From Thermoanaerobacter ethanolicus JW 200 (GTDB taxonomy: Bacteria; Bacillota; Thermoanaerobacteria; Thermoanaerobacterales; Thermoanaerobacteraceae), in the NCBI RefSeq assembly GCF_003722315.1, contig NZ_CP033580.1, positions 2,012,501-2,076,500 of the forward strand: a DNA stretch of 64,000 bases, written 5' to 3'. Of this stretch, positions 1-64,000 are shown one piece after another (within the stretch, counting starts at the first letter, position 1; each line of letters opens with the position of its first letter). The translations under genes and the position numbers were made by a program. The notes beneath the pieces were generated by a model. That model did no database searches. It saw only the letters and a list, made by a program, of their open reading frames with translations, and was not told the DNA's origin.

Positions 1-379
1 TAACTTCTTTTACGGAGCCACCTGTTGTCACTACATCTTCTACTACAAGCACATTTTCTCCTTCTTTGATTTCAAACCCTCTTCTTAGCTTCATCACTCC
101 TTCTTCTCTTTCTGCAAAAAGAGCTTTTGCTCCAACTTGACGAGCAACTTCATAGGCCAATATAATTCCTCCAATTGCAGGCCCTATTACAACATCTATT
201 TCGTGGCCTTTAAATTTTAATGCCAATTCTTTACTAAAAATTTCGCTGTATTTAGGATATTGAAATATTTTCGCACACTGCAAATAGGTATTGCTGTGTT
301 TTCCAGATGTCAATAAAAAATGTCCTTTGTTAATTACTCCTAGCTTTCTAAAAATCTCTAAGACTTCTTCTTTTTCCAT
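1..379 (-). CDS. pyrE: Orotate phosphoribosyltransferase (3' end outside window)
   Basis: Transfers phosphoribosyl from PRPP to orotate to give OMP, the fifth step of UMP synthesis. About 126 residues are visible from an ATG at 377-379; the C-terminus lies beyond base 1. The translated start [19 protein letters not shown] and the segment [13 protein letters not shown] are typical of PyrE. The PRPP-binding motif [13 protein letters not shown] lies close to the left edge. It is the last visible gene of the pyr operon, 13 bp after pyrD, with a good ribosome site (GGGGATGAG) before the ATG. The edge truncation is caused by the window, not by damage. Confidence 0.93.
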
Positions 380-392
380 TTTCTCATCCCCT

Positions 393-1301
393 TTAATCAA
401 CCTTTAAAGAACCTATAATCTCATTTATGTCCTCTATATTGTTTAAAACCATGTACTGTTTTATTCCCTCAATAACCTCTACTGTACAATAAGGATTTAC
501 AAAATTACAAGTGCCAATTGCCACTGCCTTCGCCCCCGCAATCATAAACTCTAATGCATCTTTAAATGAACTTATACCGCCCATACCTATAACAGGAATT
601 TTCACGGCTCTCGCTGCCTCATACACCATCCTAAGGGCAATAGGCTTTATAGCAGGTCCAGACAAACCCGCAATCACGTTCTTAAAAACAGGGGTTCTTG
701 TATCAATATTTATAGCCATTCCTGCAATTGTATTAATTAAAGATACAGCATCTGCTCCTCCATCTTCTGCTGCTTTAGCACAAACCCCAATATCCGTCAC
801 ATTTGGTGTTAATTTTACAATAACAGTTTTTTGTGTAACTTTTTTTACTTCTTTTGTTATATTAAATATATCCTCAGGATTTATTCCAAAAGCCATACCA
901 CCTTTTTTCACATTTGGACAGGAGACATTTATTTCAATTCCATCAACACCATCTATATCAAGCTTCTTTGCCATGTAAGCAAATTCCTCAATGGTTTCTC
1001 CTGCAATATTCGCTATTACAGCAACATCATAATCTCTTAAAAAAGGCAGCTCTTTCTCAATGAAAGCATCTACACCCGGATTTTGAAGCCCTACACTGTT
1101 TAGCATTCCACAAGGAGTTTCATAAACTCGTGGAGGTGGATTACCTTCTTTAGGTTTTATTGTAAGTCCTTTTACAACTATCGCTCCTAATTTATTTAAA
1201 TCAATATATTCTCCGTACTCTCTTCCAAACCCAAAAGTACCTGAAGCTGTCATCACCGGATTTTTTAACTTAAGTCCCCCAACTTCAACTTGTAAATTCA
1301 A
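393..1301 (-). CDS. pyrD: Dihydroorotate dehydrogenase B, catalytic subunit
   Basis: Oxidises dihydroorotate to orotate as the FMN subunit of the class 1B heterotetramer with PyrK. I place the start at a TTG at 1299-1301, which overlaps the pyrK stop (TTGA) and follows AGGAGGTGG by a normal distance. An upstream ATG at 1343 would add 14 residues unlike the family. This gives 302 residues. The motif INVSCPNV carries the catalytic Cys (about residue 128) that marks class 1 enzymes. The C-terminal phosphate-binding segment VIGMGGISS is present. The operon order pyrK-pyrD and the overlapping stop/start imply translational coupling and 1:1 subunit synthesis. Confidence 0.95.
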
Positions 1302-2029
1302 AACTCCACCTCCTCTGCCCAAAAGACGGGACCATCTTTGCACACTCTTTTGTACTCAAAACCACCATCTTTTTTCACTTTGCAAGCGCATACAAGACAA
1401 GCTCCTATGCCACAAGCCATCCTTTCTTCTACAGATATTTGACAAGGAATGTTATTTTTAAGAGAAATATCTTGTAATATCTTTAGCATAGGTTTTGGTC
1501 CACAGCCATATATTATGTCAATCTTATCAATTATATCTTCAATTCCTTGTGTCACCATTCCTTTTTTCCCAAAACTTCCGTCCTCTGTCGTGACAATAAC
1601 TTCTCCTAAATTTTTAAACTCCTCCACAAGAAAAATTTCACTTTTAAATCCCAACGCAATATACAAATTTTTTGCTTTGATTTTTTTAGCAAGGTATAGA
1701 AGGGGAGGAATGCCTATTCCCCCTCCTACTATTAACACATTTTTGTCCTCATATAGTTCAAAACCATGTCCGTGAGGACCTGTTACTTCAATTGTATCTC
1801 CTTTTTTCATTTCGGATAAATTTTTAGTACCTTCCCCTTTAACCTGATATACAATTGTCATTGATTTGTCATCAACAGAGCATACGCTTATAGGCCTTTT
1901 TAGAAAAGTCTTGCCTTTGCAGTCTACCATTACAAATTGGCCTGGAGAAGGTATTCCCCCCTTCCACTCATATACCAATTTATAAATGCCACTGGCTATC
2001 TTTTCATTAGACAATATCTTGGTCTTCAT
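1298..2029 (-). CDS. pyrK: Dihydroorotate dehydrogenase B, electron-transfer subunit
   Basis: Passes electrons from PyrD to NAD+ through FAD and a 2Fe-2S cluster. It is 243 residues, the usual family length. The N-terminal half is a ferredoxin-reductase-type FAD barrel (GQFVMVD, RPISV). The middle carries the nucleotide-binding glycine motif [13 protein letters not shown]. The C-terminus has the cluster ligands as C-X4-C-X2-C followed by a fourth Cys ([11 protein letters not shown] ... RVCKDGPVF). The start is ATG after GAGGTGAAAG. It ends in a TTGA overlap with pyrD. Confidence 0.95.
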
Positions 2030-2037
2030 CTTTCACC

Positions 2038-2961
2038 TCAACAAGCGATGTATTTTCTTTTAACAAGCCCATTGTTAATCATACCTGTCATAAGAATTAC
2101 TTCTGCTCTCGCCGCTTGTGCATACTCATATTCAGAATATACATCTTTCCAGTAAGGACTTTGATATGCATAGATAACGCTCCGGGAAGAATTTATTATC
2201 GCGCCAAGTCCATTCTCATCAAAACAATCCATTATATCTTCAACAGTCCCTCCTTGTGCCCCATAGCCTGGCACTAGAAAGAAACAATTTGGCATTTCCT
2301 TTCTTAGCACTTTTGCCTCCTCTGGATAAGTTGCACCTACTACTGCACCTATAGAACTATAGCCATATTTCCCAACTGCTGACTTTGAAATTTTATTTAT
2401 TATTTTAGCAACTCGTTGATAGACGTATTCTCCTGTTGCAGTTTTTATATCCTGTATATCTTTAGAACCTTTATTTGAAGTTTTGACAAGTGCAAATATA
2501 CCCTTATTGTATTTGATCGCATCTTCTACGTAAGGGATTATAGTATCTTCACCCATGTAAGGATTTACAGTAATCGCATCAAACAACTGGTTTTGCATAT
2601 ATGCTTTTGAATACATTTTTGCCACCTCTTGTATATCTCCTCTTTTAACATCCGCTATTACCATAAGCCCTAAATTTTTAGCGTATTCAGCAGTTTTGAA
2701 AAAAGCTTTAAATCCTTCTATCCCATAAGCTTCATAAAAAGCAACTTGGATTTTGACCGCAGGCACAACATCGTAGACTGCATCTATTATACCTTTGTTA
2801 AAAAGGTATAAAGCTTCAGATATGCCTTCAATATTTTCTCCTTTTCTCTTAAAAGCAACGTCTTTTATAAATTGTGGAGTTTTTTCAATTCTGGGGTCAA
2901 GCCCCACTACAACAGGGCTTTTCTTAGCTTTTATACTCTCAATTAATTTATCAATAAACAT
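2038..2961 (-). CDS. pyrF: Orotidine 5'-phosphate decarboxylase (long, type 2 form)
   Basis: Decarboxylates OMP to UMP. At 307 residues it belongs to the longer PyrF group seen in clostridia and actinobacteria, not the roughly 240-residue Bacillus form. The catalytic motif is visible as [13 protein letters not shown] (Asp-Lys-X-X-Asp), together with the N-terminal substrate segment [13 protein letters not shown] and the C-terminal phosphate loop [11 protein letters not shown]. It lies 8 bp before pyrK and 59 bp after pyrC, on the same strand, so it is an internal gene of the operon. Confidence 0.94.
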
Positions 2962-3020
2962 CTACACCATCCTCTTATTGAAAATTTATTCATTTTATCG
3001 CATAAATATTCCTTTATTAA

Positions 3021-4316
3021 TTATACCTCAATTTTTTCAATTTTTCTATCCCTTGCATATTTTATTTGACCTTCAACTATTGTGTATTCCACAACTCCTT
3101 TTAGCTTCATACCATGGAAAGGTGTGTTTTTCCCTTTTGATTTAAATTTATCTTTGTCAACTACATACTCTTCATAAGGGTCTACAATTACAATATCCGC
3201 TGTCTTGCCAACCTTTATTCCACTGGATATACCCAGTATATTTGCAGGATTTATGCTCATGTATTTGACCAAATCTTTCATGTTTATTTTACCTTTTTGT
3301 ACAAGGAAAGTATTTATTACCGAAAAGGCTGTTTCTAAGCCTGATATTCCAAAAGCAGCCATGTCGTAAGGTACTTTTTTGTCATCCTTAGTGTGAGGGG
3401 CATGGTCTGTCGAAATTGCATCTATTGTGCCATCTTTCAATCCTTCTATTAATGCTTCTATATCCTCTCTTGTCCTTAAGGGTGGATAAGCTTTTGTGTT
3501 TGTATCGTAATTGTAGACTGCTTCATCTGTCAAGGTAAGATTGTGAGGAGTCACTTCAGCAGTTATTTTCACTCCCTTTTCTTTCGCTTCTCTTATAAGT
3601 TCGACACTTCCCTTTGTTGAGATATGTGCGATGTGAAGCCTTACACCAATTGACTTTGCAAGTATAATATTTCTTGCAAGCATGACTTCTTCTGCTTCTC
3701 TTGGTATGCCTTTTAATCCTATCATTGTGGAAATTACTCCGCTATTCATTACACCTTCGCCACTTAATGTTTTGTCTTCACAGTGAGTTATCATGAGTAA
3801 GTCATACATTTTTCCATATGTCATTATCCTCTTCATAAGCCCTGCACTCATTATTGGAAAACCGTCATCAGATAAGGCAACAGCCCCTGCTTTTTTAAGT
3901 TTTGCCATCTCGGTTATCTCTTCACCTTTCATTCCCTTTGTCATAGCTCCTATAGGCAGTACTTTTACAACTCCTTCTCTTTGCGCAATGCTTTTTACAT
4001 ATTCTACTACTATTTCATTGTCTATAGGAGGATTTGTATTTGGCATGCAGGCAACAGTAGTGTAACCTCCTGCTGCTGCAGCCTCTGTCCCTGTTTTAAT
4101 AGTCTCTTTCTCTTCAAATCCCGGCTGCCTTAAATGGGTGTGTATATCCACAAAACCTGGGAGTACATATTTACCTGTCGCATCAATTACTACTGCGTCA
4201 GAAATTTCTATATTTTTATCTATCGCCTTTATTATTCCATAGTTTATTAATATATCCGCTTTAACTTCACTTCCAAACCCATCTATTACAGTACCGTTTT
4301 TTATAATCATCCTCAT
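3021..4316 (-). CDS. pyrC: Dihydroorotase
   Basis: Closes carbamoyl aspartate to dihydroorotate. I choose the ATG at 4314-4316 because AAAGGAGA, the ribosome site, lies just upstream inside the end of pyrB; an in-frame codon 18 bp upstream has no such site. The product is 431 residues. Zinc ligands appear as [10 protein letters not shown] near residue 60. Further metal and substrate segments are [25 protein letters not shown] and ISTDHAPH. The sequence resembles class I dihydroorotase (as in Bacillus), in which an Asp takes the place of the carboxylated Lys. Only one base separates it from the pyrB stop. Confidence 0.95.
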
Positions 4317-4317
4317 T

Positions 4318-5232
4318 TTAATTTCTCCTTTCACAAAGTATTTTTAAAAGTGCCATCCTGACAGCGACACCATTCGTTACCTGTTCTTCTATGACAGAAT
4401 ACTCAGCATTTGCTGCTTCTGAAGTAACTTCAACATTTCTGTTTATAGGTCCTGGATGCATCAATATCGCATCAGCTTTTGCAAGTTTCATTCTCTCTTT
4501 ATTTATCCCAAAATATTCTCTGTATTCGTCAATTGATGGGAATAGTCCACTTTTTTGCCTTTCCAATTGAATTCTTAGTCCCATCACTACATCCGCATCC
4601 TTTATAGCTTCTTCTACATTGTAGTAAGCTTTAACTCCCATCTTTTCTATTTGGGGTGGCATCAAGGTGGAAGGGCCTGCAACTCTCACTTCCGCCCCCA
4701 TCTTTTTAAGTCCCCATATATTTGACCGTGCAACTCTACTGTGCATAATGTCTCCTATTATCGCCACTTTTAATCCTTCAAAGCTTTTTTTCTTTTCTCT
4801 GATTGTCATCATGTCCAACAAGGCTTGGGTGGGATGTTCATTTATACCATCTCCTGCGTTTATGATAGAGGCATCTGTGTATTTTGCCATAAGATGCGGC
4901 GCTCCACTCATGTTGTGCCTTGTTATTATCACATCCGCCTTCATCATCTCAACAGTCCTTATGGTGTCTATTAAAGACTCCCCTTTAGCAACACTGCTGG
5001 TTGCCACTTCTATATTGCCGTAATGAGCGCCTAAATACTTTGCTGCCATCTCAAAAGATAGTCTTGTCCTCGTGCTAGGTTCGAAAAAAATCGTCACAAT
5101 TGTCTTTCCCTTTAGTATCTGTGAATATTTTTCTCCATTTAGAATTTTTTTCATCTCCTTTGCAGTGTCTAAAACTTCCAGTATTTCTTCTTTCGATAAA
5201 TCCTTAATACCTAACAGATCTTTTCTATTCAC
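4318..5232 (-). CDS. pyrB: Aspartate carbamoyltransferase catalytic chain
   Basis: Makes carbamoyl aspartate, the committed step of pyrimidine synthesis. It is 304 residues with the carbamoyl-phosphate signature [11 protein letters not shown] at about 51-61 and the C-terminal segment [14 protein letters not shown]. The start is GTG at 5230-5232, behind AAAGGAGGAAGG. An ATG two bases upstream is out of frame and closed by an immediate TGA. No regulatory subunit gene pyrI is nearby, as usual in Firmicutes. carA and carB are also missing from the visible operon. The stop of a short leader ORF lies two bases upstream of the GTG. Confidence 0.95.
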
Positions 5233-5233
5233 A

Positions 5234-5350
5234 TTACCTTCCTCCTTTTAAAAAAAGAGTAGTAACCACATCACAACAATGTGAAATGGTACTACTCTTT
5301 TTGTATAAAATATTCTTTTCTGTTAAAATTAGGGTTTCAAATTTTGGCAT
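5234..5350 (-). CDS. Putative 38-residue leader peptide overlapping the pyrB attenuator
   Basis: A complete ORF of 38 codons starts at ATG 5348-5350 behind a strong ribosome site (AAAGGGAGGA, 6-7 bp away) and ends with TAA at 5234-5236, two bases before the pyrB GTG. The product begins MPKFETLILTEKNILYKK and ends TTLFLKGGR. It passes through the whole terminator hairpin (5251-5302) and its U-run. A translating ribosome would therefore mask the terminator and hand over to pyrB. It has no recognisable domain. The good ribosome site and exact placement argue for a regulatory role, but no homologue could be checked, so the peptide itself may be unimportant. Confidence 0.5.
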   Translation of the reverse strand: MPKFETLILTEKNILYKKSSTISHCCDVVTTLFLKGGR

Positions 5351-5430
5351 AAAAAATCCTCCCTTTTTAGAGTTTAATACTCCGGGAGAATATCTATCAT
5401 TCTCCCTTTTTAGCCTCGCTGGGCTAAATT
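5251..5430 (-). promoter_or_regulatory. PyrR-type transcription attenuator before pyrB
   Basis: On the minus strand the RNA reads TTTAGCCCAGCGAGGCTAAA followed by AAGGG (5403-5430), which fits the PyrR-binding hairpin with its conserved CNAGNGAGGCU loop region. Downstream is an intrinsic terminator with AAAAGAGTAGTA pairing to TACTACTCTTTT and a T-run (5251-5302). PyrR with UMP would stabilise the binding hairpin and allow termination before pyrB. Confidence 0.8.
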
Positions 5431-5437
5431 AAAGGTG

Positions 5438-6064
<627 letters not shown>

Positions 6065-6083
6065 AAAGGACTTCGTTTTCTAT

Positions 6084-6112
6084 ATATTATCACATTCTTT
6101 TCAACTTGTCTA
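6084..6112 (-). promoter_or_regulatory. Probable SigA promoter of the pyr operon
   Basis: On the minus strand a -35 like TAGACA (6107-6112) and a -10 like TAATAT (6084-6089) are separated by 17 bp. They lie about 20 bp before the PyrR box, which is the expected place for the operon transcript to start. Confidence 0.5.
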
Positions 6113-6190
6113 TAGGGAATATTTAAAAAAAATAAAAATTGTGCTAAGATGTTAGTATTGACACCAATATTAAAAGAAGGATGTGACAAA

Positions 6191-7186
6191 ATGGAAGTAG
6201 GAAAAGTACCTGTAGAAATACTAAAAAGAAGTGTTTTCCCTTATCTTGGCGCTAAAAGAAAAGAAGTTTTAGTCCACTCTCAGCTTGGAGAAGACAGTAG
6301 CATAATCGATTTCGGCGAATACGTGGCGGTCCTTTCAACAGACCCCATAACAGCATCAGAGAAATTAAGCGGCTTTTTATCTGTCATAATATCCTGTAAT
6401 GATTTAGCTTCTTGTGGCGCAAAGCCAATTGGAATATTATCAACTATACTACTGCCCGAATGCAGTGATGAATCTGTACTCCATAATTTAATGGAAGAAA
6501 TAGATAAAGCAGCAAAAAAGCTCAACATAGAAGTTTTAGGAGGCCACACAGAAATAACCTCTACAGTAAACAAGCCTATTATAAGCACAACAGCAATTGG
6601 CATGGCTAAAAAAGGTGAGTACATAACCACAAAAGGCGCAAAAATAGACGATGATGTCATAGTTACAAAAGCTTTAGGCCTTGAAGGCACAGCAATTTTA
6701 GCAACTGACTATGAAGATTTGCTGCTAAAGGGCTACGATAAAGATTTTATCTTAAAAGCACAAAGTTTTATAAACGAAATAAGTGTCATAGAAGAAGGAC
6801 TTACTGCAGCACAAAATGGTGCAAATGCAATGCATGACATAACAGAAGGCGGAATATTGGGAGCAGCCTATGAAATTGCAGAAGCCTCTGGCCTTGGCAT
6901 TGAAATATATGAGGAAAAATTGCCAGTACGCCATGAAACAAAAGAAATTTGCCGTTTTTTTGGCATAAACCCTTTAAAGCTCATATCCAGCGGTTCAATG
7001 ATAATTACTGCCAGTGATGGAGATAAAATAATCAAATCTCTATCTGAAAAAGGAATACAAGCTACAATAATAGGTAAAATTATAAAAGAAGGGAAATATT
7101 TAATAACATCAAAAGGAAAAGAAGAGATAATTCCCCCTGAAAGAGACGAAATATACCTTGTAAATAAAGATAGGATTCGCACTTAA
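6191..7186 (+). CDS. AIR synthase-related (PurM/HypE/ThiL fold) protein
   Basis: The protein has 331 residues from the ATG at 6191, preceded by GAAGGATGTG; an in-frame codon at 6149 has no ribosome site. The fold is the PurM superfamily of ATP-dependent phosphotransfer or dehydration enzymes. The metal and ATP region LGEDSSIIDFG lies near residue 33, followed by LSTDPIT, SCNDLASCGAKPIGI and the C-terminal MHDITEGGILGAAYE. It resembles the HypE-like COG0309 branch more than PurM or ThiL. Its substrate is not identifiable. It is divergent from pyrR and convergent with rluD, and no hydrogenase maturation genes are nearby, so a HypE role is not supported by context. Confidence 0.75.
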   Translation: MEVGKVPVEILKRSVFPYLGAKRKEVLVHSQLGEDSSIIDFGEYVAVLSTDPITASEKLSGFLSVIISCNDLASCGAKPIGILSTILLPECSDESVLHNLMEEIDKAAKKLNIEVLGGHTEITSTVNKPIISTTAIGMAKKGEYITTKGAKIDDDVIVTKALGLEGTAILATDYEDLLLKGYDKDFILKAQSFINEISVIEEGLTAAQNGANAMHDITEGGILGAAYEIAEASGLGIEIYEEKLPVRHETKEICRFFGINPLKLISSGSMIITASDGDKIIKSLSEKGIQATIIGKIIKEGKYLITSKGKEEIIPPERDEIYLVNKDRIRT

Positions 7187-7196
7187 TCCTATCTTT
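7166..7196. terminator. Bidirectional terminator between the PurM-fold gene and rluD
   Basis: A perfect 12-bp stem, AAAGATAGGATT pairing with AATCCTATCTTT around a 7-base loop, overlaps both convergent stop codons, with T-rich sequence on each side. Confidence 0.8.
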
Positions 7197-8112
7197 ATCT
7201 ATTTCTTAAAATCTCAATCAACCTTACAAAATACTCAGGAAGAGGAGCTTCAAACTCCATGTAAACTCCTTTTGTAGGATGCATAAATCCTAAAACACGT
7301 GAATGTAATGCCTGCCCTTCCAACTTAAACTTTTGCTTTTTAAAACCATATACTGGGTCCCCTACAACAGGATGACCAATATAAGCCATATGCACTCTTA
7401 TCTGATGAGTCCTACCTGTCTTTATAACCGCCTCTATCAACGTATTTTCTTTAAAACGCTCCAAAACTTTGTACAATGTAAGAGCATATCTTCCATCCTC
7501 TATTACAGCCATCTTTTTTCTGTCAACAGGGTGCCTTCCTATAAGGGCCTCAATTTTCCCCTCTTCATGTTTTATAACTCCTTCTACAATAGCAACATAT
7601 TTTTTAAAAACACTTCTCTCTTTTATTTGATTAGAAAGGCTTATGTGAGCTTTATCATTTTTGGCAACAACCATCACACCAGAAGTATCTTTATCAAGCC
7701 TGTGAACTATACCCGGCCTTAAAATGCCGTTAATTCCCGATAAATTTTTACAGTGGTAAAGAAGTGCATTAACAAGTGTACCGCTGTAATTACCCGGCGC
7801 CGGATGCACTACCATTCCCTGTGGCTTATTTATCACAATTATATCATCGTCTTCATAAAGAATATCCAAAGGTATATTTTCTGGCAGTACATCAATTTTC
7901 TCCGCCTCTGGGATATTTACAACAACCTCATCATTCTCTTTTACCTTATAACTGGGCTTTACCGTTTTACCATTTACAAAAACAAGCCCATCCACAATCA
8001 ATTTTTTAATATAAGACCTTGTGTAATCTAACTCTGCCGCAAGAAAAACGTCTATTCTCTTTCCCTCATCCTCTTTTTCTCCTTGCAAAACTATCTTATC
8101 TACTATGTTCAT
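7195..8112 (-). CDS. rluD: RluD-family 23S rRNA pseudouridine synthase
   Basis: Isomerises uridines in large-subunit rRNA. It is 305 residues. The N-terminal S4 RNA-binding domain covers about residues 18-65 (RIDVFLAAELDYTRSYIKKL). The catalytic signature HRLDKDTSG lies at about 137-145, with Asp140 as nucleophile. TGRTHQIRVHMAYIGHPVVGD completes the family pattern in the C-terminal half. It lies 4 bp after lspA, an arrangement common in Firmicutes, so the two are probably cotranscribed. The family branch (RluD rather than RluC) is inferred from the S4 domain and lspA neighbour; the modified positions are not known. Confidence 0.9.
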   Translation of the reverse strand: MNIVDKIVLQGEKEDEGKRIDVFLAAELDYTRSYIKKLIVDGLVFVNGKTVKPSYKVKENDEVVVNIPEAEKIDVLPENIPLDILYEDDDIIVINKPQGMVVHPAPGNYSGTLVNALLYHCKNLSGINGILRPGIVHRLDKDTSGVMVVAKNDKAHISLSNQIKERSVFKKYVAIVEGVIKHEEGKIEALIGRHPVDRKKMAVIEDGRYALTLYKVLERFKENTLIEAVIKTGRTHQIRVHMAYIGHPVVGDPVYGFKKQKFKLEGQALHSRVLGFMHPTKGVYMEFEAPLPEYFVRLIEILRNR

Positions 8113-8116
8113 CTTA

Positions 8117-8551
8117 TCACGCCTTACCTTTAAAAATCATCAAATATCCTAATATAATTGCACCTATAACAATAAAAGAATCTGCAACATTAAAAACCGC
8201 AGGGAAAAATTTAAAATTAATAAAATCTACAACATACCCTAATCTCACTCTGTCAATGAGATTTCCAATAGCACCACCTAAAATCATAGCAAGTGTATAA
8301 TTATACACACTATTCCCTGGCAGTTTAATCATAGAATAAATTAGCACAGCCCCTACAGTTACTGTTATAACTATAAAAAAAAGAGTCTTATTCTGAAGCA
8401 TACCAAATGCCGCACCTTTATTTTCTACATAAGTAAGATGAAAAAAATTCTTTATAACAGGATAACTCCCTATAGGCATAAGATATTTCACTGCGAGATA
8501 TTTTGTCACTTGGTCAAGGAAAACCACAAAAGCTACAATAACTATCGCCAA
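8117..8551 (-). CDS. lspA: Lipoprotein signal peptidase II
   Basis: An integral membrane aspartic protease that cleaves lipoprotein signal peptides. About 144 residues with four predicted membrane segments. The two catalytic Asp motifs are visible as GNLIDRVRLG and YVVDFINF; VENKGAAFGM is the conserved periplasmic segment. TTG codons at 8555-8557 and 8549-8551 could both start it. I favour the second because it lies 8 bp from GGAGG. An extended -10 (TGTATAAT) is seen on the minus strand at 8608-8615. The lipoprotein serpin further along the window would be one substrate. Confidence 0.93.
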   Translation of the reverse strand: MAIVIVAFVVFLDQVTKYLAVKYLMPIGSYPVIKNFFHLTYVENKGAAFGMLQNKTLFFIVITVTVGAVLIYSMIKLPGNSVYNYTLAMILGGAIGNLIDRVRLGYVVDFINFKFFPAVFNVADSFIVIGAIILGYLMIFKGKA

Positions 8552-8750
8552 TGCCAATTCCTCCTATGTATTCATTTGTTTTTGTAACCATATTGCTGTA
8601 CGAATATATTATACAGGAAAATTACAAATTAAACTATAGCTTAATTTATAATTAAACCTTCTGCAAAATATTAATCTATGTCTGTAATGAATAATTAAAA
8701 TTAAATATTTCCTTTAGACACAAAGAATATTCTAAATTTTATGCAAAACA

Positions 8751-8788
8751 AGCCATCCAATATAAGGCGCTTATTGCCTTAGATGGCT
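8751..8788 (-). terminator. Probable terminator after the acetyltransferase gene
   Basis: AGCCATC pairs with GATGGCT, and an inner AAGGC pairs with GCCTT; the minus strand continues TTGTTTTG. The rest of 8560-8820 is AT-rich and shows only the lspA promoter region; no further gene was seen there. Confidence 0.55.
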
Positions 8789-8819
8789 AAAAAAACTGAT
8801 TAATTTTCTAGTCTATAAT

Positions 8820-9377
8820 CTAATTATTTAATTCATACTCTCTTTTCAAAATAGAATACATCTTCATATCCCAAAATCTCCCTTTTATAAAAACTGTTTC
8901 TCTCAATATCCCTTCAAACTTCATACCAACTTTTTGCATTACTCTCTCAGAAGGTATATTTTCCACCTTGCACCTTGCCTGTATTCTATTAAGATTCAAC
9001 TTTTCAAAACCAAACTCTATTACTTTTTTAACTGCCTCTGTCATAAATCCTTTATTCCAGTATTTTTTGCCAAGCACATACCCTATTTCTCCTGTCATAT
9101 TCTTTTCATCAATAAATACATATCCACATGTTCCAATTAATTTGCCATTTTCTTTTAAATATAATCCCCAGTCTGAAGGCTCACTATTTGCATATTTTGA
9201 CAACAAAAGATTAATAAACTTTACAGAATCCTCAATACTTTTATGATATTCCCATGATACATATTTTGTAACTTCTGGATCCCTTGCGTATTCAAACATG
9301 TCTTCCGCATCTTCTAAACTTATTTTCTTTAATATAAGCCTTGGAGTCTCAAGAATGGGTTGGTAAAATTTTGCCAT
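8820..9377 (-). CDS. GNAT acetyltransferase, RimJ/RimL type
   Basis: The 185-residue protein starts ETPRLILKKISLEDAEDMF, the standard opening of ribosomal-protein or small-molecule N-acetyltransferases of the RimJ/RimL branch. The acetyl-CoA region shows IGYVLGKKYWNKGFMTEAV and the following helix VIEFGFEKLNLNRIQARC. The ATG at 9375-9377 lies 9 bp from AGGAAG and is preferred over a GTG 9 bp further out. The substrate is unknown. The gene stands alone between a probable terminator and the broken YgjP gene. Confidence 0.82.
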   Translation of the reverse strand: MAKFYQPILETPRLILKKISLEDAEDMFEYARDPEVTKYVSWEYHKSIEDSVKFINLLLSKYANSEPSDWGLYLKENGKLIGTCGYVFIDEKNMTGEIGYVLGKKYWNKGFMTEAVKKVIEFGFEKLNLNRIQARCKVENIPSERVMQKVGMKFEGILRETVFIKGRFWDMKMYSILKREYELNN

Positions 9378-9421
9378 ATTTTTCACTTCCTGCCTTTAAA
9401 ATATATACAATTAATTTTCAC

Positions 9422-10095
9422 TTACAAATTCAACAAATAACCATTCTTCTTAAGCCAATCTTCCTGCTTTTTATAATCTGGCATTAACATCTTTACTTTT
9501 ATCCAGAAATTCTTTCCATGATTTCTTTCTTCCAAGTGTGCAAGCTCATGCACAACAACATAGTCTATTACAGAAATAGGAGCCATTATAAGTCTCCATG
9601 AAAAATTTAAGTTTCCATTTGAAGAACAAGAACCCCACCTTTTTTGTGCAGACGTAATATTTATCTTATTGTATTTTAAATTACTCTTTTGTGCATACCA
9701 CTTGACTCTTTCAGATATCTTCTTAAAAGCTTCTTTTTTATACCAATCAATAAAAACCTCTTTTGCTTTATTTAAAAAATCCCTTGAAAGATAAAAACCA
9801 TCTTCAAGCTTAAGAGGAACCTCCTGATTATCTACTATATACAGCTTATAATACTTACCAAGATATAAAAACCCTTCCCCATTCACAAATTCCTTTTTTA
9901 AAGCTTTAGGATCCCTTGCCTCTATCTCTTTTTTTTCTTCTCAATCCACTTTGAATGCTTTTGTATCACATCAAAAATTGTCTTTTCATCTATGCCAAAA
10001 GGTGCTTTCACTATAAGAGTAGCATTATCTGTAATCTGGAGGGCTATTGTTTTCCTTTTTGAACGTATTATTTTCTCAATCTTTATGTCTACCAT
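9422..10095 (-). pseudogene. YgjP/DUF45-family metalloprotease, frameshifted at an A8 run
   Basis: The C-terminal part (9422-9886 and a little upstream) contains the zinc-protease motif VVHELAHLEERNHG and the family hallmark QKRWGSCSSNGNLNFSW. The N-terminal part starts at ATG 10093-10095 behind GGAAG and begins MVDIKIEKIIRSKRKTIALQ, but it stops after 57 residues at TAG 9922-9924. The two frames join if one A is added to, or the ribosome slips -1 on, the eight-A run (T8 on the plus strand, 9929-9936). The join reads IEKKKKEIEARDPKALKK. In frame 0 the run presents A-AAA-AAG, a classical -1 slippery heptamer. Simple indel decay, a sequencing error and programmed slippage all remain possible. 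Confidence 0.75.
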
Positions 10096-10146
10096 AATAT
10101 CACTTCCTATAATGGTGATAAGATACTTAATTCTTTTTTAAATATA

Positions 10147-12620
10147 CTACATCTTATTTCTTATCCTCTTTATAATTGCATTAGGTCTTTTTGAAAATTC
10201 TTCTATAGGTATTTTATCTCGTAAAATATCATCTTTATAGATATTATAATAACCCTCATTTATAAATATCGTTAAATTCCCTATTTTAAAGCCTGTTATT
10301 TTTGTATTTTCGTCAATCACTTTACTATTAATATTGACTTTTAAAAATTCTTCTTGATGCTCATACAACCTCTTAAGTTCCAAATAAAGTCTATAGTCTT
10401 CTTTTGTTTTTATACAAAGTTCTGATACGTTTTTTGCATTCTTAAGAAGAAACAAATTAGTATATATACGATTTGTAACTCCAAAAGGACCACAAGTAAT
10501 AGGTCTTTCAAGCTTTTTCCATTCTTCTATTTCAAATTTTACATATAACTCATCAGAATCCTTTGGTATTTCTTTTATATCTTTCCTTTTTACTATTTCA
10601 AAACCTTTTATCCTCCCATAATAGTGTATCCCAGCTTCTTTATCAAATTTTTTGATTGACTGGTATATCGCAACATATTTAAACTTCATACCGCTAGACT
10701 TAATATTTTTATAAGGTATATGATAAAAATTATATTTGAGATTTATATCAAGCTGCTCTTTACTTGACAACGGAGCAACAAGTACTTCTTTATCATCAAA
10801 CTTTACTTGATCAATGTATTCATATGTACCACCTTGAAAAACTGAATCTTCAAAAGCTGACTCAAAAGAATTATTTATAAGGTCATCTATGAATTTCTCA
10901 ACAAGCTTAGTAGAACCAGGTAAAAATGGCAGTCCTCCCACATTAACTTTTTCAATACTTTTATAAAAATGATGTTCTTTATATTTTTCTTCGTCAGAAT
11001 ATGGAAACAATACAAAAGCCCCGAAAACCATTCTCTCAAAATTTTTATTATTTTTATTTTCATACACAATGGCATCACGGTATCTATGCATAGTGTTTAT
11101 ATCCTCTTCTTCCGGACCTGGAGAACGATATTTATTATAATAATCTGTATCAACAACTGCAGGATTTATTTTGTATTTTGCATCAAGTACATATTTAAAT
11201 ATAGTATTTGATCCAACTTTACTCAACGATAATATACTATCAGGCATTTGAGGTGTAGTTGGGATATTATCATATTTAAATTTCTTATTGTACACTAGGG
11301 AATATATCTCCCCATTTTTTGGATTTTGATATTCAACACGAGTCTCCTCGCCTTTTGTCAAAGTAACAGTAAGTCCTCGATTATTAAATTTAATAATACC
11401 TTGCTTTACAAGATTATATTTTTCTCTCAATATTGAATTAAGTTTGATAAAACACCAATATTCATATAATATAGCCAAATCTTTCATAGATATTTTAAAA
11501 ATGTATTCCCTTATCATAAGTCCCTTTAAAAGCATAATATAATATTTATAAACATCCTTGTATCCTGGCGCCATATTAAGCACAAGGGAAAGTGAATTCA
11601 TAGTATATATATCTCCAACATCTTTCAAAAAACTGTAATTTAAATGCCTTCCAAGCTTATATATCATTGCTTCAATGCTTTTTTTAATATTTTCATCAAC
11701 AATACTTGATTCTTTTTCATAATTTTTCTTAACTAAATTAAGCTTTTTTATTATAGATTTTATAATGTATTTTACCAATCTGTTTTCATAGGTATCATAG
11801 GTAACAGAACTCTTTACAGAGCAAACTTTCTCAACTATTATTTTTCCATCGATGTTCTTCACATATTGAGGATGCTTGTTAATCCATTTTATTCCCTCTC
11901 TGTCAACCCTTTTTGCAGTATAATATTTGAGTATTTCCCTATCTTTTTTAATACATGATGGGGCATATTTAGCACAATCATGATCGATTTATTTAACTTA
12001 TCAAACACTTGATTTATAATCGCAAAAAATTCAGTGAGGCTGTTTCCTACATTGTTTTTAGTCATGCTATAAAAGTATGTCCTTTTATAAAAATCAAATA
12101 TAAGGTTGTATAATTCATTGTTAATATCTTGTAAAAGAGCATAATAATCCTTTTGATAGTCAATTTTAGAAGGAAAAACCTCAATAGTTACCTTTAGATA
12201 TTCTCGATTATTCACTAGCATAATAAGCTCTGAATATCCAATATCATTTTTAAAATTAATAATACCTGATAATACTCTTTTGGAAGCACCTACAAAACGT
12301 ACTTTGTTCCTAATATTTATATTCTCATGCCAAAATGACACCTCATCATCAGTTTTTTTCTCAATCACAATTTCATAATTTTGCTGTTCATAAAAAAGAG
12401 GATAACTATCCCCCGTATATGACACCAACTTATCCTCTATTGGCGAATAAATTTTAGCAGTATATTCTGTACACGAGATATATATTTTTGCCCTTACGTT
12501 TTCATTGATATTTAAAGCTCCAACATTAGGATGATAGGGATTGCCTTTTATTGAAAAATCAAATTTCGGAGTAGATATATAAAGCAGGTCAACATCAGAG
12601 CCAGTATGACGTAAATCCAT
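10147..12620 (-). pseudogene. DUF2357 / PD-(D/E)XK nuclease partner of an McrB-like ATPase, frameshifted
   Basis: The N-terminal part runs from ATG 12618-12620 (behind AAGGAG, overlapping the end of the ATPase gene) to a stop at 11889. The second part continues in the -1 frame to 10147. They join at an A6 run (T6, 11944-11949): ...PHHVLKK then DREILKYYTAKRVDREGIKW. The second part holds YDTYENRLVKYI, a conserved DUF2357 segment, and a probable PD-(D/E)XK nuclease core, MPDSILSL...KYVLDAKYKI. Proteins of this kind act as the nuclease partner of McrB-type GTPase/ATPases in modified-DNA restriction. As written, the frame break separates the N-terminal region from the nuclease, so I treat it as a pseudogene. 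Its last codons end at TAA 10147. Confidence 0.72.
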
Positions 12621-14288
12621 CTTCTTCATATCTCCTTACCATATAAATAATTTTTTCTGCTGACCCTGGATATACACAATTATCCATATCTTTAAGCATC
12701 TTATCACTAACATCCATATCCTCATAATCATACTTGGCTTCATAATTGCCAGAACATATTTTAAATAATTCGACAAGTATTTTCTTTATACTGATACTGC
12801 TTCCGTGTATCCTGGGCAAAATCTTTTGCAATATTTCTAAATCCATCGCTTCATCAAAATCCATTAAACCATTTAACTCATTGTATATCATATAAAAACT
12901 TATTTCATCTCTCACCCTATAACCAAAATGCAAATTTCCTTCTCTTAGAACATCATTAATTTTTTTAAAACCAAAATCACATCATCAATAATTTCCCTAT
13001 AATCAAGACAATCATTTAATGTTAAAAATTCATTCTTCAAAAAACTATTGTTTAATACTTTTTCAGTAATTTCTTCGATATCTCCAACAAAATAATCGAG
13101 GTTTACATCAGAAAACTCAATAACATTTGCTCTATCAAGCACTTTTTTGCTAAAGGGAAACGTAGTCTCATCCATATTAACAGTGCCAATGAAATATAAA
13201 TTTTCAGGTATGTACAAATTGCCATATTCATGGAAAGAATTTTCATCTAACAGTTCTTTGTTCAAAAGGGGATCTGTAACAATTCTATCGCCATCCTTTT
13301 TTCGTGACTCTATAATTGAAAGAATATCGCTGAAATAATACTCTACACGTGCAAGGTTCATTTCATCCAATACAAAAAAGTAAGGTCTATTTATATCGTT
13401 TATAGCCTTTTTTATAAAATTTGTTAAAACACCAGGATGAAATTTATTATGCATATCTTTGTAACCTAATAATTCCGTAGAATCTGACCAGTCGGGTCTT
13501 ACAGGTACCAACATAAATCGTCCATTCTTGGTATTGCAACCGATAGCCTCCGCAAAAAGTCTTGCAAGTTTGCTTTTCCCTGTACCTGAAATACCAGCAA
13601 GAATTAAAAATGGCTTTGACTTCAAGGATAAATAAAAATTTTCTATTAACTTATCATTGTAGCTAAACCCATGATTTTTTATGTAACTTTTTTATGTAAT
13701 CAAGTTCATCTTTGACGTTATACACTATTTCATTAGTATTTACTTTATCATAAGCTACTTCTTTATTTATTACTTCCAAATTAACTATATTTTTCTCATA
13801 ATTTTTAAAAAAATATGATCGAGGAGTCCTTTCTGAAACATACATTGGATTTACACGATTAGCATAGCTTACACTACCAAACTCTGTACCAAAGCGATAA
13901 AGGTTAGCTCTTTCAAAAGTATCATCTTCCAATTTAATCATTGAACTTAATTCAACACCAGCAACACATCTATTTATATCTTTTCTATAATATTCCGGAA
14001 TCAAATCAAGATAAATACTGTTTTTCATTTCTTCTCTATCTATCATTTTTGTAATTAGTCCTACAGCCGTTATTCGACCTTGTGTATAAAAAAAGGCTTT
14101 AGTTTCAATACCTTTTTTTATTTGTTCATTTATAAGTTTAATTTTTCCTCTATCTATTCCAGGACTACCATCACTAGGTTTTATTATACCCCATATAACT
14201 TTACCTTTTTCTTTAATAACATCCTCATGTTCTTTAATTGTATCAACTCTATATCGTTATATTTCAATACAATGTGTATATCGCTCAT
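12595..14288 (-). pseudogene. McrB-like AAA+ ATPase with three frameshifts
   Basis: Pieces in three frames together make one McrB-type motor: an N-terminal region from ATG about 14288 (MSDIHIVLKYNDIEL), a middle piece ending at 13663, the AAA+ core (12945-13625) and the C-terminal piece (12595-12933). The core has Walker A GISGTGKS, Walker B FFVLDEMNLARVEYY and sensor FIGTVNMDETT. Breaks lie near 14241-14246 (-1 needed), at an A6 run (T6, 13675-13680, +1 needed, restoring KNHGFSYNDKLIENFYLSL) and at an A7 run (T7, 12960-12966, -1 needed, restoring FKKINDVLREGNLHFGYRV). Three breaks in both directions argue for decay of a once complete gene. It follows brxA by 17 bp on the same strand. Confidence 0.75.
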
Positions 14289-14305
14289 ATTCATCCCTTC
14301 CTATC

Positions 14306-15013
14306 CTAAATAACAATTACCGTATTATCCCCCATTTTATTCACATTTAAAACCGGTGAATCATAAAAATCCCCTAACTCAAAAGACAATTCAAATGGAA
14401 ATATTACATACAATTTATCAATTTCAGCGTAACTTATGAATGACTTCTTATTTGACTTAAGATATACTTCCAAAAATAAAAGTTTCAATTCTTTATTCTT
14501 TATTTCAATCGTGTTAGCTTTCTTATATATACCTGGTTTTTGTGCTTTTGATAAAACTCCCCATTCTACCATTGAAGAGATTATTTTATCCGTACTAAAT
14601 TTAACTGTACTTCTTTCTCCCCATATTTCAAATATTCTCTGTCTTACAGTATCTAACTTAAACTCTTCTTGAATACTCAATAACTTACCTATAACAGTGC
14701 TAATATCACTAAATAAAGGAAAAGCTGATATAAGCATAAACCAATGAATAAACTTTTTTTCTCCTTCAGACACCTTATCAAATAATACCACTGCTTTGTC
14801 TCTCACATATTTAAATTCCTCAGGAACATCTACCCAACTGCTTATTAAAATATCTATACTTTTTCTTCTATTTTCCTTACTTTTAACTTCACTAATTAGA
14901 AAATCATCTAACCCTTTTTTTATCTTAGAAACCTCCTGCTCATTTTTATAAAATTCTACAACTTTATCAAGCCATTCAAGTTTTATTCTTCTAGCAAAAC
15001 CTACTTTTTTCAT
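14306..15013 (-). CDS. brxA: BREX protein BrxA (DUF1819-type)
   Basis: The 235-residue protein starts at ATG behind GGGAGAAAATAGG. It begins KVGFARRIKLEW and contains VRQRIFEIWGERSTVKFSTD, compatible with a small helical or winged-helix DNA-associated protein of the BrxA family. I assign it mainly by place: the type 3 BREX order is brxF, brxC, pglXI, brxHII, pglZ, brxA, and this is the last gene of that set here, 18 bp after pglZ. The sequence match to BrxA itself was not tested. Confidence 0.62.
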   Translation of the reverse strand: MKKVGFARRIKLEWLDKVVEFYKNEQEVSKIKKGLDDFLISEVKSKENRRKSIDILISSWVDVPEEFKYVRDKAVVLFDKVSEGEKKFIHWFMLISAFPLFSDISTVIGKLLSIQEEFKLDTVRQRIFEIWGERSTVKFSTDKIISSMVEWGVLSKAQKPGIYKKANTIEIKNKELKLLFLEVYLKSNKKSFISYAEIDKLYVIFPFELSFELGDFYDSPVLNVNKMGDNTVIVI

Positions 15014-15031
15014 CCTATTTTCTCCCTCTCC

Positions 15032-16954
15032 TTAAATATGACTTATGTGCACAAATGGAACTATAACTTCTTCAATTGAAATACCACCGTGACTTATCAT
15101 CTGTTCTCCTTGAGCACCAAAAGCATTATTTTCTTTACATATTATAAAATTGTATTCCTTAGGAAGACCAAAACCAATCCATTTAAAAGATTTATCATCA
15201 TATAAACTTCTCCCATAATCTATTCCACTCTCATATATCCTTACCCTTTCTCCAGCTTTTTCAACAAGAAGCCCTTCATTTAATTTCCCTTTGCCTATTG
15301 ATGCAATATTTCCGTGATCTGAAGCTATAAAAATCTCATATCCTTTAGAAATCAATTTTTTTAAAAAATCCTCCACCCTACTCTTTTCAAGCCATAACTG
15401 TATGTTTTGATATAATCCTTCAACTGATAAAATCGCACTATGTATTAGTTCATCTATAATATTGACAACAATACCTACTATCTTCGCATTACGGTTATTT
15501 ATTATATCATTTATTTCTCTTTTATTGAACTCCATAACATTTCTTATGTAAAAAACATCATCACCTTTATATCCTTGATTCATCCAAAACCTTTTCCATC
15601 GTTTTTCTTCGTAATTTGTAGAAAAAATCGTATCTTTAAAATATAAAGGTATATCACCAGAGAAAATTGCCTGCCTTGAAATGGATGTCAAAGTTGGGAT
15701 CCATGCAAAAGACTTTTTCTCTTCAATATTCCACAGAGCATTTTTATTCAAATATCTTTTTATCAAATACCAATTATCTACCGACATACCATCGAAAACT
15801 AAAAGTGCTACCCTATCATATTTTTGTTTTTTCATAATATAATTCAAATACCATGGAATTTGATGAACCATTACAGGTCCATTTACATAAGAAATTGAAG
15901 TAAGATTGCTATAATTCAAAACAACCCATTCCATAAAACTGTTTTCAATCAACTTACTTATCTCATTAAATTCATTCTCATTTAAAGCAAGTTTTTTACT
16001 ATAAAAAATGTTCAAAACCTCTGCCCATAAAGAAGACAAATTCATCCAATCCTTATACGACTTACTAAAACTCAACAACTCCTTTATTTTTTCTATCATT
16101 TTTCTATATTCTTTCAAATACCTTTCATTCTCATCATACAAAATTCCAACATATGTCCATTTGGGAAGCCTTTCAATATTTTCCACTTCTATAGGTTCAA
16201 TATATTTTTCATAAAAAATATTATCAAGATATGCCCTAATATCATAGTCACTAAAATCAATTTTGGCATTATGCGTCCCTTCTATTAAATCATTGATATA
16301 ATTCTTCCATTGTACCCTTACAAATCTAAAAAATCTATCCTTTCCTGATAAAATTTCATTTAAAGGTACATCTTTTAAATTCTCTTTCTGCCTTAATTTA
16401 TACTCCAAATAATCAGAAAGCACCTTAGGTAGCTCAATATTTTTGTAATACAGTCGTAAAAATGCCTTTACAAGCTCATTTAAATTATTTATGTGCTCTG
16501 GAATAATTCCAAAAACAGCCTTCATCACATAATCTTTTGTCCCATTTTCCCCCAACACATTTCCATCGTATAACTGATATGCCTCATAAATTTTCCCCAA
16601 AAAGTCCGTACCCAATTCTTTTAAAACAGCATAATCAAGTTTTGGGAAAATTTCTTTCAATGATATGGACACATGATGAAAAACTGTCTGTATATCATAA
16701 GGAATTTCATTTATTTCTTTACACTTAAGTATAAATTTCTTATTGGGTTCTACAAAAGAATCATAAAATTTTCTATAGTTCAATTCATAATAAAACCTAA
16801 AACTATCCGGTTCCTGATAATTATATACCTCATATTCATCCTTATGCAGCATCTCTATAATGCTTTCTTCATTTAAAATGTCATCTTTATCCTCTAACAA
16901 TATAAGATTAGAACCTTCTAAAGATAATTTATCTCTGATATAATCCTTAATCAT
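15032..16954 (-). CDS. pglZ: BREX phosphatase-fold protein PglZ
   Basis: PglZ is a core component of all BREX phage-defence systems and belongs to the alkaline-phosphatase superfamily. The 640-residue protein is the shorter type 3 form. The metal-site segments are visible in its C-terminal half: YDRVALLVFDGMSVDNWYL, IFIASDHGNIASIG, and near the C-terminus GEQMISHGGISIEEVIVP. The pattern Asp...Asp-His...His fits two-metal phosphatase sites. The N-terminal 300 residues are helical and not assigned. It starts at an ATG 6 bp after brxHII, so it is part of the operon. Confidence 0.85.
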   Translation of the reverse strand: MIKDYIRDKLSLEGSNLILLEDKDDILNEESIIEMLHKDEYEVYNYQEPDSFRFYYELNYRKFYDSFVEPNKKFILKCKEINEIPYDIQTVFHHVSISLKEIFPKLDYAVLKELGTDFLGKIYEAYQLYDGNVLGENGTKDYVMKAVFGIIPEHINNLNELVKAFLRLYYKNIELPKVLSDYLEYKLRQKENLKDVPLNEILSGKDRFFRFVRVQWKNYINDLIEGTHNAKIDFSDYDIRAYLDNIFYEKYIEPIEVENIERLPKWTYVGILYDENERYLKEYRKMIEKIKELLSFSKSYKDWMNLSSLWAEVLNIFYSKKLALNENEFNEISKLIENSFMEWVVLNYSNLTSISYVNGPVMVHQIPWYLNYIMKKQKYDRVALLVFDGMSVDNWYLIKRYLNKNALWNIEEKKSFAWIPTLTSISRQAIFSGDIPLYFKDTIFSTNYEEKRWKRFWMNQGYKGDDVFYIRNVMEFNKREINDIINNRNAKIVGIVVNIIDELIHSAILSVEGLYQNIQLWLEKSRVEDFLKKLISKGYEIFIASDHGNIASIGKGKLNEGLLVEKAGERVRIYESGIDYGRSLYDDKSFKWIGFGLPKEYNFIICKENNAFGAQGEQMISHGGISIEEVIVPFVHISHI

Positions 16955-16960
16955 ATAGAC

Positions 16961-19654
16961 TCACTCCAAATACACAATGTACAAAGGCTTTAACATAGGC
17001 AATATATCCATAGACTTTTCAATTTCTTCTTTCCATCTTCTTTCCTCATTTTCTAATTCCACAAGTCTCCGACGCCTTACAGCCTCAAGTCCTATCCTTA
17101 AAATAGCTTCTTTTCTTAACTTAAAAGCGTATTCATATCGCTCTTTTTCCTTAACTAAATTCTCAAAATAATTATTCTTTATTTTCTCAAAATAATCATA
17201 AGCCATATTCTTTGCAGTATCATGTATAAAATCATACATTTCCTCATCAATTGATTTATACCCCTTAAAAATTACTTCTTTTTCATTCTTCAAAAAAATA
17301 TCCCATATCAGATTTGCAGAAGCAATTCTCACTTTTTTATCCTTGTTTAAAAAAACGGGGAATACATGTTTAAACTTCTCAGAATCTCCATTAATGCTAA
17401 TTTCCCATAAAGACCAATATCCCTCTTCATTTGAAACATCTTTTAAATATAAAATCGGTATCTTGCTACTTTTTATATATACAGGCAAATTTTTTATCAT
17501 ATTTTTAATTTCTTCATTATTCAACGAAATCAAATTCTCATCCAACATATCAATAGAAATTTCTACCCCTTCAGCAGCCATTTTATTTATATACATATCC
17601 CTAATCCACTCATTAATCGGTAACCCACTAATTTTACTTACTATATTTAAATCAAGTTCCTTCTCTTCTCTCAACAATCCTTTTATCCTATTTATTTGCT
17701 CTGTCTTTTCCTTTATTTTATCTTCCATAATACTTACGTTATACTCTATACCTTCAGGCATCTCAATGCTTCTCATATAAAGCTCCGTAAAATCCATCTC
17801 TGACTGTACAGAATCAAGTATATCACCCATCTTATCAACACCAAACTGCTCATAAATCATTCTTAATTTTTCTTCCAGAACTTCCCTCACTCTAAATTCA
17901 ATCGTATCCTCTAACATAAAATTTAAAACCAATACATCTCGTTCCTGCCCTATTCTATCAACTCTACCTATCCTCTGTTCTATTTTCATCGGATTCCATG
18001 GCAAGTCATAATTTATAACAATATTGCAAAATTGTAGATTTAAACCCTCTCCACCAGCATCAGTCGAAATCAAAACATCTTTGTAATTTTTAAACTCTTT
18101 CAATGAAGCATCTCTTTCTTCCATAGACATAGAACCATTTAATATAGCTACTTTATATCCTTTACTTTCAAGAAAATCCTTCAAATATTGCTGTGTAGCT
18201 AAAAATTCTGTAAAAACAATAAATTTTTGACTATTTTTATACTCCATTGAAAGCTGATCAATAAAATCTATAAGAACCTCTGCTTTTGCATCAATATATT
18301 GACTTTCAGCTTGCTTCGCCAATCTTAAAAGTTCCTCTAACTCATCTATTTCTTTTTTTATATCAATAGATTTTATTTTTAACAATTCATCTAATACCTT
18401 TTGTGCGTCATATTCAAAAAACATATCTTCTTCAATAGATTCTATTCCTACGACCTCATTTTTTAAAAACTCAAGCCTATTTTCCAAATTAACTTTTATA
18501 GCATGGGTACTGCTTGTAACTAACCTTTGCATAAGAACCATCAAAAACCCAATATAATATCTTTTTTCCTTTTTAGCTCTGTTATATCCTTCAGCTACAT
18601 ACTTCGTAACTTTCTCATAAAGTTCCCTTTGTAGGCTATGCTTCATGTTCCATGATATATTAACTGTCTTAGTTATCCTTTTCTTAAAAAGTGGATTACC
18701 ATCTCTATCAACAGCTTCTCTTTTTTCCGTACGAATAATATATGGAGCAACTTGCTCTCTTACAATAGCTTTCTCATTAGGAAATGCCTCTTTATCAATA
18801 AGTCTCATAAGCCTCAAAAATGAATCTGTTTTCCCTTGATGAGGTGTTGCTGTCAATAATAAAAGATAAGGACTCGCTTTCGACAACTCAATTCCAAGTT
18901 TGTGCCTTGCTACATCACTGCTCGAACCTGCCAAGCGGTGAGCTTCATCTACAACGATTATATCCCATCCAGCCATAACGAGGTTTTCCATTCTTTCTTT
19001 ATTAAATTCTTTAATGCGCTCCTTCGTCCACCCCTGTCTCTTTTCAACAGGTTTTACTGAATCCAATGAAGTTATAACTTGTGGAAACTTATCCCATATA
19101 TTCCCCTCTCCATAAATTCTCTTCAAAACTTCAAAATCCTGAGGAAGTATAATTTTAAAATCTTCATTAAACTTTAATTCTAACTCATCATGCCATTGAG
19201 TTATAAGCCCTTTAGGACTTATAATCAAAATTCTTTTCACAAGCCCTCTTGCTTTAAGCTCTTTTATGATAAGTCCTGCCTCAATTGTTTTTCCCAAACC
19301 AACTTCATCTGCCAGAAGATATCTTACTGTACTCTTTGACAGTGCCCTGTTTAGCGCATATATTTGATGCGGCAGTGGTATAATACTGCCGCTTATCGAA
19401 GACAAAAAACCCTGAGCCAGTTCATTTGAAATGCGCGAAGCTATAATTACATATTTGAAATAATTTAAGTCAAACTCATTTTTCTTCTCTGTACTTACAA
19501 GTCTTTTATCTGACACAGTATAGGTCACCTTTTCAATCGGATCATATATGCTGTAAGAAACATACCCCCACAACTCAAATACATCAATTATTTTCATTGC
19601 TCTTTTTTTATCAATATCAAAAACCCAATCTCCAACTTTGAACAAATCAACCAC
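16961..19654 (-). CDS. brxHII: BREX helicase BrxHII, SNF2/DEAD-like
   Basis: A superfamily 2 helicase or translocase of 897 residues found in type 3 BREX. Motif I is DEVGLGKTIEAGLIIKEL (116-133). Motif II is DIIVVDEAHRLAG (DEAH 236-239). Motif III is LLLTATPHQGK. The second RecA domain has STDAGGEGLNLQ and motif VI QRIGRVDRIGQ. The C-terminal 250 residues, rich in Glu and Lys, look like a coiled or helical tail. It starts at GTG 19654, overlapping pglXI by 8 bp, which suggests translational coupling. The complete frame of this long gene contrasts with the broken genes downstream. Confidence 0.87.
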   Translation of the reverse strand: MVDLFKVGDWVFDIDKKRAMKIIDVFELWGYVSYSIYDPIEKVTYTVSDKRLVSTEKKNEFDLNYFKYVIIASRISNELAQGFLSSISGSIIPLPHQIYALNRALSKSTVRYLLADEVGLGKTIEAGLIIKELKARGLVKRILIISPKGLITQWHDELELKFNEDFKIILPQDFEVLKRIYGEGNIWDKFPQVITSLDSVKPVEKRQGWTKERIKEFNKERMENLVMAGWDIIVVDEAHRLAGSSSDVARHKLGIELSKASPYLLLLTATPHQGKTDSFLRLMRLIDKEAFPNEKAIVREQVAPYIIRTEKREAVDRDGNPLFKKRITKTVNISWNMKHSLQRELYEKVTKYVAEGYNRAKKEKRYYIGFLMVLMQRLVTSSTHAIKVNLENRLEFLKNEVVGIESIEEDMFFEYDAQKVLDELLKIKSIDIKKEIDELEELLRLAKQAESQYIDAKAEVLIDFIDQLSMEYKNSQKFIVFTEFLATQQYLKDFLESKGYKVAILNGSMSMEERDASLKEFKNYKDVLISTDAGGEGLNLQFCNIVINYDLPWNPMKIEQRIGRVDRIGQERDVLVLNFMLEDTIEFRVREVLEEKLRMIYEQFGVDKMGDILDSVQSEMDFTELYMRSIEMPEGIEYNVSIMEDKIKEKTEQINRIKGLLREEKELDLNIVSKISGLPINEWIRDMYINKMAAEGVEISIDMLDENLISLNNEEIKNMIKNLPVYIKSSKIPILYLKDVSNEEGYWSLWEISINGDSEKFKHVFPVFLNKDKKVRIASANLIWDIFLKNEKEVIFKGYKSIDEEMYDFIHDTAKNMAYDYFEKIKNNYFENLVKEKERYEYAFKLRKEAILRIGLEAVRRRRLVELENEERRWKEEIEKSMDILPMLKPLYIVYLE

Positions 19655-22208
19655 CTAACCTTGTCACTGCATTATCATAATACATGAGCAAAGTTTGGTC
19701 TTCTTGTAGCACATTTTCAGGCAGTTTTTCGCCTATTTTTACAATCGTTTCATAATCTTTGTTTTTCCAGCAATTTTTGAAACCAGCTCTTATGGCTTCT
19801 GTCCTAAAAACTTTAAGTCGTCCTGGAACATTTTTATATTCCTCAAATTCTTTAAGTAATCTTTTTTCCCTCAGTTTTTCAAGGTCTGCCTGCTTATTTG
19901 CATCTGGCACATACCATCTGCCTGCCTCATCTTGCAAAAAGTTTTCCTGTAGTAAATCCAAAAGCTCTGGCAGTTTTTCATATCTTAGCTGCTTTAACTC
20001 CTCTAAAAACATAGGCTGTATTTCCTGATATGTCATAGGTTTATTTAAAAGCTTAAATTTCAGCCACTGTATTGCTGTCTTTTCATCTTGTATTACAAAA
20101 GCAAGCTGCTCATTAAGTTCTAATTTGAGCCTTTTTGTATCATAAATAGCCGCCTGATCCGGTAAAAAGTACATTCCATCCCTCTCTATAAACCTCTTCT
20201 TCAATCCCTCATAAAACTCAGCAGCACTCATTGGAATAGTAGCACCCTTTTGTATGTGAAATGCAATCATACTATCATAAAGTAAATATTCCTGTCTTTC
20301 TGGTATTATATCAAGTTTTCCATTTGTCTCTATAACAACAGGCAGTTTTTCTAGATGCTGTCTTATAAAATCCCATACTCCCTCTTCCGTTCCAGCTTCT
20401 TTCAAAAACCTTTTTATAAACCCTTCTTTAGGCTTGTAAGCTGATATTATAAGGTCTTGTTTTACAGCATTAGTTGTAGTTACCTGGTTAAAACTTCCTT
20501 GTTTTTTATCTAAGGTTCGTACATTTGCTATTACAAAACCAGCTTTTAAGATCGCCTCCTGTATTGCATTCCACACAGCATTTTTAGAATTGTGAAACAC
20601 TACAGTCATCCATCTTCCTGGCTTTAATATCCTGTACATCTCTGAAAAAGCCTTCTCCATAAGCTCCTGATACTCATGAAGTCCCTTTTTCTGTATCTTG
20701 TTTATAACAGCTTCTGTTTTATTATTTGTAAATACTCTAAGCCATGCCTCCCATAGAAAATTAAGCTCACTGTACATAAGGTTATCTCCAAAAGGAGGGT
20801 CTGTGAAAATGTAATCTATAGAATTAGAATTTATATTATCAAAGTTATTACATGACTGGGTAGTAATTTTCACTTTTCCTAAATTTATCCCTGCATCCTT
20901 ATTAATTAAAATTCTTTTTGCAATTTTCCTATCTATAAAATCAATAATATTAACTTCATGTATCATTGAACTTACATATAATGTACCGGATAATTTGCTT
21001 GGTAATCCCTTAGGTCTCTCCCTATTTAATCTTGACCCCCCCTCAGTAACAGCACTTATTAACCAATAAAAATTTCTTCTATTTAAATTTACTATATTAT
21101 TTATCCTCTCATATAAAGCACTCAATACATACAAATTCCTCTTAGTATAAAAATGATGTACATGTGTTATGCCAATTCTTATAGGTTCTCCAGTTTTGTC
21201 GCCTTTAGGAATGGCATCTGTTGGATACAAATAGGGTATATCCATCTCTTCAATTTTCTGTATAAGTTCCAAATCAAATTTGTCAGGCTTTTTTTTATAC
21301 CTTTGCTTACCTACTGTATAGTTAATAAGAACAGGTACTTGTTTTGCCTGTTTTATTGTTTCACCAATAGCCTTATCATAAACAGTCCTCCACGCCCTCT
21401 CAAGACTTGTTTTGGTTAATTTTGCACCACAGTGAGGACATTTAAATTCATCCAGAACTTTTCCATCATCTTTGTCTACAGCAGCATCCCAAAAAACTAT
21501 TTCATTGCTGCAGCTGGGACATATAAACACATCAGAGCATACAGTATAATTTATTTTACCTTTTATAACATTTCCTGTTATGTCATATTGCGGAACGCCA
21601 TCAAGAGTATGTATGGTTTCATACATCCACCCACATTCTTTTTCTACTTCCTTAAGTATCCTCTCTGCCTCTTTTTTAAACTCCTCCACATCAACAGGGG
21701 TATTGTAATTGTAAGCTATAAAAGTAGCAGCAGGAGATAAATCTCCAAGAATGGCTCTTCTTGCTCCCCACTCTACTTTTTTACCCTCTTTTTCAAACTC
21801 CTTTTCCACTTTAAGTTTAAACTCCGGGTCAGGGTTGCCGCACATCTGTGCCGCAACCCCCGTCATGCCAGTTCCACAAAACCCATCAAATACTATATCT
21901 CCTGGCTTTGTATAATGTAGTATATATCTCATAATCGCTTTGTGAGGCACCTTTGTGTGATACGAATGGGCATTGTATATAGGATCATTTTTCCCTTCAG
22001 ATACATCTGCCGTATAGGGTTCACAATTGTAATCATCCTTTTCTTCAACATAAGGTTTCCCGTATTTTTCAATGAATTCATTTATAAAAGGATTTGGACA
22101 TGCAGTATAATAAGGCGGATCAGAAAGTTCTATTATATCTTCATCTTTACCAATAGGAAATCCCTCTATATCTCTTACTTTATCAAGCATTTCTTTTGTT
22201 AATTTCAC
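19647..22208 (-). CDS. pglXI: BREX DNA methyltransferase PglXI
   Basis: The 853-residue protein is the type 3 BREX methyltransferase, which marks host DNA. It has two Asp-Pro-Pro motifs: SDPPYY near residue 30 and TDPPFGDNLMYSELNFLW near 470. The AdoMet-binding motif is VFDGFCGTGMTG (106-117). A zinc-ribbon-like pair CPSC (230) and CPHC (257) lies between them. The layout matches DUF1156-type adenine methylases. The start is GTG 22206-22208, preceded by GGGGGAATG. An insertion sequence now lies 29 bp upstream of the start, so expression from the operon promoter may be reduced. Confidence 0.85.
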   Translation of the reverse strand: MKLTKEMLDKVRDIEGFPIGKDEDIIELSDPPYYTACPNPFINEFIEKYGKPYVEEKDDYNCEPYTADVSEGKNDPIYNAHSYHTKVPHKAIMRYILHYTKPGDIVFDGFCGTGMTGVAAQMCGNPDPEFKLKVEKEFEKEGKKVEWGARRAILGDLSPAATFIAYNYNTPVDVEEFKKEAERILKEVEKECGWMYETIHTLDGVPQYDITGNVIKGKINYTVCSDVFICPSCSNEIVFWDAAVDKDDGKVLDEFKCPHCGAKLTKTSLERAWRTVYDKAIGETIKQAKQVPVLINYTVGKQRYKKKPDKFDLELIQKIEEMDIPYLYPTDAIPKGDKTGEPIRIGITHVHHFYTKRNLYVLSALYERINNIVNLNRRNFYWLISAVTEGGSRLNRERPKGLPSKLSGTLYVSSMIHEVNIIDFIDRKIAKRILINKDAGINLGKVKITTQSCNNFDNINSNSIDYIFTDPPFGDNLMYSELNFLWEAWLRVFTNNKTEAVINKIQKKGLHEYQELMEKAFSEMYRILKPGRWMTVVFHNSKNAVWNAIQEAILKAGFVIANVRTLDKKQGSFNQVTTTNAVKQDLIISAYKPKEGFIKRFLKEAGTEEGVWDFIRQHLEKLPVVIETNGKLDIIPERQEYLLYDSMIAFHIQKGATIPMSAAEFYEGLKKRFIERDGMYFLPDQAAIYDTKRLKLELNEQLAFVIQDEKTAIQWLKFKLLNKPMTYQEIQPMFLEELKQLRYEKLPELLDLLQENFLQDEAGRWYVPDANKQADLEKLREKRLLKEFEEYKNVPGRLKVFRTEAIRAGFKNCWKNKDYETIVKIGEKLPENVLQEDQTLLMYYDNAVTRLGG

Positions 22209-22228
22209 CAGTCATTCCCCCGTTTATT

Positions 22229-22237
22229 TTATAATAA
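22229..22237. repeat. Target-site duplication, left copy
   Basis: TTATAATAA immediately outside the left end of the IS; the same nine bases lie outside the right end at 23884-23892. Fusing the flanks through one copy restores a native brxC end. Confidence 0.75.
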
Positions 22238-23883
22238 TAGACTTGTGCAAAATTCAGAAGCCTTCATTTAAGCCATTCTACAGACATACTTTTTTCCTAT
22301 CACTCTTGAATTTTTTATCTTTTATGTAGGATTTCCCCTCCCATTTGTCGAATTATTATATATACACTATAAAAAATTTTTTAAGAAGGATGAAATTCTA
22401 CATGTATCAGCTTCAATTGCTTTTAAATATACCTGAACTCTTTACCTCTCAGTCTAAAATTGATTTCTATTCTTCTATGTTTGAAAATCTTGACCTGTCT
22501 TTAATACCTGAATTCCCTTCCTCTAGTCCTGGCCGTAATGGTTATTCTCATCATGCACTTTTTAGAGCTTTTATTGTCATGAAAGCTGAAAGATTCGGCA
22601 CAATTTCTGATCTTTTAGATTATCTCCGCAATAATCTTATCATTGCTCATCTTTGTGGCTTCGACATTTCTAAACCTCTTCCTTCTTATTGGACTTTTCG
22701 CCGTTTTATTAATGACTTCTCTCATGATTATTTGACCTCTATTTTTCAAAATCAGGTCAATATCCTCAAAAATATGGGTATTATCTCCGGTGAGTTTATT
22801 TCCATGGACTCTACCCCTATTAAAGCTAACACTAAGTTAAATAACCCTAAGTCTTTTTCTAAAAATAAATTCTCTAAAGATAATCAGCCTAAGTCAGATA
22901 AGGATTGTAAATTAGGCGTTTATTCTGCTTCTAATGATTCTTCTAATAAACGCTATAAGTTTTATTGGGGCTATAAAAATCACATTATTGTTGATGCTAT
23001 CTCTGGTTTACCCATCGCTGAAACTACTACCCCCGCTGATGCCCCTGATTTTGAAGTCGCTTTATCTTTGCTTGAGAAGACTAATAAGTGGTTTAACCTT
23101 AAGTATGTTAATTTTATTGCTGATAAAGGCTATGATGTTAAGAAACTTTATAATTATGTTAGAAATATTCTCCACGGTCATTGCTTTATTCCTCTTAACA
23201 AGCGTAATTCTAAAAATCTCCCTCTGACTGATGATGGTTATATGGTCTGTGAAGCGGGTATTAAAATGCTTAAAGATGGCAAGCAGTATTTTGATGGTTT
23301 TATTAAGCAAAAATTTGTTTGCAAGTTCTGTAATTCTAAGGATGATTCTGCCTGCCCTATAAAGCATCCTAAATATTTTAATGGCAAAAAGCATAGAGGC
23401 TGTACTAAGTATGCTATTATATCTTCTGATTATAGGTCCTCTATTAATAGAGACTCCCTATATTTTAAGGCCGTCTACAAATTGAGAATTGAATCAGAAA
23501 GATATAATTCCCGCTTTAAAGCTCTGGATTTTGAAAAGGCTTATGTTAGAAATATTAATTCTGTCAGCAACCTTAATACTTTTGGCCATATTACTTTGCT
23601 TACTGTCGCTATTGTAGCTATTAAATTGGGCAAATATGATGAGTTTAGATCTCTTGTTGCTTTGATGCAATCGGCCTAATTTTTATTGAATCTATTTCAT
23701 GCCATTTTTTAACATTTGACTTCTACAGGATATTTATGCCCTTTTTTAGCTCCTCTTTTTGTCTTTTCTTTTCCCTTACCACTTCCTTTATGTTTGATTG
23801 TCAGTGTTGATTACTATATATTGTATGTAATACATATTTTGGTTTTTTGTCGTGATTATTTTTATTAATTTTGCACATCCCTA
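22238..23883 (+). mobile_element. Insertion sequence with DDE transposase, inserted at the 3' end of brxC
   Basis: The element is about 1646 bp. Its ends are imperfect inverted repeats: left TAGACTTGTGCAAAATT (22238-22254) and right, read inward, TAGGGATGTGCAAAATT (23867-23883), 14 of 17 bases identical. The 9-bp sequence TTATAATAA flanks both ends. One transposase gene is carried on the plus strand, opposite to the BREX operon. The boundary could shift by one base because the repeat and duplication overlap. The element's right end contributes the last codons and the stop of the present brxC frame. Confidence 0.82.
22402..23679 (+). CDS. IS4/IS1182-type DDE transposase
   Basis: Catalyses cut-and-paste movement of the surrounding IS. 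About 425 residues from the ATG at 22402, which lies 12 bp after GAAGG; ATGs at 22345 and 22390 are alternatives. The N-terminal third (NGYSHHALFRAFIVMKAERF) resembles the DUF772 domain of IS1182 and IS5-like transposases. The DDE core shows GEFISMDSTPIKA, then FIADKGYD, and a C-terminal LRIESERYNSRFKAL (Glu). Between them four Cys form a CKFC...CPIKH...CTKY segment that may bind zinc. The gene is intact. Its codon use is T-rich on the coding strand, unlike the A-rich host genes around it. Confidence 0.85.
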   Translation: MYQLQLLLNIPELFTSQSKIDFYSSMFENLDLSLIPEFPSSSPGRNGYSHHALFRAFIVMKAERFGTISDLLDYLRNNLIIAHLCGFDISKPLPSYWTFRRFINDFSHDYLTSIFQNQVNILKNMGIISGEFISMDSTPIKANTKLNNPKSFSKNKFSKDNQPKSDKDCKLGVYSASNDSSNKRYKFYWGYKNHIIVDAISGLPIAETTTPADAPDFEVALSLLEKTNKWFNLKYVNFIADKGYDVKKLYNYVRNILHGHCFIPLNKRNSKNLPLTDDGYMVCEAGIKMLKDGKQYFDGFIKQKFVCKFCNSKDDSACPIKHPKYFNGKKHRGCTKYAIISSDYRSSINRDSLYFKAVYKLRIESERYNSRFKALDFEKAYVRNINSVSNLNTFGHITLLTVAIVAIKLGKYDEFRSLVALMQSA

Positions 23884-26800
23884 TTATAATAATTCTTACT
23901 TTGTCCTTATCTTTGCCTTTTATAAGAAAATCGACATTTTCTAAAAATCTCTTTTTAAACTCATCTACTGTTACAGGTCCATCATAGGTTATCGCAGAAA
24001 TAAACTTATTTATTTCAATCTCTACTTTTTCAAGACCAGCAATTAAGTCTTTTACTGCTGATACAAACAGATTATCCACTTTCTCCGGCAATTCTTTTTT
24101 ATTCAAAAAGTCACGTATAACTTTTTGTTGGTCTTTATTCAAAATTTCCATTCTTTCTTGAATCATTGGATCTTCAATATTATCTAATAAAATTTTAGTC
24201 CATTCCATATACAAATTTTCTATTTTGTCTTCAATTTCATCCAATTTTCCAAACACAGGAACTTCGCCACTTTTTATACTGTATCCACAATTAGGACATT
24301 GTGTCTCAATTTCCATGTTTTTTTCTGTTAAACTATAACAGGTTTTTAAAGAGGCCAATATATCCTCAATTTCGCTAAATTTGTTAACAGGAAATATTCC
24401 TACATCTTTAAGCTTCTTAAGATTATTAAACAGATCACTTGCCATTATTTTCTTTTTACGCTCATCTCCATTATAATCAAGCCTGTGTTTCTTATGATAC
24501 TCAAGGTACAAATCAATATACTCTATTTTCAATTCTTCTAATTCTCTCGTCAGCCTTTTTATATCTTCACTTTCTTTAGTATCAATTTGTTTTATAAATC
24601 TTTCTACTTCATTTTTCATTTCATTTATATTTTGCTTTAATTCAATTTCTTCGGGTAATTGCTGTTCGGCAGAGGACAAGTATTTGACAAGTTCTTCTAC
24701 TTCATTTTTAAAATCAATTATTTTTTCTATTTTCTTTACTGTCTCCAATGTCTTGAATTTTTCTTTTAGCTCTTCTTCAGTATACTTAAAGTTTCTTAAT
24801 TTTCCAGGGGTATTAAAGGCTTTTAAACTGTCAAGAAAATCTCTAAAATTATTGAGCAAATCTTTATAATCTCTTATTTCAAATTCATCAAATACAGGCT
24901 TACCCCATATAGTTTTATTTGAAACAACAAATTGATTAACAGTTACAACTTTTTTAGCCAGTTCTTCACTCTTTGCCACCATTTGTCTTATAGCTTCTTC
25001 TGGTTTGCTAAGACTTGCTGTTACTAACCCTGATGGCAAGCCTAACAAAGTAAATAGAGTTTTTAATTCTCTGACAGGTATATCTCTGGGCCTCTCAAAA
25101 CTGTCAAAATCTATAAGCTCTCCAACGTTCATATTAGCAAGTGCCTCTATTGTAGTAGCATCATAAACTTTATTTTTTATCCTCAAGATTATATCTCCGC
25201 TGTACACAAGGGCACTGAGCAAAAGAACCACCCACTGCACTTCTAATTTGAATCTTTTATCAATATCCTCACCGTTTACATTCTCTATAATATCTTCTCT
25301 ATTTAAAACTTTCCCTGGTGGAAGTTTATATAATTCATTTAAAAAATAATTAGCATATTTTGAATTTCCGGGTACAATATCATCCCCTAAAATTAAATCA
25401 AAAGACTGCAATACTTTCTTGCCTGTTTCTGTCTTCTTGCCAGCTAAATAATTCATTGCACTTTTAAAAACTTCGTTTAAATTTGCCTCTGTGATTTTTG
25501 TGTAAAATGTAGGATATTCACTGTATTTTTCACTGAAATACAATGATAAGCAAGAAGAAGCCGCCTCATCAATATAACTTTTAATAGTATCATAATTAGC
25601 TGTTTTTCCTTTAAGCCAATAGATTATACTTTGTGTTTCTCCTTTATAAGAAACATTAAAACATTTTGACACATTATCTCTTATCCATTTAGTAATATCC
25701 TTTTGAAAACCATTAGCTTTATCTTCATAAATTTTTTTCTGGTCACTGGAGGATAATTCACTTAACTCCATTGTAGCGGCATATTTTTTTATTTTCTCTA
25801 TTATTTCTTCATCCGTATTAACAAATTCAAAAAATACTTCATCTTCTTTTCCATTTAATATATATTTTTTATTATAGTTAACTCCAACAAAAGGAGGTAA
25901 AAAGTAAATATAAAAATCTCTTGGAGGCTGAGCTGTACTCCTTTCATCAGGATATCCCATAAAAAGATAGCCATATCTTTTAACATTTTTCTCATTCCAA
26001 GTAAGACTATACTCCCATATTCTCATGTTTGGCACTTTTTCAGGAGCATTCCAATCAAGGACTTTTATAAGCAATTCAAAATAATGCCTGTTAAAAATAT
26101 CTTCTGACAATATTTCTGCTTTCTCCTGAATTTTGGCATCATAATTTATGCCTTCTCTTACCATGTCAAGATAATACTGCTGATTGTCTGGATTGTATGA
26201 AATATATTGCCAGCTCAATGTTTTCATTATTTCCTTCATTATTGTTTCTATAGTCGTTATTAAAAAGTCCTCTTCTATCTCTGGCATTTTTATATATAAA
26301 CACAAATCATCTTTAATATTTTCAACTGTTATACCAACAGATGTATGTATATCTCCTGTAGTAAACCTATGAACACTTAATGCATGTACAATTCTTAATG
26401 CAGCATCTTTATATTGAGGTCTTGTAAAGGAATGTTCAATTAAATCTTCTACGGCAACGCTTTTATCAACTACTCTCTTTATATCTGGCTCTGCCCTTAA
26501 TGAAGGATTGTCTCTTAAAAACTTCCAATAAGAATCATAAGAAATAATTCCAGGCTCATCTTCAGGTACATCTTTGTCTAACAGTTCTCTCATCAAATGT
26601 GATATTGTTTTTAAAACTTCTCTTTTCTCTACAATAAACATTTTTTCAAATACTTCTATAAACATAGGATGTATAGGATATAATTCCACAAATTCTTCGA
26701 TTCTGCTGGAAATACTTTTATACAACGGACTGAATTTCTCTAAATGGCTCCTTATCCATGCTTTTTGTCTGTCATTCTTTTTTAATAATCTTTGAGATAC

Positions 26801-27562
26801 TACGTAGGAAATATCTTCCCTTTTAATTATTAACTGTTCAAATCTGTCCTTCATCTTTAATACAGTTTGTGCAACAGCATTAAATGCCGGATTATCAAAC
26901 AGGGTCTCCTGTACTCCCGTCATAAATCTCAATCTGGTAGACTTTGTTATTTCTCCTATTTCTCTTAAAAAAGTTAAATCGCGAATCAATTCCTGTTCTT
27001 TCCTTGCTTTTAGAAAATCTAATAATTCATCAACCACTATGAGATAGCCTTTGTCCGGAAATTTGTCTTCAAATTTACTCATCATTTCCATAAAAGCATC
27101 TTTGTTATTTGTAACTTCATCAATTGGTGGAAAATAAAACTCTATCCCGTATCTGGCAAGGTCCTTTTCTATCTCTTTCGTAATTATATTTCTTAAGGGT
27201 GTATTTACAGCCCCAATGTCAAATCTTAAAACTTTAAATTTTCCTGCAATCTTTCCCATCTCTTTTTTTAACTCTTCATGAGAAACATAATCTAGCATTT
27301 CCTTATTTTCTGCTACTGCTGAAATTACAGACATTAAATGGGATTTACCAGTACCATAATTGCCAACTATAAATATACCCTTATTGTCAATTGTTTCATC
27401 AAACTGCAATTGGGGTATACAAATATTAATAATACTATCTGCCATCCCTTCTGATACTACAAAGGATTTGACAAGTCTTTTCGCCTCATCGATCTTGTCT
27501 GCATCCTTAAGTTTTATAACAGTTTCAATCGGTTCATACTGAATAAGATCTCCATATTTCAT
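23801..27562 (-). CDS. brxC: BREX ATPase BrxC/PglY (DUF6079 type), C-terminus altered by IS
   Basis: The large P-loop ATPase of BREX, 1253 residues from the ATG at 27560-27562 (behind GAGGGAGGAAG). Walker A is GNYGTGKSHLMS at about residue 67, and the Walker B-like segment is YLIVVDELLDFLKARK. A late segment TQCPNCGYSIKSG may hold a metal. Long helical stretches near 950-1080 suggest a coiled coil. The frame now ends with residues encoded by the insertion sequence: after KDKVRIII it reads IGMCKINKN and stops at 23801. Without the IS and one target duplication the gene would end ATT ATT ATA AAA TAA, that is RIIIK then stop. About 22 foreign residues thus replace one Lys. Confidence 0.87.
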   Translation of the reverse strand: MKYGDLIQYEPIETVIKLKDADKIDEAKRLVKSFVVSEGMADSIINICIPQLQFDETIDNKGIFIVGNYGTGKSHLMSVISAVAENKEMLDYVSHEELKKEMGKIAGKFKVLRFDIGAVNTPLRNIITKEIEKDLARYGIEFYFPPIDEVTNNKDAFMEMMSKFEDKFPDKGYLIVVDELLDFLKARKEQELIRDLTFLREIGEITKSTRLRFMTGVQETLFDNPAFNAVAQTVLKMKDRFEQLIIKREDISYVVSQRLLKKNDRQKAWIRSHLEKFSPLYKSISSRIEEFVELYPIHPMFIEVFEKMFIVEKREVLKTISHLMRELLDKDVPEDEPGIISYDSYWKFLRDNPSLRAEPDIKRVVDKSVAVEDLIEHSFTRPQYKDAALRIVHALSVHRFTTGDIHTSVGITVENIKDDLCLYIKMPEIEEDFLITTIETIMKEIMKTLSWQYISYNPDNQQYYLDMVREGINYDAKIQEKAEILSEDIFNRHYFELLIKVLDWNAPEKVPNMRIWEYSLTWNEKNVKRYGYLFMGYPDERSTAQPPRDFYIYFLPPFVGVNYNKKYILNGKEDEVFFEFVNTDEEIIEKIKKYAATMELSELSSSDQKKIYEDKANGFQKDITKWIRDNVSKCFNVSYKGETQSIIYWLKGKTANYDTIKSYIDEAASSCLSLYFSEKYSEYPTFYTKITEANLNEVFKSAMNYLAGKKTETGKKVLQSFDLILGDDIVPGNSKYANYFLNELYKLPPGKVLNREDIIENVNGEDIDKRFKLEVQWVVLLLSALVYSGDIILRIKNKVYDATTIEALANMNVGELIDFDSFERPRDIPVRELKTLFTLLGLPSGLVTASLSKPEEAIRQMVAKSEELAKKVVTVNQFVVSNKTIWGKPVFDEFEIRDYKDLLNNFRDFLDSLKAFNTPGKLRNFKYTEEELKEKFKTLETVKKIEKIIDFKNEVEELVKYLSSAEQQLPEEIELKQNINEMKNEVERFIKQIDTKESEDIKRLTRELEELKIEYIDLYLEYHKKHRLDYNGDERKKKIMASDLFNNLKKLKDVGIFPVNKFSEIEDILASLKTCYSLTEKNMEIETQCPNCGYSIKSGEVPVFGKLDEIEDKIENLYMEWTKILLDNIEDPMIQERMEILNKDQQKVIRDFLNKKELPEKVDNLFVSAVKDLIAGLEKVEIEINKFISAITYDGPVTVDEFKKRFLENVDFLIKGKDKDKVRIIIIGMCKINKNNHDKKPKYVLHTIYSNQH
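23884..23892. repeat. Target-site duplication, right copy
   Basis: TTATAATAA directly beyond the right end of the IS, inside the brxC coding sequence (codons for the Ile run near its end). It matches the copy at 22229-22237. Confidence 0.75.
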
Positions 27563-27563
27563 C

Positions 27564-28040
27564 CTATCTTCCTCCCTCAATATTTATTACAATTATATCC
27601 AAGTCATCTTTTTTGTATCTCCTATATTCTGGATAACCAGGTTCAGCGTATGTCAATATACCATTTATATAAGAGCCTCCCCAGGATGTAATTATTTTTT
27701 TATATTTGCTCATGTTCTTAAGCATTTTTAAAGGGTCTATTTTCAAATGGGGAGCAAATAAAATCTCTATGTTATCTAATATTGTAACATCTGTTTTACT
27801 TTGAGACAAAATTTCTTCCATAAAATCATCTACATAGTAGCAACGCTCTTCAAAAGGTATATTAATTAATTTTTCTGACAGCTTCAAATTTAAGTTTATG
27901 TAATCATAGTTATAATCAGAAGAAATTTTCTTGAGAATTTGCGTTTTTCCGCTCCCAATTGGTCCTACTAATAAAATTAACTTGTAATATTTATACGGTA
28001 GCAAAATAAAAGCATCCTGTATATCTTTATAAATTGACAT
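27564..28040 (-). CDS. brxF: BREX P-loop protein BrxF
   Basis: A small ATPase of 158 residues that marks type 3 BREX loci. Walker A is LLVGPIGSGKTQILKKI at about 24-40. A likely Walker B is DVTILDNIEILF at about 85-96. It is the first gene of the operon and starts at ATG 28038-28040 behind GGAGAAGG. Its TAG stop is followed after one base by the brxC ATG (TAGGATG). A promoter can be seen upstream. Its exact role in BREX is not established. Confidence 0.82.
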   Translation of the reverse strand: MSIYKDIQDAFILLPYKYYKLILLVGPIGSGKTQILKKISSDYNYDYINLNLKLSEKLINIPFEERCYYVDDFMEEILSQSKTDVTILDNIEILFAPHLKIDPLKMLKNMSKYKKIITSWGGSYINGILTYAEPGYPEYRRYKKDDLDIIVINIEGGR

Positions 28041-28063
28041 ATCACCTTCTCCCCCTTTGGACC

Positions 28064-28092
28064 TATATATTTATTTCGATAAAAGTTTACAA
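28064..28092 (-). promoter_or_regulatory. Probable BREX operon promoter
   Basis: On the minus strand TTGTAA (28087-28092) and TATATA (28064-28069) are separated by 17 bp and lie 24 bp before brxF. Confidence 0.5.
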
Positions 28093-28162
28093 ATTCCTGC
28101 ACGTGGATAAAAATATAAGAGAGTTCAATGATATACCGGTTTTAAATACTCATTTGTTAAAT

Positions 28163-28201
28163 AAAAACAGGCATGAATTTATGTACAGTGCCTGTTTTTT
28201 T
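28163..28201 (-). terminator. Terminator at the end of the type III cas operon
   Basis: AAAAACAGGCA pairs with TGCCTGTTTTTTT around a 15-base loop. It directly follows the stop of the last cas gene and separates that operon from BREX. T-runs on both strands allow use in either direction. Confidence 0.75.
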
Positions 28202-28202
28202 A

Positions 28203-29150
28203 TTATTTTATTTTTTCAAATTTACCTTTAGTCAAATGATATTTACTTAAATCAATTCCATTAAAGTCTGAAACTTTACTACCTACATTTATAAAATAAC
28301 CTGCTTCTTGAACTCTTGGTATATTCTGTGTAAAATCAAATTCTGAAAGAAGTTTGAGTTCCCCTTCAAATTTTATTTCATTAGAAAATTTGAAAAATTG
28401 TCTTAATGGAAAATTAGGTTTTATACTTGCTGTTCCATTTCCAGTAATGTTCCATTCACTAAGTTCTTCTTCTGTTACATCAATACTCAAGTTTAATAAT
28501 TCTAATTTTCCAAAACCATATTTAATATCTCCACCAATATAAACTTTAGAAAAAACATCTAACAAAAAATCATTATAATCTTTGTCCTCATTCTTTTTAC
28601 TTTCATCATTTTTATCATTTTCTTTTATATCTTGGTCATTATTTCCATTTGTTATTAAAGAGTTTATATCTTTAATAACTTCTTCTTCAAACCCAATTAA
28701 ACCTACCCAATAAAGTTGTTTACTTCTATTATCTAAATCTAATTTTGATTTTGGAAGTATATATTCAAATTCATGCAAACTTTCATCTTTTGCACTTCTT
28801 AATAGTGGTTCTATAGCTGTTGAAACAAGAGTATCAACAAATTCAAATTTAAATTTTCCCTCAGGGTAATCCCCAAGGTAAAAATCGCCTTTATTATATC
28901 CTGGAAACAAAGGATTAAAATTTACCTCTTCTTCATTTCCTATAACAGGATAAAAATTAGTAATTTTTTCAAAGAATTTTTTAGCACTCTCAATTTTTCT
29001 AAACCCGATTGTCTTTAAAAATTGATTTGTTAAAGCTCCCCACATTGTCCAGCCAGGAATAAAAATTTCAGTTTCATTAATTACTGCCCACTCAACAGAG
29101 CCTATATGTATTGGCTGATTTTGTTTAAAAATTAGTTTGAACCATATCAT
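28203..29150 (-). CDS. Type III CRISPR RAMP protein, Cmr3/Cas5-like
   Basis: The 315-residue protein is the last gene of the effector operon. It has a RAMP ferredoxin-like start, IWFKLIFKQNQPIHIGS, the helix segment IFIPGWTMWGALTNQFL in the position of the usual GxxxxGALR, and a C-terminal glycine-rich loop, IGGDIKYGFGKLEL. In type III-B complexes the Cas5-family member Cmr3 holds the crRNA 5' tag; that is the most likely role here. A lysine- and aspartate-rich stretch in the middle (about 170-195) is probably a flexible loop. It starts 3 bp upstream of the cmr5 stop region and is tightly packed with it. Confidence 0.62.
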   Translation of the reverse strand: MIWFKLIFKQNQPIHIGSVEWAVINETEIFIPGWTMWGALTNQFLKTIGFRKIESAKKFFEKITNFYPVIGNEEEVNFNPLFPGYNKGDFYLGDYPEGKFKFEFVDTLVSTAIEPLLRSAKDESLHEFEYILPKSKLDLDNRSKQLYWVGLIGFEEEVIKDINSLITNGNNDQDIKENDKNDESKKNEDKDYNDFLLDVFSKVYIGGDIKYGFGKLELLNLSIDVTEEELSEWNITGNGTASIKPNFPLRQFFKFSNEIKFEGELKLLSEFDFTQNIPRVQEAGYFINVGSKVSDFNGIDLSKYHLTKGKFEKIK

Positions 29151-29152
29151 TT

Positions 29153-29527
29153 TTATTCCCCCATTGCCTTTGCATGGTATCGGGCATAGATCAGAGCTTT
29201 CTCTAATGATTCTTTGTAAAATAACAATTTGTAAATATCTTTAGACAATTCCTGAAAAAAATCTTCAGCTTTATTAATTGCACTATATTTAGATTGTAAA
29301 AAAGGCTTTAAAGTTTCTATTGGCTTTTTAATAAATATGTCGCTGTATTTCTTATCATCTTTTTTATCTTTGCTTAAACAAAAAACATAATAAGCATACA
29401 CACCGTCATTAGATAAAACTCCTAACGCTTTATCTATGAACCTTAAAATTTCTTTATCTTTTTGAGAACTGTTTACCATATCGAAACCCAATTTATTTAA
29501 TGTATACTCAAGATTATTTTCATTCAT
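29153..29527 (-). CDS. cmr5: Type III small subunit, Cmr5/Cas11-like
   Basis: A 124-residue, mostly helical protein. The end, ALIYARYHAKAMGE, resembles the closing helix of Cmr5 (ALxxAxxxAKA). Small subunits line the inner face of the type III complex and help hold target RNA. The ATG overlaps the cmr4 stop (ATGA). The call rests on length, helix pattern and position between cmr4 and the Cas5-like gene; sequence identity in this family is always low. Confidence 0.6.
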   Translation of the reverse strand: MNENNLEYTLNKLGFDMVNSSQKDKEILRFIDKALGVLSNDGVYAYYVFCLSKDKKDDKKYSDIFIKKPIETLKPFLQSKYSAINKAEDFFQELSKDIYKLLFYKESLEKALIYARYHAKAMGE

Positions 29528-30729
29528 TTTTGTTCACCCCCATTAGGGTCAGTCTTTCCGGTATTTAGTTGGTTTGGAATAGCTTTTTCACAATTTTTAT
29601 CCTCATCTCTTATTTCTAATACAATTCTTCCAAACCCTCTTGTTGTCATACCGCCAATGCCCAATGTTTCAAAGAAATGTTTGGAACTACATAAAGCATC
29701 TTTTAATTTATTTATATCAGGCAGCGGATTCAACTTTGATTCTATTCCTTCAAAAGCTGTCTTATCAAATATTCTAATATCTCCATAAAATATAGTCCCT
29801 CTTGGTATTGCCTCAGAAGTAAAAAGTGCACCTTCTTTTGCTGCTCCTGTTATTGGATCTATTGAGACAGATGTTCTTACTTCAAGATTAGAATTAACAA
29901 TTTGAGAGAATAAGCTTTCAGGTACAATAATAATTTTGTCAGCAGTAAACTTAAAATTCCCAATTTCTATTTCATTCAATTTAATTGAGAGACTTTCTAC
30001 TTTGTAAGGTAGATATATCCATCCAAGATTTATATGCCCATCCACTTTACCTTCTTTCATTTCTTCTAAGGCAATACAAACTTCTTTCTTTTCCGACTTC
30101 TCATCAGTTTTTGTTTTTTCATCATATAGCCTAGTACTTTTTAATGCCTCTTTTGTCGTTATCCACTTGGTACCAAAGCGTGTAAAAACGGGAAAAAACA
30201 AAATATTTAAATCACTAAAATGAATCATACCCTGCCAGCTTAAATCTTTCTTTGAAAATCCAAATCCTTTACAGATAATACAATGTCCGCAATGACCAGT
30301 TTTCCCTTTATCATCCGTAGCATACGGAGCATTCGATATCTCCGCTTGAGGAGTATCGTCCTGTCCTGCACAAGTTATTTTTGCCACAACATTGCCCTTA
30401 AAAGATTTCCAATCTGTATCTGGTAAATTCCACTTTGAGCTGTTAATACTAATCCATTCCTCTATTTTTTCTAACATAGTTTTTTTGTTTATATTTTTAA
30501 TATCATCAAATTTAGGCTGTTTATCTTTTATATTAGACAAAAGTTCTAATGTCGCATAATATCTCCAAGTTCCTGCTAGACTTGAACCAGGAATTTTAGG
30601 AAGTTTTGTTATTGGATCTCTTACAATTGTATTGTCAACTCTTCCTATGGTATAACCGCCTGTCCCAATATGAATTGGGTCTGTTGCCATTCCATAAGCC
30701 TTAAACTCTTTTACAAAATTGTCACTCAT
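29524..30729 (-). CDS. cmr4: Type III backbone RAMP nuclease, Cmr4/Cas7-like
   Basis: The repeated backbone subunit that cuts target RNA at 6-nt intervals. It is 401 residues. The start IHIGTGGYTIGRVDNTIVRD and then IPGSSLAGTWRYYA is the Cas7/Cmr4 pattern. Asp32 in GRVDN sits where Cmr4 has its catalytic Asp, so cleavage should be retained. GHCGHCIICKGFGFS (about 143-157) contains a Cys cluster that may bind zinc. Near the C-terminus, FFETLGIGGMTTRGFGRI forms the glycine-rich loop. The ATG lies behind AAAGGAGG, 5 bp after the large-subunit gene. Confidence 0.75.
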   Translation of the reverse strand: MSDNFVKEFKAYGMATDPIHIGTGGYTIGRVDNTIVRDPITKLPKIPGSSLAGTWRYYATLELLSNIKDKQPKFDDIKNINKKTMLEKIEEWISINSSKWNLPDTDWKSFKGNVVAKITCAGQDDTPQAEISNAPYATDDKGKTGHCGHCIICKGFGFSKKDLSWQGMIHFSDLNILFFPVFTRFGTKWITTKEALKSTRLYDEKTKTDEKSEKKEVCIALEEMKEGKVDGHINLGWIYLPYKVESLSIKLNEIEIGNFKFTADKIIIVPESLFSQIVNSNLEVRTSVSIDPITGAAKEGALFTSEAIPRGTIFYGDIRIFDKTAFEGIESKLNPLPDINKLKDALCSSKHFFETLGIGGMTTRGFGRIVLEIRDEDKNCEKAIPNQLNTGKTDPNGGEQK

Positions 30730-30733
30730 TTTT

Positions 30734-33700
30734 TCAAACCTCCTTTAAAGTTGTATGCCAAAATTCGAACATGTCCAAGAAAAGTTGTAAATTCTCTGTG
30801 GTCATTTTTTCTTTTAATGCCTCATATAACTTATCATTCCCTTGAGATACCTCAATGTCGAATAACTTTTTTATCCCCTTTGCAAGCTCTTCATCTTTCT
30901 TAAGTTCAAGAATATTAATAAAGCTTGAAGCAAGAAAAACCTTGATTCCTTCAACATCATTATTCATATCTGATTTGTAATTGGCTATGCTTTCCCATTT
31001 GTCATAAATTACAGAAATTAATTTTTGAAGTTTTGTACTCCTTGTAACTCCACTTTTATTTTCTTTACCAAATAACTCTTTAAATTTTTTAAACTTTTCC
31101 CAGGTATCCAAATCATAAGGTCGTGAGTTTTTAAGTGCTATTTTCCTTTTCCATTTATTGTTTTTATCATAATAAATATCGTTCCTTCTTGTATTTGTAT
31201 CTAAAAATTCAAAATCAAATGTATTAGGCATTATATTGATTTCTTCATCATCCTCTAATTTATCAATATTTAATATCCATTTCTTGTTTTTATTATCAGG
31301 TTTTAAATAAAACTCGTATCCTTTTTTATGACTACCCCAATATAAAGAATAATAATTTTGAGTATTGTTTAATGATTCCTCAATCTTTTGACATTTTAAT
31401 ACATTTTTGATTTTGCATGCTTTTTCTTCTAATATTAATTCTTCTGTATTCTCTATATCCCTCCTAATCTTTCTTAAAGCTTTTACCCCTACATATAGCG
31501 GCTTTTTATAATCCTGCACTACTATTCCTATATGGAGTGGTAATTTGCCATATACAAATTTAAAGTTCTCATTGTATTTTTTAATAACATTTTCAATCAA
31601 ATTAGGCACATACTCAGCAGGTATAATAAACTGCCAGCTAATTGGCGTAGGGTCAATAATTGAAATATATGGCTCGTAATACTCAGATTTACTATCATTT
31701 AAATTGAGTTTTATTGCCATATCTTTTTTATCCTTATATCTTTTTAAATTAAATTCTTTATACCTTGTCAAATCTTTTACATAAGATATCAAATAAACCT
31801 TTCCTTTATTAGCCCAAAAAACTGCTTCTCCATCATAATACTCACCGTCTTGAATATTTTCATCTTTACCCTCGATTTTTACATCTTTCCAATAATACCT
31901 CCTTCTCCTCTCTATTGGAATACATGCATAAGCGCATATATTTGCTTTTATATCCTCAAAAAATTCCTTTGTGCTCTCCCATATTCTTCTCAACCTAGCT
32001 GGAGAAGGATTCTTACGGATGAGGAATTGAAGGATAAGTGTAGAAAGAAATTCTATATCATCGTAGGTAAGGTGGTTCCACTTTATAATTTCTTTATCCC
32101 AGTCAATCTTTGAATTCAAACCGTTCTTTTTTATCCACTCTTCCCAATGTGTACCTATTATTGAACCGAAAAATATTTGCCTTATGAAATCATCAAAAGA
32201 TTCATCATTGTTTTTACAACCATCATATGCATCTCTTGCTAAAAGATTAAAAAGTTTAAAATCGAAAATCTTTATAAAATTTTTGAAAGGCTCATTATTT
32301 AATAAAGTTTTTAATGGTTGTTCGTTATTTTTTCTGTCAACTAATTTTAAACCAAAATTTTTCATTTTTAATTCTAAACCTTTGTATTTTCTAAGTAAAG
32401 TTGAATCGCTAACAGGAAAAACGATATTCTCAATTTTTAATAAAAATTGATCATTTAAATTACCATTTTTATCTTTATATTTATCTAATAGGAAAGCATT
32501 TTCAATGTACAATGTCTTTATTACATTTAATGTGTTTATTGCTAATTTAAGTTTATCAATATAATCCTCTTCTCTCACCAACAAGCTATTCAACATATCT
32601 CCATTTAACCAATCATGTAGTTCAAACTTCATTGTTACTAATGCAACCCTATCATTTTCATCTTTTAACTCATCCATCCAAATTGTTTCTTTTTTCGTAT
32701 CTTTAAGCCATTCATAAATCCTGCCTTGTGTTTTCTTTTCATAACAAATATCACACAAATATTTTTGTTTTCATCCCTTCTGTCTGATCTAAACACTAAT
32801 CTTTGTCCACAAACCTGACATATACCAATTGCTTTTTCACTTTCTGATTTTTCAATATCTATGCTAACTTCTTTTTTACTCCAATCTGCTTTTAAGAAAT
32901 TTTCTTTAGCCTTTTCAAGAAGATAAGACAAGTTCATTAAACCACGAGACGCTTTAGTAAGAAAAATAGCAGGATAAAATTCATCAAAAGATTTTTCTTT
33001 AAAAATATTTATAATTTCATCTTCTATTTCTCTTAAATCATCCTTTAGTTCCGCTAAACTACTTTCATCTAAATCTTCTCCTAAATCTTCACCAACTAAA
33101 AAATAAACTCCAGTTTCATCGCGATAAACTTCATTTCCTATAGGATATTTATATTCTAAAAGTTTTTTAATTTCATCATCAATTTCATTCGATACTTCTC
33201 TATACCATTGTATTTGTTGAGGCTTATAACCTTTTTCTGCAAGCCTAAGTTTGTCATATTGTATACCAAGAATACGCCATCGGACATCCATTCGTTTAGG
33301 CAAACTTTGAATATTATTATTTTTTAAAATATATTCAGAAAGAGAAGCTTTAAACATTGTGGTTGCCATATAAGCTTGTTCCCACAATGATACATCGTTT
33401 ATTGGAAATCTATCATCACTCAATAAACCAGCAAAAAAATTTTTAAATTTTTCTCTAATTGATTTAAATTTTTCCCAATCTAGGTTATTAGAACCAATGA
33501 TATCGGTTATAGAGTTTTTTAAGTCACAAATCTTATAATTCATAGAATCTTCTGTTTCTGATAAATAAATAATTCTATTTTTAAAACTCCCAAAAGGATT
33601 TGATAACCATCTACTATCTTGAGGTTCAACCTTAATATCATCTTTTGGCGATCCCTTATCTATCCCAGAGTTTAGGCTTTCTCCAATCCCATATAACACT

Positions 33701-33975
33701 TGCAATAAATATTTATTGTTTTTTTGACTTCTCCATTTGTTACGCCAATTATTTAAAAAATTATCCCACAAATCTATTTCTTCTTCTAAAATTTTTATTT
33801 TTTTGTCCTTAATATCATTTTCCCAATCAGATAAAGATTTTTTATTTAAATTAATATTTGCTTTATTTTGTTGGTTTGGATTTACTTTATCCCATAAAGA
33901 CATCAAGGAAGCTATCTCAGCTTTTAAAATCTCATCCCTATACTTCTCTAAATTTTCTAAATTTAATCCTGCCAT
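30734..33975 (-). pseudogene. Type III large subunit, Cas10/Csx11-like, frameshifted in the zinc finger
   Basis: Two frames make one protein of about 1080 residues. The first runs from ATG 33973-33975 (behind AAAGGTGG) to a stop at 32665. The second is open from about 32760 to 30734. They join at an A5 run (T5, 32762-32766) if one A is added: SDRRDENKKYLCDICYEKK. This rebuilds a zinc finger, CQVC-X17-CDIC, that the break now divides. The size, zinc finger and place fit Cas10/Cmr2. I find no GGDD cyclase motif and no clear HD motif, which points to the divergent Csx11 large subunit of type III-C. As written the subunit would be truncated after about 435 residues. Confidence 0.65.
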
Positions 33976-35258
33976 TTTAACCACCTTTTCCCTTTTAGAT
34001 CTTCACTTAAATTTAAATCTTTATTGGTAAAATAATACTTATCTTCACATACTTCAAATGTTCCCCATCCAAGTTTTGTTTTTGCTCCTATTCCAATCTG
34101 TGATACTTTTTCAATTGCTAATAAAAGATTTTCTAAATCTTTTTCCGCTTCGCTTTTTAATACTTCATTTTCTTTTAATATACCATCAAAAGGAATGTAT
34201 ATAATCTGCAAAAATCCTTCTGTACCTTCTGGAACCACTTCATAATAAATAGGTTGTGTTCCAGCTCTTTTTCTTCTATCATGGGGATTTATTACTTCTA
34301 AAGAAAGTTTGTCAAAATATGTAGGATAAAATATAGCTCTTCCTTTATGTGTACGAAGTTCTATTGGTAGGTTTTTATTATCTTTTTGAAGTTTATGAGA
34401 AATTTGTTCTTCAAGAAATTTATGAAGTCCTTCATAAGAATTCTGTTCGTTTATTTTTTCTAAAAGATTTTTATCCACTGTCAAACCAAGTTCAAATAAT
34501 ATAAACTCCAAAAGTTTTTCTTTAAAATTTTTTAAATCACTACTTTTCCATTTCAAATAATCCTCTATTGCTTTTATACTGTCTGAACCTGCTCCAAATA
34601 TCCTCAAATAGCTGTCAACGACTTCTACTCTTTCATTATGATTAGATTTTTCATTTATTAATTCTTTAAAAGCTGAAGCTAAAGCACCCTTCCATCCACT
34701 TCCTCTTATCATAGGTACTTTAAAAACTTTTTCTTTTAATATAGGATTTGAAATAATATAAAATTCATCATCATCTTTTGAGAAGTATGGCTGTTTTAGC
34801 TTGAAACTTGCCTGAATTATAAATGAGTACGGCGGAAGTTTTCTTACATAATCATTAGCTATATTCAAAGTTAAAATCCCTGATATAAAATTGACATTTT
34901 TCAATTGCTGGTCATTATCAAAAACAAAATTTTTATTTTCTTTCATAATTTCTTCTTTTAACCAAGTTACCAGAAAATCTTTTGTTGTCTCATTAGATTT
35001 ATTTTTCTTTAAAAATTTAAAAAAATCATCCTTTTTAAAGGCTTTACTAGATGAAATAAATGGAAAATCTTTTTTTAATTTATCGATATTAACTTTATCC
35101 GTCTCTTTCAACTCATTGTTTTCTTTATTTTTAAACAGGTAATTTTCTATTTTTTCTTCACTTTTGGGCTTAAAATAAAACTTACAATATGATACATAAT
35201 GACTTAAACTTTTCACTTCATCAATATTTATTTCTATTAAAGCATCATACTTAGCCAT
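33963..35258 (-). CDS. cmr6: Type III RAMP protein, Cmr6-like
   Basis: A 431-residue RAMP. It starts at ATG 35256-35258 (behind AGAGGTGATAGG), overlapping the cmr1 end by 8 bp. RAMP features are VPMIRGSGWKGALASAFKEL near the middle, the Cmr6-type stretch HKGRAIFYPTYFDKLSLEV followed by NPHDRRKRAG, and the C-terminal loop IGIGAKTKLGWGTFEV. Cmr6 caps the 3' side of the crRNA in type III-B complexes. The N-terminal 130 residues are lysine-rich and longer than usual. Its end overlaps the start of the large subunit by 13 bp. Confidence 0.68.
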   Translation of the reverse strand: MAKYDALIEINIDEVKSLSHYVSYCKFYFKPKSEEKIENYLFKNKENNELKETDKVNIDKLKKDFPFISSSKAFKKDDFFKFLKKNKSNETTKDFLVTWLKEEIMKENKNFVFDNDQQLKNVNFISGILTLNIANDYVRKLPPYSFIIQASFKLKQPYFSKDDDEFYIISNPILKEKVFKVPMIRGSGWKGALASAFKELINEKSNHNERVEVVDSYLRIFGAGSDSIKAIEDYLKWKSSDLKNFKEKLLEFILFELGLTVDKNLLEKINEQNSYEGLHKFLEEQISHKLQKDNKNLPIELRTHKGRAIFYPTYFDKLSLEVINPHDRRKRAGTQPIYYEVVPEGTEGFLQIIYIPFDGILKENEVLKSEAEKDLENLLLAIEKVSQIGIGAKTKLGWGTFEVCEDKYYFTNKDLNLSEDLKGKRWLKWQD

Positions 35259-36267
35259 TCCTATCACCTCTACTTTTTAGATGATTAAATAATAATTTTT
35301 GATACTTGTTGAATATTTTATCCGGTACTTTTTTGTTATCAAATGGATTATTGAAATTTATTAAATATACATGATAATCATCATTCTCTATCAAATTTGA
35401 AACATAAATACTTGAAGCAGCGCCTTGCTCCCCAAAGTTTCTTTTTCTGTAACGCATTTCTTCTTCTCTTCTCAAAAAATATTTAAAATTATATCCTAAC
35501 ACTTTTTTCCGATTGTCATATTTGATTTTTTCAATTTTATGTATTCGCATTATATCATTGTATTTAATGCCCTTTATATTAGCTTCTTTATCGTTTTGTT
35601 CTCCTTCAACTCTAATATTTACCAATCCAAATCCAAAAGAAAGTTTCCCACCAACAAAAATTATTTTATCTTTATAAAAATTAAAAAAACCTGATAAATA
35701 ATTATCCCACCAATATTCTGTTGTCTTAAGCAATAATTTTACATCTTTATGTAAAACAATTTTGGAATCTTTTCTTTGAAAAAGTACACTTTTAATCCAA
35801 TGTTCGGTGTTAATGCCATTCTCTTTAAAGGGAAAATTAAAATCTATTTCTTTAAAATTTAATTCTTGTTTTATAAAAGAGCTTATTTCTATATCTACCC
35901 TGCTTTTCCATCCTGTACATCCAAATAGACGAGAGGGTACAGATAACCCTAAATCTTCAAGTGATTCATCTAATATATTATCAAAACTTTTATTATCTCC
36001 TTCTCTCAACAAACGTTTTAAGAAAATTTGCTTCAATGTACGTTCTTCTTTAGGATTTTCAAGTTCTCCTAAATTATCTGCAACTACATTATTGTTATTT
36101 AATTTCTCATTATTTCCATTTTTAACAGCTTTCCAATATACTGAAAACCAAAACCTTAAACTTCCCATTAAAGAAGAAGGTCTAACCTTACTATTTTCCT
36201 GCCAAGCATCTCCTGTCCATAATGGAGTTATTGTTTCTAAATGAACAGTAACTTCCTTCTTATTCAT
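35251..36267 (-). CDS. cmr1: Type III RAMP protein Cmr1
   Basis: First gene of the type III effector operon, 338 residues from ATG 36265-36267, 8 bp behind AAAGGGG. The opening VTVHLETITPLWTGDAWQ and then VRPSSLMGSLRFWFSVYWKA is the clear Cmr1 signature (TPLxTG...RPSSLxGxLRFW). The middle has VPSRLFGCTGWKSRV and KLSFGFGLVNI, the glycine-rich RAMP loops. Cmr1 is a 3'-side subunit that helps in target RNA capture. The operon lacks cas6 and cas1/cas2 within this window, so crRNA processing must rely on genes elsewhere. Confidence 0.82.
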   Translation of the reverse strand: MNKKEVTVHLETITPLWTGDAWQENSKVRPSSLMGSLRFWFSVYWKAVKNGNNEKLNNNNVVADNLGELENPKEERTLKQIFLKRLLREGDNKSFDNILDESLEDLGLSVPSRLFGCTGWKSRVDIEISSFIKQELNFKEIDFNFPFKENGINTEHWIKSVLFQRKDSKIVLHKDVKLLLKTTEYWWDNYLSGFFNFYKDKIIFVGGKLSFGFGLVNIRVEGEQNDKEANIKGIKYNDIMRIHKIEKIKYDNRKKVLGYNFKYFLRREEEMRYRKRNFGEQGAASSIYVSNLIENDDYHVYLINFNNPFDNKKVPDKIFNKYQKLLFNHLKSRGDRNG

Positions 36268-36433
36268 ATGGAAAACCCCTTTGTAATAGATTTTAATCAT
36301 ATAAGTCAAGAAAAAAAATCATTAAAACATGATAGTCCTAACCTCCATAAAAAACACTGCCCAAAATTTTCTCATATAACAATATTCTACATAACTTTTT
36401 TAAATCCTGCTAAAAAATTGTATTTTAAAAAAC

Positions 36434-36487
36434 AAAAATGTCGCTGATTGTCAGAGGTACATCTCTGGATTAATCAGCGACATTTTT
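36434..36487 (-). terminator. Strong intrinsic terminator left of the IS110 element
   Basis: A 16-bp stem (AAAAATGTCGCTGATT pairing with AATCAGCGACATTTTT) encloses a smaller AGAG/CTCT pairing. On the minus strand it ends TTTTTGTTTTTT, a strong terminator. It is well placed to end the leftward CRISPR array transcript before the cas promoter region. Confidence 0.7.
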
Positions 36488-36564
36488 CTCAAAAAACATA
36501 TCTGATTTTTTAAAATTATTATATTTAAGTTGTATAATCCTTTTAATTATATTTCCCTTGTAAA

Positions 36565-36581
36565 ACATTAATTCCTTATAG
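36565..36581. repeat. Left half of a CRISPR repeat at the IS110 boundary
   Basis: The 17 bases ending at 36581 contain AATTCCTTATAG, identical over 12 consecutive bases to bases 6-17 of the array repeat; the outer five bases match once. The missing right half of the repeat (GTAGGCTAAAAAC) lies beyond the IS110 element at 38061-38073. Confidence 0.7.
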
Positions 36582-36737
36582 ACCTCTATGCCGTAGCTAC
36601 GGCACCATCAGAGGATGAAAATACCATCCCCTTTACGGGAAGCACGCAGGATAGAATAACCCCTTATGGTTGTTGCACCAGCTCTTCAATTTTACAGTCG
36701 CTATCGTACAAATACTAAAAAAGGAGTTGGTTCTTTC
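36582..36737 (+). ncRNA. Candidate bridge RNA region of the IS110 element
   Basis: IS110 elements with a long left non-coding end express a bridge RNA that pairs with target and donor DNA. Here the region has a clear hairpin: CCTCT (36583-36587) and AGAGG (36610-36614) enclose the perfect palindrome GCCGTAGCTACGGC (36590-36603), followed by a small CCC/GGG hairpin near 36628-36639. CAGGATAG (36647-36654) repeats the right junction of the element (38053-38060), as a donor guide would. CCTTAT (36662-36667) also occurs in the target repeat. A -10 like TATAAT lies upstream at 36533-36538. The RNA boundaries are not determined. Confidence 0.5.
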
Positions 36738-37958
36738 ATGGATTTAGTTTATTCTCACGTTTGCGGATTAGATGTCCATAAAAAGAGCGTCGTAGCTTGT
36801 ATAATAACACCGGAAGGTAAAGAAATCCGCACCTTTTCAACCATGACCGATGACCTTATTGGATTAAAAGAATTTATTAAAAGCAAAGGTTGTAATGTTG
36901 TTGCTATGGAAAGTACCGGTTCTTACTGGAAACCTATCTACAACCTCCTGGAGCTTGAGAATATTAAAATTCTACTCGTCAATGCTAAGCATATTAAAAA
37001 TGTTCCCGGCAGAAAAACTGATGTAAAAGATGCTGAGTGGATAGCAAGTCTTTTGCAACATGGCCTTTTGCAAGGCAGCTTTGTCCCAGATCGTGAACAA
37101 AGAGAGCTTCGCGAACTTGTCCGCTATAGAAAAAGCCTCATTGAAGAAAAATCAAGAGAACTTAATCGCATACAAAAGGTTTTAGAAGGAGCTAATATCA
37201 AACTGTCTTCGGTAGTCTCTGATATCAACGGGGCATCCAGTCGTTCTATACTTGAGGCTATTATAAATGGTGAAGAAAATCCCGAAACCCTGGCTGAGCT
37301 TTCTCAAGGCAAGCTAAAAAATAAAATGGATGAACTAAAACGCGCTTTAAAAGGCTTGATCAATCATCACCAAAGGATGCTTCTGGAAATACAGCTTAGA
37401 CATATTGATTACCTTGATGAAGAAATAGCAAAATTAGACGAAGAAATTAAAAATCGAATGCTCCCTTTTGAAAAAGACCTGGCACTGCTGGATACAATCC
37501 CTGGAGTCGGAAGAAGAACTGCAGAACAAATAATAGCCGAAATCGGCACGAATATGGAACAGTTCCCCTCTGCTGCCCATTTGTGTTCTTGGGCAGGGTT
37601 GTGTCCAGGTCATAATGAAAGTGCTGGTAAACAAAAGTCTGCAAGAACTCGAAAAGGTAACCAAAAATTGCGAAGCTCTCTTATTGAAGCTGCCAGAGCT
37701 GCCTCAAGGGCAAAAGGTACTTATCTTTCAAGTCAGTACCACCGCATCGCTGCTCGAAGAGGAGCAAACCGTGCAGCAGTTGCAGTGGCACATAGCATTT
37801 TAATTATAGTTTATCATATTCTCAAGCAAAAGCAACCATATATTGAATTAGGTCCTACTTATTATGAAGAGAAAAAGCGTAATATGATTATTCGTCAATC
37901 TTTAAAAAAGCTAGAGTCTTTAGGCCTTAAGGTCACGGTCGAATCTGCAGTGTCTTAA
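36738..37958 (+). CDS. IS110-family transposase (DEDD recombinase)
   Basis: The RNA-guided recombinase of the element, 406 residues from the ATG at 36738, 11 bp after AAAGGAG; an in-frame ATG at 36666 lies in the non-coding end. The RuvC-like domain shows [14 protein letters not shown] (first Asp), [11 protein letters not shown] (Glu), and [16 protein letters not shown] (two Asp). A coiled-coil stretch follows (about 130-245). The C-terminal Tnp2 domain has [20 protein letters not shown] and [17 protein letters not shown], where the Ser nucleophile is expected. The frame is intact, so the element may be active. Confidence 0.92.
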
Positions 37959-38056
37959 CTTTTAATTTAACTTTATTAACCATTTATTTATCCCATATTT
38001 TTACATCGGTATGGGTTTAGTTTTTTGTTGCCTTTTTGAGAGACACTATTTTCAGG

Positions 38057-40943
38057 ATAGGTAGGCTAAAAACCGATGACACGACAGTTGAATTACATGA
38101 AGTGTTATTTACGTTTCAATTCCTTATAGGTAGGCTAAAAACAAGCAAAAGAATATGCAGACAAGTTACAAGAAATTTGTTTCAATTCCTTATAGGTAGG
38201 CTAAAAACTTTAATGAAGTCTTCATATTGTAACAGGTCTCTTTTGGGTTTCAATTCCTTATAGGTAGGCTAAAAACTGAGCTTGAACTTACAGAAGAAGA
38301 AAAGAGATATCTGTTTCAATTCCTTATAGGTAGGCTAAAAACCTGCAATATCTTGCACAACTACTGCGTCAATATACAAAGGTTTCAATTCCTTATAGGT
38401 AGGCTAAAAACTTTGACTTTGCCAACGATAATAAAATCTATGTCCGGCGGTTTCAATTCCTTATAGGTAGGCTAAAAACAAGCGATAACGGCCGACAAAG
38501 CCTTTTTCTGGGGCATGTTTCAATTCCTTATAGGTAGGCTAAAAACTGTAGTCGGAAGCATAAACTGGCCGCACGCGCACCTGTTTCAATTCCTTATAGG
38601 TAGGCTAAAAACTCCAGCTCTGTAGTTACCTGGGTGGCCGCATCAACCGGTTTCAATTCCTTATAGGTAGGCTAAAAACCCGCCATCCACCAAACCACCA
38701 AGGGTGCGGTTTTCGTGTTTCAATTCCTTATAGGTAGGCTAAAAACAATATTTACGAAACCACCATGCCGGCAGACCAACTGAAGTTTCAATTCCTTATA
38801 GGTAGGCTAAAAACTCGGCTTTATCCAGTTCCTTCGCAAACCTTAGTTCGTTTCAATTCCTTATAGGTAGGCTAAAAACTTGTGCAAAGCCCCACTTCCC
38901 GGACCACCTGGGCGAGTTTCAATTCCTTATAGGTAGGCTAAAAACCCTGGCGTAGTGCTGGCGGAAGGTGTAAGCCCGGGCGGTTTCAATTCCTTATAGG
39001 TAGGCTAAAAACTGGTACGCCATCTCCCAGGTGCCTGATAAGTTCCTTATGTTTCAATTCCTTATAGGTAGGCTAAAAACCTAAGCCGCCTGAAACCACC
39101 AAGGAGGTGAAGAAACGGTTTCAATTCCTTATAGGTAGGCTAAAAACGCCCTGGCGTTTGCAAAGAGCGCTGACCAGGCCCCGTTTCAATTCCTTATAGG
39201 TAGGCTAAAAACCGATGTAGTCGGAAGCATAAACTGGCCGCACGCGCACCTGTTTCAATTCCTTATAGGTAGGCTAAAAACCTTGGAAGCAAGGCAACTG
39301 GTCCTATCCGGTGTATTGTTTCAATTCCTTATAGGTAGGCTAAAAACTCTTGAAAAGATAGGTATAAACTTTCAGCGTGATTTCTTGTTTCAATTCCTTA
39401 TAGGTAGGCTAAAAACGTCATTGAGCCGGATGGCAGCGTAGACTTTGGGGAGTGTTTCAATTCCTTATAGGTAGGCTAAAAACCGCTTTAGTGTTAGCGG
39501 CTATACCGTAGACCTTTCGGGTTTCAATTCCTTATAGGTAGGCTAAAAACGGCGTTGGTGCAGTTTCTGATTATGAGGCGTGGGCAAGTTTCAATTCCTT
39601 ATAGGTAGGCTAAAAACATAGAGGCAAAGGAGGTAAGTGGAATTGGAAAGATGTTTCAATTCCTTATAGGTAGGCTAAAAACTTTTGTTTTGCTTCATAA
39701 TGTAGCTTCTGATTATATTAGTTTCAATTCCTTATAGGTAGGCTAAAAACTTGGCTACAAAAGAAAAATTACTAAGCCTGTTTTTAGTTTCAATTCCTTA
39801 TAGGTAGGCTAAAAACAAGAAATAAGAACGACAGTTGATAAAAAAATATCTTGTTTCAATTCCTTATAGGTAGGCTAAAAACCCTTGCATGAGGCAGTTC
39901 GTTTCTATAGACCATCCAAGTTTCAATTCCTTATAGGTAGGCTAAAAACAGATGAAATATGACTGGCTGGATGTGGACAAGTTCTGTTTCAATTCCTTAT
40001 AGGTAGGCTAAAAACAGAGGTAAGACAAGGATACAAGACATTAAGCCAGCCGAGTTTCAATTCCTTATAGGTAGGCTAAAAACTTTAGAGAGAGGGCATT
40101 AGCCCTCTGCTCTTTCTAGTTTCAATTCCTTATAGGTAGGCTAAAAACGGAATAGTAAGCCCTCTTATTCCTTCTCTTTCTGCGGTTTCAATTCCTTATA
40201 GGTAGGCTAAAAACAAGCGATGTAGATTCCGGAGATTATGCAGTTGTCAGTTTCAATTCCTTATAGGTAGGCTAAAAACCAGATGATGAAATAAATATAC
40301 TTATCGAGGCAGCAGGTTTCAATTCCTTATAGGTAGGCTAAAAACTTCGCTTCTTCAAGTGCTTAGATAATGCCGGTGACGTTTCAATTCCTTATAGGTA
40401 GGCTAAAAACGAAGCAGAACAATAGACCCAACACAAGCACCGACGAGTAATAGTTTCAATTCCTTATAGGTAGGCTAAAAACCAGTAAAATTGTAGAAAG
40501 GGTCACAGAAAAGCAAATGTTTCAATTCCTTATAGGTAGGCTAAAAACCATACATAACCTCATGAAATGGAATAGTTCCATCCAGGTTTCAATTCCTTAT
40601 AGGTAGGCTAAAAACAGAGAAGCTGCTGAGTTTGTTTTTATGAAAGGTGGTGTTTCAATTCCTTATAGGTAGGCTAAAAACAAATGGCACCAATATTTTT
40701 TGAGATAAAACATTCTTTGTTTCAATTCCTTATAGGTAGGCTAAAAACCGTATATAAAATTAACGGGCTTACCTGCTTCAAAAGTTTCAATTCCTTATAG
40801 GTAGGCTAAAAACTTTAAAAAAAATAATGATAAAAGTATTGACAAAGGGTTTCAATTCCTTATAGGTAGGCTAAAAACTGCGAATTTTGTGGACAAGAGT
40901 TGTATGAAGGCTAGTTTCAATTCCTTATAGGTAGGCTAAAAAC
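38057..40943 (-). CRISPR. CRISPR array, 43 full repeats plus one half repeat
   Basis: Repeats are 30 bp. In the likely transcribed sense (minus strand) they begin GTTTTTAGCCTACC and end AAGGAATTGAAAC, giving the usual 8-nt crRNA tag ATTGAAAC. I count 43 complete, apparently identical repeats from 38113-38142 to 40914-40943. A half repeat at 38057-38073 is cut off by the IS110 element. That gives 43 spacers, mostly 35-40 bp. The orientation puts the leader at the right end and the oldest spacers at the left, next to the IS. Two spacers (38547-38582 and 39213-39251) share the same 36 bases. The type III effector operon lies on the trailer side; no cas1, cas2 or cas6 is in the window. Confidence 0.97.
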
Positions 40944-41043
40944 TCATTCTAACATGCATAAATAGCACATTATACGCCTTACGACTTTTTAATTCCTGTC
41001 AAGTATTTCTACTTTATTATACCATATTGTTTGACAAAATCAA
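40944..41043 (-). promoter_or_regulatory. CRISPR leader with promoter
   Basis: On the minus strand an extended -10, TGGTATAAT (TATAAT at 41016-41021), follows a -35 like TTGATT (41038-41043) at 16 bp. About 70 AT-rich bases then lead to the first repeat. No gene was seen between 40944 and 41142. Confidence 0.6.
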
Positions 41044-41066
41044 CTATTTTCTAAAATTGAAAAAAT

Positions 41067-41120
41067 AATTTGTCGTCGATCCACGACATTTTTTGCACTA
41101 TCTTAGGTCGACGACAAATT
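41067..41120 (-). terminator. Long inverted repeat after mscL, probable terminator
   Basis: AATTTGTCGTCGA and TCGACGACAAATT form a perfect 13-bp stem with a 28-base spacing; the minus strand continues ATTATTTTTTC. It would end mscL transcription before the CRISPR leader. The long loop, which contains another CGTGGATCGACG-like partial pairing, is unusual for a terminator. Confidence 0.5.
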
Positions 41121-41142
41121 TATATTAATCAATATTCTTACC

Positions 41143-41511
41143 TTACTTTTCCTTTAATACCTCTAATATTTCTCTTAAAAGTTTTACTTCCTCTGATGGT
41201 TCAGGTGGTGTTTGTTCTTTTTCTTTTGCTTTTCGCTGTCTAATAGCATTCATAGGAGCTACTATGAAAAAATATATGGCTGCAGATACGATAATAAAGT
41301 TAACAACAGCATTAAGGAAATTACCTATGGCTATTGGTCCTAATTTAAGGGCAGAAAAATCAGGAGCTCCAAATATTGCTCCAATCAGTGGAGTTAAAAC
41401 ATCCACAACTAATGAATTTACTACTTTGTTAAAAGCTGCACCTATTATTACAGCTACTGCTAAATCCAAAACATTTCCACGCATAATGAATTCTTTAAAC
41501 CCTTTTAACAT
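41143..41511 (-). CDS. mscL: Large-conductance mechanosensitive channel
   Basis: Opens under membrane tension to release solutes after osmotic downshock. The 122-residue protein has the standard start FKEFIMRGNVLDLAVAVIIG followed by AAFNKVVNSLVVDVLTPLIG, which is the pore-forming first membrane helix. The second helix is FLNAVVNFIIVSAAIYFFIV. The C-terminal charged helix ends LLREILEVLKEK. The start is ATG behind AAAGGAG. It is a single-gene unit between the CRISPR leader and the permease gene; the 137 bp upstream show no other gene. Confidence 0.95.
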   Translation of the reverse strand: MLKGFKEFIMRGNVLDLAVAVIIGAAFNKVVNSLVVDVLTPLIGAIFGAPDFSALKLGPIAIGNFLNAVVNFIIVSAAIYFFIVAPMNAIRQRKAKEKEQTPPEPSEEVKLLREILEVLKEK

Positions 41512-41648
41512 ATTTTTCTCCTTTCAACAAGTGATTGATTGTCCACACTTTATAATTTATCACTAAAATGTTAGTTGTTAAGTCAAAAAATTGGCAAAAT
41601 AATACACCACAAAGTTATCTCCCTTCAGTTCAATAACTATCTACTTTC

Positions 41649-42404
41649 CTACACTCCTCTAACCCAAAACGCTATTGCCAATGCAATTCCCCATAAAACT
41701 ACAAAATTCTTTACTTTCTTATTGTCAAACCTTTGTGATACTTTTGCTCCCAAATATCCTCCTAAAGCAAATCCTATCATGAGAATAATAGCAAAAGGCC
41801 ATACTACTTTTCCACTAAAAAGTAAAACTAAACCGGAGGTGATATTTATAAAAAGTGAAAGAACATTTTTTATACCATTTGCTGTGTGTATGTCAGTAAT
41901 ACCTGCTATTCCCAACGTTGCCAGCATTAAAATGCCAATACCTGCTGCAAAATATCCTCCATAAAGAGAAGTAAGAAATTGAAGTATAAAAACAAATACT
42001 AGTGATTTTTTCTTTATATCTTCTCCTTCCTTTAGATTAAATTTATTTATTCTGTCATTTAATGCTAAAATTATGGTCGCAAATAAAACCAAAAAAGGTA
42101 CGACAAAATTAAAAACCTTGTAAGGAGTTATCATAAGAAGATATGCTCCTAAAATACCTCCAAGTAAAGAGGGCAATGTTAAAAACCTTAAAAGCTCTTT
42201 CGTCTGATACAGTCTTTCTTTAAATCCCCATGCACCTGTGACAGAACCAGTCCACAGAGCAACTGTATTTGTTATGTTAGCAGATAGAGGATTTACTCCA
42301 ACCCATACAAGAGCAGGAAAGGTTATTAAAGTTCCCCCTCCTGCTATAGCATTAGTGGCTCCTGCTAAAATAGAAGCCACTAAAACTACTATGTAATTAC
42401 TCAT
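41649..42404 (-). CDS. TSUP (TauE/SafE) family permease
   Basis: A 251-residue membrane protein with seven or eight hydrophobic segments. The start VVLVASILAGATNAIAGGGT is the typical TSUP N-terminus, and the C-terminal half repeats the pattern (GIGILMLATLGI...MIGFALGGYLGAK). Members export sulfite, sulfoacetate or other organosulfur anions, but the substrate cannot be read from sequence. The ATG overlaps the nitroreductase stop (TGATG), so the two are cotranscribed. Confidence 0.85.
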   Translation of the reverse strand: MSNYIVVLVASILAGATNAIAGGGTLITFPALVWVGVNPLSANITNTVALWTGSVTGAWGFKERLYQTKELLRFLTLPSLLGGILGAYLLMITPYKVFNFVVPFLVLFATIILALNDRINKFNLKEGEDIKKKSLVFVFILQFLTSLYGGYFAAGIGILMLATLGIAGITDIHTANGIKNVLSLFINITSGLVLLFSGKVVWPFAIILMIGFALGGYLGAKVSQRFDNKKVKNFVVLWGIALAIAFWVRGV

Positions 42405-43024
42405 CAGATTATCTCTCCAAATTCGTCAAATTTAAATCTATAGGCTCTTGGCAGTAAATCTTTTTCAGGATCCTTATATCCAATTGCTATTATCATCGGT
42501 ACATACATATACTTATCAATATTTAAAAATTCTTTTAGCCTATCCTCATCAAAGCCGTCCATAGGATGAGTTTCAAGGCCATACACTCTTGCAGCAATCA
42601 TTACGTTCATCGCAAACAGAGCTGAGTCTCTTATGGCTTTTCTTTTAGCCTGTTCTTCATCCTGCCAAACTGACAAAATTCTTTCTTTTGCCGCCTCTTT
42701 TCTCTCTTTTTTCATATACCCAAGCTCAATAGAGCTGTCTAAAACTTTATCTATATTTTCTAATGCCGCTTTAGGATTTGCTATTATTACAATTACAGCA
42801 GAAGCATCTTCTACTTTTTGCTGATTAAAAGCTATTTCTTTGAGAATCTTTTTCTTCTCTTTGCTTTTTACCACAATCACTTTCCACGGTTGAAGGTTAT
42901 AAGCTGAAGGAGCTAAAGATGCAGTTTCAAGAATCTCTTTTATAAGGTCATCTGATATTTCTTTTGCTGAATCAAAAAAGGTAATGGCTCTTCTCTCTGT
43001 TATAAGTTTTTTACATTCTTTCAT
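42404..43024 (-). CDS. Nitroreductase-family FMN oxidoreductase
   Basis: The 206-residue protein shows the nitroreductase fold: ITERRAITFFDSAKEISDDL at the N-terminus (FMN phosphate contact RRAI), then LAPSAYNLQPWKVIVV, and a C-terminal PMIIAIGYKDPEKDLLPRAY. These enzymes reduce nitro compounds, quinones or flavins with NAD(P)H. The natural substrate is unknown. The start is ATG behind AAGGAGATG. It is the first gene of a two-gene unit with the TSUP permease. Confidence 0.88.
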   Translation of the reverse strand: MKECKKLITERRAITFFDSAKEISDDLIKEILETASLAPSAYNLQPWKVIVVKSKEKKKILKEIAFNQQKVEDASAVIVIIANPKAALENIDKVLDSSIELGYMKKERKEAAKERILSVWQDEEQAKRKAIRDSALFAMNVMIAARVYGLETHPMDGFDEDRLKEFLNIDKYMYVPMIIAIGYKDPEKDLLPRAYRFKFDEFGEII

Positions 43025-43342
43025 ATTTGTTCATCTCCTTAAAACGAATTTAAATTTTTAATAAAATATTTATCAAATAATAATTAATTTCTAATGTTTA
43101 TATTCTTCAAAAATTATAAAATTCCTTCTAAAAACAAAAAATAATCCCTCGAAAAGAGAAAAAACTTTAAAATCATCTCCTCATATGTAAGCTGCCAAAA
43201 TAGCAAAAGTAAAACTCTTCTGCCTAGAAAGCCTGTTATAAGCTTTCTAGGCAGTTTATTTTATCCAAATTATTTTATGGAACATTTAATGATGTAATTC
43301 GTCTAACTTAGTAGAAGAACACAGGAGAGGGTGATATTTATC
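43025..43342. other. Intergenic region between nitroreductase and serpin
   Basis: No gene was seen. The region is AT-rich and holds the divergent start regions of both neighbours plus one strong hairpin at 43220-43254, annotated separately. Confidence 0.6.
43220..43254 (+). terminator. Terminator-like hairpin in the serpin 5' region
   Basis: A perfect 13-bp stem, CTGCCTAGAAAGC with GCTTTCTAGGCAG, encloses a 9-base loop and is followed by TTTATTTT on the plus strand. No plus-strand gene precedes it, so it either insulates the serpin or forms an attenuator in its leader. Confidence 0.6.
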
Positions 43343-44617
43343 ATGGAAATTTTAAAACTTAAAAAACTTTTTACAGCAATACTCAGCATCACAATATTCA
43401 TTGCAATGTTAATGAATATAACAGGATGTTCTTTTCCTACCTCAAAAGTTCAAGCTGCAAATTTGATGGAAGGAATAAAAGCAAATCCAGTAAGTGAAAA
43501 AAACATAGATGAAAAATTTATAAATAATACAGCTGATTTTTCAATTGAGATTTTTAAAAAATTGATTGATCATAAGAAAAATTCTTTAATTTCCCCACTT
43601 TCAGTAATGCTGGCATTAGCTATGACAGCAAACGGAGCAGATAAAGAAACTCTTTCACAAATGGAAAAAACACTGGGAAAAGACATTTCCATTGAAGATT
43701 TAAACAAATACCTGTACACGTATATGAAAAAACTTTCCAATGAAGAAAAATCAAAATTAACTATCGCCAATTCAATATGGCTCAAAGAAAATGATTTTAT
43801 GCCCTTTAAAGATTTTCTTCAGATAATTGCAGATTACTATAAAGCCGATATTTTTAAAGCTGCTTTTGACAGCAGTACAGTAAGTAACATAAACAACTGG
43901 GTAAAATCGAAAACAAATGGAATGATTGACAAAATATTAAACAAAATTGATCCGGAAGACGTTATGTACCTGATAAATGCTGTAGCTTTTGATGCAGAAT
44001 GGGAAACAGTATATGAAAAGCACAATATATATAAAGATATATTTACTGATATAAACGGAAATAAACAGAAAGCTGAATTCATGAGGTCAGAGGAAAATTT
44101 TTATATTGAAGATAAAAATGCAATTGGTTTTATCAAACCCTACGCAAAAAAACATTACAGTTTTGCGGCTATTATTCCCAACGAAAATATGACAATTGGT
44201 GAATATATTAAAACACTCACGGGAGAAAAGTTTATAAATTTAATCAAAAATGCGAAAACAACTTTGGTACATGCATCTCTTCCAAAATTTAAGTATGACT
44301 ATGAAATCAACCTTAATAGTACCTTAGAATCCCTCGGAATGAAGGACGCTTTTTCACCAGAAAAGGCAAACTTTACTAAACTAGGAACTTCTTACGTCGG
44401 TAATATTTTTATATCAGAAGTCCTTCACAAAACCTTTATATCTGTTGATGAAAAAGGAACAAAGGCAGGAGCTGTAACATCAGTCGATATGACGTCCACA
44501 GGAATGCCAGTAAATCCTAAAATAGTAAAATTAGATAGACCTTTTGTATATGCAATTATTGACAATAAAACAAACTTACCTATTTTCATTGGCACAGTGA
44601 TGAGTATAAAAAATTGA
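43343..44617 (+). CDS. Serpin (serine protease inhibitor), predicted lipoprotein
   Basis: A bacterial serpin of 424 residues from the ATG at 43343, after AGGAGAGGG. The N-terminal signal peptide has a lipobox, NITGC, so the mature protein should be anchored by a lipidated Cys on the outer face of the membrane. The serpin core starts at NTADFSIEIFKKLI and NSLISPLSVMLALAMTANGA. The breach and shutter segments include YLINAVAFDAEWE. The hinge of the reactive centre loop reads EKGTKAGAVTSV, with small residues compatible with loop insertion and hence inhibition, followed by RPFVYAIIDNKTNLPIFIGT. The target protease cannot be named. Serpins are known from thermophilic Thermoanaerobacter relatives. 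Confidence 0.9.
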   Translation: MEILKLKKLFTAILSITIFIAMLMNITGCSFPTSKVQAANLMEGIKANPVSEKNIDEKFINNTADFSIEIFKKLIDHKKNSLISPLSVMLALAMTANGADKETLSQMEKTLGKDISIEDLNKYLYTYMKKLSNEEKSKLTIANSIWLKENDFMPFKDFLQIIADYYKADIFKAAFDSSTVSNINNWVKSKTNGMIDKILNKIDPEDVMYLINAVAFDAEWETVYEKHNIYKDIFTDINGNKQKAEFMRSEENFYIEDKNAIGFIKPYAKKHYSFAAIIPNENMTIGEYIKTLTGEKFINLIKNAKTTLVHASLPKFKYDYEINLNSTLESLGMKDAFSPEKANFTKLGTSYVGNIFISEVLHKTFISVDEKGTKAGAVTSVDMTSTGMPVNPKIVKLDRPFVYAIIDNKTNLPIFIGTVMSIKN

Positions 44618-44630
44618 AATAATTAATATT

Positions 44631-44666
44631 AATGAGGGTTTAAGCAATCGCTTAACCCCTCTCATT
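44631..44666. terminator. Bidirectional terminator between convergent genes
   Basis: AATGAGGGTTTAAGC pairs with GCTTAACCCCTCTCATT (one bulge) around AATC. It serves the serpin on the plus strand and overlaps the end of the gene on the minus strand. Confidence 0.75.
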
Positions 44667-45933
44667 TATAATCAAAATATTTTTCCAAAAATTTTTCTTT
44701 ATCCCAGCTATGGTCTTTTGCTAACTGCTCCTCTGTTACATTGAAATAATCATATCTTACATTATCCCCTTGATCTGGAACAGGGTCATCCCATGTAACA
44801 TCTACGTAACTGATTTTGCCGTCAATTCTTATCATATTCCAAGCATGAGGCATAGACCCACTATAATTAAAACCTGTACCAGCTACTCCAAGGCTATCAA
44901 TCCTAGCTAGTTGAGCAAGTAAATTAAAAGCAGCAGTATATCCTTGGCACACCCCTACTCCTTTTATCAAAACTCCATAAGCAGTATAAGATTCTGGTGG
45001 TATAGTGTTATTTATCAAATTTTCATAATCATATTTAGTATTTTTTACAATATAGTCGTGGATTGCTTTGACTTTATCTATATCAGACATATCCGGTTTT
45101 ATTATTTGGTCAATAATTTCTTTAGCTTTAATATTTATTTCATCTTTCATTTTTTCCAATTTATCTTTAGGATATATATATTCAAATTTTATACTTACTT
45201 TACTTATGACGTTGTTAAAACCATTTGCAGAAATAGTCCACTTATTAGCATAGCCAATTTCAGGATGATGTGCCAATACCAGATCTACAATATCCGATAT
45301 ACTCTTTAAGATATCATTAATTGTACAGCTATTTCCTACAGAATTGCAGAAAGAATTGCTAAGTGTAAAAGTTATTTCATCTTCATTGTTTTCAAGAGCA
45401 TTTTTAATTAAAAGATACAAATCTTTTTCACTGGTTATATTAGAAGATGAAAAAGTATTAGTTTCGCTAACTGTGTTTTTTGGTGCAGTTATTGAACTTA
45501 CCCTTGTTCTTTGGTTGGAAGAATTGATTATTATGTGCCCATTATCGTATATTACTTCATCTCCAAGGGTTTCACCAACAAATCTTAAAGGCACATAGGT
45601 ATAACCGTTTATAATTTGTGGTGCTACAATAAGCTCATAACTTTTTCCATTAACTTTTGCAATTTTGTGGCCAATTATAAGTTGTACAGTCGTTTCGCCA
45701 CGAAAGGCTGTAACCGTTTTAGTTTTCTCTTCCCAGTTTACCTTAGCACCTAATGCTTCAAAAAATGCCCGCATAGGGACTAAAGTTGTGTCGTTTTTTA
45801 TAACAGGCTTTTGTTCAAAAACTACATTTTGGCCATTAATTGTAATTGTTATATTTGCCGCTTGTGCTGAAATAGGAATTAATATAGAAAAGGCTACAAA
45901 AACTAATAGTATTAAAGATATCTTTTTAAGCAT
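44662..45933 (-). CDS. Secreted copper-amine-oxidase-N-domain / transglutaminase-like protein
   Basis: A 423-residue exported protein. A signal peptide ends at ISAQAA (about 26). Two copper amine oxidase N-terminal-like repeats follow (ITINGQNVVFEQKPVIKNDT with LVPMRAFFEALGAKVNWE, then YTYVPLRFVGETLGDEV); these are wall- or surface-binding modules common in thermophilic clostridia. The C-terminal half is a transglutaminase-like cysteine protease fold with the triad visible as GVCQGYTAAF (Cys), MPHAWNMIRI (His) and YVDVTWDDP (Asp). It may process or crosslink cell-surface protein or peptidoglycan; the substrate is unknown. The start is ATG behind AGAGGTGATATAT. Confidence 0.85.
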   Translation of the reverse strand: MLKKISLILLVFVAFSILIPISAQAANITITINGQNVVFEQKPVIKNDTTLVPMRAFFEALGAKVNWEEKTKTVTAFRGETTVQLIIGHKIAKVNGKSYELIVAPQIINGYTYVPLRFVGETLGDEVIYDNGHIIINSSNQRTRVSSITAPKNTVSETNTFSSSNITSEKDLYLLIKNALENNEDEITFTLSNSFCNSVGNSCTINDILKSISDIVDLVLAHHPEIGYANKWTISANGFNNVISKVSIKFEYIYPKDKLEKMKDEINIKAKEIIDQIIKPDMSDIDKVKAIHDYIVKNTKYDYENLINNTIPPESYTAYGVLIKGVGVCQGYTAAFNLLAQLARIDSLGVAGTGFNYSGSMPHAWNMIRIDGKISYVDVTWDDPVPDQGDNVRYDYFNVTEEQLAKDHSWDKEKFLEKYFDYK

Positions 45934-46063
45934 TATATATCACCTCTGAACTTTCTAGAGACTAATATTAAACTATACAACAATATTTCTCTATCTCTTT
46001 AATAATTATACTAAATCTCAGAAAACTTTTTTATAAATAATTCAACAAAAAAGGATATAAATA

Positions 46064-46093
46064 TTGACGAGGGTTTGTTTCGTATGTTATAAT
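46064..46093 (+). promoter_or_regulatory. SigA promoter of tRNA-Trp
   Basis: TTGACG (46064-46069) and TATAAT (46088-46093) with 18 bp spacing, ending 11 bp before the tRNA. Confidence 0.75.
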
Positions 46094-46104
46094 AAAAAGC
46101 GCGC

Positions 46105-46180
<76 letters not shown>

Positions 46181-46210
46181 TTATTGAAAAGTTAATGTTT
46201 CCAGCAAACG

Positions 46211-46249
46211 AACCCTCTCAAAAAATCCGAAGTTGTTGGGAGGGGTTTT
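46211..46249 (+). terminator. Terminator after tRNA-Trp
   Basis: AACCCTCTC pairs with GGGAGGGGTT, followed by TTATTATT. It lies about 30 bp after the tRNA. Confidence 0.6.
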
Positions 46250-46311
46250 ATTATTCCTAAATCGCTACCATTCAGAAATTTAAAACTAATAAACTTATCT
46301 TAACGTTAATT

Positions 46312-46497
46312 TTACGGTTCTTCTGGTATAATTATCCATGCAATTAAATAAACTAAAAGTCCAGTTCCCCAAAATATTATTAGAAATGCCCAAATGAGTC
46401 TTATAATTGTTGGGTCTACATTAAAATACTCTGCTATTCCTCCACATACGCCTCCTATCATTCTTTGTGTTCTTGAGCGATAAAGTTTTTTTGACAT
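46312..46497 (-). CDS. PspC-domain small membrane protein
   Basis: A 61-residue protein, SKKLYRSRTQRMIGGVCGGI, then AEYFNVDPTIIRLIWAF and one or two hydrophobic segments ending AWIIIPEEP. This is the complete PspC domain, found alone in many Firmicutes and linked to envelope stress. I start at ATG 46495-46497, 8 bp behind AAGGAG, rather than at a codon 9 bp upstream. It is a single-gene unit; the exact role is unknown. Confidence 0.88.
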   Translation of the reverse strand: MSKKLYRSRTQRMIGGVCGGIAEYFNVDPTIIRLIWAFLIIFWGTGLLVYLIAWIIIPEEP

Positions 46498-46677
46498 TAT
46501 ACACACTCCTTAATTTTTTATTTTCTTCTCTAATATGACCTTCAAATACCAATTTTTTGTGGTCTTTTTACAACACCTCTTCCTCTTAAAATTAATATAC
46601 CAGAGTATTATTACTCTTGCAAACAATTTATTTGTGATAAAATATAATTAAAAATAACCAATGTGGGAGGTATCATC

Positions 46678-47094
46678 GTGAAAAGCTATAGAAAAGAGTT
46701 GTGGTTTGAAACAAAAAAGAGAAGAGAATTTATAAACATTACACCTCTTATAGAGGAATGCGTTAGGGAAAGCGGAATCAAGGAAGGGCTTCTTTTATGT
46801 AATGCAATGCACATTACCTCAAGTGTTTTTATAAATGACGATGAACCAGGCTTACATAAAGACTTTGAAAATTTCTTGGAAAAATTAGCCCCCGAAAAAC
46901 CCTATGACCAATATTATCATAATACTTATGAAGATAATGCAGACGCTCATTTAAAGCGTACAATAATGGGTCGAGAAGTTGTAGTAGCTATAACAGATGG
47001 AAAATTAGATTTTGGTCCATGGGAACAAATCTTTTACGGTGAATTTGACGGAAAAAGGAAAAAGAGAGTATTGGTCAAAATTATAGGTGAATAA
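46678..47094 (+). CDS. YjbQ family protein (UPF0047)
   Basis: A 138-residue protein of the widespread YjbQ/UPF0047 family, some members of which have weak thiamine-phosphate synthase activity. The start is GTG 46678 ([17 protein letters not shown]), 7 bp behind GGGAGG; an upstream ATG at 46663 overlaps the ribosome site. Family hallmarks are [18 protein letters not shown] with the conserved His, [15 protein letters not shown] and [16 protein letters not shown]. The metal-binding His residues are present. It is a single gene ending in a bidirectional terminator. Confidence 0.9.
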
Positions 47095-47120
47095 AAAATC
47101 TCCAGTTTCCCGGAGATTTA
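47095..47120. terminator. Bidirectional terminator between yjbQ and yteA-like genes
   Basis: AAATCTCC pairs with GGAGATTT around a short loop; A-run on one side and T-rich on the other, between convergent stops. Confidence 0.7.
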
Positions 47121-47741
47121 CAAAGTCCTTTTATAATCTTCATTACTTATCTTGTCAGTTTCCTCTACATAACCAGCATTTTCATCATCATAGTCATCAT
47201 CATAATTGTCCAAACTGCTTTTTGTCTTATTAAATCGTGCAACCTCTTGATAAGAATCCTCTGCATCAAATTGAATTTCTTCTTTTAAATCCTTATACCC
47301 CCATCCAAAGGGGTATTTTATCATTCTCTCTTCATTCGGCCTTGAATTCCTTAAATCTTTTAATTTCAAATCATTATTTTTAGCGCATTCTGCACAAAGA
47401 GCAGTATAAGGAAGGGCTTCTAATCGTTCTTCTTCAATTGGCTTATGGCAGTGAGTACATATGCCGTAAGTACCCATTTCCATCCTCTTAAAAGCATCTT
47501 CTATTTGCCTTAAAATATGTTTTTCGTTGTCTTTGAGAGCATAATTTTTCTCTACTTCATAAACTTCAGAAGCAAAATCTGCCGGATGATTATCCAAAAG
47601 AGAAAGTTCTTGATAATACTCTCTCTGTGCAATTCCGCCAATGCCATCATTGTAATTCATTTGATTAATTGTGCTTAAGACCTTTCCCTTTTCTTTTAAT
47701 AGTAATTGTCTAAAGTGTTCCAGCTTTTCACTATCCATCAT
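47118..47741 (-). CDS. DksA/TraR-type zinc-finger protein, YteA-like
   Basis: A 207-residue protein like Bacillus YteA. The N-terminal coiled coil (KLEHFRQLLLKEKGKVLSTI) leads into LLDNHPADFASEVYEVEKN, the conserved acidic tip region. The DksA zinc finger is ICTHCHKPIEEERLEALPY followed by TALCAECA, in which the second ligand pair is CAEC. A charged C-terminal tail (DDDYDDENAGYVEETD) follows. Related proteins bind RNA polymerase. The start codon is ATG 47739-47741; an ATG three bases inside is also possible. The DUF5665 gene lies directly upstream on the same strand. Confidence 0.86.
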   Translation of the reverse strand: MMDSEKLEHFRQLLLKEKGKVLSTINQMNYNDGIGGIAQREYYQELSLLDNHPADFASEVYEVEKNYALKDNEKHILRQIEDAFKRMEMGTYGICTHCHKPIEEERLEALPYTALCAECAKNNDLKLKDLRNSRPNEERMIKYPFGWGYKDLKEEIQFDAEDSYQEVARFNKTKSSLDNYDDDYDDENAGYVEETDKISNEDYKRTL

Positions 47742-47753
47742 ACCAACTCCTAT

Positions 47754-48065
47754 TTAATATAACTTTTGATTTACAATCTTAACTATATCCGCTATAATAC
47801 TGCCAATTAGAGGTAAATTTAACATCACCAATTTTTGAAGTATATAAAGAACTATCGCACCAAGTATTGTAAAACCTACTGCTATTCCAAAACCTCTTGC
47901 TACCCCGCCTATAAAGTTTAACCACAAAAGCCTATAAGGGCTTTGCATAAGCTCGACGTAATCAGCAATTTTCATCTTCTCCATCATCTCTGACATTTGG
48001 TCCAACTGCTTTTTTATTGCAGTTAACATAATATTATTATTGTTTTTATATTCGTCTTTATTCAA
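47754..48065 (-). CDS. DUF5665 membrane protein
   Basis: A 103-residue protein. The N-terminal half is helical and charged (IKKQLDQMSEMMEKMKIADY). YVELMQSPYRLLWLNFIGGV and ARGFGIAVGFTILGAIVLY form the conserved region with one clear membrane helix. It fits DUF5665, a small family often found next to yteA-like genes in clostridia. The function is unknown. The start is ATG behind AAGGAGGAAAAAG. It is transcribed towards yteA with a 12-bp gap. Confidence 0.75.
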   Translation of the reverse strand: MNKDEYKNNNNIMLTAIKKQLDQMSEMMEKMKIADYVELMQSPYRLLWLNFIGGVARGFGIAVGFTILGAIVLYILQKLVMLNLPLIGSIIADIVKIVNQKLY

Positions 48066-48223
48066 GACTTTTTCCTCCTTACATTTAATTTTTCCAGTAT
48101 AGTTTTCTTTATTACTGTAAAATAAAGCCTTTATAAACGTTTATTTATTCATTAGAAAAAATATGCAATCAATCTTGTATTTAATAATAGTTTATCTCAA
48201 AATATAATTCAAGTGAAGTGTTA

Positions 48224-48252
48224 TTGACTTTTAATTTTGCACATATTATCAT
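48224..48252 (+). promoter_or_regulatory. SigA promoter of the Cys/Met PLP-enzyme gene
   Basis: TTGACT (48224-48229) and TATCAT (48247-48252) with exact 17-bp spacing, 33 bp before the ATG. No S-box (SAM) riboswitch pattern was seen in 48066-48285. Confidence 0.65.
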
Positions 48253-48285
48253 TAATTTAAAGTACAAATTGTAGGAGTTGATAAA

Positions 48286-49467
48286 ATGGATTTAAGTTTT
48301 AAAACAAAAGTAGTACATACTGGAAACTACATAGATAAAGAAATTCCTCCAATGCCAAAAACTCTTCCTATCTATCAAACTTCTGTTTTCACTTTTGATA
48401 CGTTGGAAGAAGTTTACGATTATCTTGGTGGTAATCCTTCAAGGTATATGTACACAAGACTTGGAAATCCTAATCAAACAGCAGTGGAAGAATTAATTGC
48501 CAGTTTAGAAGGTGCGGAAGCAGGACAGTCTTGTTCATCAGGAATGGCGGCAATTTCTTCAGCTTTGTTGGCAGAAGTAAATTCAGGAGACCATATAATC
48601 GCCGCAAAAGATATATACGGTGGTACAAACAGTCTTTTTAATGCAGAATTTAAAAGACTTAATATTGATGTAACTTTAGTGGATTTCTCCGATTTAGAAG
48701 CTGTTGAAAAAGCTATAAAACCAAACACTAAAGTGATATACATGGAAATCATGACAAATCCTCTAATAAGAGTTTTTGACGTTGTGGAAGTTGCAAATAT
48801 CGCAAAAAAGCACAATATAAAATTGATTGTTGACAATACTTTTACAACCCCTTATTTGATAAAACCAATTGAATTAGGAGCCTATGCTGTAATACACAGT
48901 GCAACAAAATACATCAACGGCCACAGCGATGTCATCGCCGGACTTATAGCAGGTAATAAAGAATTTATATCCCGCACAAAAAGAATCACACAAAACTTCG
49001 GTGGTTCAATGAGTCCATTTGACGCTTGGCTGGTTTTAAGAGGAGCAAAAACTCTATTCTTAAGAATGAGAGAACACTGTAAAAACGCAATGGAACTGGC
49101 TAAATTCTTAGAAAGCCATCCAAAAGTCAAAAAAGTGTATTATCCCGGACTTCCTTCTCATCCTGACTACAGCGTTTCAAAGAAGTTGTTTAAAGATGAG
49201 TTTGGAGGTATGTTAAGTTTTGAAATAGAAGGTGGAGAACCTGAAGTAGATAAGTTTATGCAAGAGCTGAAACTGGTGAAATTTGCTCCTTCACTGGCAG
49301 GAGTACAAACCATGATAACTCATCCAAAATCCACTTCCCATAGGTCTCTCAGCAAGGAAGAATTAAACGCGTTAGGAATTTCAGAAGGGCTTATAAGAGT
49401 TTCTGTTGGAATAGAGGAAATAGAAGATATTATAAATGACTTCAAACAAGCTCTTGACAAAGTATAA
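48286..49467 (+). CDS. Trans-sulfuration PLP enzyme (cystathionine gamma-synthase/lyase type)
   Basis: A 393-residue Cys/Met-metabolism PLP enzyme. The PLP lysine is Lys208 in VIHSATKYINGHSD. The substrate and phosphate sites are YMYTRLGNP (about 55-62), SSGMAAISSAL and LSFEIEGG. The segment IYGGTN lacks the active-site Cys typical of methionine gamma-lyase, which argues for cystathionine gamma-synthase, gamma-lyase or O-acetylhomoserine lyase activity; sequence alone does not separate these. It starts at ATG 48286 behind TAGGAGTTGATAAA and has its own promoter. A paralogue is at 57930-59120. Confidence 0.85.
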   Translation: MDLSFKTKVVHTGNYIDKEIPPMPKTLPIYQTSVFTFDTLEEVYDYLGGNPSRYMYTRLGNPNQTAVEELIASLEGAEAGQSCSSGMAAISSALLAEVNSGDHIIAAKDIYGGTNSLFNAEFKRLNIDVTLVDFSDLEAVEKAIKPNTKVIYMEIMTNPLIRVFDVVEVANIAKKHNIKLIVDNTFTTPYLIKPIELGAYAVIHSATKYINGHSDVIAGLIAGNKEFISRTKRITQNFGGSMSPFDAWLVLRGAKTLFLRMREHCKNAMELAKFLESHPKVKKVYYPGLPSHPDYSVSKKLFKDEFGGMLSFEIEGGEPEVDKFMQELKLVKFAPSLAGVQTMITHPKSTSHRSLSKEELNALGISEGLIRVSVGIEEIEDIINDFKQALDKV

Positions 49468-49470
49468 TAA

Positions 49471-49505
49471 AAAAAGAAGTTTAGGGCTTTCCCTAAACTT
49501 TTTTA
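49471..49505. terminator. Bidirectional terminator
   Basis: AAGTTTAGGG pairs with CCCTAAACTT around CTTT, flanked by A- and T-runs. It lies between the convergent PLP enzyme and peroxiredoxin genes and overlaps the latter's stop. Confidence 0.85.
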
Positions 49506-49964
49506 TATTTCATCTAGCGCCTTTAATACCTCTTCAACGTGTCCATCTACTTTTACCCTTCTAAATATTTTCCTAACAATTCCTTCAGAGTCAATGATAA
49601 AAGTTGACCTTTCTATTCCCATTTTCTTTTTGCCATACATGTTTTTCTCTTTGTATACCCCATATTCTGTAGACACTTTCGCATCTTTGTCACTTAGAAG
49701 AATAAAAGGAAGATTGAATTTTTCAATAAACTTCTTATGAGAAGTTTCATCATCTAAACTTATACCTATTACGACAGCATTTTTCTCTTCTATTGACTTT
49801 ATGTTATCTCTAAAAGAAACAGCTTCTTTTGTACAACCTGGAGTGTTATCTTTTGGATAAAAGTATAAAACAACCTTTTTACCTAAAAAATCTGAAAGGG
49901 AAACTTGTTTTCCATCATGGGTATTTAAAGTAAAGTCAGGAGCCTTTTTACTTAGCTCTACCAT
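49503..49964 (-). CDS. bcp: Peroxiredoxin, BCP/PrxQ type
   Basis: Reduces hydrogen and organic peroxides. It is 153 residues. The peroxidatic site is YFYPKDNTPGCTKEAVSF, with Cys44 the only cysteine in the protein. The usual BCP resolving Cys five residues later is replaced by a non-Cys residue, so it should act by a 1-Cys mechanism with an external thiol partner. The start MVELSKKAPDFTLNTHDGK and the C-terminal ERSTFIIDSEGIVRKIFRRV are typical. It is a single gene downstream of nothing on its strand apart from the trp operon terminator region. Confidence 0.92.
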   Translation of the reverse strand: MVELSKKAPDFTLNTHDGKQVSLSDFLGKKVVLYFYPKDNTPGCTKEAVSFRDNIKSIEEKNAVVIGISLDDETSHKKFIEKFNLPFILLSDKDAKVSTEYGVYKEKNMYGKKKMGIERSTFIIDSEGIVRKIFRRVKVDGHVEEVLKALDEI

Positions 49965-49992
49965 GCTATCCCTACTTTCTAAAATTATTTTC

Positions 49993-50021
49993 TTTAGATA
50001 ATTATTATTCTTTATCTAAAT
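49993..50021 (-). terminator. Terminator of the trp operon
   Basis: TTTAGATAA pairs with TTTATCTAAA, with the minus strand continuing AAAATAATTTT. It lies about 25 bp after the last gene of the operon. Confidence 0.55.
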
Positions 50022-50044
50022 TATATCTATTCTCTTTAAAAAAT

Positions 50045-50842
50045 TCAATAGCTTTTTATCTCTCTCATCAGTTCTTCAAATTGGGAAAAATCAAGGGACT
50101 GTTCTCCATCAGATAAAGCTTTATCGGGCTCAGGGTGGATTTCTACCATTATTCCGTCTGCACCAGCAGCTATTGCAGCTTTTGCCATCGGTATGATTAA
50201 GCTTCTTTTCCCTGTACCATGGCTTACATCTGCGATAATAGGCAAGTTTGAAAGTTCATGAATTACTGGAATAGCAGCTATATCTAAAGTATTTCGCGTA
50301 TAAGTTTCAAAAGTCCTTATACCTCTTTCACACATGATGATGTTGGCGTTTCCTTCAATAGCAATATATTCCGCTGCATAAAGCCACTCCTCATATGTGG
50401 CTGAAAATCCCCGCTTTAACAAAACAGGCTTTTTGGTTTTTCCTACCTCTTTGAGAAGTGAAAAATTCTGCATATTTCTTGAACCTATTTGAAAAACATC
50501 AGCATATCTTTCAACAATTTCAACATCCCTCACATCCAAAACTTCAGTTACAACAGGCAAATTAAACATATCGCCTACATTTCTTAGCATTTTAAGTCCA
50601 TCAATACCTAAACCTTGAAAAGAATAAGGAGAGGTGCGGGGCTTATAAGCTCCTCCTCTTAAAGCATTTGCGCCCCAGCTTTTAACTATTTCTGCTGTTT
50701 TTACAAGCATTTCTTCATTCTCAACAGCGCAGGGTCCTGCTATTATAAGTTTGTCTTTACCCATAGTTATATTCCCAATTTTTATTGATATTTTGTTATT
50801 TTTGTCGCCAATTATTTTAAGGTTCATTTTCATCACCTTCAT
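50045..50842 (-). CDS. aroF: 3-deoxy-7-phosphoheptulonate (DAHP) synthase, AroF/AroA(beta) type
   Basis: Catalyses the first step of the shikimate pathway from PEP and erythrose 4-phosphate. It is about 260-265 residues; ATGs at 50842 and 50827 are both possible, the latter having AAGGTGATG in front. The short type I-beta core is recognised by KLIIAGPCAVENEEML, GGAYKPRTSPYSFQG, PVLLKRGFSATYEEW, and ADVSHGTGKRSLIIPMA. No full ferredoxin-like or chorismate mutase regulatory domain is present. It ends the trp operon and overlaps trpA, so supply of shikimate is tied to the tryptophan signal. Confidence 0.92.
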   Translation of the reverse strand: MKVMKMNLKIIGDKNNKISIKIGNITMGKDKLIIAGPCAVENEEMLVKTAEIVKSWGANALRGGAYKPRTSPYSFQGLGIDGLKMLRNVGDMFNLPVVTEVLDVRDVEIVERYADVFQIGSRNMQNFSLLKEVGKTKKPVLLKRGFSATYEEWLYAAEYIAIEGNANIIMCERGIRTFETYTRNTLDIAAIPVIHELSNLPIIADVSHGTGKRSLIIPMAKAAIAAGADGIMVEIHPEPDKALSDGEQSLDFSQFEELMREIKSY

Positions 50843-51627
50843 AAAACTTCTTTTAAGCTGGATACAAAACTTTTAACTTCCTGTAACATTTCAGATTTAT
50901 TATACCCTTTAGCAATTCTTTCTACAAGTGCACTCCCTACAATAATTCCATCACTGAAATCTTTTAATTTTTTCGCCATCTCCGGAGTAGATATGCCAAA
51001 CCCTATTGCCTTTGGCATATTGGTGTATTGAGAGACTGTCTTCATATATTCTTCAATGTCAGTTTCAATATCCTCCCTCGCACCTGTCACACCTGTAATT
51101 GAAACGCAATATACAAATCCTTTGCCATTTTCAGTAATTAATTTTATCCTCTCTTTTGATGTTGGGGCAACTAAAGGTATTAAATAAATATCGTATTTAT
51201 CTGCTTCCTCAGAAATATCTTTTCTCTCTTCAATAGGCAAGTCTGGAATGATAAGCCCATCTATCCCTACATCTTTTGACTCTTTTAAAAATTTTTGTAT
51301 GCCATATTTGAATATAGAGTTATAGTAGACAAGGTAAACCAGAGGGATATCACTTTTTAACCTTATTTTTTCTACTATTTTCATTATATCAGGAATTTTT
51401 ACACCTTTATTTAAAGCTCTTTGTGAAGAAGCCTGTATTGTAGGTCCATCAGCTAATGGATCAGAATAAGGTATTCCCAGTTCTATTATATCCGCTCCTG
51501 CTTCTTCCAAAGCCAAGACTATATCATAAGTCGTCTCTATATCCGGGTCTCCTGCTGTTATAAAGGTTATTAAGGCTTTGCGCCCTTCTCCTTTTAAGGC
51601 TTCAAACTTTTTGTCAATCCTATTCAT
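50839..51627 (-). CDS. trpA: Tryptophan synthase alpha chain
   Basis: Cleaves indole-3-glycerol phosphate to indole and glyceraldehyde 3-phosphate and passes indole to TrpB. It is 262 residues. The catalytic Glu is in [20 protein letters not shown], the catalytic Asp in [14 protein letters not shown], and the C-terminal phosphate site is [11 protein letters not shown]...GIIVGSALV. The ATG overlaps the trpB stop by 4 bp, which is consistent with coupled synthesis of the two subunits. Confidence 0.96.
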
Positions 51628-52799
51628 AACTCCACCCCCAATACTTTCGCAACTGTATTTACGTCTTTATCTCCTCTGCCTGACAAATTTACAATGATAA
51701 TATTGTCTTTCCTTAAATTTGGAGCCAGTTTCATAGCATATGCCAAAGCGTGAGCGCTTTCCAAAGCTGGTATTATCCCTTCTGTTTGAGATAAGTCCAT
51801 AAAAGCCGCCAATGCTTCTTCGTCTGTCGCATATACATATTGAGCTCTATTACTTTCTTTTAAAAAGGCATGTTCTGGACCTACCCCCGGGTAATCCAGT
51901 CCTGCAGATATAGAGTATACTGGCATTATTCTCCCCTCTTCATCCTGTAAAAGATAAGTCATCATGCCGTGCAATACTCCTACAGAACCTTTTGCCATTG
52001 TAGCTGCATGTTTCCCTGTCTCAATTCCTTCACCTGCAGCTTCCACGCCTATCAATTTTACCTCTTTATCTTCAATGAAGGGATAGAAAATTCCCATGGC
52101 ATTACTGCCTCCGCCGACACAAGCAATCACATAATCAGGAAGTCTTCCTTCTTTTTGAAGTATTTGCTCTTTTGCCTCATCCCCTATTACTCTTTGAAAA
52201 TCTCTCACCATAGTAGGATAAGGATGAGGCCCAACAACAGAACCCATCACATAAAAAGTATTATCTACATTTGTCACCCAATCTCTTATTGCTTCATTTA
52301 CTGCATCTTTTAAGGTTCCCGTCCCTGATTTTACTGGTGTTACTTTTGCACCTAAAAGTTTCATTCTAAAGACATTTAAAGATTGCCTTTTTATATCTTC
52401 TTCTCCCATGAATATTTCGCATTCCATTCCAAACATTGCAGCAGCTGTAGCAGTTGCCACTCCATGCTGTCCTGCTCCTGTCTCAGCTATAACTCTCTTT
52501 TTATTCATCCGTTTTGCCAATAAAATCTGTCCCAATACGTTGTTTATTTTATGGGCTCCTGTGTGGTTTAGGTCTTCCCTCTTTAGATAAATTTTCGCCC
52601 CGCCAAGCCTTTTAGTAAGATTCTCAGCATAATACAAAGGTGTAGGTCTTCCTGAATATTCCCTCAAGTAATACCTATATTCTTCCATGAAATCTTTATC
52701 CTGTTTAGCTTTTTCAAATTCCCTCTCTAATTCTATAAGCGCATTCATCACAGTCTCTGGCACATACTGACCTCCAAAACGTCCAAATCTTCCACTCAT
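51624..52799 (-). CDS. trpB: Tryptophan synthase beta chain
   Basis: Condenses indole with serine to give tryptophan. It is 391 residues. The PLP lysine is Lys84 in [14 protein letters not shown]. The catalytic Glu is in [13 protein letters not shown]. The PLP phosphate loop is [21 protein letters not shown] is the conserved indole-channel segment of TrpB1. The ATG overlaps the trpF stop by 4 bp. Confidence 0.97.
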
Positions 52800-53407
52800 C
52801 GAATACCCCTCACTTTTTCAATAAATGATTTCATTTTTTTAAAATCTTTATAACCTTCTGTCTCAACGCCACTGGAGACGTCAACAGCATAGGGATTTAC
52901 TATTCTTATAGCTTCCTCTACATTGTTTTCGTTTAGCCCTCCTGCCAAAATTATTGGAACATTCAATTCAAATCCTTTTAAAACTTCCCAATTAAATGTT
53001 TTTCCTGTACCACCGTATTCGTTTTTTGTCAAAGTGTCAAATACAAAACTATTTACTCTAAATTCTTTTGTTTTTTCCAAATCTTCTTTGTCTTTTATGC
53101 GTATTGCCTTCCACACTGTGAAATTTTTAAAATTATCTATATAATCCTGTGTTTCATCACCGTGAAACTGTAAAACATCGAGATTTAGTGTTTGAGCTAT
53201 CTTTAATGCATTTTCCACTGGTTCATTTACAAAAACTCCCACTGTTTTAATCTCTTTATCAAGAAGGCTTATGAGGTATAAAGCCTGTTCTACCTCTACT
53301 TGTCTTTTGCTTTTTGCAAAGACAAATCCTACATAATCAGGTTTTAGCTCATTGGCATATTCAATATCCTCTTTTCTTCTCAGTCCGCAAATTTTTACTT
53401 TTACCAA
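52796..53407 (-). CDS. trpF: Phosphoribosylanthranilate isomerase
   Basis: Converts phosphoribosylanthranilate to CdRP. It is 203 residues. The catalytic Cys is in [15 protein letters not shown]. The (beta-alpha)8 barrel is completed by [26 protein letters not shown] and the C-terminal catalytic Asp in [17 protein letters not shown]. The start is TTG 53407 behind GGAGGAGG; there is no ATG in a suitable place. Confidence 0.95.
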
Positions 53408-53408
53408 T

Positions 53409-54191
53409 TTATCCTCCTCCTTTTGCCTCCCTTACAAAATCAGTGATTTTGTCAATATCATCTATAATTTTCATAAAAGTCTCGCCAATTAATACGGCAT
53501 CTACTCCCAAAGAAGCTAAATACCTTACATCTTCAGGTATTTTTATTCCACTTTCGGAAACAATTATTGTACTTTGAGGTATATATTTAATCAAATTTTC
53601 TGTTGTGTTTATATCTACATTAAAAGTCTTAAGGTCTCTGTTATTTATACCTATTATGTCACATTCAGCTTCTAATGCTATTGCAAGCTGCTGTCTATCG
53701 TGAACTTCCACAAGCGCATCTAAACCTACACTTTTAGATAAATTATAGAAAGTATTTAAGTTATCCCCTAATACGGAAACAATGAGAAGTACTGCGTCGG
53801 CTCCTAAAATTTTTGATTCATATATTTGGTATTCATCCACAATAAAATCTTTTCTCAAAATAGGTTTTGAAGTGACTTTTTTTACTTCACTAATGTAATT
53901 GTCATCCCCTTTAAAAAATTCCTTCTCTGTCAAAACGGAAATAGCGTCAATATCAACTTTCTCATACACTTTTGCAATTTTTACTGCATCAAAGTCTTCT
54001 TTTATAATTCCTTTAGATGGAGAGGCTTTTTTTATCTCTCCAATAATTGATATACCCTCTTTTTGAAGTGCTTTCTTGAAATTGCCAGAATAGCCTCCTT
54101 TAATTTCGTTAATTAGTTCCTCTACTGGCTTTATTCTTTTTTTCTCTTCCACCTCCTTTTTTTTGTGTCTCACAATCTCATCTAATACCAT
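53409..54191 (-). CDS. trpC: Indole-3-glycerol-phosphate synthase
   Basis: Closes the indole ring, from CdRP to indole-3-glycerol phosphate. It is 260 residues from the ATG at 54189-54191, which shares bases with the trpD TGA; a TTG three bases upstream is the alternative. The active site residues are visible in GEIKKASPSKGII, LTEKEFFKGD, PILRKDFIVDEYQIYE and IIGINNRDLKTF. It lies one base before trpF. Confidence 0.96.
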   Translation of the reverse strand: MVLDEIVRHKKKEVEEKKRIKPVEELINEIKGGYSGNFKKALQKEGISIIGEIKKASPSKGIIKEDFDAVKIAKVYEKVDIDAISVLTEKEFFKGDDNYISEVKKVTSKPILRKDFIVDEYQIYESKILGADAVLLIVSVLGDNLNTFYNLSKSVGLDALVEVHDRQQLAIALEAECDIIGINNRDLKTFNVDINTTENLIKYIPQSTIIVSESGIKIPEDVRYLASLGVDAVLIGETFMKIIDDIDKITDFVREAKGGG

Positions 54192-55207
54192 CAACTAAGC
54201 CTCCTTTGGTACTCCAAAATCTCTGTAAGCTTATCAAGAGCTAAACCCGTATCTATTAGATAATTTGCGACTTTTATTCCTTCTTTTAAATCTTCCACAA
54301 CTTTTCCTATATATAAGGCCGCTGCTGCGTTTAAAACGACTATATCTCTTTTAGGCCCTTTTTCACCTCTTAAGATGTTTAAGATTATTTGAGCATTTTC
54401 TTTAGCGTCTTTGCCTTCTAAATCTTCAAGTTTTGCATAAGGGATACCGTAATCTCCTGGGTCTATCACATAATCAATGACTTTGCCTTCTTTTACTTCA
54501 CTGACAAAAGTAGGAGAAGTAGTAGTTATTTCATCAAGGCCATCAAAGCCGTGGACCACCATAGCCTTTTCAATTCCCAATCTTAAAAGTACTTCAGCAA
54601 GAGGATGAGTCAATTCTTTATCATAAACTCCTAATACCTGTCCTTTTACAAATGCGGGATTTGTTAATGGTCCTAAGACGTTAAACACCGTCCTTGTGCC
54701 TAATTCTTTTCTTATCCCTGCTACATGCTTCATTGCAACGTGGTATTTAGGTGCGAATAAAAATCCCATTCCTTTTTCTTCAATTAATTTTTTTGTTTTT
54801 TGTGGTTCTGCCTCAATGTCAAATCCCAATTCCATCAAAACATCTGCACTTCCACTTCTACTGGAAACAGCTCTATTGCCGTGTTTTGCAACTTTTACTC
54901 CTGCAGCTGAAGCAATTATAGCAACCGCCGTTGAAATATTGAATGTCTTCCCACCATCGCCACCTGTACCACAAGTATCTATCACATAGTCAGAGGCAAG
55001 TTCTACTTTTATTGCGTTGTCTCTCATTGCCTTCGCGAAACCTGTTATTTCTTCCACACTTTCACCTTTTAATCGGAGTCCTATTAATATGCCCCCTATT
55101 AAAGAAGGAGTTGCATTGCCACTCATAATTTCATTCATAACAGCATAAGCTTCTTTTTCTTCAAGACTTTCCTTTAAAACAATTTTTTTAATAGCTTCTT
55201 GTAACAT
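54191..55207 (-). CDS. trpD: Anthranilate phosphoribosyltransferase
   Basis: Adds phosphoribosyl to anthranilate. It is 338 residues. The PRPP-binding motif [16 protein letters not shown] and then [20 protein letters not shown] are diagnostic. The ATG lies inside the last codons of trpG (20-bp overlap) behind a weak GGTGGGAT. TrpG and TrpD are separate proteins here, unlike the fused enteric form. Confidence 0.96.
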
Positions 55208-55775
55208 GGTATCCCACCTCCAAAAAATTTCTTAAAATTTCTTTACCCTGCTCTGTCAAGATAGACTCTGGATGAAACTGTAAACCATATACAGGGTACA
55301 TTTTATGCCTTACTCCCATAATCACTCCTTCCTCTGTATAGGCTGTAATTTCTAAATCTCTTGGAAGAGTTTGTCTGTCAATAACAAGAGAGTGATATCT
55401 CATTGCCTCTATAGGATTTTTAATATCTTTAAATATTTTTTCACCTTCGTGAAATACGAGAGAAGTTTTGCCATGCATTATCTTATCTGTTTTTACAATT
55501 TTTGCACCATATGCATATCCAATCGCTTGGTGACCAAGACATATTCCTAATATTGGAATTTTGTCCCCTAAACTTTTAATGACATCAACGCATATGCCTG
55601 CATTTTCAGGCCTTCCCGGTCCAGGTGATAATATAATTTTTTCGGGATTCAGTTTTTCAATGTCTTTAACAGACACTTCATCATTTCTTATTACAAATAT
55701 TTCTTTGTTCATTTCTCCCACATATTGATAAAGATTATAGGTAAAGGAATCGTAATTATCTATAATCAGAATCAT
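55188..55775 (-). CDS. trpG: Anthranilate synthase glutamine amidotransferase
   Basis: Provides ammonia to TrpE, and in many Firmicutes also to PabB. It is 195 residues from the ATG at 55773-55775, which overlaps the trpE stop (TGATG) and follows GGAGG. The triad is visible: Cys in [16 protein letters not shown], and His with Glu in [30 protein letters not shown] is the usual N-terminus. No pabB is in the window. Confidence 0.95.
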
Positions 55776-57202
55776 CAAAGAACCTCCTTAAGAGCCATTG
55801 CCTTATTTAAAGTTTCGTAATATTCCATCTCAGGAATTGAATCATATACAATACCTGCTCCCGCTTGAAGGTAAGCATAACCTTCCTTGAAGAGAATAGT
55901 CCTTATTGCTATGCACATGTCCATATTGCCATTGTAGGAAAAATAACCAACAGCTCCTGCGTAAAAAGACCTTCTCACATTTTCAAGTTCGTCTATTATT
56001 TCCATCGCCCTTATTTTTGGTGCCCCAGAAACTGTACCTGCAGGAAGACACGCTATAAGAGCATCAAAAGCCGTAAGTCCTCTTTTTAGCTTTCCTGAAA
56101 CAGTCGATACAATGTGCATTACATGAGAGTAAAAATCTACTTCCATAAAACGCTCTATTTTTACACTTCCAAATTCACTAACTTTTCCTATGTCATTTCT
56201 TCCAAGGTCAACTAACATCACATGCTCTGCCCTTTCCTTTTCATCTTTTAAAAGTTCCTCTTTAAGTCTTAAATCTTCTTCTTCATCTTTTCCTCTTCGC
56301 CTTGTGCCTGCAATGGGATTTGTAGTCACTTTGTCTCCAAAAACACTTACAAGGCTTTCAGGTGAAGAACCAAGAAGCTGAAAATCACCAAAGTCGATAT
56401 AGAATAGATAGGGAGATGGATTTTTTGACCTCAATCTTCTGTAAACCTCAAAAGGCTGCGAATTAACTCGTGCTTTTAATCTTTGTGACAGTACCACCTG
56501 AAATATATCACCTTTTGTGATGTATTCTTTTGCTTTTTCAACAATTTGGCAAAACTCTTCTTTGGTGAAGTTGTAATTGACTTCTTTTCCCTCTTGAGGT
56601 GAAAGGTCATGAAATTCTATGTTAGTTGATTTTATCTCTTGCAAAAGACCGTTAATCTCTTGTAAAACTTCCTCATACTCTACATCTTCATCAGGATATA
56701 CGTTATAAACAGTATAAATTCTGTGTTTAAAATGGTCATAGCAAATAAAACTTTTATAAAACATAAAGTATACGTCCGGTATATTTATTTCATCAGGGTT
56801 TTTATCCGGCAGTCTTTCATAAAGCCTTATCGTATCGTAAGATACATAACCCACAGCACCTCCAACAAAAGGAATATCAAGTCCTAGAGAATTGTATTTG
56901 GCTTTCATAACTTTTCTTATTTCCTCAAGTACTAGCCCTTCCTTAGCTTCTTCTTTCTCGCCTATAATTTTTATTCTTTTGCCATAACTTAAAATTGATA
57001 AATATGGGTCTTTTCCTATAAAGGAATATCTCCCCCAGTTAGTACCTCCATTTGCACTTTCCAGTAAAAATTTGTTTTTGCCTTCAAGACTATAAAAAAT
57101 GTTTATTGGCGTCAATTCATCTCCGTTTATTTCTGCATAGACTGGGAAGACATATCCTCTTTTTTTGTGTTCGCAAAAATCTTCTTTAGAAATGTTTACC
57201 AC
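55775..57202 (-). CDS. trpE: Anthranilate synthase component I
   Basis: Makes anthranilate from chorismate. It is 475 residues starting at GTG 57202 behind GGAGGTGATAAA. The feedback-inhibition motif LLES lies at 46-49, followed by the conserved WGRYSFIG. The chorismate-binding domain shows [28 protein letters not shown] and [16 protein letters not shown]. First gene of the trp operon; controlled by the T-box leader upstream and, by family, by tryptophan binding. Confidence 0.96.
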
Positions 57203-57222
57203 TTTATCACCTCCTGAAAATT

Positions 57223-57556
57223 AAAAAAGTCACCCCGCCCATTGGGGCGAAGTGACTCGCGGTGCCACCCAATTTGTCCTGTATTACTAAAAAAAGCATT
57301 TCACCAAAAGGGCGAAATGCTCGCTTGTGCCACCTTTTTAACACAGGACCACTCTTTCGGGTACGGAGATTCCTCGATACCCTGTCTTTTTAACGGTAGA
57401 CCACCGGATACTGCTACTTAAAAGTTCGCATCTCACCTCGCGGGCCCATTCAATATCAGCTACAGTACTCGGCTCCCACCCGCCCGAGCTCGCTTTGACT
57501 AAACGCTGATATCTACTCTTCCCGGTCATTGGTTTTCATACATATTTATATTGTGT
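57223..57556 (-). promoter_or_regulatory. Tryptophan T-box leader with two successive terminators
   Basis: A tRNA-sensing riboswitch on the minus strand. Stem I contains an AGAGTAGA bulge region and the specifier in TTGAATGGGCC, where TGG (57447-57449) codes Trp. The main T-box GGGTGGCACCGCGAG (57256-57270) precedes terminator 2, GTCACTTCGCCCC pairing with GGGCGGGGTGAC plus a T-run (57223-57256). A second, weaker T-box AAGGTGGCACAAGCG (about 57321-57335) precedes its own terminator 1, GCATTTCGCCC pairing with GGTGAAATGC and a T7 run (57289-57320). Only one Stem I is seen, so two termination decisions share one tRNA-reading domain or the second is a partial duplication. Confidence 0.88.
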
Positions 57557-57563
57557 TATTTTA

Positions 57564-57592
57564 ATTCTATAACGCATTAAATTATTTGTCAA
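57564..57592 (-). promoter_or_regulatory. SigA promoter of the trp operon
   Basis: TTGACA (57587-57592) and TAGAAT (57564-57569) with exactly 17 bp between, directly upstream of the T-box. Confidence 0.8.
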
Positions 57593-57618
57593 TATATTTT
57601 TATGCAAGTCAAAGTTAA

Positions 57619-57909
57619 TTATACATAATATTTTTTTATCTTCTCGTCAATTGTAACTCCTTCAGGTTTATAATCAATCTTTACAACAGATATGACCCTA
57701 CTTGCTCCTTCTTTTATACAAATTTCCTGCGCTTTTTTAACTATCTCTAAAAGAGTATCAAGCTCTCCTTCCATTGTAGTCTCCATTGGTCCCACAACAT
57801 ACTTTACACCTGTGCTCTTTATATATTCTATGACTTTATCTACAATGGGATACACCTTTTCTTCAGAAACTACAGGCAATACCTGTAGGCTTAAATTGAC
57901 AACTGGCAC
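57619..57909 (-). CDS. MTH1187/DUF77-family thiamine-binding-like protein
   Basis: A 96-residue protein with a ferredoxin-like fold of the MTH1187/YkoF-related family, some of which bind thiamine. Features are VNLSLQVLPV at the start, VGPMETTMEGELDTLLEIV in the middle and VVKIDYKP near the end. The start is GTG 57909 behind GAGGTGATAAA. It follows the PLP enzyme gene by 20 bp on the same strand. Its physiological role is unknown. Confidence 0.82.
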   Translation of the reverse strand: MPVVNLSLQVLPVVSEEKVYPIVDKVIEYIKSTGVKYVVGPMETTMEGELDTLLEIVKKAQEICIKEGASRVISVVKIDYKPEGVTIDEKIKKYYV

Positions 57910-57929
57910 TTTATCACCTCAAAACCTTT

Positions 57930-59120
57930 TCAAATTTGTTTAAGAGCTTGATCCAAATCCTCTATTATATCATTGTAGTCCTCAAGGCCTACTGATATTC
58001 TCACCATACTTTCTGTGAAGCCGAACTCCTCAAGCTTTTCTTTTGGATACCCTCTGTGAGTCATAAGGGAAGGTACTTCCACTAATGTTTCTGTATCTCC
58101 TAAGCTTACCGCTAACTGACACAATCTTAAATTACTTATAAACTTCTCTAAATTTTTGGTTCCTCCCTCTATTTCAAAACTTATGATAGCTCCGAATCCT
58201 CTCATTTGTTTTTTCGCTATTTCATGGCCTTTAAAACTTTTAAGACCAGGATACATAACGTTTTTTACTTTAGGATGCGAATTTAAAAAATTTGCTACCT
58301 CTATTGCATTTTTTTCATGTTGCCTCATTCTTAAGCCTAAAGTCTTTATGCCTCTCAACATCAACCAAGCATTGAAAGGACTCATTACCCCACCAAATTC
58401 ACACATATAATCAAATTTTAAATAATGTATATACTTTTCATCTTGTGAAACTGCAACTCCTCCAAGTGCGTCACCGTGACCTCCTATATATTTAGTAGCA
58501 CTATGAACAACTACATCAGCTCCCAATAGAAGAGGATTTTGAAAATAGGGGGTAGCAAAAGTATTATCAACAACAATTTTAATATCTTTTTTATGGCATA
58601 CCTTTGCAACCTCTTCAATATCTATAATAGATAAATTTGGATTAGAAGGAGTCTCAAAATACACAACTTTTGTGGAGTCATCTACACTTTTTTCTAATTC
58701 GCTTATATCTGTAAGGTCCACTATTTTATAATTTACTCCATATTTAGGCAGTATATTTGTCACTACGTTATAAGTTGAACCATAAAGAGTCTTATGAACT
58801 ATTACAGTATCTTTGGGTTTTAAAAGAGAAAATAAAACTGAACTAATAGCAGCCATCCCGGAAGAAAAAGCTACTGCCCCTTTGCCATATTCCAACTCCG
58901 CTAATCTGTTTTCAAATAATCTTAAGGTCGGATTATTACCTCTTGTATAAACATAGTCTTGAGATTGAAAAGACATCACCTTTTCAACATGTTCGAGGTC
59001 ATCAAAGACAAAAGTAGTCGTCTGAAAAATTGGAGGATTCAAAGCATTTTCAGGGTTTTTCTTAAACGCATTTCCATGAATTGCTTTTGTATCAAACCGA
59101 TAGTTTTTATGTACTCCCAT
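57930..59120 (-). CDS. Trans-sulfuration PLP enzyme, second paralogue
   Basis: A 396-residue enzyme of the Cys/Met-metabolism PLP family. The PLP lysine is Lys210 in VVVHSATKYIGGHGD. YVYTRGNNPTLRLFE and FSSGMAAISSVLF are the cofactor sites. LYGSTY has Ser where methionine gamma-lyase carries its special Cys. Cystathionine gamma-lyase, homocysteine-forming or O-acetylhomoserine thiol-lyase activity all remain possible. It lies next to methylthioadenosine salvage genes, so a role in sulfur amino-acid recycling is reasonable. The start is ATG behind AGGAGGAAAATATC. Confidence 0.84.
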   Translation of the reverse strand: MGVHKNYRFDTKAIHGNAFKKNPENALNPPIFQTTTFVFDDLEHVEKVMSFQSQDYVYTRGNNPTLRLFENRLAELEYGKGAVAFSSGMAAISSVLFSLLKPKDTVIVHKTLYGSTYNVVTNILPKYGVNYKIVDLTDISELEKSVDDSTKVVYFETPSNPNLSIIDIEEVAKVCHKKDIKIVVDNTFATPYFQNPLLLGADVVVHSATKYIGGHGDALGGVAVSQDEKYIHYLKFDYMCEFGGVMSPFNAWLMLRGIKTLGLRMRQHEKNAIEVANFLNSHPKVKNVMYPGLKSFKGHEIAKKQMRGFGAIISFEIEGGTKNLEKFISNLRLCQLAVSLGDTETLVEVPSLMTHRGYPKEKLEEFGFTESMVRISVGLEDYNDIIEDLDQALKQI

Positions 59121-59153
59121 GATATTTTCCTCCTGTAATTTAATAACATCTAA

Positions 59154-59924
59154 TCATAATTCAATTACTGCTTTACTGCAATTACAATGCTCTTGGTCTA
59201 ATTTTTCTTCTAAAAAAACTCTTATAAATGTTTTTATCACTTTTTCTTTGCTCAATTCTAAGGTATTTTTTATTTCATGTAATGTTATACTGCCCTTCAT
59301 TCCTGTAGCCCAATTTGAAACTATCCCCACCGCAGCATAGCACATTCCTAATTCTTTCGCTAAAACTACTTCTGGAACATTAGTCATCCCCACTACATCG
59401 GCACCTAAATTTTTATACATTCTTATCTCTTGTGCAGTTTCAAATCGTGGACCTTCAGTGCACACATAAACTGCATCTCCTTTTATCAATAAGTCTTCTT
59501 TTTTAGCAGCATTATAAAATTTTGCCCTTAAATTACTACAATAAGGGTCACTCATATCTACATGTCTTACCACTCCATCTTCCCCTTCAAAAAAGGTCAA
59601 TGGTCTCGATTTAGTAAAATCTAAAAAATCTTTAAGTACTACAACATCCCCTGGCTCATAATTTTCATTAAAAGAACCAACTGCAGCTGTTGCATACACA
59701 TATTTTACTCCCATTTGTTTCAATGCCATAATATTTGCCCTATAATTTACGAGATGAGGTGGAACTGCATGACCTTTCCCATGTCGGGGCAAAAAACCAA
59801 TTTCCTCCCCCTCAATAGTCACAATATCAATTTCCACTTCTCCATATTTTGTCTCTACCAATTTTTTTGACACCTTTTGTCCTATTTCGTAAAATCCAGT
59901 ACCACCAATGATCGCCTTTTCCAT
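59154..59924 (-). CDS. mtnP: S-methyl-5'-thioadenosine (or thioinosine) phosphorylase
   Basis: Splits the glycosidic bond of a methylthionucleoside with phosphate to give methylthioribose 1-phosphate. It is 256 residues from the ATG at 59922-59924, behind AGAGGAGGTAC; an upstream in-frame start lies in the end of mtnA. The phosphate site is IIGGTGFYE, RHGKGHAVPPH is the conserved loop, and the base-recognition region is EGPRFETAQEIR...VVGMTNVPEVVLA. Because an MTA deaminase is encoded nearby, the true substrate may be methylthioinosine; I cannot decide from sequence. Confidence 0.88.
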   Translation of the reverse strand: MEKAIIGGTGFYEIGQKVSKKLVETKYGEVEIDIVTIEGEEIGFLPRHGKGHAVPPHLVNYRANIMALKQMGVKYVYATAAVGSFNENYEPGDVVVLKDFLDFTKSRPLTFFEGEDGVVRHVDMSDPYCSNLRAKFYNAAKKEDLLIKGDAVYVCTEGPRFETAQEIRMYKNLGADVVGMTNVPEVVLAKELGMCYAAVGIVSNWATGMKGSITLHEIKNTLELSKEKVIKTFIRVFLEEKLDQEHCNCSKAVIEL

Positions 59925-59989
59925 TAAAAATGTACCTCCTCTGTCTTTTGTATTTATATGCAAATAATCAAAATTAATCCGGGTATCCT

Positions 59990-61027
59990 TCACTTTAGCT
60001 TTAATATGTTTTCCCTGAAAGGAGGTCTAATTATTCCTTTTTCTGTAATTATTCCCGTTATATTTTCATGAGGAGTCACATCAAAAGCTGGATTGTACAC
60101 TTCTATTCCTTCAGGTGCAATTCTTACGCCATTTATATGAGTTACCTCTTCAGGACTCCTTTCCTCTATAACTATCTCTTTTCCTGTCTCAATGTTAAAA
60201 TCAATTGTGCTGGTAGGAGCTACCACATAAAAAGGAACATGGTACATTTTTGCCACAGCAGAGAGCATAAAAGTTCCAATTTTATTGGCAGTATCCCCAT
60301 TTAAAGCAATTCTATCGGCTCCTACTAATATCACATCTATTTTCCCATCTCTTATCAAAGTAGCAGCAACACTATCAGCAATTAACTTTGCAGGAATTCC
60401 TTCTTGTACCAATTCCCATGCTGTCAATTTTGCGCCTTGAAGCCTAGGCCTTGTCTCATCAGCATATACAAAAATATTTTTCCCACTGTAATGGGCTTCT
60501 CTAATAACTCCTAAAGCAGTTCCATACCCTACGGTCGCAAGGGCTCCCGTATTGCAATGGGTCAAAATAACTGCATTTTCTTTAATTATCTCATTCCCAA
60601 ATTTAGCCATCTTTTTGTTGGTTTCTATATCTTCGTAGTAAATATTATCTGCCTCTTTTTTTAATAGCTCATATAGGTCTTGTAGTTCTAGCTCTTTATT
60701 ATTTTCAATAACTTTTTTCATTCTATTTATTGCCCACATAAGGTTTACAGCAGTAGGTCTTGATTTTGAGATAATTTCTAAAGCTTCCTCCATTTTTTTA
60801 AAGAAACTTTCTTTTTCCTCATTAATAAATTCTTTTGCAGCCAATACCACCCCATAAGCTGCTGCAGCTCCAATTGCCGGTGCCCCCCTTACCACCATGT
60901 CTTTTATAGCAAAATTTACGTCTTTATAAGTTCTGCACTCAAAAATCTCATAACTATTGGGCAATTTTCTTTGGTCAATTAAATATAAAACTCCATCTTT
61001 AAACTCTATAGTTTTAATCTCTCCCAC
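59990..61027 (-). CDS. mtnA: Methylthioribose-1-phosphate isomerase
   Basis: Converts methylthioribose 1-phosphate to methylthioribulose 1-phosphate. It is 345 residues of the eIF2B-like family. MVVRGAPAIGAAAAYGV and ILTHCNTGALATVGYGTA carry the conserved Gly loop and the catalytic Cys. VGADRIALNGDTANKIGT contains the catalytic Asp. The start is GTG 61027 behind GAGGTG. It lies between the aldolase gene (17 bp) and the phosphorylase gene, all in one operon. Confidence 0.94.
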   Translation of the reverse strand: MGEIKTIEFKDGVLYLIDQRKLPNSYEIFECRTYKDVNFAIKDMVVRGAPAIGAAAAYGVVLAAKEFINEEKESFFKKMEEALEIISKSRPTAVNLMWAINRMKKVIENNKELELQDLYELLKKEADNIYYEDIETNKKMAKFGNEIIKENAVILTHCNTGALATVGYGTALGVIREAHYSGKNIFVYADETRPRLQGAKLTAWELVQEGIPAKLIADSVAATLIRDGKIDVILVGADRIALNGDTANKIGTFMLSAVAKMYHVPFYVVAPTSTIDFNIETGKEIVIEERSPEEVTHINGVRIAPEGIEVYNPAFDVTPHENITGIITEKGIIRPPFRENILKLK

Positions 61028-61044
61028 TTTTTTTCACCTCTTTA

Positions 61045-61701
61045 TTATTTTTTTACCTGCCCATAAGTTTTAAACTTTTCTAACATTAACCTCATTTCAT
61101 CTTCTGGAAGAATAACTGGTTCTCCTATAGATTTTGACCTGTAATATAATTCTGCCACGTACTCAATTTGAATACTTATATTAAAAGCATTAGGCAAATC
61201 TTCAGCTCCTACCAAAAGTCCGTGATTGGCTAATAGCACAGCTTTTCTATCCTTCATAGCCTCAAAAGCGTTTTCTGCCAATTCTTTTGTACCAAAAGTT
61301 GCATATTTAGCACATCTGACATTTGGTCCTGCTAAAGCCACAAGGTAATGAACTGGTGGAAGGTCCCAATGTAGACAGGAAAGAGTTGTAGAATATACTG
61401 GATGAGTGTGTATAATAGCGTTTATGTCTTGTCTGTTAGCGTAAAAAATTCTGTGCATCTCATACTCTGAAGAAGGAGTCCTATTACCTTCTATTACATT
61501 GCCATTTAAGTCCATTACTACTACATCCTCAGGCTTAATTTCAAAATAATCAATTCCTGAAGGAGTTATAGCCATCAATCCTTTTTCCTTATTGTAAATG
61601 CTTAAATTCCCTCCTGTACCTCTTGTAAGATTAGAATTTATAAGTTTTTTACCATATTCTACTATTTGTTCTCTTTCTGATTTTAATAGCACTTTTATCA
61701 C
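61045..61701 (-). CDS. Class II aldolase (fuculose-phosphate / methylthioribulose-phosphate aldolase type)
   Basis: A 218-residue zinc aldolase of the FucA/AraD family. GTGGNLSIYN and ITPSGIDYFEIKPEDVV are the substrate phosphate sites. The zinc ligands are in AIIHTHPVYST and LLANHGLLVGA; the catalytic Glu is in TPSSEYEMHR. Position directly before mtnA and mtnP points to cleavage of methylthioribulose 1-phosphate into DHAP and methylthioacetaldehyde, as in the DHAP shunt. A generic FucA or an MtnB-like dehydratase are alternatives; no mtnC, mtnD or mtnX homologue is visible here. Confidence 0.82.
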   Translation of the reverse strand: MIKVLLKSEREQIVEYGKKLINSNLTRGTGGNLSIYNKEKGLMAITPSGIDYFEIKPEDVVVMDLNGNVIEGNRTPSSEYEMHRIFYANRQDINAIIHTHPVYSTTLSCLHWDLPPVHYLVALAGPNVRCAKYATFGTKELAENAFEAMKDRKAVLLANHGLLVGAEDLPNAFNISIQIEYVAELYYRSKSIGEPVILPEDEMRLMLEKFKTYGQVKK

Positions 61702-61755
61702 CCCATTTTTAATATGTGCTCTAGTGTAAATGATTTTACAATTTCTACTAAAGCC

Positions 61756-61784
61756 ATCATATAATAATGCAAATAAAGTGTCAA
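61756..61784 (-). promoter_or_regulatory. SigA promoter of the aldolase-mtnA-mtnP operon
   Basis: TTGACA (61779-61784) and TATGAT (61756-61761) with 17 bp spacing, about 55 bp before the aldolase start. Confidence 0.8.
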
Positions 61785-61797
61785 CTTACAAAAATTT

Positions 61798-61822
61798 GGG
61801 TATCCTGCCTTAGCAGAATACC
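61798..61822 (-). terminator. Terminator after the MTA/SAH deaminase gene
   Basis: On the minus strand GGTATTCTGC pairs with GCAGGATACC around TAAG, followed by CAAATTTTTG. It separates mtaD from the aldolase operon promoter. Confidence 0.75.
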
Positions 61823-61831
61823 TTTTCCATG

Positions 61832-63130
61832 TTATTCTTTCCCTATTAACTCCTTCGCCCTTTTCTCTACGTTATACATTACTTTTTCCACATCTACAGT
61901 TTTTATTTCTCTATTTTCCATTATTATTTTGCCATTTATTATCACTGTATCCACATCTGATGCTTGAGCAGTATAAGCTAAAGCAGAAATTAAATTGTGA
62001 TGTGGATAAAAATGCGGCTTGTCAATATCAATAATCACTATATCCGCTTTTTTCCCTACTTCGATGGAACCTATCTCTTTATCCCACAATAAAGCTTTAG
62101 CGCCATTGATTGTCGCCATTTTTAGAGCTTCCAATGCCGGTACAGCAAGAGCATCGTAATTTAACGCCTTATTAATAGTGGCAGCAAAATGAATCTCTTC
62201 AAACATGTTTAAGTTATTGTTACTGGCTGGGCCATCTGTTCCCAAAGCTACGTTTATTCCTTTTTTTAGCATTTGATCCACAGGAGCAAAACCACTGGCT
62301 AATTTGGCATTACTGGTAGGATTGTAAACTGGTGATACCTTCATTTCCTTTAATATTTCAATGTCTTCATCGCTTACATGAACACAATGAGCTGCTATAG
62401 TTGGAACATCAAATACTCCTATGTCCTTTAAATGTTTCACAGGAGATTTTCCATGCTTTTGGAAACTTTCTTCTACTTCTTTTTTTGTTTCTGATACATG
62501 AATATGAATTCCTGTATTTAACTCTTTAGCTAACTCTACTACTTCCTTTAAATAAGAGGGGCTACAGGTATAAGGTGCATGAGGACCCACCATTACTTTG
62601 ATTCTTCCATCCGCTTTATTATGCCAGGTATTATAAAGTTTTCGCGTATCTCTTAACTTTTCCTTATTTATTTCAGCGTCACTTTCTTCTATAATACCCC
62701 TTGTCAACACTCCTCTTATCCCTACTTCTTCTGTTGCTTTAGCTACTTCATCCATAAAAAAATACATATCGCAAAAAGTAGTAGTACCAGAATAAATCAT
62801 CTCTATCATACTCAATAAAGAACCCCAGTAAACGTCTTCTGCTGAAAGTTTAGATTCAACGGGCCAGATATGTTTACTCAACCAATCAAATAACGGCACA
62901 TCATCTGCATAATTCCTAAATAAAGACATTCCCAAATGAGTATGAGCATTTATAAGACCCGGCATTGCAATTTTTTTTGTTCCATCTATGACTCTGTCAA
63001 CTTTTATATCCGGATTAATTTCTCCTATGTAAGTTATCGTGTCGCCTTCAATATAGATATTGGTGTTTTCCATAAGTGGCTGTTCTTCTTTCATAGATAG
63101 CAAAGCTACATTTTTTATAAGCAGATTCAT
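61832..63130 (-). CDS. mtaD: 5-methylthioadenosine/S-adenosylhomocysteine deaminase
   Basis: Deaminates MTA and SAH (to methylthioinosine and S-inosylhomocysteine). It is 432 residues from the ATG at 63128-63130 behind TTAGGAGGGAT; the longer frame upstream overlaps the ileS terminator and is not used. The amidohydrolase metal sites are [38 protein letters not shown] and [29 protein letters not shown] is the specific signature of this branch. It supplies the salvage cluster next to it. Confidence 0.92.
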
Positions 63131-63155
63131 AATATCCCTCCTAAAATAATGTTTA

Positions 63156-63178
63156 AAAAGGGGAAAAATCCCCTTTTT
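63156..63178 (-). terminator. Terminator after ileS
   Basis: AAAAAGGGGA and TCCCCTTTTT form a tight hairpin of 9-10 bp overlapping the ileS stop, with A/T runs on either side. Confidence 0.75.
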
Positions 63179-64000
63179 AAACTTGTGTTTGCTGCTCAAT
63201 GTGAGAAGCACATCTTGCACAAATAGTTGGATGCTCTTTTATAGTTCCTACTGTTTCACTGTACATCCAGCAGCGTTCGCATTTTTCCCCCGGTGCATGG
63301 GTTACCACAATCTTCAAATTATAATCTTCACTTTCATAAGCATTTTGAGGAACAGGTTCTTCTGGTTGGTGAAGTACCACCTTTGAAACTATGAACATAT
63401 ATTCGAGGTCATTAAAGCCTTTAAAGAAATCATAAAGCTCTTGAGATGGATATATATCCACTTGTGCCTCTAAAGAGTGACCTATCTTTTTGTCGGTTCT
63501 CGCTATTTCAAGAGCTTTAGAAATATATTTTCTTATGTCAAAAAGTTTTTCCCATTTTTCTATTATATAAGGATTATTGTATTTTTCTTGGACTTGAGGC
63601 CAATCAGCTAACTGAACACTTTCAAAATTATTTTGACTGTCGTGCTTCATATATGACCATATTTCTTCTGAAGTAAATGTAAGCACTGGTGCTATCAACC
63701 TTACAAGAGTGTCTAAAATAATGTAAAGTGTCGTTTGAGCCGCTCTTCTCTCTTTAGAAGTAGCAGGATAAGTGTACAATCTGTCTTTTAAAATGTCCAG
63801 GTAAAGGCTACTCATATCTACTACACAGAAGGTATGAACCAGATGAAGAAAATCGTAATACTCATATTTATCAAAAGCCTCTGTAAGCTCTTCAACTACT
63901 CTGTTAAGCCTATATAAAGCCCATTTATCTATCTCTAAAAGCTCTTCGTAAGGGAGCATATCCTTATCAGGGTCAAAGTCATAAAGATTGCTTAACAAGA
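63177..64000 (-). CDS. ileS: Isoleucyl-tRNA synthetase, C-terminal part (gene continues beyond window)
   Basis: The visible 274 residues are the anticodon-binding and zinc domains of Ile[22 protein letters not shown] is the start of the helical anticodon domain, and [17 protein letters not shown] its conserved end. The C-terminal zinc site is [15 protein letters not shown] followed by CARC. The catalytic part (HIGH and KMSKS) is beyond the right edge. The stop is TAA 63177-63179 inside a terminator. Confidence 0.95.

Follow-up and report, generated by a model that had tools for sequence, protein, structure and literature searches.

Introduction

For Thermus ZO5, Van de Casteele et al. are said to have proposed in 1997 (in J Bacteriol) that the ribosome, and not an RNA antiterminator, prevents a terminator from forming and that PyrR controls translation. 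Direct translational repression by PyrR has been described for mycobacterial pyrR. The signal at pyrBI of E. coli is UTP-dependent pausing in which no PyrR takes part. The E. coli leader peptide pyrL is translated across a terminator located just before pyrB, and this coupling prevents the hairpin (PMC5021804). In B. subtilis, three pyr attenuation regions have been described without a leader ORF, and a conserved PyrR loop motif, ARUCCAGAGAGGYU, has been given (PMC7430163). Since the RNA polymerase of B. subtilis outruns the leading ribosome (PMC9226507), coupling in Bacillota is not to be assumed, and attenuation by a leader ribosome would not be expected to work easily in these organisms.

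Here we analyzed the leader between pyrR and pyrB of Thermoanaerobacter ethanolicus JW 200, contained in a 64,000-nt stretch of DNA (the window). Like the pyr attenuators of B. subtilis, this leader has a PyrR loop, an antiterminator-like hairpin and a terminator-like hairpin (T1), but here one arm of T1 doubles as the Shine-Dalgarno sequence (SD) of a leader ORF, and the ORF and a second terminator-like hairpin (T2) follow. A Thermus-type arrangement, in which a leader ORF extends into a terminator and has its SD under the control of a PyrR site, would be present by way of T1, judging from sequence and folding; in comparison to the Thermus scheme, the window adds the antiterminator-like hairpin and T1, shows no antiterminator for T2, and has its leader between pyrR and pyrB. 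In mycobacterial-type repression, too, the PyrR loop provides an SD through its 3′ arm, but this SD is the pyr gene's own, whereas in the window it belongs to a leader ORF with a terminator after it. In contrast to enteric pyrBI, a PyrR loop is present and UTP-dependent pausing is not required by the evidence; the enteric likeness suggested at first is a weaker comparison than the Thermus-type PyrR-gated leader. Leader ORFs in PyrR attenuators were not found described in the titles, abstracts and passages of the literature consulted. A Thermus-like scheme is said to have been proposed already; as far as this literature goes, its combination with a Bacillus-type switch is the variant seen here.

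Organization of the pyrR-pyrB Leader

The neighbours of the leader are pyrR, pyrB and pyrC, as assigned with NCBIfam models, and the features of the region are collected in Table 1. Elsewhere in the window, a T-box leader scoring 115.6 bits lies at 57240-57538 (minus strand), and a CRISPR array with 43 listed CRISPR-DR2 repeats lies at 38113-40943 (plus strand). The pyrR and pyrP leaders of the same genome have the loop, antiterminator and terminator arranged as in B. subtilis; in the pyrR leader, a pairing of CUGGCAAG with the terminator-arm segment CUUGUCAG is possible, as read from the sequence. An AUG-UAG start-stop pair found in the pyrR leader of the window and of some relatives was considered as a minimal leader ORF and rejected, as it is absent in one relative (L011) and the pyrR leader shows the ordinary antiterminator pairing.

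Table 1. Features of the pyrR-pyrB region (positions in the window).
Feature	Position	Strand	Basis
pyrR	5438..5989	-	NCBIfam PyrR equivalog NF003549, 254.9 bits (cut-off 138)
Predicted PyrR binding loop (anti-antiterminator), in the pyrR-pyrB gap	5405..5435	-	RF00515, 43.6 bits; family alignment
Antiterminator-like hairpin, GGGAGAAU/AUUCUCCC	5384..5406	-	First G residues common to the PyrR loop
T1, terminator-like and/or SD-sequestering hairpin	5356..5391	-	AUUCUCCC (5391-5384) with GGGAGGAU (5363-5356), then U-tract 5356-5351
Leader ORF SD, GGGAGG, within the T1 3′ arm	5358..5363	-	Duplex with 16S tail
Leader ORF, 38 codons, ATG start, MPKFETLILTEKNILYKKSSTISHCCDVVTTLFLKGGR	5234..5350	-	ORF list; comparison
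T2, predicted intrinsic terminator inside the leader ORF	5250..5300	-	Stem 5300-5254, about -25 kcal/mol; 7-U tract 5256-5250
pyrB SD	5237..5245	-	Duplex with 16S tail
pyrB (aspartate carbamoyltransferase), GTG start at 5232	4318..5232	-	NF002032, 411 bits
Bacillus-type PyrR attenuator 5′ of pyrR (contrast case)	5988..6073	-	RF00515, 48.5 bits

The PyrR Loop and the First Hairpin

The score of the PyrR loop against RF00515 is below the gathering score of 54, and this threshold is strict for the genome because its pyrR and pyrP sites (48.5 and 53.4 bits) likewise score below it. The loop motif, AGCCCAGCGAGGCU, lies in a conserved stem next to pyrR and differs at two positions from the B. subtilis motif; in the family alignment the loop is nearly invariant, with some pairs changed on both sides. 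The seven core pairs of the antiterminator-like hairpin are invariant among 18 sequences, and the hairpin is part of the unconstrained minimum free energy fold, which contains the PyrR loop and the antiterminator (-27.3 kcal/mol). When the lower PyrR stem was enforced, folding gave T1 with the SD paired (-25.3 kcal/mol). By these models, loop, antiterminator and terminator would be mutually exclusive, and a U-tract follows T1, as expected for a Bacillus-type attenuator. Six U residues follow T1 in the window, in its genus and in most other family genomes; in three leaders (L012, L023, and L024) this tract is degraded and the SD and ATG are retained. The leader SD reads GGGAGR or GGGGGA across all family genomes. 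Pairing counts for T1 were not used, since the alignment (A1) is off by one base for one genus (g2).

The Leader ORF Overlaps a Second Predicted Terminator

The first-pass annotation had described a 38-codon ORF with a strong ribosome binding site spanning the terminator of a PyrR attenuator. The ORF was confirmed, with AAAGGGAGGATTTTTT upstream of its ATG, and so was the strength of its SD, for which a duplex of -11.9 kcal/mol with the 16S tail was calculated in comparison to -12.2 kcal/mol for pyrB's own SD. The terminator that it spans is, however, not that of the PyrR loop but a second one, T2, whose stem lies wholly within the ORF; the single attenuator of that account had merged two elements, as the ORF starts after the PyrR-type switch. 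The gap between the leader stop codon (TAA, 5236-5234) and the pyrB GTG is one base, and not two as had been noted. The ORF product gave no match in Pfam or NCBIfam, and its reading as a known protein was rejected. A bias toward synonymous change, the check that had been suggested, was not seen within the genus (pN/pS about 0.8), and the peptide sequence is without evident selection. Since both the peptide sequence and the stop position vary, it seems from the comparison that the act of translation of this predicted ORF, rather than the peptide, matters.

T2 is supported by covariation. Of its 14 pairs, five have changes on both sides, and 96.8% of the alignment cells are paired; the covariation score was reached by 0 of 500 shuffles, which relatedness of the sequences alone may beat, and slid controls were also far lower. 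The T2 U-tract is present in 22/22 leaders. A genome search with T2 returned only itself and its own reverse, and a dispersed repeat was ruled out. The distance from T2 to the pyrB start is 21 nt, which is too short to hold a promoter, and every pyrB transcript must therefore pass T2. Upstream complementarity to the T2 arms, as would be offered by an RNA antiterminator, was no better than for shuffled arms. Given that T2 must be passed and that the search for an RNA antiterminator acting on it was negative, the simplest route past T2 would be a ribosome on the leader ORF, with PyrR controlling its SD.

Conservation of the Leader in Relatives

The family sample comprised 18 genomes with a leader, obtained from a search for pyrB; in G006, the pyrB match was merely weak and paralogue-like. 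In 18/18 family genomes and 4/4 order relatives, the leader has retained its SD and start codon, and its frame runs open into T2. The start codon is GTG in L011; the TG is invariant, and the interior of the ORF is poorly conserved. Of the other two frames, +1 meets a stop before T2 in 22/22 leaders, and +2 is open in 12/22. According to shuffling, a single family leader would be open into T2 by chance with a probability of 13-23%, and the family leaders share ancestry, so that the 18 observations fall well short of being independent; the conserved open frame within the family is therefore moderate evidence, as far as sequence goes. One open leader ORF by itself is not significant, and it is the recurrence across lineages that carries significance in these comparisons. 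Close relatives that lack the ATG, the SD or the frame, which the first-pass annotation had named as evidence against its reading, were not seen, and these elements are kept wherever the hairpin persists. That annotation had also suggested a possible link between PyrR binding, leader translation and pyrB initiation; a fixed link to the pyrB start was not supported, since the leader stop shifts among relatives from the T2 loop to past T2 or to within pyrB.

The order relatives are of two kinds. Two of them (L023 and L024) have GGGAGG, ATG, an ORF of 9 or 13 codons and T2, and their T1 U-tract is broken or gone. T1 is absent from the other two (L028 and L032), where the PyrR loop supplies with its 3′ arm the SD, AAGGAGG, of a 6-codon ORF that has its stop at the base of T2; this layout is the one said to have been proposed for Thermus ZO5. 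From these sequences, control of the SD appears to be independent of termination at T1.

Further PyrR sites were observed in this set of genomes. In one locus (L042 in G019, 2163, minus strand), the PyrR loop lies on pyrP's own SD, which points to translational repression within this family. In two others (L045 in G001 and L060 in G003), an additional PyrR site before a transporter-like gene is followed by two terminator-like hairpins.

A Probable Role of the Ribosome as Second Switch

We consider it probable that the leader is a PyrR-responsive attenuator with the ribosome as a second switch, where PyrR would hide the leader SD and, when PyrR is absent, the ribosome would block T2. At high UMP, PyrR on its binding loop would leave the GGGAGAAU/AUUCUCCC hairpin incomplete, and AUUCUCCC would pair with GGGAGGAU; this pairing could terminate transcription at T1 and would also conceal the leader SD, so that polymerases past T1 would meet T2 without a ribosome and stop. 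At low UMP, the antiterminator hairpin would form and leave the SD free, and a ribosome in the leader ORF would cover the 5′ arm of T2, allowing transcription into pyrB. Blocking of the hairpin by a ribosome, as had been put forward in the initial annotation, is consistent with the family comparison and also with the more distant leaders described below.

Similar Leaders in Other Lineages

A wider survey used a pattern in which the PyrR loop is merged with AAGGAGG and a nearby ATG; it was found at no fewer than 120 loci, with downstream gene names read from the protein start and not from a family search. Among the matches listed, the majority are the start of the pyr gene itself, e.g., Clostridium pyrB, and others have a short ORF and then a terminator before carA, carB, pyrR, or pyrB. 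In a 399-genome phylum sample, 12 genomes showed the pattern, with carA and pyrC among the genes that follow such leaders. For 21 further leaders (before carA, carB, pyrB, pyrC, or pyrR), the ORF frame reaches the terminator in 21/21 cases and the other two frames in 11 and 13, where shuffling predicts 12.6 open. Since these leaders were selected among the matches listed by their short ORF and terminator, and since some of them are related by descent, we give no formal probability. Their stop codons lie within or past the terminator. L109, with an unclear hairpin, and L217 and L218, apparent duplicates of L178 and L164, were left out of the 21. In another phylum sample, many of the best-scoring PyrR sites resemble single Bacillus-type attenuators, a sample that is biased because the Rfam model takes in the terminator. 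We tentatively suggest, at slightly less than even confidence, that PyrR-gated ribosome antitermination (at pyrB, carA, carB, pyrC, and pyrR) is a recurrent class of pyrimidine control, found in many Bacillota as well as in some other phyla. Within the window's family, this class would be fused with the Bacillus switch, one GGGAGG being both terminator arm and leader SD, and the fusion may represent an intermediate on the way between control of translation and control of transcription by PyrR.

Alternative Explanations

It is unlikely, in our judgment, that PyrR acts only via T1, with an unregulated SD and a leader ORF that is translated once T1 has been passed and merely prevents polarity at T2. 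For the window's own family taken alone, T1 might account for the whole of the regulation. The widespread six-U tract after T1 would fit such a scheme, and so would the folding, by which most of the SD is already accessible in the antiterminator form once T1 has been passed; however, L023, L024, L028, and L032 as well as the 21 leaders elsewhere, none of which has a usable T1, keep the SD, the ORF and T2, and an idle T2 would be expected to decay, yet T2 covaries. Gating of the SD is preferred over T1 alone because the order relatives point to SD control without T1. We give still less credence to an untranslated ORF, where the purine-rich stretch would be an arm of T1, the ATG and frame would be due to chance, and T2 would terminate in part and in this way set the ratio of pyrR to pyrB. 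The chance of an open frame in each family leader, the open frame +2 in about half of the leaders and the lack of synonymous bias speak for this; against it, the start codon is kept in all leaders, including those with a broken T1 U-tract (L012, L023, and L024), and the arrangement recurs elsewhere with stops within or past the terminator.

UTP sensing as in pyrBI, where low UTP would cause a pause at a U-rich leader, the ribosome would catch up and open T2, and PyrR would act separately at T1, seems very improbable to us. The family leader ORF is indeed U-rich before T2 (0.30-0.43, versus 0.22-0.23 in pyrR and pyrB), but in the order relatives the ATG-T2 distance is 19-26 nt with a U content of 0.16-0.32 and no U-run longer than two, and a PyrR loop is present in every case. 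If the PyrR-gated leader ORF is real, it would provide a natural test of early coupling in Bacillota, and it would show one RNA-binding protein shifting between repression of translation and termination of transcription through the same purine-rich segment.

Other Leaders with a PyrR Loop and an SD

Several leaders from the survey differed from the above. In two Alkaliphilus leaders before pyrP (L166 and L173), an ORF of 12-14 codons has its SD merged with the PyrR loop, and a CCUCC inside this ORF could pair with AGGAGG, the pyrP SD; a leader ribosome might thus free pyrP translation, which would be a translational counterpart. A PyrR loop with an SD and a short leader ORF was also found outside Bacillota, in Candidatus Subteraquimicrobium (L154) and in a member of Herpetosiphonaceae (L109), the latter with an unclear hairpin and a next gene that is not pyr-like. 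In carA/carB leaders (L066, L080, L099, L117, L136, L153, L164, and L216), (G)GCUAACC recurs in the 5′ arm of the terminator; this sequence is similar to the PyrR loop's 3′ arm, often holds the leader stop codon, and might also pair with the 5′ arm of the loop.
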